From assembly GCA_903813345.2 (NCBI GenBank), contig CAIIXF020000007.1, forward strand, positions 36,052,538 through 36,116,537: a stretch of DNA of 64,000 bases. The letters are read 5' to 3'. The position numbers and the translations under genes are program-made. This stretch comes from Owenia fusiformis. Taxonomy: Eukaryota; Annelida; Polychaeta; Sabellida; Oweniidae. The notes under the pieces were generated by a model. It saw only the letters and a program-made list of their open reading frames with translations. It was not told the DNA's origin and ran no database searches. Shown piece by piece: positions 1 through 64,000 of the stretch (positions within the stretch are counted from its first letter, which is position 1; every line of letters begins with the position of its first letter).

Positions 1-654
1 AGATAAAAAACAACCTTAAGATTGATGCTCCTTTAATGGTGATTAATCATCACGTAGGATTTAATTGGTCGATTATTGTTGATTCATGGAGTTAATCTAC
101 GTCCGAGTCTTGTTTTGTAAGAAAGGATCATGGGATATTGAAAATTGATTTTCCAGTATTTGTGGGTCATATGCGTAGCGCACGTCATAGATGTCATTTT
201 TATGTTGGTTTCTGGAGTACATCTTGACTTAATTATCAATTTTATGTATTATCGTACATAAAATATCTATTAATGTTCAATTAAATATGATGATCTCTGG
301 TTTACGTTGGTTATCAGTGCACAGCATACAAACGAAACTGTATTTCTTGGGTGAGATTTCTTAACAATAATGATAATATTGATTCTTTTGAATTGCAATC
401 TTTCTAATGAGACAACGATATCAGAAATTAACATATAGGTCCCTAGTACAATTGGTCACAAATGAACATATGGGTATGGCCAAAAAAAAATTCAATTTTG
501 GGTCACAAATTGAAAACATTGGTTGAAAAATTAAGAACTTTGTTCACAAGTAATCGAAAGAACGAAACAGTCGTGAACAAACATGTCGGTCAAAAACGAG
601 AAAATACAAGTTTTATGTCACCACCACTGCTACCCACCTAGTTACACAGACATA
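1..654. other. METTL13 intron, no gene seen
   Basis: AT-rich intronic sequence. A fragment of dispersed repeat family E (atgtcaccaccactg) occurs near 617. Nothing coding was recognised. Confidence 0.5.
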
Positions 655-1126
655 TCGTCAGTGTATCGTGGCGGAACTACTTCCGGGACTAGGTTTCGGT
701 AAGATTTTTTTATTTCTCGATTTACATCTACTTATAAGTCACGTTGTGGATAATAATTTGGCTCGAAGTTAAGGAAGATAGTCTAGTTTGAGAATGTGTG
801 GATGGTTTTAGGTTTTATATGTTAACGAAGACACAATTCACGTATTTAGTCCCTCGCTTTTGTTACACTGACGAACGACCAATATTGGCAATATTATTGC
901 CGATCGTCAGTGTAACAAAAGCAAGGGACTAAATATGTGAAATGCGTCTTCGTTAACATACCAAACCTAAAACCATCGACACATTCTCAAACTAGACTAT
1001 CTCCCATAACTTCGAGCCAAATTATAATCCACATCGTGTCTTAGTAGATGTAAATCGAGAAATAAAAATATCTTACCAAATTCAAATCCCGGAATTCGAA
1101 GTAGTTCAGCCATGATACACTGACGA
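655..1126. mobile_element. palindromic MITE, family B, TA target site
   Basis: This is a near-complete inverted repeat with its centre near 890. The ends read TCGTCAGTGTATC and GATACACTGACGA, flanked by TA at 653-654 and 1127-1128. It ends about 50 bases before the first METTL13 exon in the window. The same arms recur, far apart, at 27006 and 29708. Neither strand codes for anything. Confidence 0.75.
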
Positions 1127-1173
1127 TACGTACCTGAAATGAAACAGCTAAATTGTGTTTTCTGTGTTTCCAG

Positions 1174-1311
1174 GCAACAGAAGAACGAGCAACTCTCTCT
1201 GGATCTCTACAGTTCTGCGTCAACAAAACCGCGATATACTCTCCACATAGTCGATCACCCCAAACAGCGAGCAGCCAACAGATTTGCAGTATTTATAGTA
1301 CCTGAGGGGAG
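1174..1311 (+). CDS. METTL13: METTL13 exon (first in window)
   Basis: The acceptor is tttccag at 1173 and the donor is gtaatg at 1312. The exon enters with one base of a split codon and leaves with AG, which is completed by the first G of the next exon. It encodes [11 protein letters not shown]...FAVFIVPEG, the conserved segment between the two methyltransferase domains. Confidence 0.85.
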
Positions 1312-4300
1312 GTAATGTTCAAATTATCAACAGAAAAAATCATTTTTAAACTTTATATTAAAATATTTGCATTTTGCCTCATACAATGCATTTAAGACCA
1401 TTTTTCTTTCGATGGTTGAAGAAATCAGCAAATGAATATCAGGTTTGTCACCATGGAGACAATTGTGTCTCTATAGGGATGTTAAGTCATGTTTTGCTGA
1501 TCTTCAACTCCAAATATACACTAGTATTCAGGGTTTTTATTTATTTATTGAGAGTTCATACACTTGGATAATGAAAGAAAATGTATTATTTTGTCATCCA
1601 TATTAGTTCAAGCATGTTCAGACACTCAGTCTTCTCTGCACTCAACACTCAGTTTCAAAATGGGCAAATGTCAGACCCATTACTATTTTATTTATTATAC
1701 CTACCGTATGATATTGTTACACTTGAAAATCTTTTGCTTAACAAAATTATTAATCAATGTCCCTATCCTACTGGGAGTTTGGTCTTGTTGAAAGTTTCCA
1801 CCGACTTTTATCTCTCTCGACTGATGTTTGAATTGTACTGTAATTGAGTTATCAGTTTTTGTTTCAATAAAATATAAAACCAAGGATAGATGACTCTGAG
1901 ACAATATTTAGTTTATAAAGCAGACACTAAACGCCCATTTTGAATTCATGAGAAATCTGAACTATTTGTTATTTTGGTGTGAAATTAGGAATTCATTGAC
2001 AGGGTTTCCTCTGAGGATCCAAATAAAATCGATTAAAATGAACAATGATTGAAATTGAATAAAGGATGAAAGAAAAGTATTAGATTGTTCATTTGTTAAA
2101 ATAACAACTCTAAAGGATGTTACCCTTTTCCTAGGGTACCTGTAATTTGATCATTTTCTTTGATTTCAATTTCCTGAAAACATTTACAAAATGTCAATTA
2201 TCGCCCACAGGTTATTTTTTATGATTTCACAACGATTATGTAAACATTGGATTTGTTTGTAAGAATGTTATTGCATAACCGTTAGACTGCAATAAAAGAA
2301 TGTAAAAATCTCAGAGGAGTTAACTGAATGTTTATCAATAAACTTATATAATTTAAGCATTTTTGTGACACTTCAAGGTACGGTAGCCAGGGGGCATCAG
2401 TTTTTTAATGTTTTTTTATTAGGACATAAATAACCAATTTTTACAATGATTAATTGGCATGGCAAAACACCTTGTTATTATTTCCTTTTGTGTTCAACAT
2501 TCCCAAGATTTGTTGAAGCAAAGAATTTGTGTTTCTAGCTTTTTCCAAGCTAGAATGCCTAGAATACAGTACATTAAATGTCTGTAACACTTTTGTATTG
2601 ACAATATGCAAATATGGCAGCCATTTTGAATAGACTGCCAATTTTGCATGTGACATTTTACATTTTTATTTTACATTACAGCTGAGTAGTAATATTGACA
2701 TTTTTTAATGTTTATGTATTTAACGGTTTTCTTCTACTCAGGGAAACAGAATGGCTGTTCTCAAGTGACGAAGGCAGACGTCAACTATCTGATAGTGCTG
2801 GATTTGGTCGTCTGGTAGTTGTTAGTCTGAATAGAGACCACAGTTACGCAGGGTTGGAGTCAGTGAAGAATGAACTCTCAGAGAAAGTGCTGGAACTGGC
2901 TCCTGCTGACCTTGGACGTATTCAGGTATGTAGCATAGCTGGTCAATGGGCATGTTGTAAGTTTGACCAATGTAGTAGCAGTATTATCGGTCATTATTAC
3001 CACCTTGCCGGGCCTGTTCTAGGGGTATTAGTGCAAGTTTAGAAGGCATTTATCTTACTATATTGACCTGAGGAATATGTGACGTCATAGTGGTGGGCCA
3101 TAGTGGCGGGCCAATAATGTATTAACGTCCGGCAATGTTCCCCGGGAAATGAGATATCATTCAATGCGTATCATTTTCGTTCAGTGGTACTCAGTTCTTT
3201 TTTTCAGCCCTGGGCATAAATGGTGGTAATAATATTAATAACGTCATTGATGTGGGCAAAATAGTGAGATATTGGTCCGATATATTTCACTTTATCTCAC
3301 GATTAATGTGTTATCTGTACAATAACAGCTATTGATATTTCTGATATCATTGAAATCTGTGATATTTTCCTGAAAATCGTTTATCAAACTCATATGCGTG
3401 TGATATCGTTTATCTCACGCATATCCGTGTGATATCACATTTGCATTTCGCGCCACAATATTGTTGGAAATTAGGTCAGATAATTTATTCTCTTTTGAGA
3501 AAATAGGTCCGTTAATTTATTCTCTTTAAGTTTCATTGGTGTATTAAATTACGCTTGTGTATATAATTTGATTAGAAGGCTGCTAAATAACGATTAAAAA
3601 ATTGTATTTATGACAAACTATATCACAAGGTGATCGTAATCATGGGATAAACCCAATATCACATAATTTCTCGTGATATCATTTTATCGCCTTGTAGATA
3701 TCAAATATCAACACTCATTCGCTTCGCTCACTCGTGTTGATATTTGATATCAACTCGGCGATAAAAATGATATCACTCAAAATGATGTGATATTCTGTAT
3801 ATATTGCCCTTTGAAATGACGTTATTGTACTGTCATTATACAAGTTAGCCTGGTTGATACGAAAAATCTGGACCAAGGAAAAACATGACGTTGTGTGAAA
3901 AATAGGAGGATGTGATTTATTGGAAAGGTCTATTGTTGGTGATTTACTGTGAGAAATTCTAGTACGGTGCCTTTCCTGCAGTAAATTCTTACCGTAAAAT
4001 TGATTTTTATCATTTTATTTTATCATTTGTAACAAGCATTATGTTAAACTTCAAAAGCTAATGTGATAAAATGCAAAAACAACTTTTATTTCAAACTTTA
4101 CATGTACATGTTTGATGTTTTATTATCTTTGGTCTTGTGTAGGTACCTTTCCTCTCTGCTGGTGATGACATCAACAAACGTCAAGTTCGTTACCGTGGCA
4201 ACAGTGAGATGAGTGGTAATTATGTCGTTGAAGATGTTGAAGTTGACAATGGTGCTACATTCCGTCGATTAATCTTCTTAGCCAATCAAAATATTGTCCA

Positions 4301-7300
4301 ATCTGAAGCTAAGCTAAGGAAAGGTGATATATTAAAATATTTATTAACGACATGCTTTACTATTTATTTATTTATTTTTATATTAAGTTGTAATTGAATA
4401 AAGATGTTTACATAATTCACAAAATTCACATCTAAACCCAAAACTCACTTCAGATCACAAGGGCATGACTACCGCAGTTTTAGATGAGATTCAAATGGGC
4501 TACCTAATAAATAATCTATTAATGACCTCACCTCTGATTATCGTCAGTAAAGTGGCTATGTTTATGTGATTCTAAATACAATAATGTTAGGGGTTTATGG
4601 GGCATTATATATCTTAGGGGTTCTCACCTTGATTGATACCCAGTGTCATTCTACGAAAACAACCCGTATTTTTTTCTAAATGACAGTAGCGCCAATGTGG
4701 TATATTTCTTCAGGCCGTTTAAGATTAATTATACAGTGATCTCCCCATCATTAAAGCAAGTGGGCGCACAGCACCCACCTGAGATTTTGAAAATAGGCTT
4801 GCACTCGCCTGAAAATCCATTTGCACCTACTTGAAAATGAGGAAAATTGGCATATTTTGACCAATTTTGGTCTGATTTGTGAAAATGAGAATTTTTGCAC
4901 CATCTCTGAGAAAAAATCCTGGAGAGGTACTTATTGTTCCTAAAAAACTGTAAACTGAAAATGTTTGTTCCAAAATCCATAAAATGATGAAGTAAAAATG
5001 TCTTTTTTTGATGTGGTCTTTATTGCTGAAACACTAGTTTACTTCAATGAATGTAATTTTCAGATTTATGCAAGCAAAATGTTGTATCTGTATTTGTAGT
5101 TGTATTTGTATGTATAATGATCAGTATTAACTTCAAATTCTAATTTTCTCATGTCCTATTGTGATTTAACCTTAAAATTCTGATCATTAATAAAGTCAAT
5201 AAAATTTAAAGATTTTTATACCAGTCAGCCAGTCAGCAATAATTTCAAATAAGAACAGAGTGTCAGAAATGTATGGGACCCCCTAGACAGATATTATACC
5301 AATGTCTCCATATTATGTGCTATATATCATTTTAAAGCTTATTCAAAGTTACATTGATTTGCCAAGTATCATGGTCCAAGTCACAAATGGGAAAAAGTTA
5401 CAGGCATTTCAAAATGTAGTGTTTTGCCAAAATTGAAGGTCAGTTCAGTATCCTGGAAACAGCCATGACCTGAATGTGACCAAAAATATGGGTGATATTG
5501 TCAAAGATAGGATGGGTACTAACCCCTATCTAATCTTAATATTTTTTGATTTGAACTCTTTTTTGTCCCATTTTTGAAATCTGCCATAGATTTCCATGTT
5601 TAAAAACTTACTCGACTCTGTATTTAATTATTTTGTTTTACAGAGTCTGGCCGTACAAAAGGTGGGAAAAAGAAGGCTGCTAAATTTGTAGTTGACCCTA
5701 CATATCTTGCAAATGAGCATCACCATTCAATGGTTGCTGGCCTCGTGTTAGTGGACAACTTTAAACAGATCTTGGGTGAGTACGTAGATTCATAATCCGA
5801 GAACACCAAATTACTTCAAATATTTGTATTCAATTACCCAAATGCGAGTAGGTAGTTACCAGTTTCACCACCAGGTGGCTGACTCGGGTCAATTAACATG
5901 GCAGGTATATAAAAAAGTTCCCTTAAACTTGAATATTATCAATTTAACTCGCTCAATTTTCATATAACCCTTATGGGTCTGATACTTATACTCATTAAAA
6001 TATGTCCAGTAAAGCAAAATATTATCTGTCCACTAAAAGAAAAGATATTTCATTTTTTGTGATTTTATAGCATGGGGTCTATGGGGAATCTCCCCGAGCT
6101 AGAAGTCACATTTTCAAAGAAAATTAATTTTTCAAAGTTGATAAACACTTTTTAAAACCATATTACTAGATGTAATTTTACATGTAGATTTCAAATATGA
6201 TATTACATTGACTGAATTTTGAATTTTTAATGACGTAAATCAAGATTATTTCTTCTCGCATCTGGGTTATTGTCCATGCCTTATTTGTTGGTGTACAAAT
6301 GATTTTGAGAACTATTACCCCCCTAGAGTAACATTATATGGGGGTGTATATCATCATTCTATAATATGAATAATATTTTTGCTAAAGTTCTGATTTCTAA
6401 GTTAAATGTTAGTATTCTAGGAGTTAATAATGTTCAAAATCATTCAATTGGTCCTCTGACTTCCCAAAACCCTTACTTGAGACCTAAATAGATGCAATTT
6501 TCAATAATAGATGTCAGTCTAGTCAACACATGATGTTTTCTAGTCTATGGCAAAGTTGGTTCTATACTTGGGGAACACAACTAAATGCAATAACATTTCT
6601 TTTCCCATACAAATGATCTGTCTTTTAGAGAAAAATAAGATTTGTGGCCATGTTTTGCTAATCATGCCATCACACCCAAGTAGCAATACACAGTAAATAA
6701 GAATATGCTTTTTCTATCTCTTTTTGAAAATATAACCAATGTTGCGACAACCTTTAACCCTAAAAACATTCTAAAAAAATCATACCCAAATAGGTCCTCT
6801 CTCGGTCAAAGAAGTTTGAATCAAAACTCCCAACGAAAATCAAAAGATCTTACCTGTTGAATACGCCATCTATAGAAAATGTCAAAAATTTTCATTTTGA
6901 TTTTGACAAATGGAGGGAGGTCAAAACGTAAATTTCTAAAGAAAATGCACCCTGATCATATCAAATCATGAGTACAGTTGGTCCATACATACACGTTTTC
7001 ATTTCCGGTGATGCTGTAATTCCAAAAACTGGACTATATTCTTGCTTTTAAAACGCCATCTATTCTTCTAACCACTCCAGCAGAAGGATCAATTGGTTTT
7101 GTGGTCTTGTTAGGTTTCCTGTTCATGCTCAGATCTATGTTATAATGTAGAGAATAGATGTCACACTATGCTTGTCTGATTTATAGAATTCATAATTCAA
7201 AATTGAAGATAAAGTGGAAAACAATATTTCCCATGTTATTTTTGGCCAAAGTTTTGAAATGCCTGTAACTTTTTCCCATTTGTGACTTGAACCATGATAC

Positions 7301-10300
7301 TTGGCAAATCAATGTAACTTTGGATGAGCTTTTAAATGATATATAGCACATAATATGGAGACATTGGTATATATCTGCCTTGGGGAGACCATACTTTTTT
7401 CAGGACACCCTTTATATAGGAACATGTTTCTTAAACACCTATCTGATACTTTGAATACCTCTCTAAATGTAACACTTCTCTAATGTAATCAAATCAGAAT
7501 ACCTCTCTAAACTGAACACCTCTCAAGGCAACATTTGTTTAAAGGGAATGCCGGAATGCCTCTGGAAAGGCAGTAACTCTCTTAAGTGATTACCTTTTTA
7601 AAGGCAACACCTCTCTTAAGTGAAGACCTCTTAAAGTAAACGGTCCTATTAAAACCTTCTAATATCACCAAGCCATTAACTCAAAAATATTGTGAAATTT
7701 ATAATATCACATGTTTTATATCAAAAATTAACCAATTTTTTTTCAATCTATTTATTTCCTTCATATTGATATGAATACAAAAGTATGCCTTTGTTAACTT
7801 AATAACATTAGCGGCATAGTAAATATTAAAAATATAATACAGGAATTAACACAATACAAAAACCACATAGTATTTTCAGTCTGTTAACCCAATTAACCCA
7901 TTCATAGCATGGGATATTTAAAATGAGGAATTCTTTTTAAATAGTCAATAATTGTTTGAGGAAATATATTATTTTTGAACATAGTGTTTGCTGGAGTTTG
8001 AATTTGATAATTTAATTACAACCTAACCTCTTATTATTCAGCCTGACTGTACTGTCAGGAAGTTTCTTAAACTTGAAAAAGATTTATGTTTTTTCAAGAA
8101 CAAGTTTCTGAAACTTGAAAAAGATTTATGTTTTTTCAAGATCATATGAATATGAAACATGAATCAGAAAAATTACCAACTTTTCAATACTTCCTTGTGC
8201 TGGTATTCTACCTATAAATATTTGCTAGATGCTAAATTTAGTATAGTCATAAATGGACAGGGGAGATACCCATGGACCACAAGAACAATTAAATAGAGGA
8301 GAACTGACACAATGTTCAATATTGGAACAATGTTTTTCTATCAGTTGCTGGTGGCTTTACTGTTAAATGTATGTGTAACAGTGCATGGAAATTCTAACGC
8401 TACATCCTTGAAAAGAACGGAATTGGAAGAAATGAAAAATAAAAACAACTGTAAGCTGTGCACCTGTGTTGGTCTCATTGCTGACTGTACCTCGAGAAAC
8501 CTGAAGTCATTGCCACAAGATTTACCACAAGATATAACAACCCTTAACTTAACCAACAATAGCATAACACATTTGCCAGATGGGTTGCTAGGGCAGCTCT
8601 ATCAAAGTCTGAAAGTGTTGGACATTGATGGAAACAAGATCACCGCTTTTGGACAATATGTCTTTGATGGACTTCAAAATCTGGAGTTTCTTGGGATAGG
8701 TGCAAATCCATTTAAACCAGAGCTATTCCACCATCTTGTTTACAAGCCATTAAAAAACATACGCACCATTTTTGTGTCCAGGTTTGGAGACGAATCAAAG
8801 CATGACTCTAGGATACCTTTATTCAATGCATTTGAAGGGCTACAAAATTCTACAATTGAGGCTATTATATATGAACATATAACATTTGTTCCTTTTTTAC
8901 TTGAAAAGAAATACATGCAATTTTTTCAAAATTGCCATCTGAAAAAGTTAGTCTTACCCGAAAATAAAATATATGCATTTGAACCAGGATTTTCCAAATT
9001 TATGCCTCACTTAGAAATTGTCGATGTGTCTCGAAATTTAATACAAGGAACAATGCCGGTTAATAATAAAGTTTTAGAAATTTACTTGATGCAGTTTCTT
9101 AAGGTGATAAAAATAGAAGGCAACACACAAGGAGCATTTCATAAAGATAAACCATTTGTGCCATTTTCCAAAGAAATGAGTGAAATAGAATGGGCAGTTC
9201 CTTTAGCTCTTGAGGAGCTGTACCTCACAGAGAGCACAGTAGATACTGTACCTTATCATTTTCCATATGGAGTGAAGTTGCAACGTCGGAATAAGGTTAA
9301 GATTATTGAAGCCTCGTCAAGTTTCATCATCACTTACATGGGTGGCCCTTTCAAAGGATTAATTCATTTGGAGAAATTCATATATAAAGACAATGAGTGT
9401 GTTTTCGTACCTGATTTCTTCACATGTGAGACAGGATACTTTGAAAGTTTAAAGGTTCTTGATTTGACCAACAATAGAGCAAAACTTTCTTCATCTAACT
9501 CTTCTGTCCGCCTATTCAGAAACTGTTCACATCTGCAGAATGTTGACCTGTCATTCAATGATATTACGAGTGTTGACTCTGATGCATTTGTTGACACAGT
9601 TCGACTTGAAGTTCTGAACTTGAGTGGCAACAAGATTAAACTGTTAAATATTACACTTGCTGAACTTAAATCGCTTGGACACCTTAATTTGTCACACAAT
9701 TACCTAAAAACTATAGATGAACACACGAGGAAGGAAATTGATGAACTTGTAGAAACTTCAACCAAAAATCTAACAATAGACCTCAGACAGAATCCTCTTA
9801 TCTGTAACTGTGATTCATTCATGTTCATTCACTGGATGCAGGCACAAAGTGGGATCATGTACGGCTGGTCACAAGTTACATGCATTTACATTAATGGCTC
9901 GGAGATAGCAATTAAGGACCTTATATTACCAGACATGAAATGGGACTGTTGGAGAGCAGTGATAATTCCATCAATGGTATCCTTTGGACTTACTGTACTT
10001 GCCATTGTGATTGGGATATTTGTCTACAGACGTAGGTACAAAATACAGTATCTTCTTCTTCATGTGAAGGCTTTACTTCGACGTCATCAACATGGCGATT
10101 TTGAATTTGATTTTGATGGGTTTATGAGTTATAGCTCCTTAGACAAAAACTGGGCACTGACCAACATATATGCACATCTGGCCAACAAATACAAGTATAA
10201 CATTTGCATGGATGACCGCAATTTCATGCCTGGTGCTTACATAGCTGATGTTATCGTTGAAAGTATCAGCAAAAGCAACAAAATAATTCTGATCATCAGC

Positions 10301-13300
10301 CAAAATTTCCTCCGTAGTGGCTGGTGTACATTCGAAATGAACCTTGCAAGAGGAGAGCTAGCCACCAGGGGTAGGGACTGTTTGATATTGATACTAAAGG
10401 AACCTGTGGATGTTCTACCCCCAGAGCTGATCACACCCACCCTCCGCTCCTTGATTGAGACACGTGTATACCTGGAATGGAGTGAGGATGAGGATAGGAA
10501 GCAGCTGTTCTGGAGAAAGATGCAAGATTCTTTAGGTGATCCTAGATATCAGGGAGAAGAGGATACACAATATTTGTATCAAAGTAATGATGGTGACAAT
10601 GAAGTTTTAGAGCAACTTATTGAATAAAATAATATAACCTTTATAACATAATGCTAGAACTGCTCATTGGATTTACTTCAAAGGAGCACGTAGGTTATCA
10701 CAAACAATTTCAGGTTCTTTTTGGACAAACCTTGTATATCTCATGCAGATGATCTAAGGATTTTCAGAAAAAGGTCCATTTATTCCAGTGTTATTGTTAA
10801 GTGAGTATGTGTCTATGAAACACTCTGTAGATAATTAGACTCCAGATGAAAATCTGGAGTCTATTGCTTTTGCCAGTTTTCTTTATTAGACTCCAGATTG
10901 AAAATCTGGAGTCTATTGTTTTTGCCTGTTTTCTTTATTATTATTATTCTTTTTTCTTCCTCCTCACCAAATTTCTCGTTAACTATAACAGCTTACTTAA
11001 TCCAACTTACATGGTTAACTAAGGACTGAATCCGGCTTTCTGGGAAATTAGGTCAAATTTTTATCTAGGTCAAAGGTCAAGAACTAGGTCAAATCCAGTA
11101 CTTTGTCACTTTTTCCCATTATCTCGGTCGTCCTTCAATATTTTTGATCCTGGTTTTTTTCATTGTGTTCCTCATAAAAAAGTAGAAAACCTAGGTTCGA
11201 TTTAGTTTTTTGGTATCTCAAAGCGATTTCGAGATATCAGTGTCCGAAAACGAGGTCCAAAAAAAATTTCTCCGAATCCAATGTCCAGGATATCAGTCTT
11301 ATAGAAAATTTTCTCAGGATTCCGAATCTGAAAACTAAATTTCGATCTGATTTCTGGTTCAGAAGTTATGGCGTTTTGAAAATTCAAAAATCGCTAAATT
11401 TGGTGCCCCATGTTAATTCAATGGGAAAAAATATTTTTTTGAAGTGTAAAATACGAGATATAGACTAAGCACAACTAAACATAATGGAAGCCCATAAAAG
11501 AAAGGGACCACAAGACCTTCTTTTTATAAAAATTTGGACACCAAAGTGCCTAGGTCAAAATCTAGGTCAAATTCAAAGTTTTTCCTTATTTTTGCGATTC
11601 TGACACTACAGATTAATTATATTCTTCGAAATTTTGTATACATGTAGCCAAGAGTGTGCTAATAGTGTTAGCCTTTTGCCGTCAGAAAGTATTTTGACCC
11701 ACTTTTGAGATATGGTGTCCGAAAAGTAGGTCAAACTAAAAAGTTCTCCAAATTTAACGTATGAGTTATGAATTAAGGGTAGAATTTTCTCAGGAATCCA
11801 AATCTGCAAACCAAATTTCAATCCGACTTTTGGTTTGGAAGTTAAGTCGTTTTGAAAGCTCAAAAATCGTTAAATTTGGTGCCCCATGTTATGGCAATGG
11901 GAAAAAAGATTTTTTTGAAGTGTAAAATACGAGATAAAGACTGAGTACAGCTTCACATAATGAACGCCTATAAAAGAAAGGGACCTCAAAAGCTAGCTAG
12001 CTTCACAATTTGGTCACCAAAATGCCTAGGTCAAAATCTAGGTCAAATTTATAGTTTTAACTTATTATTGCGATTCTGACACTACACTTTAATTATTTGC
12101 TTCAAAATTTTGTATACATGTAGCAAAGAGTGTGCTAATAGTGTTAGCCTTTTGCCGTCAGAAAGTATTTTGACCCAATTTTGAGATATAGTGTCCGAAA
12201 AGTAGGTCAACATGAAAATTTCTCCAAATTTAACGTATGAGTTATGAATTAAGGGTAGAATATTCTCAGGAATCCGAATCTGCAAATCAAATTTCAATCC
12301 GACACCCGGTTTGGAAGTAATGGTGTTTTGAAAAATTAAAAAATTGGTATTTTGATATCCAATGTTATGTCAATTATCTTTGTCACTATTTGTCGTTATT
12401 CCTTTATCTTTTTTTCATCATGTAGCTTAAAGACAGTCCTTTCATTATTGTAACTGTCTTTTTTGATTACTCTTACCGATTTTGAGGAATGGCGTCCGGA
12501 AAGTAGGTCAACATAAAAAGTTCTCAAAATTTAATGTATGAGTTATGACACAAACATAGAATTTTCTCAGAAATTCGAATCTGCAAACCAAATTTCGACC
12601 CAAATTCTGGTTAGATAGTTATAGCTGTTTGAAGTCTCGAAAAGTCGATATTATGATATCCCCATGTTAAGCCAATGTAGACGAAGATAAGCTACTTAAG
12701 AGTTGTCTAAATGTCTGTATTCTAGATGACTAAGCTTATTCTGAATGGCTCAGCTTACAGTATTTTGGATGACTTAGCTTAAAAAGAGTTTTAAATCTGG
12801 AGTCTTAAATTGAACTTGTTCAATTTACATGTCTAGTTATTATTCTTCCTCTTCCTCCTTACAAGATTTCTCACCAACTAGAAGAGCTTACTTTAAGCTG
12901 CTTACATGATCAATTAGGGAATGTATCTGGGATGATGGGAAATTAGGTCAAATTTTTATCTAGGTCAAAGGTCAAGAACTAGGTCAAATCTTGCATTTTC
13001 AACATTCTTTCAATTATCTTCGTCGTTATTTATTGAAACAACTTTGTCTTTTTTTCATCATGTAGCTTAGAAACAGCTCTTTCAAAGATATGCCATCAGA
13101 TTTTTAATTACTCGTACCGATTTTGAGATATGGCGTCCGGAAAGTAGGTCAGAACAAAAAGTTCTCCAAATTCAACATGTGAGCTATGAAATAAGTGTAG
13201 AATGATCTCAGGAACCTGAATCTGCAAACAAAATTTCGATCCGACATCTAGTACGGAAGTTATGGCGTTTTGAAAGCTCAAAAATCGCTAAATTTGGTGC

Positions 13301-16300
13301 CCATGTTAAGTCAATGGGAAAAAAGATTTTTTTGAAGTGAAAAATACGAAATATAGACTGAGTTCAGCTAAATATAATGGAAGCTTTTGAAAGAAGGGGA
13401 CCTCAAAAGGCATCTAGCTTAAAAATTTGGACACAAAAATGCCTAGGTCAAAATCTAGGTCAAATTCAAAGTTTTTCCTTATTTTTGCGATTCTGACACT
13501 ACACTTTAATTATATTCTTCGAAATTGTGTATACATGTAGCCAAGAGTGTGCTCATAGTGTTAGCCTTTTGCCGTCAGGAAGTATTTTGACCCACTTTTG
13601 AGATATGGTGTCCCAAAAGTAGGTCAAAATAAAAAAATCTTCAAATTTAACTTATGAGTTATGAATTAGGGGTAGAATTTTATCAGGAATCCGAATCTGC
13701 AAACCATATTTCGATCCCACTTCCGGTTCGGAAGTTATGGCGTGTCCAAAAAGTAGGTCAAAATAAAAAAATCTAAATTTAACGTATGAGTTATGAATTA
13801 GGGGTAGAATTTTGTCAGGAATCCGAATCTGCAAACCAAATTTCGATCTGACTACTTGTTCTGAAGTAATGGCGTTTTGAGATCTCAAAAATCGCTAAAT
13901 TTGGTGCCCCATGTTAAATCAATGGGACCGAATAATTTTTTGAAGTGTAAAAATACGAGATAAAGAATGAGTACAGCTAAACATAATGAAAGCCCATAGA
14001 AGAAGGGGACCTCAAAAGCTACACTTTCCTTCAAAGTTTGGACACCAAAAATTCCTGCATACCCTACTTTACCTCTCTACCTACTCAGCTACTTATTTGA
14101 CTACTTACTCAATTACTTAATTAGTTATTACTTACTTAGCAACTTACTCAGCTACTAACTCAGGTACTTACTCAGCTACTCACTCAGCTACCTACTCAGC
14201 TTTTTACTCACTTACTTACTCAGCTACTTACTCAACTACTACTAAGGTACTTACTCAGCTAATTACTCAGTTACTTACTCAGCTCTTTACTGATCTATCT
14301 AGGTAAAATAAATCTGGAGTCTTAAATTGAACTTGTTCAATTTCACAAATCTAGTTATTTATGTATTCTAACTTGGAGTTCATAAAGAAAGAAATATGTA
14401 AAGGAACTGTACATATTCAAATCATGATTATTCCAGAAATAAAACAATCCCATGAGGAAATAATTCAGTTTATGTTAATTCTGTTCCTTACTCACTGGAT
14501 CAAATTTAATTTCTATTCTGAGAAACATATCAAAATGTTTTGTGCATGAAATGGCACTCACAGTAGTAGTATATTACAATAATTGTCCAATTATGTTGAA
14601 CATTGAATTGTTATTTACATATACTTAAGTCAAGTTTGGTTCAATAGTGTTTTTTCTTTTCAACATGACATGAAGATGAATATAAATTCATTATAAATAT
14701 TTTTAAGCATCTGTATTTCCTGACATCCTTTTTTTCATTTATGTTCCTTGTTGGTTTTGATATCTAGGCCTATTGAAAGATGGCACTGATCATTTGTCTA
14801 TTTCTCTTTTTTGCTAGTTCTGATATTTATATTATGTTTTTTAACTAATAACCTAGTGGTTTGATCTTTTTGGGCACTATTTAGAGTAAGAAAAGAAACA
14901 ATACAATGTGTGAATGTATATTTTGGGGTTTTGGTGGAGGGTTGAAGTGAAGATTGGAGATACACTTTTGTACTTTTATCTTCTCTTCATATTAATCTTA
15001 ATTTGGCTTAGTCCTTGTGGTTTTAATATTAGTTTGTTCAATAGCAAAATCATAATTCCCAACAGAGTTTCAAATGCTGTGCTATTGTTTTTCTAGTGAT
15101 GCTACATCTTCAGTGTGAAGGTTCTGAAATTTTTTATCATCGAATAGCAATATAATTTTTATGTCACCACCACAAGCAGTGACATATTGTTATAGTCTCC
15201 AACTTTTTTATGGACAGTGTTCGGTTGTTGGCATTCTGCGGTCAGCACTTGGTGATCAGCATTCAATGTCTGTAACAAATGGCAGGTGGTGACATTTTGC
15301 ATATTAATGCCTTGTTTATGAGGTGTGGAGATATGATACGATTGCTAATCTGCTTGTTTTATTAACTACTGCAGTCTGGGTTAACATGGTACATATTTTA
15401 TTAACTACTCCTTTAAAATGGTTGATCCAGAGCAATAAAGGAATATTGCTGATCTTAACGATCTGGTCCCTCTGATTTAACTTTTTATGAAGTTTTGACT
15501 AAATATGTCTCCCTGACAATTCATCCATGTATTAATAGCACATATAATAGTGAAAATATTATTTATTTATTTTATTTATAATTTTGTAATAATAAACATG
15601 TATTGAATAGGAAGGTAGAAGCTCATAAACGCCTGTATAGTGAATGTATCATACAATGCAAATGGGTGAATATTTACCCTAATGTGCATTCTTTTGATTA
15701 TTGGTAAAATTGGATAAACAAATGTTAATCGCAGTAAAAATCGTTTTCTGAAAACCTCTCTAATCAGAAAATGTCTCAATTTGAATGCTTTAAAAATCAT
15801 TTTTATGTCACCACTTAACATATTGTCATGTTAAAAAATCCTTGAAATGTGAACACCTGCCAATCTGAACACCTTGGGCTGGTCCCATTGGCATCCCTCA
15901 TCAATTACACTGGACGAAACGTTCTAAAAATTGCCTAAAGTAGGGGTCATTGTAACAGCTCCCACTCGGCCAATATTTTAACAATTTTTGTTTTCTTTAC
16001 ATGGAATGAAAGATGAGTATTCACTACAAATGTACAAATGCAACATGCTGTATTACGGCTTTGAAAAGGGGTGAAAATCACTTTGATAGTTATATACAAC
16101 CTTTAACTATCTGCCCTGCTGGTAGGTCTAGGGGGTGGTGGTTTACCCCACTTCATACATATGTTTTAGTATTGATTACATGTAACTTATATATTCCAGA
16201 TACTAAACTGTCTACCCTGCTGGTTGGACTAGGGGGTGGTGGTTTACCCCACTTCATACATATGTTTTAGGATTGATTACATGTAACTTATATATTCCAG

Positions 16301-19300
16301 ATACTAAACTGTCTACCCTGCTGGTGGGTCTAGGGGGTGGTGGTTTACCCCACTTCATACATCACTTTTTCCCAAAGGTATGTGTCACTCATAGAGTTCA
16401 AGTTTGTAAGAGCACAGTAAATCTCTCAATATGAACACATTAAAGTGGTTCATATTTTTATTTTATTATCTCCGATTGATTCAAATATTCAGAAACATTG
16501 AAATATGAGCACCTGCCAATCTGAATATGTTTTACCAGTTTCTATAACAAAAGAACATACAGGACTTACTGTGCATACATTTTATGGGGTATAATACAGA
16601 CTTGCCAACCTAAAATGAAAAAAATTTCTGTATTTTTACGGGTAAGTATTCCAAAATCTGGTAGTTTTTGCGGGAGTTTTTTTAAAAATGTAGTTTTTGT
16701 GGGAGATTTCTTGAAAAAACAAAAATTTTACAGGAGATTCCCGTAAAAAAACAGGACAGGAGGTTGGCAGGTCTGTAATTAGTCCAACAACATTAGACCT
16801 AGCCTGGGCCTCGTTTCTTATATGACATGTCTTATGGCCCCAGCTAGGTCTAACCTCCATTATCATTTTGCCCTTGATGAGTTAATTTAATCGTACCGCA
16901 GGTTCTGACAAGCGGAACTAATTAAACTCTGAAAACATGGTAATATTACACAAAGAATGTGATTCAAGCATGCATACATACCTTATAAATACATACACAC
17001 CATCCCGTATCCCCCTTAGACCCTATTGATGCATAATTACGAAAATATTGGAGACAGGTTTGGAATTTTACAAAAATGTCGGTCAGCTCCGGTAACATCG
17101 AAATTGCAAATCGTATCAGGAATTAACCGTCATTGCGACACTGCATCAACGAACAGTAGGTTTGCAATTAAGAACTATTTTGTCATTGTGTGTATACAAG
17201 CGCTATATAAATCAATCAAAGATACCTGTTATCCTCAAAATTGATCATTTTATCCCGAGTAAATGTCATTTTAGAGATTGGTAAGTTTAACCTCATTTTA
17301 CTCTTATAAATGAACATTTAATACAATAATATTGTGTTGAATCGCTTGATGTTATGTGTTTTTATATTGTTGCCAAGTATCAGTTGCATGTCATCGCGGA
17401 AAAATGGTTTCGGTGGATCCAAAACTTGCATCAAAGGAAAGAATAGTAAAGAGGTTAAACTCAATAACGGCCCCAAGAACATTCTTAATAATGAATAACG
17501 CCGTTATTGAGTTTAGTTGAACTAGTCTGTAATACAATAGCACACATTATAAATCAATTCGTTCACATGACATTTTCTTTTTTTATTGATTTATCAATTC
17601 ACCCCTTAGGGTATAAGAGTATAGAAACACACGTAACTAGTACAGTAACAAACATTAAAATATCCTTTATACAGAGTGGTCCAAAAAAAGTGAACCCCTG
17701 CAACAGGCTATATTTTCCTTAATACTTGCATGAATTGCCTCATATTATCACATGTTGTAGAGAAAGGTCTAAAGTTTTTGTTGATGCCATAATTTATTCT
17801 CAGTCTTAAATGTTCAAGAAATTACAAGACTTAAACGAACATGCCTGAAAATTAGATTGTGTAAAATTTTACCAACGTAATTCATGGAAATTGTTGAAAC
17901 ATGTTATAGGTATTCTTAAAACAGCTTTCAGTTAGAGATACAAGTTTAAAACCCTACCATATGACAAATGGGATACTATTTGAGCAGAAAACACATTTCA
18001 CACTTTCATTGATCATTTTGAAGCAGTTTTAATTGTTCAACAGTTAAGGGGCATGTTACCTACACAAATGGATAGAGGGGGGCAAAGTTGCCCCCTTTGA
18101 CCAGGATTCTGAGAAGCCCTTCATCAAATATCTTTAGATAATCAAAAGAAAATCTAATATTCAATGTTTTGAGCCATAATTCACTAGGATTGGTCCATGA
18201 TTAATGAAGATATCGACATTTCAAGATCATATAGGGGTATGTTGCGATTTCGCTGGGAAAAATTTTCGTCTATGGAAACTTAGAACATTTCTTTGGATCA
18301 CAATATCTTTGCAACTAACAGAGGTAGGATGCTAGTTTTTACGCCATAATGTGCGTGATTCAAAACCAAACAAAGTCAGAAAATAATAGCACTTTAAGAC
18401 TACAGCTAAAAAAATTGTCAGGGGAAGGGCGTTGATGGGTTGAAGAATCGCGGATGTTGAAAATCACATTTTATCCATTTTCAGTAATATTTGGTTAGGG
18501 CTTATAATTTCTGCAAATTTCAAGACTAAGAAAAATGTATGGTACCAACAACAATTTTAGACCTTCCTCTATAACATGTGAAAATATGAAAGGATTCCTG
18601 AAAGTAATAAGGGAAATATGGCCCGTTGCAGGGGTTCACTTTTTTTTGGACCACCCTGTACATGTACATTTAACATATTACTTATATATTTTTCTTGCCA
18701 TACACACGTCAACCCTTGCCATTCTTCACAATGTTTTTCTACATCTTTCATCTTTTCAATACATGTACACAAGTCAACCCTTGCCATTCTTCACAATGTT
18801 TTTATAAATCTTTCATATTTTCAATACATGTACACACGTCGACCCTTGCCATTCTTCATAATGTTTTTATAAATCTTTCATCTTTTCAATACATGTACAC
18901 AAGTCAACCCTTGCCATTCTTCACAATGTTTTTCTAAATCTTTCATCTTTTCAATACATGTATGTGTGTTACGTTGCCAGGGCCTGAAAGACTGGTGTCT
19001 TATAGGCAGATGTCCGCCTGGGGTCCGTTTTAATTGATATTTCATGTAAGGTTGTACCCAAGACACTATAATAAATTTTACAATTACAATAAAAATATAA
19101 TACATTAAACTCAGATGACAATTTTTCATTTAGATATGGCTAGATATTGTTGACATTGACCCAGCAATGTTAACTATAGCAACTGAATGGTTCAACTTCC
19201 CTAAAGATGACCGACTACAAGTTAACATTGCAGATGGACTCCAATATATCAAGGATCAGGCTGACAAAGGTGAATAATTGTTTATTGAAACAAATTTTAC

Positions 19301-22040
19301 ATTTTTCACACCTGTCTTTTGATGCTAGTTTGGTGTCAATTTTAGAATCTTGACAGGCAATCCAAAGTCTTGATTTCAGATTTTCACGAATGAAAATGAA
19401 GACATATTCGTTCTTTCGAAATGCTGGATAAAGGACTGTTCTTGGTTTGGAGAATGAAGTTCATCACTCTAATTGAGCATTACTCCTGCTTCCGACTTTG
19501 ATTTTTTTACATAATATAGATTTGAATGTCTTCGTTTGTATAGTCATAGTTAAATTTTGGTAATATTTCTAGATTTTTACATAAAAAAATAATTAGCGCA
19601 GTACACAGATGAACTTCTTTCTCCAAATCGGGAATTGTATTTTATTGAATTGGTCTACTGCAGGTTACCCCTGCTTCGGACAATTGTGATATTTTTACAT
19701 CTTGTAGATTTAAATGTCCTCTTTTGAATATTCATAATTTAATTTGGGTGATATTTCTATATTTTTCATTAAAAAATGATTAGCCCAGGAGACTAAGATG
19801 ATCACCGAAAAAGTACATGCGGTACTAACTTCGACCGTTAATTTGAATTTTTGACCTAACAAATGTTTTAAAATCAAGGATTGCGCATCTCATACTGCAC
19901 CATTTTTCTTCAAAATTGTTCCATTCAAAGCAAAACAAAATTGCCTTTCTGGTGGTGCATTGCTTTATTGTAAAGAGTCCCTCGTTTAAGCAGCCTTTTG
20001 GTCCCCAGCTGTGAGAAGCCCTTCTTGAAGAAAAACAGTGCAGTATGAGACTTGCAATCCTTGATTTTCAAACATCTGGTAGGTCAAAATCTCAAATTAA
20101 CAGTCGAAGTTAGTACCACATGTAACTTTTCGGTGGCCATCTTGCTTTCTGGGTCAACAAGCCCACACTGCTATGGTTTAAGCACGATATTGTTCACCGT
20201 ATGCCTTGTTTCAAGATCATCTAAGTTTTCAGAAGTTCAGATCTGACTTAACATTTAAGATTTGAACTTCAATGACCTTCTCAAGGTAAATAAAAAAGAA
20301 GGTCAAAAAGATATTTTTTCCAACTTGCTTCAAATGACCAATTTCTTTTTTCAAAATCATCTACAAGTTCTCAGAAGTTCTAATCTGATTTTAGATTTGA
20401 GATTTTACCTTCAATGACCTTCTCAAGGTCAAAGAAGGGTCAAAAGGTCTTTTTTCAGCTTGCTTCAAAATGACCAATATTTTCAAACTCTTCAACAAGT
20501 TCTCAAAAGTTCAAATCTGACTATAGATTTGAGATTTGACCTTCAAAAAAGATTTGACATTCATTGAACTTTATTGGTATTTTTTCAACTTGCTACAAAT
20601 TAATTTTTTTCAAAATCATCTACAAGTTTTCAGAAGTTCAAATTTGTCTTTAGATTTGAGATTTCACCTTCATGCAATGTCATGTTGCTTACATTCACAA
20701 TGTCTTCTAGGTGTAAAGCTACACGCTGTGATGTTAGATGTTGACAGCAAAGACAGTACTATGGGAATGAGCTGCCCCCCAAAACCATTTATCCACACAA
20801 CAATGCTCCAACATATAAAGTCTTTACTACTTCCTGGAGGTGAGAAAGTGTATTTTGTTAAATTGATTGGAATACAGTGATTAAAACCTCCCTCAAAACA
20901 TGAAAAAGATTCATCCTATTTTAAACAAATTAGACATGTATTCTGAAATATTTAACTAATAAATCCCCTCGATAGTCATTAGATTTCATTAATTTTACAT
21001 TATTTTTAATACATTTATACATGATCAAACTAATCTTAAAAACAGTATGTGTATTTACATGTAGAAAGATTACAATATCAAATTATGCTCTTTTTCAATT
21101 CTGTACCTTCCCAATTATTGTTATCTGAAAGACTCTCAACCATTGCTCTTATACTAGTGTAGTCTTTTACAGCCCTGTTGAAAATATGTATAAAATTTGT
21201 TTATACTATAAGTATAAATATATCACTGCATGAGCATATTGATTTATCATATCATTATCTGTTATTGTCTAATTTGAGCTACTTAATTTGGTGATTCTGT
21301 ATTTTTAGGCCTATTAGCGTCTATTTAATTTGGCAGTTTTCCAAGTGTCCTTGACATTCTCCTATCTAACAAAATTTAAAATACTCATTGTCAGTGTTGT
21401 TGATGAACAATTTCTTTAGGCCTAATCTTTTTGTTGTTTATATTTCTTCAATATTTATTGTTGTTTCTATCAATTTAAACGGCCCAGTCATCTTTCTTAT
21501 AACCAGAAATGCACCAAACAAAAACATGTCAAATTTCCGGGGATTTTGGCGAATATTTAATTTGGCGATTTTTTTAATTCGCCAAAATTTGCCAATTCAA
21601 AACGCTCGCCAAATTAAACACAAATACAGTAGTTTCTCTATATCTTTAGCTTATTCAAAGGAAGAGTAGAGACTATAGGTCCCAAAATACAGTGTAAGAT
21701 TCATATTTAAAGGTCAATTTTCTGTTTTCTTTTTTCAGGAGTGTTCATGTTAAATTTAGTGTGTCGGGAACAGAAATTACGTGAAGAAGCCACCGCAGAT
21801 TTGAAAACTGTATTTCCTTATATATTGACAATTAACATACCTGAGCAGGTTAATGAGATAATATATGCCTTTCCTGAAGACAGACAAAATACATTGAACT
21901 TTGATCTTGGTAGCAAAGGACTTCCCAAGCACATAGCTGGGTATTTGAAAACACTAGTAGAAGGAATGAGAGAATATAGCAAGACTTCATCAGTGCCAAG
22001 GTTAACGCAGAAGCTAGATGGTTTACATTTAATAGGATGA
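1174..22040 (+). CDS. METTL13: METTL13-type eEF1A lysine and N-terminal methyltransferase, C-terminal 425 residues (8 exons; 5' end outside window)
   Basis: Exons 1174-1311, 2742-2925, 4143-4323, 5644-5775, 16301-16377, 19134-19269, 20711-20839 and 21739-22040 join with consistent phases, all with AG acceptors and GT donors, into one frame ending at TGA 22038-22040. The product matches the C-terminal half of METTL13: [11 protein letters not shown] and ETEWLF in the linker, then the SAM-binding motif GLGGGGLP, the acidic motif [22 protein letters not shown] and the strand FMLNLVCRE. In the family the N-terminal domain methylates Lys55 of eEF1A and this C-terminal domain (MT13-C) methylates the eEF1A N terminus in the cytosol. 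The animal protein is about 700 residues, so the first methyltransferase domain must lie upstream of base 1. Odd features are the 10.5 kb intron holding a Toll-like receptor gene and a 101-bp tandem repeat of the SAM-motif exon. Splice junctions are inferred from sequence, not from transcripts. Confidence 0.93.
1312..2741 (+). other. METTL13 intron, anonymous AT-rich DNA
   Basis: This 1.43 kb intron holds only short frames with no recognisable protein similarity. No clear repeat family was seen in it. Confidence 0.6.
2742..2925 (+). CDS. METTL13: METTL13 exon
   Basis: The acceptor is ctactcag at 2741 and the donor is gtatgt at 2926. The exon ends in phase 0. It encodes [20 protein letters not shown] and then a stretch ending [10 protein letters not shown], which is characteristic of the METTL13 linker and start of the C-terminal domain. 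Confidence 0.92.
3060..3840. repeat. GATATC-rich hairpin element in METTL13 intron
   Basis: GATATCA and its complement recur many times. A strong hairpin occupies about 3660-3790: gatatcaaatatcaacac pairs with gtgttgatatttgatatc around the loop attcgcttcgctcact. This is probably a MITE. Target duplications were not resolved. Confidence 0.6.
4143..4323 (+). CDS. METTL13: METTL13 exon
   Basis: The acceptor is tgtgtag at 4142 and the donor is gtgata at 4324. The exon starts in phase 0 and ends in phase 1. It encodes [19 protein letters not shown], then [19 protein letters not shown], the strongest family signature of this region. Confidence 0.93.
4324..5261 (+). other. METTL13 intron, anonymous
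   Basis: Only short, unsupported frames occur here. I see no gene and no clear repeat in this stretch. Confidence 0.5.
5644..5775 (+). CDS. METTL13: METTL13 exon
   Basis: The acceptor is tttacag at 5643 and the donor is gtgagt at 5776. It encodes a lysine-rich linker ([12 protein letters not shown]) followed by [16 protein letters not shown], which precedes the SAM-binding core. It ends in phase 1, leaving a G that is completed by AT at 16301 across a 10.5 kb intron. Confidence 0.92.
5830..6232 (+). repeat. dispersed repeat family C, copy 1
   Basis: About 400 bases starting with aaatgcgagtaggtagttacc are present in reverse orientation at 22190-22572. Shared landmarks are ccaccaggtggc, gacatattc-like segments, and tagaagtc...aattttt. 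Copy 1 is in the METTL13 intron and copy 2 lies just past the METTL13 stop. Confidence 0.75.
7420..8030. other. intron stretch upstream of the TLR gene
   Basis: It holds degenerate copies of a phrase resembling aatacctctctaaactgaacacc, like the ends of pogo-type MITEs, followed by anonymous AT-rich DNA. Nothing coding is seen. Confidence 0.45.
8060..8142 (+). repeat. 41-bp tandem duplication upstream of TLR
   Basis: The phrase aacttgaaaaagatttatg followed by ttttttcaaga occurs twice in succession, ending about 170 bases before the TLR start codon. It may be part of the receptor's upstream region. No known factor site is claimed. Confidence 0.6.
8213..8220 (+). promoter_or_regulatory. candidate TATA box for the nested TLR
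   Basis: TATAAATA lies 92 bases upstream of the TLR ATG, a fitting distance for a core promoter with a short 5' leader. It suggests the nested gene has its own promoter. This is inference from position only. Confidence 0.4.
8312..10627 (+). CDS. Toll-like receptor (single exon, complete)
   Basis: An intact 771-residue frame encodes a type I membrane receptor that would sense microbial or endogenous ligands and signal through TIR adaptors such as MyD88. A hydrophobic signal peptide covers residues 1-26. An N-terminal cysteine cap (CKLCTCVG) starts at about 47, followed by leucine-rich repeats such as [36 protein letters not shown] and [12 protein letters not shown] single C-terminal cysteine cap ([10 protein letters not shown]...DCW) lies near 497-546, and a transmembrane helix at about 549-572 is followed by basic RRRYK. 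The TIR domain runs from about 600 to 750: box 1 FDGFMSYSS, box 2 DDRNFMPG, box 3 FWRKM. One cysteine cluster places it with the V-type (sccTLR) group. The gene sits inside a METTL13 intron on the same strand. The start is the first ATG, in context acacaATG; a second ATG lies at 8330. Confidence 0.95.
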   Translation: MFNIGTMFFYQLLVALLLNVCVTVHGNSNATSLKRTELEEMKNKNNCKLCTCVGLIADCTSRNLKSLPQDLPQDITTLNLTNNSITHLPDGLLGQLYQSLKVLDIDGNKITAFGQYVFDGLQNLEFLGIGANPFKPELFHHLVYKPLKNIRTIFVSRFGDESKHDSRIPLFNAFEGLQNSTIEAIIYEHITFVPFLLEKKYMQFFQNCHLKKLVLPENKIYAFEPGFSKFMPHLEIVDVSRNLIQGTMPVNNKVLEIYLMQFLKVIKIEGNTQGAFHKDKPFVPFSKEMSEIEWAVPLALEELYLTESTVDTVPYHFPYGVKLQRRNKVKIIEASSSFIITYMGGPFKGLIHLEKFIYKDNECVFVPDFFTCETGYFESLKVLDLTNNRAKLSSSNSSVRLFRNCSHLQNVDLSFNDITSVDSDAFVDTVRLEVLNLSGNKIKLLNITLAELKSLGHLNLSHNYLKTIDEHTRKEIDELVETSTKNLTIDLRQNPLICNCDSFMFIHWMQAQSGIMYGWSQVTCIYINGSEIAIKDLILPDMKWDCWRAVIIPSMVSFGLTVLAIVIGIFVYRRRYKIQYLLLHVKALLRRHQHGDFEFDFDGFMSYSSLDKNWALTNIYAHLANKYKYNICMDDRNFMPGAYIADVIVESISKSNKIILIISQNFLRSGWCTFEMNLARGELATRGRDCLILILKEPVDVLPPELITPTLRSLIETRVYLEWSEDEDRKQLFWRKMQDSLGDPRYQGEEDTQYLYQSNDGDNEVLEQLIE
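10623..10628 (+). terminator. possible TLR polyadenylation signal overlapping the stop codon
   Basis: AATAAA at 10623-10628 contains the TAA stop (10625-10627). If used, the 3' UTR would be only about 20 bases. A later, unidentified signal is equally possible. Confidence 0.3.
10834..14357. repeat. GGTCAA-rich tandem repeat arrays in METTL13 intron
   Basis: Two related arrays follow one another (about 10834-12837 and 12838-14357). Each ends with aaatctggagtcttaaattg and cttgttcaattt. The first opens with two copies of the palindrome gactccagat...atctggagtc. Internal units of about 480-610 bases recur, with landmarks aaatttggtgcccatgtta (11396, 11874, 13288, 13897) and gagttatgaatta (four times). 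AGGTCA half-sites are abundant. A third copy of the opening motif lies near 60714. No protein is encoded; the frames seen here are repeats of each other. Confidence 0.75.
14055..14300 (+). repeat. ACTCAGCTACTT simple tandem repeat
   Basis: A degenerate 12-base unit, variants of cttactcagcta, repeats about twenty times near the end of the second GGTCAA array. It is low complexity and not coding. Confidence 0.75.
14358..16105 (+). other. METTL13 intron, mostly anonymous
   Basis: Apart from repeat family E at 15165 and pogo-like scraps near 15850 (gaacacctgccaatctgaac), no gene or clear element was recognised. Confidence 0.5.
15165..15300 (+). repeat. dispersed repeat family E, copy
   Basis: The segment containing tgacatattgttatagtct, acagtgttcggttgttggc and aatggcaggtggtgaca recurs in inverted or partial form near 49866-49955, 55395-55455, 25262-25290 and 61700-61735. 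It is probably the end of a mobile element. Confidence 0.6.
16106..16300 (+). pseudogene. two upstream partial copies of the METTL13 motif-I exon (101-bp tandem unit)
   Basis: The segment gtttaccccacttcatac recurs at 16141, 16242 and 16343, an exact 101-bp period. The middle copy keeps the acceptor (tattccag, exon start 16200) and the reading frame [17 protein letters not shown], then hits TAG and has no donor. The first copy lacks the acceptor. Use of the middle acceptor would put a stop codon in the message. Confidence 0.85.
16301..16377 (+). CDS. METTL13: METTL13 exon carrying SAM-binding motif I
   Basis: The acceptor is tattccag at 16300 and the donor is gtatgt at 16378. It encodes [20 protein letters not shown], the glycine-rich loop that binds S-adenosylmethionine. 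It is the last of three tandem 101-bp copies and the only one with an open frame through to a donor site. Confidence 0.9.
16378..17671 (+). other. METTL13 intron, anonymous
   Basis: It contains pogo-like scraps near 16420-16540 and a purine/pyrimidine-rich short inverted phrase near 16620-16760. It has no gene. Confidence 0.45.
17672..18658. mobile_element. Tc1/mariner-type non-autonomous element
   Basis: Terminal inverted repeats of about 110 bases begin CAGAGTGGTCCAAAAAAAGTG and, at the other end, CAGGGTGGTCCAAAAAAAAG. The element is bounded by TA at 17670-17671 and 18659-18660. No transposase remains between the ends. It sits in a METTL13 intron. Assignment to Tc1/mariner rests on the TA duplication and the style of the ends. 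Confidence 0.75.
18705..18965 (+). repeat. 65-bp minisatellite, four units
   Basis: The phrase cccttgccattcttca recurs at about 18711, 18778, 18843 and 18908 with a period near 65. It lies immediately after the element at 17672-18658, 170 bases before a METTL13 exon. Confidence 0.8.
19134..19269 (+). CDS. METTL13: METTL13 exon
   Basis: The acceptor is tcatttag at 19133 and the donor is gtgaat at 19270. It encodes [20 protein letters not shown] and then [12 protein letters not shown]. The VDIDP acid is expected to contact the SAM ribose, and IADG is the motif III region. It ends in phase 1. Confidence 0.92.
19428..19795 (+). repeat. dispersed repeat family D, copy 1
   Basis: Two diverged subunits of about 195 bases, each with tgaacttc/agttcatc...ccaaatcg, gatttaaatgtc and tggtaatatttctag, are repeated in reverse at 35899-36288. 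The copy is intronic. Confidence 0.7.
19797..20145. mobile_element. foldback MITE in METTL13 intron
   Basis: The left arm has gatcaccgaaaaagtacatg, cggtactaacttcgac and gatttt. The right arm is the imperfect reverse complement (gtcgaagttagtaccacatg, cttttcggtggcc). The loop contains cagtgcagtatgag/ctcatactgcacc pairs. Confidence 0.7.
20210..20680 (+). repeat. imperfect ~130-bp tandem repeat
   Basis: The phrase atctacaagttctcagaagt with a following gatttgagattt and accttcaatgaccttctcaagg recurs about four times with drift. It is intronic and not coding. Confidence 0.55.
20711..20839 (+). CDS. METTL13: METTL13 exon
   Basis: The acceptor is cttctag at 20710 and the donor is gtgaga at 20840. 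It encodes [20 protein letters not shown] and then [18 protein letters not shown], the catalytic-face strand of the C-terminal domain. It ends in phase 1. Confidence 0.92.
20881..21738 (+). other. last METTL13 intron region, anonymous
   Basis: AT-rich with no recognisable repeat or gene. A short aattcgccaaaatttgccaa phrase repeats near 21530-21620. Confidence 0.5.
21739..22040 (+). CDS. METTL13: METTL13 terminal exon
   Basis: The acceptor is tttttcag at 21738. It encodes [18 protein letters not shown] and continues to the stop TGA at 22038-22040. The last strands of the methyltransferase fold ([13 protein letters not shown]) are present. Polyadenylation signals follow within 40 bases. Confidence 0.93.
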
Positions 22041-22066
22041 ATTTCTAAATGAAGACTTCCATTGAA

Positions 22067-22078
22067 AATAAAAATAAA
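22067..22078 (+). terminator. METTL13 polyadenylation signals
   Basis: Two adjoining AATAAA hexamers (22067-22072 and 22073-22078) lie 27-38 bases after the stop codon. No other AATAAA was noted in the short 3' tail before the repeat at 22190. Confidence 0.65.
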
Positions 22079-22189
22079 ACTTGATATGTTTAAAAAAAAT
22101 GTCTGTGTCCATGTCACAATGTAGATACGCAGGATTAAAGTCAATAGACTAGATGCTAATAGATATAATCTTGATTTACGTATACGTTA

Positions 22190-22572
22190 AATATTCAAAA
22201 TTCAGTCAAAGTGATGTCATATTTGAAATCTACATGTAAAAGTACGTCTAGAAAAATGGTTTCGAAAATTGTTTATCAACTTTGAAAATTTATTTTTTTT
22301 GAAAATGAGACTTCTAGCTTGGGTTGATTCCTCATAGACCCCATGTTACAAAATAACAAAAAGTGAAATATCTTTTCTTATATTGGACAGATAACATTTT
22401 CTTTTACTGGACATATTCTAATTTGCATAACTATTAGATACATAAGGATTATATAAAAATTGAACCACAAAAACAGATATAATTTAAGTTAAAGGGAACT
22501 TTCTACTATGTTATCTGACCCGAACGAGCCACCTGGTGGCGAAACTGGTAACTACCTACTCGCATCTGCATT
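22190..22572 (-). repeat. dispersed repeat family C, copy 2
   Basis: This is the reverse-complement partner of 5830-6232. It contains gccacctggtggc and ggtaactacctactcgcatc near its end. It begins about 150 bases after the METTL13 stop codon. Confidence 0.75.
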
Positions 22573-22654
22573 ATTGTATCCCCATTTTAAGTCAATATAC
22601 CCTTGATGAAATCCACATTTTCTCTGAAGAACTCAAGTTGATTGACTCAACTAC

Positions 22655-24780
22655 TACAGGGTGGGCCAAAAAAACCACCCCCCTAGCCATTACTTCTGAT
22701 AAATATTTATTTTTTAACAAGTACACCAACAATGATTTATCATTTTAAAGATAATTTAATTTGCAACAAAATGATATATAATAGCACCATTTTCAACAAC
22801 CCCATATAGAAATATAACCCATTGTGTGACATGGGGGTCTAAAAACACCTTTTCATTTTTCATCGATTTTGCGAACAATAGCCTATTTCTACCAAATTTT
22901 ACTGTTCAGTTAAAAATTGCAACATTGTCATGAGTCTTTCATAATTGGATATCATATATTGTTTTCATTCAGTTTTTGAAACATGCATGCTCAATGAACA
23001 TGTGTATGCTGATAAAACAAATTCATTTCTTCTTCAATCTGTCCAAATATGGCTCAATAGACCCCCCCCCGACCCATCCTCTGATTGGATTATTCGCTTA
23101 AAACGCGGAAGCCATTGGTTGATGGCATAATTGATGGATGGATGTGGAAGTACCATTCAACTGCTACATATTCTTTCTTTTAGTTCCTCTACATCCCTGA
23201 TAAGCTGGGTATCTTTAAATACCAACTGTTCTAGATGCCCCCAGGTATAGTTATCAAAATTATTGGCATCTGGACTGCAAGAAGTAAGCCATTTGTCCAG
23301 GCTAGAGATGGTGTCATTTCGAATCTCCAAAAACTCCTGGGAAGCATTGGACCTGTGTGATGAAGCACTTTCCTATCAGAAAATGAAATTTCTTTCACAT
23401 GTTTTTTATATTCTTGAGGAGTCCTTTTTAACACCTCATGTCATTAACATTCAGAGTATATTTTTGCTCCTGGTTCAACAAAAACAGGGCCTATATGGTG
23501 TTTCCTTTTTGGGAAACACCTAGAGGACATCACTACCCTTTCAGAAAAATGTCATCTTGATTTGAGTAGCCTTTTGTCCCAAATGTCCCTATTCTTGCTT
23601 ATTGATATATAGAGTCTATCCTGTTGATTACATGTACAGTAAAACCTGTCTAATCCGAACACCATTGGGACCGGATAAAAGCGTTCAGATTAGGAGGTTT
23701 TCACATTTTAAGGTTTTTGCATTCGCAATATTCCGGATTCTGAAGAAATATGAACACATTCTCAGTAAATATTTATAGTTTTTTTGACAACATAGCTTTA
23801 TGGCATTCGGGAAATTTGAAAACTAGATTTAAATGAATCTAGTCATGCTGGAAAGCCCCATTAGGAATGACACCATTCAAGATTTTTTCCCAAAGTTTTG
23901 ATATAATGACAATATTTGAGCAATTTTGTACGAAACATCAGAAATTTTATGAAAAGTGTTCAGATTAGACAGGTGAATTTTTCAAATATGACTGTTCACT
24001 GTTCAAATTGGGAGGTGTTCACATTTCAAGGTTTTTTTAACATGGGAGTCAACGGGAGGAAAAAATGGGACCGAAAAAAAGTGTTCAGATTGGGAGGTGT
24101 TCGGATTAGCCAGGTGTTCAGATATACAGGTTCTACTGTATATTACTTGGGGCATTTAGAACAGTTGGTCTCTGAAGATCACTAGCCTATCAGGGATGTA
24201 GACAAACTGAAAGAATGAATAATTAGGAGTTTGATGGTACTTGAACAGAGATCCATCAATTATACCAATGGGTTTTGCGTCTTTAGCGAATAATCCAATC
24301 TGAAGCTGAGTCCGGGGGGTGCATATTGAGCCATATTTGGACAGACTGAAGAAGAAATGAATTTGTTTTATAAGCATACACATGTTTATTGAGCATGCAT
24401 GTTTCAAAAACTGAATGAAAACAATATATAATATCCAATTATGAAAGACTCATGACAATGTTGCAATTTTTAACTGAACAGTTAAATTTGGTAGAAATAG
24501 GCTATTGTTCGCAAAATCGATGAAAATTGAAAAGGTGTTTTTTGACCCCCATGTCACATAAATGGTTATATCTCCAGCCAGGGTTGTTGAAAATTGTTCT
24601 ATTATATACCATTTTGTTGAAAATTAAATTATCTTTAAAATGATATATCATTGTTGGTGTACATGTTAAAACATGAATTTTTATCAGTGGTAAAAATCCA
24701 TTTTCTATAGTAAGGAGACATTTGGCTTGCTTTTTAGAACTTTTTGTTAGCTCTGATACTGTCAACACCAATTCCAATTA
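22655..24780. mobile_element. large foldback element with nested insertion
   Basis: Arms of about 500 bases (22720-23225 and 24172-24664) are reverse complements with scattered changes, for example gtccaaatatggctcaatag and its partner, and tacaccaacaatgat and its partner. The left end near 22661 reads cagggtgggccaaaaaaacc. The loop holds the pogo-like element at 23637-24138. No transposase frame is seen. Confidence 0.75.
23637..24138. mobile_element. pogo/Tigger-like MITE
   Basis: The ends CAGTAAAACCTGTCTAATCC and GGTTCTACTG, with internal CGAACACC and repeated gtgttcagatt phrases, match the style of pogo-type terminal repeats. TA flanks both sides (23635-23636, 24139-24140). It has no coding capacity. 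Confidence 0.75.
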
Positions 24781-25086
24781 AGTGTAAAAAAATTTAGCAA
24801 GTTTCAGCCATGGTAATTTTTCAAAAATAACATGTCAGTGAAGCATCAAAATGTAACAGTTCATACACTAGCCAACCATAAGTAATCTAATTAGTCTTTT
24901 TAACTAATATGTGGTTGAAACAAAAGTGTAAAACAGGGTTTTCTTATATTAATTTTACGAAATTAATGTCGATTTGAATTGAAGTCAATGTGCCTATTTG
25001 TAGTGTTTGGAAATTAAATTGTCATACACGAATAACTTATGAATAATTAATCACATGTTAGTCTGAATAATGACATGGTTACAATG

Positions 25087-26945
25087 GCTATAGTCAACCA
25101 ACATCTAAATAATGACTCCCAGGCAATAACTTGAATTAAAATTTCATATATAGCCTACTAACAAATTGTTCCAACTACTTTAATCGTCCCATGCGGTAAC
25201 CATATTGTGCGTCACAGTAAAGGCACTTGATAGCAAAAACGACGAGGCGTAAACACGCGAAATGTCACAACCTGCTATTTGTTACAGCTAGTAGCATTAA
25301 GTGCATTCATTGTTTCGATATCCTTATTTGGTTCGTTCTATTCTACATTTACCAATCATATAGTAGTATACAAGTATAAATATATATTTTTCCACGAAAT
25401 ATTGGCAATGCGCTTTCATCGACCGCCTCGTGCCTGGTACATTGGCCACATACGTATAATGATGAACATTGATTAAATTCACTATACTTTTCTCAAAACC
25501 CAAATACCCTGGAGATCATTTCGTTCGTATCCAATAAAACGGTCAATAACCTCGAAATTTGCAGTTAAATGTTTGAGTCTACTATGTCCATACCTCCTCA
25601 AAGCATTAAACTGCAAGTAGGATGTCTCTTTATGTGTCTCTGGAAGTCCGAGAATAAATAATCCCCCCGGTTTGAGCATGCACCAAACCTGTGCAACAGC
25701 TTCCAGATCCCCATATGGATTCAGAGGGTCTCCATAGCGACCTAATCCAGAATGCTCAATTGATGAATACGATAATGCAAAATCGAACTCTTGAAAACTA
25801 CCATTTGCGTATTTTTTTGCCATATCATATGGGTGGATTTTGGTTATGTTAGGATGAAGGAACGGATTATTGTTGTATTCAAGTGTTGTCATGTGTTTTG
25901 CACCAGCAGATAATGCCAATGCTTCAAGCCAGGGTGATTGGGATCCAATCACAACTCCACGCTTGTTACTTATTTCATCTTTATATGCGTCAATTGACTT
26001 TTTAGGCTGAGGTACCTCATATGTCCCAATAATCTTCCCAGCCCTATCATCCTTTATTAGTTGTTCAATTGCTTCCTTTGAAAAATATTTCTCTCTGTTG
26101 ACCTTTGATATTGACTTCTTGTCATTAATGTACCAATAATTCTTATTAGGAAGCTCCCCATTTTGGGTAAACTCATCATATAATTCTGCAGGGATTTTCT
26201 TTGGTGGTACCTTTGGAGTTGCTGGATTGAGTGCCATACGTTTCATCATCGAACCACACTTGACATTTTTCCGGATAAATGGATAGTATTTCCCCTTCTC
26301 CTCGTCCTTAACTTTATAGCTACAGATCTCACCACACTCTAAAGTAGGCTCATCAGGTTCTGGATAAAGAAAAATAGCATGTATAATACATGAACAAAGG
26401 GTTCAATAGAATCAATTTAAAGAAATTCTTTTTGGGGGATCGAGAGGGCAGTGAAAGATGTGCGCCTCACCGGAAAATTTTTCTAGTTCAAGATGCTGTC
26501 TGGTTATCTCACTGAACGAAAGCCGTCCGTCCATTCATTTGTCCGGGCGATAACTCAAATACCGGTTGACGGATTAGATTTTAATTTTATAGGCTTTTGC
26601 CTTAGGGGGATATAATCTCTGCTTAAGAAGGAATATTCAATGTGGCCGCTCAATTTAAAGTGGCCACCATTTTTCGTAAATAATGAAATCACTCAAGAAG
26701 AAATTTTCAAGATGGCTGCTGAGTTTCAAAATGGCCGCCATTTTTCGTAAAAAACAATCTTAAATAACTCAAATACCAGTAGACAGATTTGGTTCAAATT
26801 TAATATGCTTATACCTGGGGACAAGAAGAGATTTTCAAGATGGTCCTTATTTATCAAAACATGTTTCGGTCAGTGGGATTTGCTACTCCTTGGAGTTGTT
26901 GTTTTCCAGTTATTTATGGGCATTTTTAATATATTTGAGTAAATA
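25087..26945. repeat. segmental duplication, copy 1
   Basis: The sequence from gctatagtcaaccaacatct to ttatgggcatttttaat recurs in direct orientation at 49692-52854. It includes the whole DUF268 exon 2, its splice acceptor and about 600 bases of intron. Confidence 0.9.
25482..26359 (-). CDS. DUF268 gene, exon 2 (main domain)
   Basis: The exon starts after the acceptor ttatccag (complement of 26360-26367) with AA completing a split GAA codon, and ends at TAG 25484-25482. It encodes 291 full codons. Its first conserved block is PDEPTLECGEICSYKV, upstream of the first ATG of the open frame, which shows that a further exon is needed. Confidence 0.88.
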
Positions 26946-29900
26946 TGATTTCTGGGCACTTTTAAAGTGTTTATATTAACAAATCACTGGTACTCACCTG
27001 ACGTATCGTCAGCGTAACAAGATGGATGATCTTCCGGGATTCATTTTCGGTAAGATATTTTTATTTCTCGATTTTAAACCACATGTAAGTCAAGTTGTGG
27101 ACAATAATTTAGCTCAAAGTTGAGGAAGATAGTCTAATTTGAGAATATGCAGGCGGTTCTATGTTTGGTATATTAACGAAGACGTAATTCACATATTTAG
27201 TCCCTCGTTTTTGTTACGCTGACGTAAGATCAATGTTACGCAGATGAAGGTGTGACTTGGAGCTGTTGTTACGTTGACGAACCATATAAACGTTGGCGTA
27301 TATTGGGCAACAATCATGAATATATAGTTCAACTATTTCAGAGAGTCCTGAAAGTTCTAAAATCACGAGGGTGATGCACTGAGCGTTCTTTAAGTTGTAC
27401 TCAAACCATTTTACTCGGTTTAGTTATGCCATCTTTATGATAGTGAACCATCAACAATTCCAAAAGTTCATTTTAACATGATATTAGTCATATAAAGTCA
27501 GTACATGTCTGTTTTTCATACCACAGGTAATAATAAAAGCAGCAAAGCATAGCATAGCATTGTACTGCACTGAATAGTATAGCATTGTATTGTATTTTAT
27601 TGTATTGTATTGTACTGCATTGTATTTTATTGCACTATATTGTTACTGTACTCTATTGCATTGTATTTTATTGTATTATATTGCACTGCATTGTATTGCA
27701 TTGTATTGTATTGCACTGTATTGTATTGTCTTGAATTACACTGTATTGCATTGCACTGCATCACATTGTATTGCACTGCATTTTATTACACTGCATTGTA
27801 TTTTATTGCACTGTATTGTACTGCATTGTATTGTATTGCACTACACCACATTGCATTGCACTGCGTTGTATTGCAATACACTACACCACATTGCATTGCA
27901 CTACATTGTATTGCAATACACTACACCACATTGCATTGCACTGCATTGTATTGCAATACACTATATTGTATTGCACTGCACTGCATTGTATTGCAATACA
28001 CTACACCACATTGTATTACACTGCATTGTATTGCAATGCACTATATTGTATTGCACTGCACTACATTGTATTGCACTACACTACATTGTTTTGTATTGCA
28101 TTGCATTGTATTGCATCGTATTGCACTGTATTGTATAATATTGTATTGTATCATATTGCACTTCTTTTTATTGCATCATATTGCACAGCATTGTATTGCA
28201 TCATATTACACTGCATTTTATTGCATCATATTGCACTGCATTGTATTGCATCATATTGCACTGCATTGTATTGCATCATATTCCGTATTTACCTGCGTAT
28301 TGCACTGCATTGAACTGCAATGTATTGTATTGCACTGCATTGTATTGTATTGCACTACACCACATTGTATTGCACTGCATTGTATTGCAATGTACAACAT
28401 TGTATTGCACTGCACTACATTGTATTGCACTGCACTACATTGTTTTGCATTGCACTGCATTGTATTGCATCGTTTTGCACTGTATTGTATTGCATCATAT
28501 TGCACCGCATTGTATTACATCATATTGCACTGCATTGTATTGCATCATATTGCACTGCATTGTATTGCATCATATTCCATATTTACCATTTCAGTTACAG
28601 TTTTATTACATAAAATGTTATTCATAATATAATAATTTTCACTTAAAAGATGTGAAATGGCCCAAAATAATATATTTTTAATGGAACCCTTTGCAAGGGC
28701 CACTTCTGTTTGTGACAGTCGGTAATATGGATTGTCACCCCTACAACAATACAACACTTAAAATTGATGTGCGTTCAATAGCACTAAGCTTGTTAATATT
28801 CCCTGAATGATATTGGAAGTAACTCAAATATCCGTTGATCACTTCGAAAAAGGCAGCATTCATTAGGTTCAATGTTATCTAGTATGAGTGAGTGTTCTGA
28901 TTTGCTATGCGTGAATTATTTTTTAGTCAATAAGATAATTTCATAAGCGGGGAAGGGGGGCGAATCTTTCTATTTGTTGTCAACAATAAATTACATAGAG
29001 CAAATCAACACTTGCTAACTTTTGTTATGTGAGAGAGGGAAGAAATTGGACCATTAAGAAAATACTTTTCGCATTTCCCCAACTGTCGATGATTGGATCT
29101 CTTGAAAAATTAAATTGCTTCCCCACGTTTCGACCCGTGCATAACAGGAGGTCCTCAGGCCAAGACAACGCTCTATCAATAACGCTATCAGATCATCCAA
29201 AAATATTTGAGCCTCTAATGAATTAAATTGTGAATAGGATGTCAGTTTTGTATTAATATTGGAATGGAATGGAATGCATATATTATAAGAATATATATGA
29301 GAATTATTACAAGATTTTGATTCATTATCTCAGCTTTCAGCTTTACAAATGCCCCGGGCACATGCCACAAATCTATGAGCCTGGATCTGGAGCTTTCGAT
29401 ACCCCATGATATTCCAAAGATCAACACTTTCCCTTCGTCAGCGTTACAAAGTGTCTTCGTCAACGTCACATAAGCAATACTCATGCAGATCGTCAACGTT
29501 ACAAAAGCGAGGGACTTAATATGTGAATTGCGTCTTCGTTAATATACCAAACATAAAGCCGCGTGTATATTCTCAAACTAGACTATCTTCCTCAACTTTG
29601 GGCCAAATAATTGTCCAAAACTTGACTTATAAGTGGTTTAAAATCAAGAAATATAAATATCTTAACGAAAACGAATCCCGGAAGTTCTTCAATCTTGTTA
29701 CGCTGACGTATTTCTCTTTTTATGTGCAAGGGGCAACCCCCTCATTTGACAAGTTCAAAATGTTATTTGATTATTTCTTTGCACTTCAAATGTAATTAAC
29801 ACAGGCTGGTATCGAAAGATTTGTCCGCTGTGACGGAGCATGCTATTTTTCATAAAAACACTAAGAATGCTTCACGATTCATTTTTTAACTCATATGTTT

Positions 29901-31989
29901 CGTTATATCAAAGATAATTACCTACTCCCTGCAATGGATATATCATTTGCGTGTAACCTTCACTTCTGTTTGAAGTCCAATAACGCTAGGAGTAAAATCT
30001 ATTGAAAACGGCGCCAGAGTATCAAACTCTAAAATGTACCATTTCTTGTTTAACTTTTTAATGGCATGATATAGTGATACGATAATATTAACATATGTTT
30101 TCACCATAAGTCTGAATTTATTAATGAGATATTAATGCATTGGGTCTTTTTAATGTTTTTATAAAAAATAATATTAATATTTTTTGTCCGCTGTGACGGA
30201 GCATTTTCACAGTTCACATTTGCAACTGCTCCGTCACAGCGGACAAAAAAAATCAAATATTATTTTTTATAAAAGAATTAAAAAGACCAAATACATCAAC
30301 ATCTCATTTATACCTTCATAGTTATGTTGAAACCATGTGTAAATATTATCGTGTCACTATATCGTGCCATTAGAAACTTAAACAAGAAATGGTACATTTT
30401 GAAGTATGATACTCCGGCGCCATTTTCAATAGCTTTTCTTCCCAGCGTAATTGGACTTAAATATTCAAACAGAAGTGAAAGTTACCCGCAAATGAAATAT
30501 CCATTGCATGCAGTAAGTAATTTTGTATGGTATAACGAAACATATGAGTTAAAAAATAAATCGGGAAGTATTCTTAGTGTTTTTATGAAAAATAGCATGC
30601 TCCGTCACAGCGGACAAATATTTCGATACTAGCCTGTGATTAATGGAACTGAATAAAAATATTTCAACTGCTTTGTTTTAAGGGGATGCCTGAACTGGAT
30701 GGTTTTACAAATTTTTAAGATGCCTTTTCTGGACAAAAAATCACTTTTCATGGAGAGGTCGAGAAGTTGTGGTTCCTCTCTCTCTCGGAAATTTGATCAA
30801 TCCAAGATACTAAAATTTGTTGGTGATTTATGAACACTTTTAGAGTGTTTGACAATAAATAAAACTGGGAGAAAACAAAGACAAACTGGGAGGGGTGCCA
30901 AAGGGGGAGCAATGATACCCCCCCCCCCCCCCCAATAAAAAACGTTGATCATTTCAAGGTGCTATTTGATGATGTTTGGACACTGTCTAAATAAAATAAA
31001 TTGTTTTTTTGGTAGAGCGGGGGTGGTCCACTTTCTCTAGAAAAATGTTACATTTCCAAGAATTTTACATTTCCATTTTCCAAAAGTGTAAGAGTCAATT
31101 AAGAATTAGAAAAGAAATTGAGAAGAAGATATATTTTTAGTTGAAGGGAGCAAAATGTGATGAGTATTAGAATGAGTTTCTGAGATATGGCTCTATTTGC
31201 ATTATTTGTTAATAGCCCCTTGTAGTGAGGCAGAAATATTGGAACCAATCGTTTTCTTCGGATTACAATGTTTTTTAAAACTTTTCAAGGGTTGGGACCT
31301 CTAAACCGCCGGATGTCGGAGAGGTACCATTGGACAACTCTTTATACAGCAATTTTTATAAAAATAAAAATATCCATATATTCTTCAGATTAAGAATCAT
31401 TAATAGTGCTCTTTTACTGTTGCTATAGCTATGGATTAAGATCAAGCATTATACTAATCTAATTCCTGAATATTTCAAGGCTATGTTTTTATAAGTGCCA
31501 GAGACAAAGGTCGCTTTTAGTACCCCTTGTAGATATTATTAGGGGTTGTGAAATATACTCTGGAGAGAGTTGCCCAAGAGTGCCCGATCTTCATGCTGAA
31601 AAGTTTTAAAAAATAATCCGAAGAAAGCCTTCAAGTTTCTGCCGGACTCCGTAAGTTGTTCTTGAGAACACATATGGAGAGACGTTAAACGTGAACAGAT
31701 TCTGAATTTTAGAATTGTCTTTAATTTCTCAAATAACATTTTCTAATGAAAAGGCATAGAGCTGAATCGAACCCATCATGCATCGCATAGATCTCTAACT
31801 AGCTGTGTTCGAAAAATAATGAATATAGTTACCGCTTGTAATAATGCGTTGTATTTTCCGAATTACTATCTCTTTTGCATTTTCCAGTTTAGTCGGGAAT
31901 CTCGAATAACTCCAATATCCTAAACATGTCAAAAAGCATACCAGAATTAGAAAATAAAATTTAGTCGATGACTGACTTAAGAAACTCAT
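25482..31989 (-). CDS. DUF268 family protein, type II membrane form (2 exons)
   Basis: Exon 1 (31989-31833) and exon 2 (26359-25482) join as TCA...ATTACAAGC-G|AA-CCT, both in one frame and with GT donor and AG acceptor, giving 344 residues. Residues 1-52 hold a short cytosolic tail and one membrane helix (FYFLILVCFLTCLGYW). The luminal part has GVVIGSQSPWLEALALSAGA, EYNN, the family signature SYSSIEHSGLGRYGDPLNPY and CMLKPGGLFILGLP, typical of DUF268 (PF03269 by recall). The layout resembles a SAM methyltransferase-like fold, but the family's reaction is not known to me. ATG 31989 has A at -3; an in-frame ATG at 32046 would add 19 residues. The 5.5 kb intron is full of mobile elements. A broken duplicate lies at 50.2-50.9 kb. 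No transcript evidence is available. Confidence 0.8.
27545..28575 (+). repeat. TTGTATTGCACTGCA pentanucleotide-derived array
   Basis: About 1 kb of degenerate 5-base units (attgt, attgc, actgc) in 15- to 20-base higher units. Because stop codons are rare in this composition, several frames stay open for up to 340 codons on the + strand. The encoded Cys/Ile/Leu/Tyr/His repeats are artefacts. Confidence 0.92.
28640..29423 (-). repeat. repeat family A (SINE-like, tRNA-related segment), uninterrupted copy
   Basis: This 784-bp unit recurs in opposite orientation at 40898-41321 plus 48486-48868. On the minus strand a tRNA-like stretch lies near 29130-29225 (ttggtagagcgttgtcttgg type A-box region, then a GGGTCGAAA-like B box). 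It contains the intact target site AATCAA at 29003-29008 that is split in the other copy. Confidence 0.75.
29800..30639. mobile_element. foldback MITE, TTAA flanks
   Basis: Nearly the whole 840 bp is an inverted repeat centred near 30215. Arms start cacaggctggtatcgaaaga and end with its complement. The motif tttgtccgctgtgacggagc occurs at both outer ends and again on each side of the centre. TTAA flanks at 29796-29799 and 30640-30643 suggest a piggyBac- or Kolobok-type target, with a one-base offset at the right end. Neither strand codes. Confidence 0.7.
31247..31629. mobile_element. diverged compact copy of the 56-60 kb foldback family
   Basis: The ends aatcgttttcttcggatta and taatccgaagaaa match the outer ends of the element at 56111-59992. 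Here the two arms meet around 31400 with no large loop. It lies in the DUF268 intron, just downstream of exon 1. Confidence 0.65.
31833..31989 (-). CDS. DUF268 gene, exon 1 (signal anchor)
   Basis: ATG at 31989 opens 52 codons ending ...VIRKIQRIITS plus one G before the donor GTAACT. The phase fits exon 2 exactly. A single hydrophobic helix near the N terminus, followed by a charged stem, is the usual anchor of a Golgi or ER luminal enzyme. The link to exon 2 is an inference from phase, orientation and topology. Confidence 0.6.
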
Positions 31990-32084
31990 ACTGGCTGCTT
32001 TTTTCCACGCAGTTATAGTATGTGATTCCGCCTGAATTCTCAACATATGCGCTACATGGGACGCTAAGTGATTGGTACCTCTCA

Positions 32085-33500
32085 CTGCCCGGAATTTTAT
32101 CTGGGTAACCCGGAATTTTACCCCCTAACCCGGTTAAAAAGTTCTAAACCCGGAAAAATCATCAAAAATTTAACGAAAATTATTTTTAATTGCCCGGAAT
32201 AAAATTGAACAAAATTGACGAAATTTTGCAGCCCGGAAAAATTACGGTGAATGTTCTATGTGCGAATGCTGCCACTTTTGCAAAAAGTATCTCTCCTTTT
32301 TGGACCCGGTTACTAAGAATAAATGACGAAATATTTTCGCAGACCAACATCATTACGTTCAGCTTTTACCATATGAATTAGCTAGCCACAGAGTATGTAG
32401 CACATCATTAGAATCAAACGTTCAGGTATAAATTAAATGTCCCATCGATTGCCAGAATATTGTGGAAATGCTGACTGATAACATAACATACGTTTTTTTG
32501 TTATGATTCGAAATAGTTAGCCACATATACAGTACACCATTAGAAAGCTTATTTTGTTTTCTTTAATCTCCTTTCAAGCAGAAGTGGCGATCGTTTAGGG
32601 ATTCATTGAATGTAACACATTGAACTTTAATAATCATAGATGACATTTACGTTTATTCCAGACTGACACTACATGAGTGTACAAGCACCTTATCATTATT
32701 AATCATTATGAATTAAGACATATATTCCAAATCATTACACATATTTCGTCAAGAAATAAAGTCCAATGCGTAACATGCATGCTTGATATTCTCTTAACGT
32801 TTGATTTAATTCTGTTTAAAATTAGTTTGAAGAAGAAGGTTTGATTTCAATCTGGAATAATTGAGACAGAAGAGTATAATATAGGCTCTCTAGTGGTATA
32901 CTGTATGTAAGGCTAGCTATTTCAATTCATAACAAAAAAGCTTCACTAGCGTTGTCAGAGTGCGTTTCATTTGATTTCTCACTCCCCGAAGGTTTCAATT
33001 CTGGTATTATTTTTATTTTTATTTATTTATTTAGATATACACTTTTTTAACAGTGGCACTCTTACATTAAGGTGCATCTAATCGAAAGTATCCACAATGC
33101 CATGTTGGTTAAAAACGGAACATTTTATCAAACTAAAATGAGTCTTAAAAAGAATTAAAACATAGGTATGTTAATATTTACTTAAAATCTTATTTAAAAA
33201 GCTTTTTACTAAAGAGTTACTAGAACACCATATTCGTGCCCCCCAAAGATGTATGCCTCATCTTACAGTAACCACTTCAGTTTTGTGTCAGTTGGGGCGC
33301 TAAAGAATATCCCTGTTAAATGTATGGGAATTTTATCCTCAAGTATTTTATAAAATTTGGTATAATGGAGATAACAGTATCAAACAGCTTAATTTAATTC
33401 AATTAAAAAATACAAACTCGGATTTTTTATTCAAATTCAACCGGGATCTTTTTTCAAACAACCTGGATAACCCGGATTTTCTAAGTGATCAACCCGGAAT
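32085..33500. repeat. CCCGGAATTTTA-type repeat with inverted ends
   Basis: Multiple copies of cccggaattttatctgggta-like phrases at 32086-32235 are answered by ggataacccggattttctaa and cccggaatttc at 33440-33505. The interior is anonymous AT-rich DNA. A possible transposon. It also overlaps the 5' flank of the DUF268 gene. Confidence 0.4.
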
Positions 33501-33853
33501 TTCAAAATATTTATGTTGAGAAGTATGTGTAGACATAAACGACTACATCATCGCAGTACGTTATTTTTTCAATATCTATTCTTAGTGAACAAATAGAAAT
33601 CAATGACTTCGTCTCGCTAACGTTCCAATACACTGTTTGAAAGCTGACATTCGATATTTGGTGGTTGCAAATGATTAATTGCACATGATATGAAACTAAG
33701 CAGTTGTAACAATAACCAAAAACATGATGTTTTGGATAATCCATAGTCACTTCAAGTATATGTTTAACTTAATTGTATATCATTGACAAGATGCTATACA
33801 GATGCTCTTTCTAAATTCTTTCTTTTAAATCAATTCTTTAAAATTAATTTTAG

Positions 33854-36563
33854 AAACGTGACAAGAGAAGTAATGACCCGAGTAATCCTACCTTGAATAC
33901 AGATTCTATTTTTTCCACAAAACCAGACAATTCAATGATAAAGGTATGTTTATGAATATTTTAGATTGCAAAATAGAACATCATCTTGCAACTAATGACC
34001 ACATTTTATACTTACCACCATGACCAAAATTGCTTTCGCATCGAGGCATACCTGTTGCTTTTAAAAAATTACATTTTTAAATTTTTTCCTTACCTCTAAA
34101 CATCAAAAGATAAAGGGCTGACACTTTCCATTGAGTCCCATACATCATTTTTCAAATAGATTTTACAGTCAAGCCAAGTAACTAAGTCAACATTCGAAAA
34201 TAAAAAACTCAAAAATAGTACATCTTTGATTTCCAAAATAATTTGTGAGGTGGTTATTAAGATGATAATACATCTTTTAACGTATTAATTTTGAGTACAT
34301 CTTGAATCCATTTTCAACAAAGCGTTGTCGAAATAAGGATTCGAAATATTTGAGTTCGGGATGATAAAAGTACGTTAAGATATACCGCTCCTTAACAAAC
34401 TCCTTTGGGAACAAGATATAGAATCAAATGCATATTCTTCTTATTTACTCCCTGACACATGCCAACGAATGTTACATAAGTTAATATTTCCGTTTTAATA
34501 ATTTTATAAACGTTGTTCTCTACAGGTGCCATTTTTTATAATTGAAAAACAAAATTGAACGTTTTGCATTTCTAAATTGATAAGTTTCTTGGAATACAAC
34601 TTAACTGTTAACGATTTAAGTCATTAATAATATTTCCCTCAGTGATCCCATGCTAAATAGACAGTAACTAGGTTATTATTTTGTGTTCAACCTTGTTTTC
34701 ATGACTTTAAACATGAGTCGACAATTATGTAGGAAATTTCAATTCCAAATGTAAGCGTGTCAACTCCTGTTTTTGCACAAAATTTAGCCTTTTATAAAGA
34801 TAGATCGCCAAAATCTGCATGTACCTCTCAATGAGGCGACACGTTTTTAAATTTATAGATGCTGAGCTATAAACTCAAACAAAAATTCAAACCACCCGCT
34901 ATTATTTTGATTACACTAGACGAAATTTCCACTCTCGGGGAGCACTGTGGTAACACTTTGAAGGAGGATTCTTGAAAAATCGTTCGAATTTTCACAAAAG
35001 GTTTCACGCAATTTTATTGCTTTGTTTAAGCCTCAACTAAATTCATACTCAAATCCGATACCATAATTATAAATCAAAATGAAACATTAAACTCAGGTCA
35101 GGTTATATGATAAACCGTTTCGAGAATTGATGATTTGAGTTAACTGTGTATATTTAAATAAATGTAAGTCGGCATGTATTCGACATTTAATGTAGACACA
35201 TGATGTATGCATCCACGTGCGTGACTTAAATATCGATTCATGACTATCATTTTTGGCTTTCAAAAATTAAGTTGGAAGTTACAGTGGTTGGAGATTAACG
35301 AAAACGTCAATCACATCCGAATATCCGAACGACGTCAAGTATTTACAATACCCTTTCTGTGCATCTCGAACAAGGCAAGGTTCTGTGATCCAGCAATGTG
35401 TATTCCGAAAGAAAAAAATCACAAATATCAACAAATTTTATTGAGTTGGATATAACATTCGAAATCACAACTTTCGAAATGTTTGTTTTAAACAAGAATT
35501 GTAAGAACTTAAAACATGTTGTTAGTTTTTCAAACCGCATATCCTCATTTACGTTCTTTGACAAGGATGAATTCATTAGAAAACATGGATTTTCTTGATT
35601 ATTCTTCAAAACTACCCTTGAAATATAAGTATGTGGGATATTACAGTGTAAATTGACACGCATTTGTTTCCTCCATATCATGAGAAAATAAATGCAGTAC
35701 CATCTTTCAATATTTGGAAACAAAAAGTTCATTATGTATGTAAACAAGAAAAAATACATTTATGGTTGATTCATAATGAAAAATGACAAATAACATACAT
35801 CTTTTTAAGTAGGGGTATACAGGGACATAGTGGAAATTCAGAAATTTAGGCCATATCCCAAAGACTGCTTCACCAATATGTAACAGAACATCAAAGGACG
35901 ATTCTCGGTTTGGAGAACAGTCTCCTGGGCTAATAATTTTTTTTATGAAAAATATAGAAATATTACCCAAATTAAACTATGAATATTCAAAAGAGGACAT
36001 TTAAATCTACAAGTTGTAAAAATAAAAAAATTGTCTGAAGCAGGGATAACACTCAATTAGACCAATTCAATAAAATACAAGTCTCGATTTGGGGAAAGAA
36101 GTTCATCAGTGTACTGCGCTAATATTTTTTTGCGAAAAATCTAGAAATATTACCCAAATTAAATTATATCTATTCAAAAGAGGACATTCAAATCTATATT
36201 ATGTAAAAAAATCAAATTTGTCCGAAGCAGGGATAATGCTCATTTAGATTGATGAACTTCGTTCTCCAAACCGAGAATCGTCCTTTATCATTTACACGTT
36301 TGCTGATAGGTTTATTGAAAATAATCAAACAGAGGTTTACTTCAATTGTGGCACCATTCTTAGTTAATACTGATGAACATACGAATATCGAATGTTGACT
36401 AAGTAACTTGGCTTGACCGTTTACTGAACCTTTTTTTAATTTATGAGTACATAATTAAGTCATTGCCTATTAGTATTTTTAATGTTAGATGTGAACCATC
36501 GTTGCGTTTCAGAAAGATGAAGCTAGACCTCCCGTAGAAGCGAATCCATCCAAGGGTGACTAG
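33854..36563 (+). CDS. possible C-terminal exons of an unknown gene
   Basis: Two exon-like pieces keep phase: 33854-33943 (acceptor ttttag, donor gtatgt, 30 codons, KRDKRSNDPSNPTLNTDSIF...) and 36513-36563 (acceptor gtttcag, KDEARPPVEANPSKGD, stop TAG). The joined tail is polar and low in complexity, like a cytoplasmic end. No upstream exon was found and the product is not recognised. The intron contains a repeat element with ends acagtcaagccaagtaact (34167) and agtaacttggcttgac (36398). This may be chance. Confidence 0.25.
34165..36421. mobile_element. inverted-repeat-bounded segment
   Basis: The left end, agtcaagccaagtaactaag with tcaacattcgaaaat after it, is answered on the right by tcgaatgttgactaagtaac and ttggcttgac. 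The interior, 2.2 kb, holds repeat D (35899-36288) and anonymous AT-rich DNA. It may be one element or two solo ends. Confidence 0.45.
35899..36288 (-). repeat. dispersed repeat family D, copy 2
   Basis: This is the reverse complement of 19428-19795. Its ends read acgattctcggtttggagaa and ttctccaaaccgagaatcgt, so it is itself a terminal inverted repeat of at least 20 bases. Confidence 0.7.
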
Positions 36564-36573
36564 TGAAGCTACT

Positions 36574-37182
36574 ATGTCTAAGTCTCACTTCACCACAAAG
36601 GAAGTTCCCTCCAATGAGGCTACTTCCTCCAAGTCTTATTCTGTAGTTGACTCATCAGGACCTCAATCAACATCTTGCTTCACTGTAGGTAATGTCATAG
36701 AAGCTGCCAAGACAATGTCTGATTGTTCAACTCTTTGTGATGACAGTAGCAATCAAATTTTTGCGCATTTCTCCTTAAAGATTAAGCAAGAATTTTTAAG
36801 ACAGTCGCAATTAAAAAAACTTCAGTCATCACATTGTAAAAGAAATATTAGCAATGAAAAGAACAGAAAAATGGACAAATTAAGAAAAAGAAGATGGAGG
36901 GAATCAGAAGTGTTGAAGAAACATGAGAATAGAGCACAAAAAATGTTTAAAAGGGAAAAAAGAAAAGATGAGGAGTATAGAACAAGTGAGTGTCAAACTG
37001 AGAAGACATTCAAGAAAAAGAAGAGAGAAAATGAAAAGTATAGAATAAAGGAGCAGCAAAATGAGAAGACATTCAGGAAAAGGAAGAGAGAAAACGAAGA
37101 GTATAGAACAAGTGAACGAGAAACTCAAAAGAGGGAGGTGGGAGACCTTCATACATCTTCCAAGATGTCACAAAAGGTCTAG
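36574..37182 (+). CDS. charged coiled-coil repeat protein, unknown
   Basis: An open frame of about 202 residues from ATG 36574. The first 65 residues are Ser/Thr-rich, followed by a basic region (KRNISNEKNRKMDKLRKRR) and three 21-residue repeats of the type ENEKYRIKEQQNEKTFRKRK. A 63-bp DNA repeat underlies them. Such KR/EY-rich repeats occur upstream of replicase-like domains in some animal transposons, but no such domain follows here. Function unknown; it could be an exon or a transposon relic. Confidence 0.4.
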   Translation: MSKSHFTTKEVPSNEATSSKSYSVVDSSGPQSTSCFTVGNVIEAAKTMSDCSTLCDDSSNQIFAHFSLKIKQEFLRQSQLKKLQSSHCKRNISNEKNRKMDKLRKRRWRESEVLKKHENRAQKMFKREKRKDEEYRTSECQTEKTFKKKKRENEKYRIKEQQNEKTFRKRKRENEEYRTSERETQKREVGDLHTSSKMSQKV

Positions 37183-37525
37183 CAACCAAGTATGGAGTCA
37201 ACATTGGTACAATCAAGCAATGCCCATATGTATACAAATATGCTTCTTCGACAAGTTTGCTGAAAGTGTAGCCCCTCTCTATAGGGAAAACCTCTGAACA
37301 AGGAAACTTTCTTCCAGTCCCAAGAGCATTCCCTGTTCGCAGGTTTTACTGTACGTTTTTTGACGGACATCGATATTTTGACCCGACCCCTAATGTTTGA
37401 TGAATATCAATACTTGCACCCACGAACTAATGGTCCGACGACTTATGGTCACTTATTATACTGATCAACTCCTATCAAAAATAGTTTAAGTAAAAGCAGG
37501 ATGAAAATATAAAAAGTTTCATTAC

Positions 37526-37582
37526 TTGAGATTTAATCTGCTTGTCACAAACGATGCATCTCTTCTTAGACTTTGTAGTCAT
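37526..37582 (-). CDS. possible first exon with CxxC motif
   Basis: ATG at about 37582 opens MTTKSKKRCIVCDKQIKSQ and reaches a GTAATG donor at about 37525. It resembles the RCVRCDKQ motif of the frame at 37603-37860. No continuation was found downstream on this strand. Confidence 0.25.
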
Positions 37583-37602
37583 GAGAAAGGGGATTTGTAT
37601 CT

Positions 37603-37860
37603 TCATAGATGGATTATCTGTTTTTCACCTTCATCTGCTGGTTGGGGAGGGTTACAAGGAATGTTTTTGGGTCCTGTGAGTTTAATCCGGCATTTGTAAC
37701 ATACGAGTATAACTGAATTATCAGGGGGATCTTTGTGATATTTTTCTTTCCATAATTTGCCAAGAGTGTTAGATTTAGTTACTTTTCTCCTAGAGATAGC
37801 TGGACTTTGTTTATCACATCTAACACAACGGTACGTTTTGATAGGTGGCAGTGTGTCCAA
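37603..37860 (-). CDS. short protein with two CxxC motifs, unknown
   Basis: The open frame encodes TYRCVRCDKQ, a basic stretch (SRRKVTKSNTLGKLWKEKYH) and VCYKCRIKL: two CxxC pairs 40 residues apart, fitting a zinc-binding fold. There is no ATG at the start of the frame; the first codons lie just after a stop. A second, similar motif, KKRCIVCDKQIKSQ, follows an ATG at about 37582 on the same strand and ends at a GTAATG donor. Together they look like diverged copies of one exon type. Possibly transposon-derived. Confidence 0.35.
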   Translation of the reverse strand: MDTLPPIKTYRCVRCDKQSPAISRRKVTKSNTLGKLWKEKYHKDPPDNSVILVCYKCRIKLTGPKNIPCNPPQPADEGEKQIIHL

Positions 37861-37916
37861 AATGGTGGCAGAAATGCTTTAGAAAAAATACCAAAGAAGT
37901 CCAAAAAACTATATGA

Positions 37917-38009
37917 GCTGTGTTCTCCACCACTTTTTGCAACTGAAAATGTTGCCTTATTCAATTTCGGATCTGTACAGCTAAAAATAAAAGTGGTGGA
38001 GAACACAGC
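37917..38009. repeat. hairpin, agctgtgttctccaccac arms
   Basis: The sequence agctgtgttctccaccac at 37917 is answered by gtggtggagaacacagct ending at 38009, with a 57-base loop. Function unknown; it could be the end of a small element or an RNA hairpin. Confidence 0.6.
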
Positions 38010-38189
38010 TAACAGTGAATTTGTCCATTCAATGAACCATGGTTCATGTTCAATATTGAGACGGGTAAATAATAGGGGTCTGGATCATAATCCCTTTTTA
38101 TGCCACATATCATGCATCAGCACACATAAATCTGCTGGATGCATTTCAGTAGGGATTACATTATACATAATTCACTTAAATACTACTTG

Positions 38190-39094
38190 AAAATTGTTTT
38201 TAAGGCTTTATTTACTACATTTTCTAAAGAACACTAAATTTCACAAATAATCTGCCATGATGGGAGTGGTTACAGAAATTGGCCAGAAATTATATTTTTT
38301 ACAAAAATATTCACTATATTTTTCAAGAAAATGAAAATACACATATCAGTCAAAAAAAATTGAATTTTTTTTCAAAAATCTAAAATTGGGTTTTAATGAA
38401 GATCCCAATAAGACTGTAACTTTGCCAGCATAGTATTGAATAGACTTGAGTGTAATGATTCCCGTTGAAACCAATGTGTTATTGCAAATTTCCCGTTCTA
38501 AATACGAAACTCCGCTATGATTCTTTAAGAGTCGCGAGCAAGTTCCCACTGAAATCGGGAGCATAGTCAGATACATGTAGTCCTGTTTATTTGTATCACT
38601 TTGGAAAATGGACCAAAAGTATGAAATTATTTATTACCGGTCTTTGATACTCAAGCAATACTTTGAAAACAGATATATTTGACAAACAATGACATGAAAA
38701 ATGATTCTTTTCACTGTCATGGAAGAAAATGAGTAAAGGGCGTCAACATGCACGTTTGCATGATTTACAGTTCATACATATATTACTTTTATCGTCAAAA
38801 TAAAGGCAATAAATACGATTTACATACTCCGTAATAAATATTGGATCAATATGGTATGTATTGATAAGTTACTATACAATTACTCCTGCCATGGGGTTCG
38901 AAATACATCATCAATAGTGTTTCAGCGTAGTGGCCCCGCTGATCCGCTTCGATCGCGAGGAAAGCTTCATTGTTATTCCATGAAGATATTGACCTTCTTA
39001 TTATGAATGTACATGACGGGCGTGCCAATCACATATTACCTCATTCTTTGGAAACATCGCAAATATTTTTTCTGCAACTTCAGGCAGTTCGATC
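38190..39094. other. intergenic, no gene seen
   Basis: Anonymous AT-rich sequence with only short unsupported frames. Composition becomes CG-rich near 38930. Confidence 0.5.
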
Positions 39095-39720
39095 AATCTG
39101 TCAGCGTGGTGCGTTCGTCCGACCTTCCGTTCATTCGTGGGTGCGTGCGTTCGTCTGACCGTCCATTCGTATGATCGTGCGTTCGTCCGACCGTCCGTTC
39201 GTCGTGCGTGCATTAATCCGATCTACCGTCCGTGTGTGCGTCAAACCGTCAGATCGTGGCAGCGTTCATCCGACCATCCATTCGTTCGTTTGTTCGTCCC
39301 AACGTTCGTTCGGGGGTTCGTCCGTTCGTGCGTTAGCGCATGCGTGCGTTCGTTCAACTTTCGATTCGTATGATCGTGCGTTCATCCGACCGTCCGTTCG
39401 TCGTGCGTGCGTTCGTCTGGCCGTTCGTTCGTGCGTGCTTGCGTTCATTCGACCGTCCGTTCGTTCGTGCGTGCGTTTTTTTGTCCATCCGTTGGACCAT
39501 TAGTTCGTGGGTGCATCCGTCCGAACGTCCGTGCGTGCGTTCGTCCGGTCGTTTTTGTTCGTAAATATTTTTCTGCGTTTGTTTCTGTGTTCGTTCGTCC
39601 GCACGTTCATCCATGCATTCGTTCGTGCCTGCGTTCGTTTGCAATTTCTTTTGTTTCTATCTTTCTTCGTGCGTTCATCCATCCGCCCATCCGTCCATTT
39701 GTTTACTCATTTTCAGATGT
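39095..39720 (+). repeat. CGTTCGTCCGTCCGT tetranucleotide-derived array
   Basis: About 620 bases of shuffled cgtt/cgtc/cgtg units, for example tcgtccgaccgtccgttcgt, recur with drift. It is the most CpG-dense part of the window. All six frames stay partly open as a result, giving meaningless Arg/Val/Ser/Phe-rich translations. Confidence 0.9.
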
Positions 39721-40079
39721 CCTAATTAACAAATAAATATATTCTCTGCAAAGATAGTAAACTAAAATAAGTTAGAAGAATGATCACAAGTAAGAGGAAG
39801 GAACCAACGGAAGACAACATAAGAACACCAGTAAGGGGAGGGGGGGGGAGTTTTCTGGCCGGTTGAAAACTCACCTACGTGCATTCTCAAGTCTGTCGAC
39901 CCTGAAGAAAGGATAATTTCCTACATCATAATCAAAGACAAGACAATCAAGACAGAGAAAGAAGACAACAATTTCAGACACCGATGCAGCAGCAACAAAT
40001 GACATCCATCCATTCTTTCCTTGTTCATTTGTTCGTTTGCAGGTTTTTCTCAAAATATGTCTTTCCACTTGCTATACAA

Positions 40080-40860
40080 AAGTAAGTAATCAAACGAGCA
40101 AGAAAGCAAGCAGACAAGGGAAGTAACTAAGCAAGCAAAGAAGTAATTAAGCAAGCAAGTAAGGAAGGAATAGAGGAAGTAATCAAGGAAATGATAGTGG
40201 AAGTAATAGTGGTAAGGAAGAAGGACAGAAGGAAGGAAGGAAGGACGGGGAAAAGGAAGGAGGGGAGGAAGAAGGAAATAGGTAAGAAAGAAAGGAAAAG
40301 GGAAGAAGGTATAAGAAAGTGCGTCGAAAGGAAGGGAGTTAGAAGTTAGTGGGGAAGGAAAAAAAAGAAGAAGGTAAGAGAGTTAGTATGAAGGAACAAA
40401 GGAAGGGCGTAGGGGAGGAAGGAAGGAGGGGAGGAAGGAAAAGAGTGAGGAAAGAAGCGGTATAGAAGAATCTATGAAAGGAAGGAAGAATCTAAGAAAT
40501 AAAGGAAGGGGGAAGAAGGAAGTGAGGGTAAGGATATAAGTAAGAAGGAAGAGAGAATTGAAGAACGGTAGGAAGAAAGGTAGTAAGTAAGTAAGGAAAG
40601 AAGGTAGGAAGGAAGGAAGAAAGGGAGGAAAGAAGTAAGGAATGAAAGAAGTTAGAAAAGAAGAAAGTAGGAAAGTAGGAAGGAAGAAAAGGAGGAAGGA
40701 AGGAACGAAGGGGCGAAAGAAGTTGGGCCTGAACGAATAAAGGAAGTAGGAAGGAAGTGAGCAAAGAATGAAGTAAGGATAGAAGGAAGTAAGCAAGGAA
40801 GGATGAAAAAATGAGTGCGTGAGTGAGCTAGTGGGGGGGGGGTCGGTGAGTGAGTATGCA
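40080..40860 (+). repeat. polypurine (GGAA)n tract
   Basis: Roughly 780 bases, almost all A or G on the + strand, of aaggaagg/aggaagaaag units. The complement gives long Pro/Ser/Phe/Leu frames that are artefacts. Such tracts can form triplex (H-DNA) structures. Confidence 0.92.
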
Positions 40861-41974
40861 ATCTGGCAACAGCACGTTGTCACGGTGACGAAGGACAAAT
40901 GATGATCTTTGGAATGTCATGGGTATCGAAAGCTCCAGATCCAGGCTCATAGATTTGTGGCATGTGCCCGGGGCATTTGTAAAGCTGAAGCTGAGATAAT
41001 GAATCAAAATCTTGTAATAATTCTCATATATATTCTTATAATATGTGCATTCCATTCCATTCCAATATTGATACAACACTGACATCCTATTCAAAATTTA
41101 ATTCATTAGAGGCTCAAATAACTTTGGATGATCTGATAGCGTTATTGGTAGAGCGTTGTCTTGGCCTGAGGACCTCCTGTTATGCACGGGTCGAAAAGTG
41201 GGGAAGCATTTTAATTTTTCAAGAGATCCAATCATCGACAGTTGGGGAAATGCGAAAAGTATTTTCTTAATGGTCCAATTTCTTCCCTCTCTCACATAAC
41301 AAAAGTTAGCAAGTGTTGATTGGGGGGGGGGGGTGTATAGAGGGTCTTGGAAATGCATATACAATATTTTTCAGCTCTCTTATACCATATACAATATTTT
41401 TTCACCATATACAATATTTTTCACAGCTCTTATACCATATACGATTTTTTAGGTGAAATACAATATACGATAATTTTGAAACTGCTTTTGATTAAAGTTT
41501 GGATATTTATAAGGAAATAATATTATATTAGGAGAGAATCCATGTACTAAAGTAAATGTATTATTTTAAGGCAACTAGAATCCACATACTTACCACAATG
41601 ATTTCATTTATTTCATTATGAATTAGACACCATTCGGGTACATCAGCATCAGAAAAGCTGTGACCACATTTTATTTTCAGGTAAACAAGTTGATTTAAAA
41701 CACATTTATGATATAAGATTCATGACTTCTCTTTAGTGATTTAGCAACCTATTTTGACCAAAAAAACTAACTATGATATTGCTGCAATTTGCTAAAGCCA
41801 TTAGCCCATTACCTGTAAAAGTACCATAAAGATATTCAAAATTAGCACAAAACCTGCATCATTGGAATGGGTGGAACCCAGTGCTCCTCTTTCTTATGAC
41901 CTTCTTTCCCATGACTTATTTAAATGTCCTTCATAGTGAGCCAGGGAAAAAAATTCTTGAAACATAATTGATGC

Positions 41975-44900
41975 AAAATTAGGCGATCAGCTTCACCCCA
42001 AAATTTAGCTTATCGGTACCAAGTTAGGGGAATAATGCTCATAGTGATTTTTGGCAAGGTAAATACCTCCAGAGTAAGAAAATATGTGATAGCATTGCAG
42101 GAGTGGTAGCTTATGGGTGTTATCACCCATTTTTCAAAATGGCTGCTATTGCGCTTTTTACCAAATAAAAGAAATCATATCTTAGTATAATGAGAGGCAA
42201 AAACAATGATTTTGAAGTCTATTTCTGGGTTTTAGGGGTCAAGGATTTCATTTATGTCAAAATCTAAGTCATCAAAAAATTGCTTTATATGGAAATCCAA
42301 GATGGCCACCAAAATGGGTCTCAAAACAAATATGTTACTATTGATATAAGCAAAAAAGAGCTCAAAGAACGGTTAAAAAGTGACTTTGGAGACCATGAAT
42401 AGGTTTTAGAGGCTGAGGATTTTATTTGTGTCTAAATTTAAGTAATAATAGAAATCCTTTATATGAAATTCCAAGATGGCCACCAAAATGATTGCCAAAA
42501 TGAAAATGTAAACTATTTATATAAACTCAAAGAACAGTTAAAAAGTGCTTTTGCAGACCATGATAGGGTTTTAGAGGTTAATACAGATTCCATCCATGGA
42601 TAAATCTAAGTGATTAGAGAATACTTTTATATACAAATTTGAAATGGCTGCCAAAATGGCCAAACATATGGCTGGTAAAATAAATTTATATGCACATAGA
42701 AAAGTTAGAAAAGTAATGTACGTAATAGATATCTGAAAGTAGGTTTCAGGGGAAAATGGTTTCAATTTAGCCTTTATTAAAGTCATCTTAACCTTTCCTC
42801 GTATTAAAATCCAAAATGGTCACCAAAATGGCTGCCAAAACGAATATTTACATGTACATACATGTATATCTATATGCATTAACAGAGGATATTGGCAAGT
42901 GATTGTGGTATCTTTGACTAATTAACTAGGATATAGGGATTGAGGATTTCAGTTACCATTGAAATTTTTTCTTTTTACTTTAATTGTTAAATTGTTGTGT
43001 TGATGAAAATCAAAGATGGCTGCCAAAATTGCTGCCAAATTGGCTGTTGGTTAAGTTTTTTCCTATTTTCTAGCTTATTTCTATCTTTATCTGTTATAAC
43101 CTCTATATTTTTCAGTGTTCTTTGTTGTTTTCATTTTTGTCTTTGTTTTCTGTTTTCTTTCTTCTTCTGTTTTCTTTGCTGCCTTTCAATTTTCTTCTTT
43201 TATTTGTGTTTCCTCATTTGTGTTATCTTTGTTTTTTCATTTTCTTTGTTTTTCTCTTTTTCTTTTTTCTTGGAATTAGAGTCAATTAGAGCTTTCGGGA
43301 TACACCAAAATTTAACTTGGTCCATTGTCAAGAGCTGATTCCTTGAGTGCTAAAATACTTATTAAACCTTTTTGGGTGTGTGTTTGTTTGAGATTATTGG
43401 AACCAAAGTTGCCTATCTACTCCCAGGTAACCTTTGCAAGTCACCCCTTCTTACTCTGTTGATGTTGCTCTTTCTTCTCAGCCTCTGTTGTTGTAATGGA
43501 AGTTACATAGTTGGAAAAGTCATAGGAGAAAAACACCAAACTGAAAGCATGAGACTTTGAACCAACTCCCTACATGGCTAAGGTCAATAGTTTCATTCAT
43601 TTTTCTAGTTCTCACAGATGCTGTTGATATCTTTAAGAAACTCATCAAAATATTTCCCTAGATATTCAATTCTCTCATCACACCCTATGCAGACAGAGCC
43701 TGTGGGAAATATTGGGTGCGGCGCAAATGAGCGGAGGGTGCGGAGCTAACGGTCATTTTTGAATTTAAAATTGGGATATTTCTGAAACTAAGCCGTTTTG
43801 GGACTTCAAATATACCAAGATATGTGTATTTGACACCAAATATCAATAAAATTGTGAAAATAGTAGTGCAATTCATTTTATAGCGACGCAGTATGCCTTA
43901 AACATTTCCCAGACCTATATATTTTGAGACTATCCTTTTAATACTGCGTCTCCAGCATTCATAAAAAATGGTGTTCAAGATACACTACCCATGCAAATTA
44001 TTTTTGCATCTTGGAAGCCAGGCAGTATCTGTTTGATTTTATAAAAATTCGGAAATGTTCTTCAGATATGAGCCCCTCTAAATATTGGGTGCGGAGCTAC
44101 GTTTATGGAGCTGCTCCGCACCCAATATTTAGAGGGGGCTCATATCTGAAAAAATTTCCGAATTTTTATAAAATCACACAGATACTGCCTGGCTTCCAAG
44201 ATGCAAAAATAATTTGTATAGATAGTGCACCTTGAACACCATTTTTTATGAATGCTGGGGACTCAGTATTAAAAGGATAATTTCAAAATATATAGGTCTG
44301 GGAAAGGTTTAAGGCACACTGCGTCGCTATAGAATGAATTGCGCTACTACTTTCACAATTGTATTGATATTTGGTGTCAAATACACATATCTTGGTATAT
44401 TTGAAGTCCCAAAACGGCTTAGTTTCAGATATATCCCAAATTTAAATTCAAAAATAACCGTTAGCTCCGCACCCTCCGCTCATTTGCTCCGCACCCAATA
44501 TTTCCCACAGGCTCTGTCTGCATAGGGTGCATCATGGATAGTATGAATGATTGCACATTAGCTGCCTTTGTTAAGCACTCAGCTGAAAAGATTCCTTGGA
44601 TTGCACTAAATACATGCCCAATTGGCCATCATCTCGAGGCAGCTTAGAATCTGTTGTGCTCCAGGGAATGACTAGGTCATAACAGTGATTATGTCCATAA
44701 AGGCTTGGCTTTGAGACCTCTTTACTTGGACTCTTCTGCTTTGACAATCCAGTTCATTGCTGCGATGAAGAGGGTACAATTGAGATGGTACATCCCATCA
44801 GGGTCATCTTGGATATTCAAATAAATGTATTCCAAAATTACTTATTCTTTTGGCAGCCATTTTGGTTGCCATCCTGAATGTCCAAATGAAAGAATTATTT

Positions 44901-45815
44901 GATGACTAAGTTTTAGACATAATTAAAATTCTCGACCATTGAAACCTAGACATGGTCTCCAAAATCACTTTGAACATATATTAATAGTAACATATTCATT
45001 TTGGCAGCCATCTTCGATTTCCACATCAAGTTATTCTTTGATGACTAAGACAATAAAATCATTGATCCCCTAACACTTTCCTGGTCTACAAAATTAATTT
45101 TTATCTGTTGTTTGAGCTTATATCAATACATGTAGTTACATTTTCATTTTGGTGGCCATCTTGGATTTCCATATAAAGCAATTATTTGCTGACTTAGACT
45201 TAAATGAAGCATAAATGAAATCCTTGACCCCTAAACCCTTTCATTGTCTACAAAATTGCTTTTTATCTGTTCTTTGAGCTTATATGTATATCAATACAGT
45301 AATAACATATTCGTTTTTGCACCTATTTTGCGGCCATCTTGGATTTCAATATAAAGTAATCCTTTGATGATATTAGCTTTAGACATGAATAAAATCTTTA
45401 GACTCTAAAACCTCTTCTAAAACTCTTCAAAATCATGTTGAAACGTTTTTGAGCTTGTATCATTAGTACATATTTGTTTTTGAACCAAATTTGGCAACCA
45501 TCTTGGATTTTCTTATGAATTAATGTTTTGATGACTTGGATTTAGGCATTACTCAAATCATTGACCCCTAAAACCCAGAATTAGACCCTAAAATCACTGA
45601 TTTTGCCTCTCAGTATGCTTAGATATAACTTCTTTTGTTTGGTAGCAAGCGCACCAGCGGCCATTTTGAAAAATGGGTGATAACACCTATTAAGCTACCA
45701 CTTCTGCAATGCTATCACATATTTTCTTACTCTAAGGGGCAAGACCTTCCCAAAAATCACCATGGCCATTATTCCCCTGATTTGGTACCGACCAACCCCC
45801 CAGGCTGATCGCCTA
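41975..45815. repeat. long inverted repeat with tandem subunits
   Basis: The left arm (about 41975-43045) and right arm (about 44835-45815) are diverged reverse complements: taggcgatcagcttcacccc versus its partner, and tgggtgttatcacccattt versus its partner. Each arm is made of about 155-bp tandem units with caagatggccaccaaaatgg. The loop contains the element at 43681-44529. Confidence 0.75.
43681..44529. mobile_element. hairpin MITE with 5-bp CATCA duplication
   Basis: CACCCTATGCAGACAGAGCC at the left is answered by ggctctgtctgcatagggtg at the right. The arms pair along most of the 849 bp around the centre near 44110 (tggagctgctccgc). CATCA flanks both ends (43676-43680, 44530-44534). Confidence 0.82.
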
Positions 45816-46325
45816 AATTGAGAATGTTGAATAAAAGATTCATCATGTGTTCTATGAAAATAAAGTTTGCTGAGGAAAATATTTATCAGATAGATAATGA
45901 AGATTCACAATGCACAATAATTTTGTAAAGCAGTTACCTGGAAAATATTAAGTATTTAAAACAGTTTCAGAAATAAAGGACTTCACAAACTTCCATGTAG
46001 ATAATTCATTTTTGATTGGACTCGAGTCTGGAAACTAGAGTTTGAAATAAAGGCAAGATGAGACTTGATTGTTTAAACATTTGAAACATGAGACACTTCG
46101 TGGTTTCAGATAAGGCAGCCTCAAAGACAGTATAAGTTAAACAAAGGTGTGTCAAAATTAAGCAAATTTCCATGAAGGTCAAACCACATGTTTCACAGAT
46201 GATTTCAAGGCAAAGATGTATTGTATGTATATTGATGAGAATGAAAACTACTCTATGTAACTAGAAATAACTTTCTTTTAAAGGATCATGGACGGTATCG
46301 CAACAGATTTCAGTCATATATTGGA

Positions 46326-46937
46326 TTTTGGCTATTTTCTGAGGATTTGAACAGGTGCATATGTTAGGCCAATGCATTAACTCCAGGACAAGCAGTCATA
46401 GAGATTATAAAATAATTTGGACTTTAAGACAGGGAAGGTGCAAACACCCCATCAACATGTTTTTCTGTAATGTTGTCCTGATTTCCAGCCCTTTCCACAC
46501 CTGTTTTTCAATGTTTGTTGCATCGATCACTCTGTTGCGTTTTGAGACATGGTTAAGATCTTTAAATGAAAATATGAATCATGCAGGGGTTTTAAAGATA
46601 TCAATTTTGGATGACCAAAATTAAGCTGAAAACAATGGATCACATGAGTTTTCCCTATGGGAAAATAACATGGGAAATACATGTACTGTTTTCCACTTTA
46701 TCCCAAATAAATCATATTTTAGAGGTTAACTGTGTCTCAAAGTGCAACATATTGGTGCATCAAACATTGAAAAAACATATGTGGAAAGGACTGAAAATAA
46801 GGACAACATTTCAGAGAAACCTTCCCTGTCTCAAAGTTCAAATTATTTTATTACCTCTATGAGTGCTTGATCTGGAGTTAATGCATTGGCCTAACATATG
46901 CACCTGTTCAAATCCCCAATAGCCGAAATCCAACACA
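46326..46937. mobile_element. foldback MITE
   Basis: The left phrase ttgaacaggtgcatatgtta with ggccaatgcattaactcc, and its reverse complement near 46880-46930, bracket a loop with a second pairing (cagggaaggt / accttccctg). Target duplication not resolved. Confidence 0.75.
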
Positions 46938-47137
46938 TGACGGTTTGAAGACCAAATAAACACCTTTTGCTATATTATGCTATATTAGCATTGTGATGCT
47001 TGTATTAAAACATGCGCTGTATGAACACTTTATACTCAAATATTTTCATGATTTATCCCACATACCCCGAAACACGAGTAGCCATAGTGACCATATTTTT
47101 CATCAAAGTTAAGATGGTCAATGACATTTGGCAGTCT

Positions 47138-48103
47138 CACGCCCGGTGATCTGATGAAATGAACGGAGGGGGAGTAGCTGATTTTCGGTAAATTCAACAA
47201 ATGTTGAAGATTTATCTTTTCAAGCAAAAGTTTACAATTGAATGGCTACATGAATAGGTGCAGTGCAGAGGGAAATATGTTAGGTCTTCTTGGATTTTTT
47301 TGAACTGATGGAGTTCTAAGATAAAAGGTCTATTAAAAAAGGCGCAGCGTCGCCAACGTGCAAATGCCAATGTTTTTGCTATAAATCAAGCAACAATGGT
47401 CTGCACGACATGTAATAAATATATAAGCGACATTTTTATATCACAAAATTCATTGCCGGTTTTTTAAAATAATTTTCCAAATGATAGATAAAAAATAATC
47501 GAAAATAATTAAAATTGAATGGAGGGGGGAGTGAACGGAGGGGGGGAGTAAAATGTCTTTAAGGTGGAAGAAATTTCCACAAATTCGTGTACTTGAAAAA
47601 TGAACTCACTTACTCAGTAACTTGATGGTACAACTCTGAAAAGTGAAAAATGGGGACATATGGATTTATTGGAAGTTTTCATATGTCTTATAGACAAATT
47701 ACTCCCCCCCCCTCCATTCAATTTTAATAATTTTCGATTACTTTTTATATAACGTATGGTAACATGTTTTACAAAACCCAATAGTTTTGTGATAATTACT
47801 TCACTTACAAGTATTTATTACAGGTCGTGGAGACCCCTGTTGGTTGATTTATAGCAAAAACATTGGCATTTGCATGTTGGCGACGCTGCACTTTTCTAAT
47901 AGATCTTTTATTTTAGAACTCCACAGTTAAAAAAAATCCAAAAAGACCTAACATATTCCCCCGTCCACTGCGTCTATTCATTTAGCCATTCAATTGTAAA
48001 CTTTCTCTTGAAAAAATAAATCTTCAAGATTTGTTGAATTTTCTACCGAAAATCAGCTACATCTACTCCCCCCTCCGTTCATTTCTTTTGATCACCGGGC
48101 GTG
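47138..48103. mobile_element. foldback MITE with G-rich arms
   Basis: The left arm CACGCCCGGTGATCTGATG, gaacggagggggagtag and the phrase caacgtgcaaatgccaatgt are mirrored by acattggcatttgcatgttg, ctactcccccctccgttc and GATCACCGGGCGTG at the right. The outer flanks cagtctca and tgagactg also pair. Confidence 0.78.
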
Positions 48104-48868
48104 ATTCTTATTTGAGACTGTATTTAACACCTCCTGTGAAAATTTGAATGAAAAGGGCACAAAACTCTTAGTTTGAGAGGGATTTTCTCTAAACTAACAG
48201 TATCGATTGACCTGGAATTTGAAAACAATTATAGAGACTACTTTTCCATGTTTTTCCAACACGGTTACAGTAAGAGAGTTGGCACAATGGGGGAACTTTA
48301 GGGTACAATTTCTTCATAATTAGCCTTCTTTAATTCTAGATACCATATACCATATTTTCTAAAATACCATATACCATATTTTTTACACCTTTTATACCAT
48401 ATACGATAAATTTTGCCCCCTCTTATACAATATACAATAAATTTTCAGCCTCTTATACGATATACCATATCTCTATACACCCCCCTTGATTTGCTCTGTG
48501 TAATTTATTGTTGACAACAAATAGAAAGATTCGCCCCCCCCCCCCTTCCCCGCTTATGAAATTATCTTATTGACTAAAAAATAATTCACGCATAGCTAGT
48601 CAAATCAGAACACTCAGTCATACTAGATAACATTGAACCTAATGAATGTTGCCTTTTTCGAAGTGATAAACGGATATTTGAGTTAACTTCCGATATCATT
48701 CAAGCTTAGTGCTATTGATCGCATATCAATTTTTAAGTGTTGTGTTGTTGTAGGGGTGACAATCCATACTAGTATTACCGACTGTCACAAACAGAAGTGA
48801 CCCTTGCAAAGGGTTCCATTGAAAATATATTATTTTGGGCCATTTCATATCTTTTAAGTGATATTATT

Positions 48869-49691
48869 TAAAACATTTTTCAATGTTTGAAAATTATAAT
48901 CTTATAAATAACATTTTTATACTGAGCATATATGCAGATGATATGACATTGTTTGTTCGGGATAAAAACTCTATACTGCAGTCAATGAAAGTACTTGATA
49001 GCATTGAAAAATGCAGTGGCCTTAAAACAAACTTTTTACAAACTCTTTACAATAGGAAGATTTAAAGATCATATTTGGGACATTGAACATTTGAAACAAG
49101 TTCAAGAAATTAAAATTCTTGGAGTGTATTTTAATTATGATAGAAAGCTCAAAGCAGAGAAAAATTTTAGGTCAGCAGCTGAGCAAATTTTAGAAAATAA
49201 ATTTGTCCTTTAATAAGTTTCTCACTGGATTCATGTAGAGCAAGGTCTTGGGCTTATTTTGAGCTTGCGTTCTCTGTCCTAGCCTCGGCAACGAATGTGA
49301 AAATTGGTCCTATAGGTAGCGCCCCCTACAATTCACCCCCAAACTTAAAACTAATTATTATTTTCATAATTGAAACATAAAGACATCTGACAAACAGTGA
49401 CAAAATAACACCTTCACCAATGTGTGAGTTTTACCATGTGAACATAGAAACTTGTGAGCACATCTTCTTTAAATCAATAATAGATAATACACTAAAAGAT
49501 CTCGAAAAATGTTCTCTGCTTACAGTATTATTTGGTAGCCCAAAATGGAGTGATTTTGAAAATATGGTAATTATTATAGGAAAGTGCTACTTATATGATA
49601 AGAAAATGCAACAAGAGCCTCCAAATTATTACAACTTTAAGGCATATTTAGATTATTGTTTAAAAATGAAAATGGATTTTAACAGTATGAT
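48869..49691 (+). pseudogene. Tx1/L1-like non-LTR retrotransposon remnant
   Basis: The first frame has the reverse-transcriptase active-site box IYADDMTLFV followed by KCSGLKTN. The frame then shifts near 49050 and continues with the downstream strand EIKILGVYFNYDRKL. After a non-coding or deleted gap, the frame at 49420 gives CEFYHVNIETCEHIFFKS, the C-terminal zinc-knuckle style of this LINE clade, then IIIGKCYLYDKK. The remnant is truncated at the 5' end and broken by at least one frameshift. Confidence 0.8.
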
Positions 49692-50217
49692 GCTATAGTC
49701 AACCAACATCTAAATAATAACTCCAGGGTAATAGCTTGATGTAAAATTTCATATATAGCCTACTAACAAATTGCTTCAACTACTTGAATCTTCCGATGTG
49801 TCAACCATATTGTTAATCACAGTAAACGCACTTGATAACAAAAAAGACAAGGCACCAACACGCAAAATGTCACCATCTGCTATGTGTTACAGACGCTGAA
49901 CACGAACTGCCGAACACCGTCCACAAAAAAGTTGTAGACTATAACAATATGTCAATAAATTATCAGTTTTGTAAAAATACAGCGATTTAATTAATTTCCA
50001 AATTGAATCTGCTAGTAGCATTAAGTGCATTCATTGGGTTCGATATTCTTATTTGTTTTTTTCTATTATACATTTACCAATCATATACAGTAGTATACAA
50101 GTATAAAAATATATTTTTCCGCAATATTTTGGTAAGGCACTTGCATCGCCCGCCTCATACCTGGTACATTGGGCACATACGTACATGTATAATGTTGAAC
50201 ATCGATTACATTCACTG

Positions 50218-50924
50218 TACTTTTCTCAAAACCCAAATACCCTGGAGATCATATCGTTCGTATCCAATAAAACGGTCAATAACCTCAAAATTTGCAGTTA
50301 GATGTTTGAGTCTACTATGTCCATACCTCCTCATAACATTAAACTGCAAGAAGGATGTCTCTTTATGTGTCTCTGGAAGTCCGAGAATAAATAATCCCCC
50401 TGGTTTGAGCATGCACCAAACCTGTGCAACAGCTTCCAGATCCCCAGCAGATAAGGCCAATGCTTCAAGCCAGGGTGATTGGGATCCAATCACAACTCCA
50501 CGCTTGTTACTTATTTCATCTTTATATGCGGTAATTGACTTTTTAGGTTCCTTTACTTCATATGTCCCAATAATCTTCCCAGCCTTATCATCCTTTATTA
50601 GTTGTTCAATTGCTTCCTTTGTAAAATATTTCTCTCTGTTGACCTTTGAAATTGACTTCTTGTCATTAATGTACCAATAATTCTTATTAGGAAGCTCCCC
50701 ATTTTAGGTAAACGCATCATATAATTCTGCAGGGATTTTCTGAGGTGGTACCGCTGGTGTTGCTGGATTGAGAGCCAAACGTTTCATCATCGAACCACAG
50801 TTGACAGTTTTCCGGATAAATGGATAGTATTTCCCCTTCTCCTCGACCTTAACTTTATAGCTACAGATCTCACCACACTCTAAAGTAGGCTCATCAGGTT
50901 CTGGATAAGGAAAAATATCATGTA
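50218..50924 (-). pseudogene. DUF268 pseudogene (duplicate of exon 2)
   Basis: The copy keeps the acceptor ttatccag, the block around EPKKSITAYKDEISNKRGVV and the C-terminal end GIWVLRKVQ. Two lesions are visible. A CAA codon has become TAA (near 50706, in the NGELPNK region). An in-frame deletion joins ALALSAG directly to DLEAVAQVW, removing the EYNN and SSIEHSGLGRYGD motifs. No anchor exon was found nearby. It is unlikely to make an active protein. Confidence 0.88.
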
Positions 50925-51157
50925 TAATACATGAACAAAGGATTCAAAAGAATCAATTTAAAGAAATTAGATTTTTTTCAATCGTTTTTCTTTTTGGGGG
51001 ATCGAGAGGGCAGTGAAAGATGTGCGCCTCACCGGAAAATTTTTCTAGGCTAGTTCAAGATGCTGTCTGGTTATCCCTCTGAACGAAAGCTGTCCGTCCG
51101 TTCATTTTTCCGGGGCGATAACTCAAATAACGGTTGACGGATTTGATTTTAATTTTA

Positions 51158-52413
51158 CACGATGCCCATGTCAAGCAGCGTGCCTACTAGGCACGCAGTT
51201 TGAAAATCTGACAAACTGCGCGCATATTTCAAAATCGAAGACGGGGAGGGCACGACTCCCAAAAAGAGCCAGAATACGAAAAATACAAGGTTAGTCTCGT
51301 TCTAAAGACAGTACCATTCTGTGAAGATAAACTTAATTTACTCATAGTACTCAATGTTGTTCCCGATGTAAACCTAGTTATCTCAATATAAGGGTCTTAA
51401 GTAGCTTCTGTGTTCAAAATTCACAGTGTAAAGTTATATCTATGTCTTTTTATCGTCATTTGCCGTTTATTCAGCCATTGTGTCTGTGTATGCTAGGATA
51501 TATAGGATCACTCCATCTGATTAAAGCAGCATAGTTTGTGTTCAAAACGATAATACGCCATAAACGTGATTTAAACATTTTTCTTGTCAAACTGCGCGCC
51601 TATATTCACATGTATTTCCCAAACTGCGTGCCTAATATTTTCAAACTGCTTACCTACCCAAGCTTGTTTTGTATTATTAGAAAACGTAAGCGCCATATGG
51701 CATATATGTGTCTAATAGTAGAACCCCATAAGTGAAACACTATGAGAGTCCATCCACCAAGATGGTGATCTGAAAATAAAAGTTTTTCGTTCCCAACTTA
51801 ATTGTCACTTCTATTATACATTTTGACTTTCAATATGAAAATCTCATAAAATCTGACGATAAAGCAAAATTTTCAAAGCTATATGAAAAACACCTACACG
51901 TGCCTCTGTAGAAATTCCAATGATAATATGAATTTTTAATAGTGTATGCGCACAGTTTGTAATTTCTGGCTAAAATAGGCGCGCAGTTTGTGCTTTATTT
52001 CTTTTTAATCTCCTGATTATCTGTTTTATCTCGAAATATTTTGAATTATACATGATAAATGCGTAAAGAATTAAATATTAAACGAAGACTAAAGTATTTG
52101 TCATTTATGTTTAAAGTGCTAGATCGATTTACGTATAAATTTCCCGTTAAATCAGTGACGAAAATGCCATTAATCTGCTTATGTTTTAAAACTTAGATTC
52201 ATTTGCACATAGTTTTTGCTAGTATTTGCAAGATTCGTATATTCGCCACAGAATGAACGCATTGAACAAGAAAACAATGCAGGATAAATTTCTTTAAATT
52301 ACGTTTCAAAATACAGACTCCAACTTAAATGATGTAATGTTGCCAGGCACGCAGTTTGTGATCGAAACAAACTGCGCGCCTAAGTAGGCGCGCAGCTTGA
52401 CATGGGCACCGTG
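51158..52413. mobile_element. non-autonomous transposon, CACGRTG ends, 5-bp duplication (Transib/RAG-like?)
   Basis: The ends CACGATGCCCATGTCAAGC and its partner (right end, complement CACGGTGCCCATGTCAAGC) are flanked by TTTTA at 51153-51157 and 52414-52418. The duplicate locus near 26582-26592 has one TTTTA and no insert, which gives a natural empty site. The terminal repeats exceed 40 bases. The motif AAACTGCGCGCC and its complement recur at least eight times inside, mostly near the ends. No transposase frame. The length is 1256 bp. Confidence 0.85.
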
Positions 52414-52854
52414 TTTTATAAGCTTTTGCCTTATGGGGATAGAATCTCTGCTCAAGAAGGAATTTTCAATGTGGCCGCTCAATTCAAAATGGCCACCATT
52501 TTTCGTAAAAAAATGTAATCTTTGATAACTCAAATATGAGTTGACAGATTTGGTTCTAATTTTATATGCTGATGCCCAGGGACAAACATGACAAAGAAGC
52601 TTTGCTCAAGAAGAAATTTTCAAGATGGCTACTGAGTTTCAAAATGGCCGCCATTATTCGTAAAAAACAATCTTCAATAACTCAAATACCAGTGGACAGA
52701 ATTGGTTCAAATTTCATATGCTTATACCTTGGGACAAGAAGAGATTTTCACGCCGTTATTTATCAAAACATGTTTCGTTCGGTGGGATTTGCTACTCTGT
52801 GGAGCTGTTGTTTCCTAGTTATTTATGGGCATTTTTAATGTATTTGAGTAAATA

Positions 52855-53385
52855 CGAGGGGCATTTGAAAAGTATGTTTCTTTTTGCTCTAATTTTTTTT
52901 TTATAGATTTATTTTTGAAACCTTCAGCATATGTTCCATATACATACAACTTGAGTATACATCAATATAAATATAATTCCTTATAAGGAAGTGAACTTTT
53001 GGTTGCCATGGCATCAACGAGACTTGGTTCCGTGGAGCACCTTGAAAATTCAATGCATGAAACATGCATTCAATGAAAAAAAATTGTTTTTTGAAAATGA
53101 CAGTTATTTGTTTAAAATGTGTTGCCATAGCAACAAGCCAGTGATGTAATAGTGTCTACAGGTGAATGGACTCACTGTGCTGTCAGTGTGATGTCATAAT
53201 CCTCTGTCAAAACAGACTCACTCCACTAAAATTTGGGTGGAGCAGGTGTTTCCGAACAGTGGAGCAAAATGGTGAATGAACTTATCAAAGAGCAGAGACT
53301 TTGCATTAAAATCTGTGTAAAACAAGGAAAAGACTCAAGGGACACTGTAAGAAACCCCTTACGGGGTCAACCCAGTTGTCCGAAA
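52855..53385 (+). pseudogene. mariner-like element fragment (transposase N terminus)
   Basis: CGAGGGGCATTTGAAAAGTATG directly follows a TA at the end of the segmental duplication, in the style of mariner terminal repeats. After about 400 bases, ATG 53269 opens MVNELIKEQRLCIKICVKQG, matching the HTH domain that begins mariner-type transposases. Similarity stops near 53340, and no right end was found. Confidence 0.65.
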
Positions 53386-53746
53386 CCCAATTCTCCGAAA
53401 CCCAGTTCTCCGAAAATTACAGTTAACAGCTTTATGAACGAGCACTCTTTCATTGGTAAAGGGTGTATTTGAGATGTAGGCTAATTTCATCAACTGAACG
53501 ATTCCTTTATGGGCTGGTATTTAATAAAACTGTCAAAAGATGAAAATACAAGGGCATATTCAGGTGATATAGATGTTCAAACAAACAAAGTTAAATTATG
53601 TTATTCTCATTATAAAGTGGCGTTTATATGACATACATAGGGGTGTATAATTTTTAAACCAATTTTCTTTATGGTCAATTGGCCTTTTTGAGAGGGAACA
53701 AAGGTTAAGTACTGTAAGTTTTTGAAAAATTTTCAATCCTACTCGT

Positions 53747-55336
53747 CACGGTGACCAAGAGTTAACAGTGCAAATTGGCCCGGTCGTGTTTTTTCAAACT
53801 CTTTAGACGCGTTTTGTTGAAAATTTGAGAGGTAGGTTGATAAATTTGGTCATGAAACTGCTGTCACTTGACTTTATGTAAAAGTAAGTACTTTATATTG
53901 CTTTCCATACTATATATCTTAACTTCAGTTATCCGTAAACGTGTTATTTGCACGAATCGTATGCTATAGTCTTGTTATATCGGAAAGTGAGCAATTCTGT
54001 CAGTGTCATACATATTTTTGCCTGAAAATCACTTGCCTGACTTGTATTCAATGAATACATCTATTCATAAGAATAGCATTCACAATATGTGCGAAAACAT
54101 TCACTTTCCCCTGGGGATGTTCGTTTTTTCAGCGTTGGAGTCCTGTATATAAAAACAGAATATAATAAAGTCCGTCTGTCTGTCTTTCTGGTCGGTCGGT
54201 CGGTCATTTTAAGATAAAGATAATTAGAATATAAAGACGATCTTTAGAGTTGTGAATATCATTCCACGTTGTCGGTCTCTAATTTGCATTCAATTAGATA
54301 GTTTATATTTTCATTTTGAATCAATAAAAATAAAAATTATTACATCTTCAATTTCATAATATGAAAAACTCAGCTCTTTTTTCACAGGTGTTGAACTTTT
54401 CTCAGAAAATCGCATGCGCTTTTGCAAAGGACTTGGTATCATATATGCTTCCTCTTTTATCGATGTACTGGTGCCATCAAAACACAACTTTGAACCCAAT
54501 TTCTCGCACATCCGAAAAACATAATTAATCCATTGTTTTATATCTCCATAATTCCTTGATCGTGGATAGGGATGTCAACTCTGAACAGATCAGTTGGATG
54601 AACCTTCTCATAATGTTCAAGGAACGTGTTCTTATCAGCGCTTTTGAAAGCACACACGTGACACTTATTCCGAGGAACTAAAATAACAAAATATGTGAAT
54701 AGTCATGTAGTACAAACATTCACCTTCAAAATACTAATGCGATTATTTTCAGAAGCACAGACAAATTATAAAGCAACAAAACATGTGAAATGTGAACACT
54801 TTTACAAGACAATTCAAAGTCGTTAATTTTATCACGTCTAAAACGTTATCTTTACAATTCCAAAACGTTAACATGCTTATTATAAGACACGTCCATGACG
54901 TTATGTTTTCCCTTCTCCATAGTTAACTCCACTTTCTACATTTACGGTCATTTATGGCAATTTTAAGATAAATACAGTTAAAATATTGACACGATCTTTA
55001 GAGAAGTGAATATTATTCCACGTTGTTGAATGGATTGTCTGTTTAAACTTGATTAAATAACACTAAATGCAAATTAAGTACATATTTCTGGCACTTTTGG
55101 TATATAATTGCGATTGATATGAAGCATGATTGATTTATCCCCAAAATAGATTCGTTGGTACGAAGAAGAACATCTTAGGTAGAAGTCAAGATATGTAAGT
55201 TTGTAAAATATAGAATATTCTTATCTTTTTGCTTCATTCTAACGAATGTCGCATCCCATGTTCTTACAGAACACGTCTAAAGAGTTTGAAAAAACACGAC
55301 CGGGCCAATTTGCACTGTTATCTCTTGGTCACCGTG
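53747..55336. mobile_element. transposon, CACGGTG ends, 5-bp CTCGT duplication
   Basis: The left end CACGGTGACCAAGAGTTAAC and its complement at the right pair over about 80 bases, continuing through cagtgcaaattggcccggtc. CTCGT flanks both ends (53742-53746 and 55337-55341). The interior (1590 bp in all) contains a direct repeat (about 54190-54290 versus 54945-55045, tttagagaagtgaatattat type) and a minus-strand zinc-finger coding fragment. No transposase is seen. Confidence 0.82.
54311..54677 (-). pseudogene. C2H2 zinc-finger gene fragment inside a transposon
   Basis: After the acceptor ttattttag (complement of 54678 onward) a frame encodes PRNKCHVCAFKSADKNTFLE then HYEKVHPTDLF, a good C2H2 finger (CxxC, 12 residues, HxxxxH). 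It stops at 54538-54540. An overlapping frame runs on from about 54560 to 54311 (DIKQWINYVFRMCEKLGSKL, then FSEKSSTPVKKELS), as if one frameshift separates two parts of the same exon. It could be a captured host exon or a transposon's own DNA-binding protein. The finger is well supported; the rest is inference. Confidence 0.5.
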
Positions 55337-55394
55337 CTCGTGCACCTGTGAAGTATATGTATGGATTAGGCTACTACAGTACTAAACCTGGTGT

Positions 55395-55455
55395 TCGGGA
55401 ATCAGCATCTGAAACAGCGTTCGGCATCTCTAACAAATTGCAGGTGGTTAACGTC
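55395..55455 (-). repeat. dispersed repeat family E, fragment
   Basis: The sequence ggtgttcgggaatcagcatc and cgttcggcatctctaacaaat with caggtggt match the family E copy at 15165-15300 in the same general order. Confidence 0.45.
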
Positions 55456-56110
55456 ATACATAATTATTATATAGTTTTGGTTTATTAGTTCCTTGGTAAT
55501 CACAACGTCACGACAACCATAGGATTGTTGTGTAAACAAATAACAAAATATCTTGGCATTATGGCATCATGCTTTAATGGACCAAAACTGGCCACATGGG
55601 GACCAGTTAGAGATCACGTTGGGGCCAATAACGTCACAACTAATTCGAATATTGCTTATTAAGCAGCTATAACCATCTTAAGAGTGAAATAATTTTCACT
55701 ATTCTGATGAGAAAACATGTCCAAATACATTTATCAAACAATCATATTGATTCCAAAGGTCAAAAATACCATTTCATATCTGCTTTAATTCAAGGCGCCT
55801 ATTGAAATGATTCAATCCTAGAATATATCACAAAATAAAAAAAAATTATATGAATTCTAAAATGTTGCTCAAAATATGACAAAATTCTTAAAGGTTGCAC
55901 AAAAAGTCAATAATTTTTTCGACCCCCAAAAACAGACTGGGAGATCACATATCTATGCAGGTTTAACTGTACATCTTATTCAACACATATAGACTCAAAC
56001 TAATCCCTATAAACCAACACAATATTGATCTATTTCCAGGTTCCAATGTGCATATACCAGGAGAGGTTATTGTCCTCAATTCAGTATATTCTGGCAGAAA
56101 GTTCAAAGCT
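55456..56110. other. intergenic, no gene seen
   Basis: Anonymous sequence without a recognisable gene or repeat, ending at the foldback element at 56111. Confidence 0.5.
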
Positions 56111-57439
56111 AATCGTTTTCTTCGGATTACAATGTTTTTTTTAACTTTTCAGCATGAATATAGGGTTGGGACCTCAAAACCACGGAATGCCGGAGCGGCA
56201 CCCTTGGGCAACTCTCTACAAACCATTTCTTATACCCCCCTAAGAAAATCTATTTGGGGTACTATAAGACACCTTTATATATCAGACACTAATAAAGATA
56301 TAGACTTGAAACTTTCAGGAATTAGTTTAAGTATGATGCTTAATCTGTATGGTGAAAATCAAGAAAAAATCTTAATCCGTTGCTATAGCAACAGTAATAG
56401 ATCACTATTAGTTACCTTAGAAATGTATTATTTTGTGGGTTTCAGCATTTTCTTCATATTCTTGATTCTTAAACTATATTAAGCTATCTGAAGCACATAG
56501 CATGATTAGAGGTGAAGATAAAATAATTCATTATATCATTTATGTAATATGTCTAACAATTCAGTTGCTATGGCAACATCACTTGATAATAAGGTTCTTA
56601 CATTTCACTTTCTTTAATGAGTATAAAGGTGGTCCAAAATAACACTTTTTCTAAAGGTATGTTCTCTAGGTAAAGAAGCTCTTTTTGAAGTAAATAGTCA
56701 CTTGAATTTGTTTAAAATGTATATCTTTGAATTGTAGAACCCCTCCCCACAGCCCCAAAAATGTGATGATTGGTGAAAACTGGCAAAAAACTTCATTTTC
56801 TAGGTTAAAATTAAAAATGCATTGGGATGCAACACTTATTAGTATTCAAGGAACATCTACTGACTTTGTCTGATATAACAAAATGAAACTTTTAATTATT
56901 AGATGATGGGAAGTATTTTATTTGAAACATTTTAGAATCCTATCCCATAAAAAAATGTTGAAAAGAGGGTGTGGTCAATTTTACCATTTCGCAGCATTTA
57001 AAGTTAGAAATATATACAAACCAATGCATTAAAACATCTTCAAATGTTAAGTTTATAGGACACTATATTTTATATGTTAATCCTGTATTTAGTACAAGTC
57101 TGAAATCCAATGCAATCATACAGTGGAGACTAGCAAGGTTTGCATACAATCCAGACATTGGAATCCTTTACAACCCATTCAGCAGAATCATTTATTTACA
57201 ATTTAGAGCCAGGGTTTTGAAAACTAGCTAAAATGTTTATTATTGTAAACAACTAAAGATGGCTTTCCATTGGTCAACCAAGCAGCAATATGCATTAAGT
57301 CTGACCAGGTTTGCCATTGCTCACAGCTGCAAGTGTAAGGTGTGAACAGTTGCCGCCAACATTTGGTTCTCAACATTCGTGGTCAGATCGTCAACTTGCC
57401 ACTAACTCCAGAAACCACTTACTCAACATACAATATACC

Positions 57440-58030
57440 AAAGATGCCACCTCACACAAGCACACTCACTCACCCAAAGATGCCACCTCACATGAGCACA
57501 CTCACTCACCCAAAGATGCCACCTTACACGAGCACACTCACTCACCCAAAGATGCCACCTTACACGAGCATACTCACTCATCCAAAGATGCCACCTCACA
57601 CGAGCACACTCAAGCACACTCACTCACTCACCCAAAGATGCCACCTTGCACTACCACACTCACTCACCCAAAGATGCCACCTTACACTACCACACTCACC
57701 CAAAGATGCCACCTCACATGAGCACACTAATTCACCCAAAGATGCCACCTTACACGAGCATACTCACTCATCCAGATGCCACCTCACACGAGCACACTCA
57801 AGCACACTCACTCATTCACCCAAAGATGCCACCTTACACTACCACACTCACTCACCCAAAGATGCCACCTTACACAAGCACACTCACTCACCCAAAGATG
57901 CCACCTCACACGAGCACACTCACTCATCTAAAGATGCTTCGCGTCAAATTGTCTAATATGATTACATGCCACCTTACACGAGCACACTCACTCACCCAAA
58001 GATGCCACCTTATACGAGCACACCCACTCA
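57440..58030 (+). repeat. 36-bp minisatellite
   Basis: The unit aagatgccacctcacacgag with cacactcactcaccca repeats about fifteen times with a 36-base period (57441, 57477 and onward). As 36 is a multiple of three, the frames stay open and give Pro/His/Thr-rich repeats. No promoter or start context supports translation. Confidence 0.9.
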
Positions 58031-58449
58031 CACTAGCTAGCTACTTTCCAACACCTGGCTCTGATGCTTCATGGTTTTATAAGGATTCTATGTATATAGT
58101 CACATGATGAGAACTAAGAGCTTTTTGCTTGTTGTGAATGACCCAGCTGAACAGCCTGGCTATAACTGCCTGTAAGGAGTCTTGAAAATTTGAAGACATC
58201 TTCTATAGTGATTGACATTAATCTTTTTAGCTAGTTTTCAAACACCTGGCTCTGACGCCTCATAACTTAACAAGGACTCTACTATTTGTTCAGATGATGA
58301 GAACTACCTGTAAGTGTTTTATATAACAGAAACTTTTGCCATGATTTGCACATTGACGGCCAAAATGACTGACCCAACACATCAGGATACAACTGTGCAT
58401 GATGACCACCAACACCTGACTAATGAGATGATATGCTTATATGTGTTGA

Positions 58450-59050
58450 TTTGATACCAATGTCCAGATTAAGCCAACCTCTCTATTATATGGTTACACT
58501 TCATTAGATGTCATTATGATACATGTACTAAATATTAAACTTACATATAGAATTGTACTTGTGCAAGTCTGATTGCTCGGAAAATTAATGCTTATAATAT
58601 TTATACATTATGCCAATGTCTAGACTATGCCAACCTCTATTGTAAGATTACATTAGATTTCATTATGATACATGTACTATATCTATATAAAATATACATA
58701 CAGAATTGTACTCATTCATGATAACCATCAAAGTCTGATTGCTCAGATGAGAAAAACCAAAGGTTGTAATAATTAGGCATTATGCCAATCACTAAACTAT
58801 GCCAACCTCTCTACTGTATGATAACATTAAATGTCATTATGATACATATACTAGATATAAAACTTACATATTATATAAAACTATACTCATTCATGATAAC
58901 CATCATAGTCTCATTGCTCAGATGAGAAAAACTAATGGTTGTAATAATTAGACAGTATGCCAATGTCTAGACTATGCCAACCTCTCTACGGTATGATAAC
59001 ATTAGACTTCATTATGATACATGTACTAGATATAAAACTTAAATATAAAA
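58450..59050 (+). repeat. ~150-bp tandem repeat, four units
   Basis: The phrases tatgccaacctctctac, gtcattatgatacatgtact and cagatgagaaaaac recur in order about four times. They lie in the loop of the foldback element. Confidence 0.75.
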
Positions 59051-60082
59051 AAGTGCAGTCTCCTATATACTAGATTATGGTAATGAATGAATTACAATGA
59101 ATATGTTTTAAATGCATTGATCTTTTGTCTAATGAATGCTGCTAAATGATAAAATTGACCACAACCATATTTTAACATTTTATGGGCTAGTGTTCTAAAT
59201 TATAAATACTTTCGAGTGTCAAATAATTAAAATCTTCATATTGTAATATCAAGCAAAGTCAGTAGATGTTTTTTAGATACTAATTGATGTTAAATCCCAA
59301 TGCATTACTAATTTGAACCTAGGAATTGAATGTTTTTTGCCTGTTTTCCCAAATTGTCAAACTTTTGGGGCTTTGGTAAGGGAGTAAGATAAAGTTGTAG
59401 AATTTTATTTGACTATTTACTTCAGAAGAAACATGGTTTCATCTTTAAGGTACATAATGTTCCAAAAGTGTTATTTTGGACCATATTTATAATCATTAAA
59501 GAAAGTTAAATGTAAGAACCTGATTATCTAGTGATGTTGCCATAGTAACTGAAATGTTAGACATATTACACAAATGGTATGAGGAATTATTTTATCTTCA
59601 CTTTTAATCATATTATGTGCTTCAGATAGTTTAAGAATCAAGAATATGAAGACAATTATGAAACCACACAAAATAATGCATTTTTAAGGTAAGAAATAGT
59701 GTTCTATTACTGTTGCTATAGCAACGGATTAAGATTTTTTCTTGATTTTCACTATACAGATTAAGCATCATACCAAGAATACTTCCTGAAAATTTCAAGT
59801 CAATATCTTTATTAGTGTCTGATATATAAAGGTGTCTTATAGTACCCCCAATAGATTTTCTTAGGGGGGTATAAGAAATGGTTTGTAGAGAGTTGCCCAA
59901 GGGTGCCGCTCCGGCATTCCGTGGTTTTGAGGTCCCAACCCTATATTCATGCTGAAAAGTTTAAAAAACATTGTAATCCGAAGAAAACGATTGATCCTCA
60001 AAATACCCCATATTTCTTCCGGACTAGTAGACCTCCCTCACAAGGAGCTAGGAAGAAGCTGTAAGAATCAAATCATGCTCTA

Positions 60083-60122
60083 GAATTTTCTAGAACATGC
60101 TCTAGAATTTTCAAGAACATTC
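60083..60122. promoter_or_regulatory. heat-shock-element cluster
   Basis: GAAnnTTCnnGAA occurs at 60083-60095 and GAAnnTTCnnGAAnnTTC at 60105-60122, both perfect alternating heat-shock-factor pentamers. A weaker version is at about 60200-60220. Factor binding is not shown, and no gene lies immediately beside it. Confidence 0.45.
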
Positions 60123-60229
60123 TTAGTGGTGGTCAGTTTTCAAGGCAGCGTTTAGTGAAATAAGAAAAATCATGAAGAATAAGGTTTGACTGGAATTATG
60201 CTCTAGAATTTCCCAGAACATGCTCTACT

Positions 60230-62494
60230 GTGGTCTACTGTATTCCACAAAGCATATTACAATCATAATGATTGTATAATTATATCAACTGATGTTAACA
60301 TTTTGTGTAAAAGAAGATTAAAAAATTGGGATTGAAAATTGTTCATTTGAAAGTTGTTCAAAAATGAGAGGTGCTTAGATATTAATAATATGCTTCTCTG
60401 TTTAGTTATTCAAGGATGTTAGTATTAAGTTACAAAAAAGGAATTTTTGATCCTGGCTTCACACCTGGTCTACAACGTACTAATGCAACAATGTTAATGA
60501 AAATGTGCAATGGAATCTCGTTTTGCGTTTGTAAACTGCCAGATAACTTTACATTCACTAGCTCTTTGCACTACATGTATACACTATTACAAGCAGTTTT
60601 CTAGTTGACTTGTTGATGCACAATCTCTGTATAAGGTGGCTGTCCAAGTCTAATTTGTGTCATAATAATCCAGATTTCAATAGGCCTTAGCTATGACTAT
60701 ACATTTTTTATTAGACTCAAGATTACAATCTTGAGTCCATTGCTTTTTTGTTTTGCTAATTTGTAAATTGGGAACTTCAAGGTATTGATATGGTACAAAT
60801 ATGGTATTGAAGTATGTGAACTTTTTATCCCATACTTGGACATGTTGGATGTACTTAAAGCAGTCTATATCTTGTACCTAACATAGGATAATCTCTATAT
60901 AACAGCTGACATAGTACAACAGTCCAGAACAGTTAATTGTAAATATAGATCAAATATGTGTCACATTTAAGAGTGATACGCTTTCATGTGTTCAAATGGC
61001 ACATCTACAACATCTTTGATTTAGAGTTCAGAAAATATCTTCAATTGTAAATACATGCATTAAACTATAAAAATGTAGACCTAGTCTATACAAAATTCCA
61101 AACCCTTAAGTATTTTGCACATTTTCTTAATTAAGGTGCATAATATTTCAAAACCATTGAATAAATATGTGATGAAAGTATGTATCATTTTAAAGAAAAT
61201 GTACTAATTACACTATTTAAGATTATGGAAAGGAACTCTTGTGATATGATATTTGGTTAGGTACAATGCATTGATTTGATTATATATTACTATATGTATA
61301 TAGAAGGGTCGAAAATCACTTAAAAATATATTTATATAAATAAAATATGTCGTCTTTGTTCATTTTACTTTATAACAAGTATGTGGATGACATTTAAAAA
61401 ATCATTAATGCATGATTAATTAAAAACCCTTTATTCGATAAAAATCCTGCACCCTGACTGCAGCAGAAGAGTATTTTTACATGACTTATTGCGTGGACCT
61501 TACTAAATCTACAATTTGTGTGCTGAAAACAAAGCAAACGGAATGGCTTTATTTTGCATAAATTGCAAATCCACATCTGAATCATCTTACAGAGATGGCG
61601 AATTCTACGCCTAACAAATAATAACATTTAACATTACTTTAAAAAGCAAAGACATGTACAGTACATGCAATGTTTTGATAGCAACAAAAAGGCATTAACA
61701 TGTAAAATATCACCACCTACCATTTGTTACAGACTATTATTATATGATTTTAACATGCTCAGTCGTAGCAGACTGTTAGACCCAATTTACTGTGGTCAAG
61801 GGTGGGGCCATGTGGGTGTGACCATTTTGTGGAGGAAGTCTCTGCCAAAAACGTTACATGTTACAAAATGTTTATAATGATAGGATTGTCTGTATTGATG
61901 ATAATGTTAGATGTACCGATTTTCATTTCTTTTATATTTACCAAAGCTAACATGTATAAACACGATTGCTATGAGGATGTCTTGAACACTTAAATGAATA
62001 CATTGCTGTGTGCAGCAACGATGGTAGGGTAATTATGATGGGCGAGGTCAATGCTAATGTTGGTAACTTGTGTAACACAACCAGAAGCATAGGTTCTCCA
62101 TCCGCGAATGGAAAAATGGTTTTGATATAATAGAAATGATGGATGAAACAAAATGACCAACGTATACATCAAACATTTTACATTGATCTATCGTCGTCAT
62201 ATCGCGATCACACGAAATCATCACACTGTGAAGTGTTTCAGTGAGGATTCCTCTGACCTATCATTTGATCATCTTGTTATCTTTACAAAACATGATTTAG
62301 GTAATATTGTGCCTATTGTGCTTACATCCCCCCAATAAGCAGTGCGCGTGGAAAAAATTGACTGACGGTGATGTTGAGACGCTTTACCTACTCGAAGATA
62401 ATATGAAGCCCTTGATATAAGGGTGACATCTTTTAAACTCAGGCGATATCAGAAACAAACAAGTCAGTGTTGACTACAGTGAACTGCTCGCTAA
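60230..62494. other. intergenic, no gene seen
   Basis: AT-rich DNA. It holds the opening motif of the GGTCAA array family (gactcaagattacaatcttg, 60714) and a family E fragment near 61700. Frames up to 77 codons show no recognisable product. Confidence 0.5.
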
Positions 62495-63298
62495 CCCTAC
62501 TATCACACCAAACTAGTTCTCATTACGTTCTCGAAAACGGGCTTCAACTGTGTACGAATGGACTGGACCTACTAAGAACCGTTTGGGATCTATTTACAAA
62601 CTTCATCGAACGTACTCGAACGGGTAGGTCCTCTAGAACTTAGACAATGCTCAAAATGTTCTCGTGGTCGTCACGTTCTACAATAAGAACGAGTGACAAC
62701 GTACTAACGACGAGCTGGACGTACTACGAACGGAACCGTCGTACTTCAATCCTACTAGGGACGTTTTAACAACGAGTTGAACTGTCTGAGGACGTGTTGA
62801 GAACGAGGTAGAACTAATTGCAAACGGGTTTAAACTGATTAAGAACGTATTTAACACTGCTTATGAACGAGTTAGCAAAAATATAGCTATCACACCAAGT
62901 TGCCACTGCGTTCTTCAAAACTGGTTTTAAACTGTGTGCGAACGGAATGAACGTAGCTGCAACTTTCTAAGGTCTATTTACGAACTTTATGAACGTTCTC
63001 AGACGGGAATGTGATTTTAGAATTTTGAATCGATTCAAAATTCGATGGCGACCATACCGTTCTGTAATCAGGTCATGTTGACCTTCTAGACTAAGGGACG
63101 CGTTCTACGACGTTCCACACCGACGTGGTGCGACCTGAACGAACTGCAAACGAGATGGACGTATTGAAGACTGTTTAAGAACGAAGAAGCTAATTATTTC
63201 AGACATATTTCCCGACCACAGCCAGATTGAGCCCGTTTTACGACGTTTTCGTAGGACTGGCAAGAACGGGTAAGAACTAGTTTGGTGTGATAGGGGGG
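62495..63298. mobile_element. PIF/Harbinger-like MITE, TAA duplication
   Basis: The ends CCCTACTATCACACCAAACT and the complement of TAGTTTGGTGTGATAGGGGGG pair, and TAA flanks both (62492-62494, 63299-63301), as in PIF/Harbinger elements. The left half is repeated with changes from about 62893. acgaact/gaacg phrases recur throughout. No transposase. Confidence 0.7.
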
Positions 63299-63301
63299 TA
63301 A

Positions 63302-63968
63302 TGCGATAATATAATCATATCGTAATGTGCCAATAACACACTATGTATCATGGGCGTAGGGCTATATTTTAAGTTGGTACGCCCACTTGGGGATGTCTGA
63401 TTGCATGGCAGAAGGCCGCGCATCTTTGGGGGAATGGGAACTTTTTTAAAGACGTTATTTGATACAATAAGAGCCTTTTGATCAACTTGAAAAAGTTCTA
63501 TTCTGATAAAACTTAACGATTAAATATACAAATACAGAATCATCAATAAATGTGCAAACAAATTATTGCATTTGACACATTTTTATTTTAAAATCACACA
63601 TAAATCTATAAACTTTTAAAATGCAAACATAATTTTTATTGATAGGTCATCTTGATCAATTTTGAATGAATGCTGTTAACGCTGTGAAACAGCTGCAATT
63701 TCAAATTATTTGCTTTGGAAAGAGTATCATTGCTTGATGTGTCACTATAGAGTGAACGACACGCCTATTTATACAATTTCCTTTATATTAGGAAATCTGT
63801 ACACATGTATGAATATAATTGAGTAGTCGAGATAGCATAGTTAGTGAAATATCACAAAATCTAATTCAAAAATGACCGTTTATACCTTGCGCACATGATA
63901 TCACGGTGTTATAGCATGACGGTTACTTAAAGGCGATTTGCAAAGTTTTGCGGTAACGATAACAAAAA
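63302..63968. other. upstream region of a possible gene
   Basis: AT-rich sequence with no clear repeat. It immediately precedes the ATG at 63969 and could contain its promoter; no TATA box is convincing. Confidence 0.35.
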
Positions 63969-64000
63969 ATGGCGGATGGGAAAGACAGCAAGTCCTCTTT
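63969..64000 (+). CDS. possible start of a new gene (truncated by window end)
   Basis: ATG in good context (aaaaATGG) opens MADGKDSKSS and continues past the window end. MAD-type starts followed by short polar stretches are common in animal proteins. Too little is visible to identify a product. Confidence 0.35.
   Translation, partial: MADGKDSKSS

Follow-up and report, generated by a model that had tools for sequence, protein, structure and literature searches.

A non-autonomous transposon family with CAC ends, 5-bp target-site duplications and arrays of a 15-base motif in Owenia fusiformis

The window, i.e., the whole 64-kb stretch of DNA analyzed here, carries an insert of 1256 bp at positions 51158 to 52413 (plus strand), and direct reading of 51153 to 52418 identifies an exact TTTTA on both of its flanks. 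On the top strand this copy starts with CACGATG and finishes with CACCGTG. Paralogous duplicated stretches at 49.7–51.2 kb and 25.1–26.6 kb, about 86–91% identical in three pieces, supply a natural empty site. Once joined, the flanks of the element align without a gap at the site to the paralogous locus (about 26.3–26.9 kb), where a single TTTTA is present; in that piece of the alignment 362 of 410 positions are identical, with gaps elsewhere. A first-pass annotation, made from the sequence of the window alone, had described the insert, its duplications and the empty site and had considered the ends known to the base, all of which is borne out by comparing filled and empty site within one window. 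The features are as follows.

26585 to 26589, no strand: single TTTTA of the paralogous uninterrupted site (direct reading and alignment)
51153 to 51157, no strand: left target-site duplication TTTTA (direct reading, compared with the empty site)
51158 to 52413, plus strand: non-autonomous transposon copy, 1256 bp (genome matches, consensus, frame scan)
51158 to 51164, plus strand: left terminal heptamer CACGATG (direct reading, end tabulation)
51158 to 51188, plus strand: left terminal inverted repeat of 31 bp, with 90% complementarity to its right counterpart (repeat comparison)
52383 to 52413, minus strand: right terminal inverted repeat, its outermost heptamer being CACGGTG when read inwards (repeat comparison, end tabulation)
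52414 to 52418, no strand: right target-site duplication TTTTA (direct reading)

The insert belongs to a repeated family. A search of the 498-Mb assembly (525 contigs) with the insert gives 624 first-look candidates, and among the 40 that were scored at least 36 places match at least positions 1–1252 or 38–1256 of the query in one piece at 93–100% identity. The end 19-mer CACGRTGCCCATGTCAAGC occurs 527 times in the genome with at most one mismatch (266 forward, 261 reverse), compared with 0 for a reversed control pattern; in the window, even with three mismatches allowed, it is found at the two element ends only (0 expected from 100 shuffles). These end matches suggest roughly 260 two-ended copies genome-wide. 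In viral contigs, there are 0 exact matches to the 19-mer. The family consensus of 1258 bp derives from 35 aligned copies, namely those of loci L001–L040 with one aligned piece longer than 1150 bp (L032–L035 being cut at one end by the alignment), and the copies are 96.5–99.3% identical to it and, for the most part, nearly constant in length. By itself, the family is unremarkable, a rather young group of transposons in a large genome. Beside a standard copy, L006:3714-4257 holds an internally deleted relative that is only 73–76% identical to the consensus, so that the lineage has old members as well, older than the recent burst. Within the part of the literature covered, no title or opening of an abstract describes this family, which may nevertheless have been published.

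The longest stop-to-stop frame of the consensus comprises 126 codons, and no Pfam match over cut-off is obtained for 7 of the 18 consensus frames of at least 35 codons (best E 0.4). The description of the insert as a non-autonomous transposon is upheld, and the frames scanned have no recognized coding capacity.

Among 32 end pairs placed in loci L001–L040, 29 are flanked by a 5-bp duplication, one by 6 bp, a matching base extending the usual 5, and two by none (L022 and the inner copy of L025); the remaining eight loci (L003, L028, L032–L035, L039, and L040), in which an end is not aligned to the last base, were left unplaced. In the longer end pairs L041–L046, comparison of the printed flanks gives 5-bp duplications in six of six. 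Many copies with such duplications had been named by the first-pass annotation as part of what would support its reading, and these copies exist. The outer copy of L025, outside the 32 counted pairs, has a 5-bp duplication too; the inner one (L025:498-1757) sits inside a motif at about position 435 of the outer copy, which lacks two bases there.

Because L029 and L030 have one flank in common, the 30 duplications represent 29 distinct sites. At these sites the duplications are AT-rich, with G or C at 27 of 145 bases (18.6%) compared with 34.45% in the window (P 3e-5). The base after the right-hand duplication is a G in 15 of 29 cases (P 2e-5, uncorrected), and a C precedes the left-hand one more weakly (10 of 29, P 0.02, uncorrected). 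A palindromic target was considered and rejected, complementary pairs being found at 28 of 87 positions, which is not significant (P 0.19).

The left and right ends of the element differ. Among the CACGRTGCCCATG-type ends tabulated in the loci read, those of the left class carry CACGATG in 53 of 54 cases and those of the right class CACGGTG in 47 of 49, the other two looking like misclassed left ends; the CACGRTG ends that had been described for the single copy are thus confirmed for the family, one variant on each side. The right end of L015 is CACCATG, so other end forms occur, and mixed ends, in which one heptamer form is joined to the body of the opposite end, exist at 10 and 9 places genome-wide. 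Positions 8–10 of the ends read CCC. In 34 aligned copies, 0.34% of positions within the outermost 14 bases deviate from the consensus vs. 1.9% elsewhere, a figure that is biased downwards, as mutated ends trimmed by the alignment (e.g., L003 and L028) are scored as gaps and copies were selected for their resemblance to an intact-ended query.

A 15-base motif, CAAACTGCGCGCCTA, is found 11 times in the window with at most three mismatches, always within the element (0.38 expected). Its copies were located by motif scan, and the first inverted pair was evaluated by folding.

51172 to 51186, plus strand: motif copy, 3 mismatches to CAAACTGCGCGCCTA
51188 to 51202, minus strand: motif copy, 1 mismatch
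51172 to 51202, plus strand: inverted motif pair, hairpin-capable (-10.7 kcal/mol as single-stranded DNA, z -4.3)
51212 to 51226, plus strand: motif copy, 1 mismatch
51588 to 51602, plus strand: motif copy, exact
51620 to 51634, plus strand: motif copy, 1 mismatch
51642 to 51656, plus strand: motif copy, 3 mismatches
51945 to 51959, minus strand: motif copy, 2 mismatches
51976 to 51990, minus strand: motif copy, exact
52344 to 52358, minus strand: motif copy, 2 mismatches
52368 to 52382, plus strand: motif copy, exact
52385 to 52399, minus strand: motif copy, 1 mismatch

The earlier description of many motif copies on both strands near the ends stands as regards number and strands but not placement, since five of the eleven lie in the middle of the element, at 51588–51656 and 51945–51990. 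The family consensus likewise holds 11 copies at the same threshold (shuffle mean 0.015), at positions 15–69, 431–499, 792–837, and 1189–1244, which form roughly mirror-image arrays. Hairpin-capable inverted pairs adjoin both ends (z -4.3 and -3.5), and five copies have suffered short losses (about 8–19 bases, by eye) at these pairs, on the right in L032 and L033 and on the left in L034, L035, and L048. Internal motif copies are conserved no better than random interior windows (1.97% vs. 1.90%, P 0.73); motif conservation was therefore rejected as proof of function, and a role in binding is argued from number and placement only. Judged by number and arrangement, the arrays are putative transposase-binding sites.

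The asymmetric CAC ends, the 31-bp inverted repeats, the 5-bp duplications, the likeness among copies and the lack of recognized coding capacity argue for a non-autonomous cut-and-paste DNA transposon moved in trans. We consider this very probable, a judgment that covers no superfamily. A DDE-type transposase supplied by another element would act in trans and bind the 15-base motif arrays, pair both ends and cut before CAC on each side, and the ends would then be joined, with a stagger of 5 bp, to a target rich in A and T. The ends and the length of the duplication fit the broad EnSpm/Mirage/Chapaev/Transib type (CA..TG, 2–5 bp).

As to the superfamily, we consider it possible but less likely than not that the family is a non-autonomous member of the EnSpm/Chapaev type, perhaps of an undescribed lineage, in which CAC..GTG ends and motif arrays occur together with an unusual stagger of 5 bp. 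Numerous inverted subterminal motifs are usual in EnSpm, and the family resembles EnSpm/CACTA and Chapaev elements in its CAC..GTG ends and in the inverted arrays behind them. EnSpm and Chapaev elements generally produce duplications of 2–4 bp, from which the 5 bp observed here departs. In the accessible part of one source, the wider clade, called CMCT by its author and comprising EnSpm, Mirage, Chapaev, Transib and others, has CA..TG ends and duplications of 2–5 bp, whereas EnSpm families of fungi duplicate 3 bp (PMC12730594). Several families of the clade in this genome have long open frames, and the EnSpm profile PF02992 has 16 matches in it; however, the four of these 16 loci that were read, nine RAG1-related/Chapaev-like loci and a family with CATATCGAG ends are all without the present ends and motifs. 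Among them there are only isolated heptamer matches and, in the nine loci, one 32-bp interior match at E 0.04. A Plavaka profile finds nothing in the genome, which does not show absence, and one match below cut-off in a control genome.

The first-pass annotation had placed the element in, or close to, the class of Transib and ProtoRAG and had proposed a search for an autonomous partner encoding a RAG1-like or Transib transposase between the same ends. This membership is not supported. It would imply a Transib/RAG1-like transposase that is rare, diverged, missing from the assembly or extinct, and we regard it as improbable. The family shares with Transib and ProtoRAG the 5-bp duplication and a heptamer of the form CAC-N-R-TG, and with ProtoRAG the difference between left and right ends. 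In the available portion of PMC8289069, the ProtoRAG heptamer is CACTATG and that of the recombination signal CACAGTG; the latter agrees with CACGATG at 5 and with CACGGTG at 6 of 7 bases. Since CAC ends are also found in EnSpm, they are weak evidence of kinship with Transib/RAG.

The AT-rich target is the strongest evidence against this class: duplications of ProtoRAG, Transib, and vertebrate RAG are biased toward G and C, as stated in the part of the source at hand (PMC8289069), in contrast to the 27 of 145 bases found here. An excerpt of another source gives CCANTGG as the target of hopper and transib2, the latter from 7 insertions (PMC3276498). For protostome RAG-like elements, the sections available of PMC7204232 describe A-rich ends with AAA at positions 8–10, where the present family has CCC, a trait that need not hold for Transib; the same sections report non-autonomous RAG-like copies from pearl oyster and deuterostomes. 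The eleven motif copies, which reach about 500 bp inwards, also set the family apart from Transib and ProtoRAG. Two features of the class are thus present and two tested ones absent, and the element is not filed there.

Nor was a RAG1 or Transib transposase with these ends found, although the empty searches do not show absence. The RAG1 profile PF12940 gives no genome match at E up to 1, the control genomes being silent too. A query for a Transib-like C-terminus, run with no positive-control genome, has no genome match at E up to 10; it does match the solved HzTransib at E 4e-23. A query for the catalytic half of RAG1, likewise with no positive-control genome, yields four matches, all of one other family. 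The best (E 0.55) was rejected as partner, as it belongs to a 5.4-kb element with 24-bp CATATCGAG ends.

This 5.4-kb element, located at L067:760-6125 and, on the reverse strand, in L068, has no evident target duplication. Two copies possess uninterrupted frames of 726 and 729 codons. It matches a RAG1 profile below the cut-off (E 0.0022), and a frame in it has a chromodomain match (E 6e-6). Its protein has 42 genome matches, including distant relatives.

CAC heptamer-like ends together with a 5-bp duplication are insufficient to claim kinship with V(D)J recombination, since target-site preference and transposase must agree too. It is conceivable, if unlikely, that the family represents an undescribed lineage of the EnSpm/Chapaev/Transib clade in which RAG-like CAC ends occur together with a 5-bp stagger, an AT-rich target and long arrays of a 15-base binding motif, its transposase being encoded by, or ancestral to, a longer relative of about 2.1 kb. 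If the partner proves to be a new branch beside Transib, a 5-bp stagger and recognition of CAC can go together with an AT-rich target.

Traces of this longer relative come from the distribution of the exact motif TAGGCGCGCAGTTTG, which occurs 450 plus 431 times in the genome. With gaps of up to 2.5 kb allowed, the first 100 of these places, which all lie on C1, fall into 37 clusters; an exact copy of the end 19-mer lies no more than 3 kb away from 25 of them, and the other 12 have none at that distance. Seven of these 12 share another layout, at about 0-, 40-, 473-, 494-, 1704+, and 2071+ (position and strand), which is complete in one cluster and shifted or gapped in the other six (G000:C1:28343031-28345116 and six more places on C1). 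Its steps of 40, 21, and 367 bp resemble the 40, 22, and 366 bp of the standard element (motif positions 15, 55, 463, 485, 823, and 1189 in this comparison), and its middle is about 870 bp longer. These spacings suggest a related element about 2.1 kb long, whose end would be at least one base off the 19-mer. It may be a parent, a partner, or a second non-autonomous family, and it is the best lead to the partner.

A non-autonomous element of hAT5 type, i.e., of hAT groups with 5-bp duplications, is a doubtful further candidate. Subterminal motif arrays are known from hAT elements, and hAT ends are usually CAG or TAG. The dimerization domain PF05699 is abundant in the genome, with at least 147 matches at E up to 0.01 among the 150 of 183 candidates scored, and the 5-bp duplications resemble those of hAT5; in contrast, the ends are CACGRTG, and none of the 42 loci read among the 147 matches has these ends with an inverted repeat, or the motif. 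Two of the 42 were read at 6 kb and the other 40, which fall into 20 sequence groups, over 1.2 kb beyond the domain on a single side; the largest group appears to end in ...CAGCCTCTA. That hAT groups with 5-bp duplications exist is stated in the accessible part of PMC12730594.

Two apparent hAT ends were rejected. CATCGTG/CACCGTG, common to 10 hAT loci, is internal, as the likeness continues past it. CACGATGCC in L108, the single 9-base match among the 174,678 bases read, is taken as chance because neither the remainder of the repeat nor the motif accompanies it and because it adjoins a tandem repeat. A hAT, PIF or CMC partner with the same ends, which had been named beforehand as evidence against the Transib assignment, was thus not met among the EnSpm, Chapaev-like and hAT loci read (42 of 147 for hAT).

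Longer copies were also sought among 100 of the 527 end places, which are exact matches located on C1, C2, and the initial 19.6 Mb of C3. Six facing pairs lie 1.5–10 kb apart, and all were rejected as autonomous copies, being standard copies split by other DNA. In L041 the inserted DNA has a 990-codon frame and a frame repeated at both ends and looks like a retrotransposon. The listed end places include 18 unpaired ends, two of which are L017 and L035. Twelve of the other 16, each read for 599 bp, are standard throughout, and an autonomous element sharing more than 599 bp could hide there. L054 departs from the standard at about 552, L058 is standard for 108 bp and continues as unrelated sequence, and L047 and L052 contain inserts with ends that look mariner-like.

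Elsewhere in the genome, L115–L119 contain several families in which one frame is similar to the N-terminal part of RAG1. The matches are below cut-off: L119 has one to zf-AD (E 0.0015) and one to RAG1 importin-binding (E 0.018), and L117 has one to a RAG1 chain (E 0.011). Frames matching DUF1280 lie beside these RAG1-like frames, over cut-off in L115, L116, L118, and L119. Presumably these families are Chapaev or N-RAG-TP-like elements. Finally, nine EnSpm-like places on C1, C6, C7, and C9 have identical scores and frames of 608 codons, which suggests recent activity.
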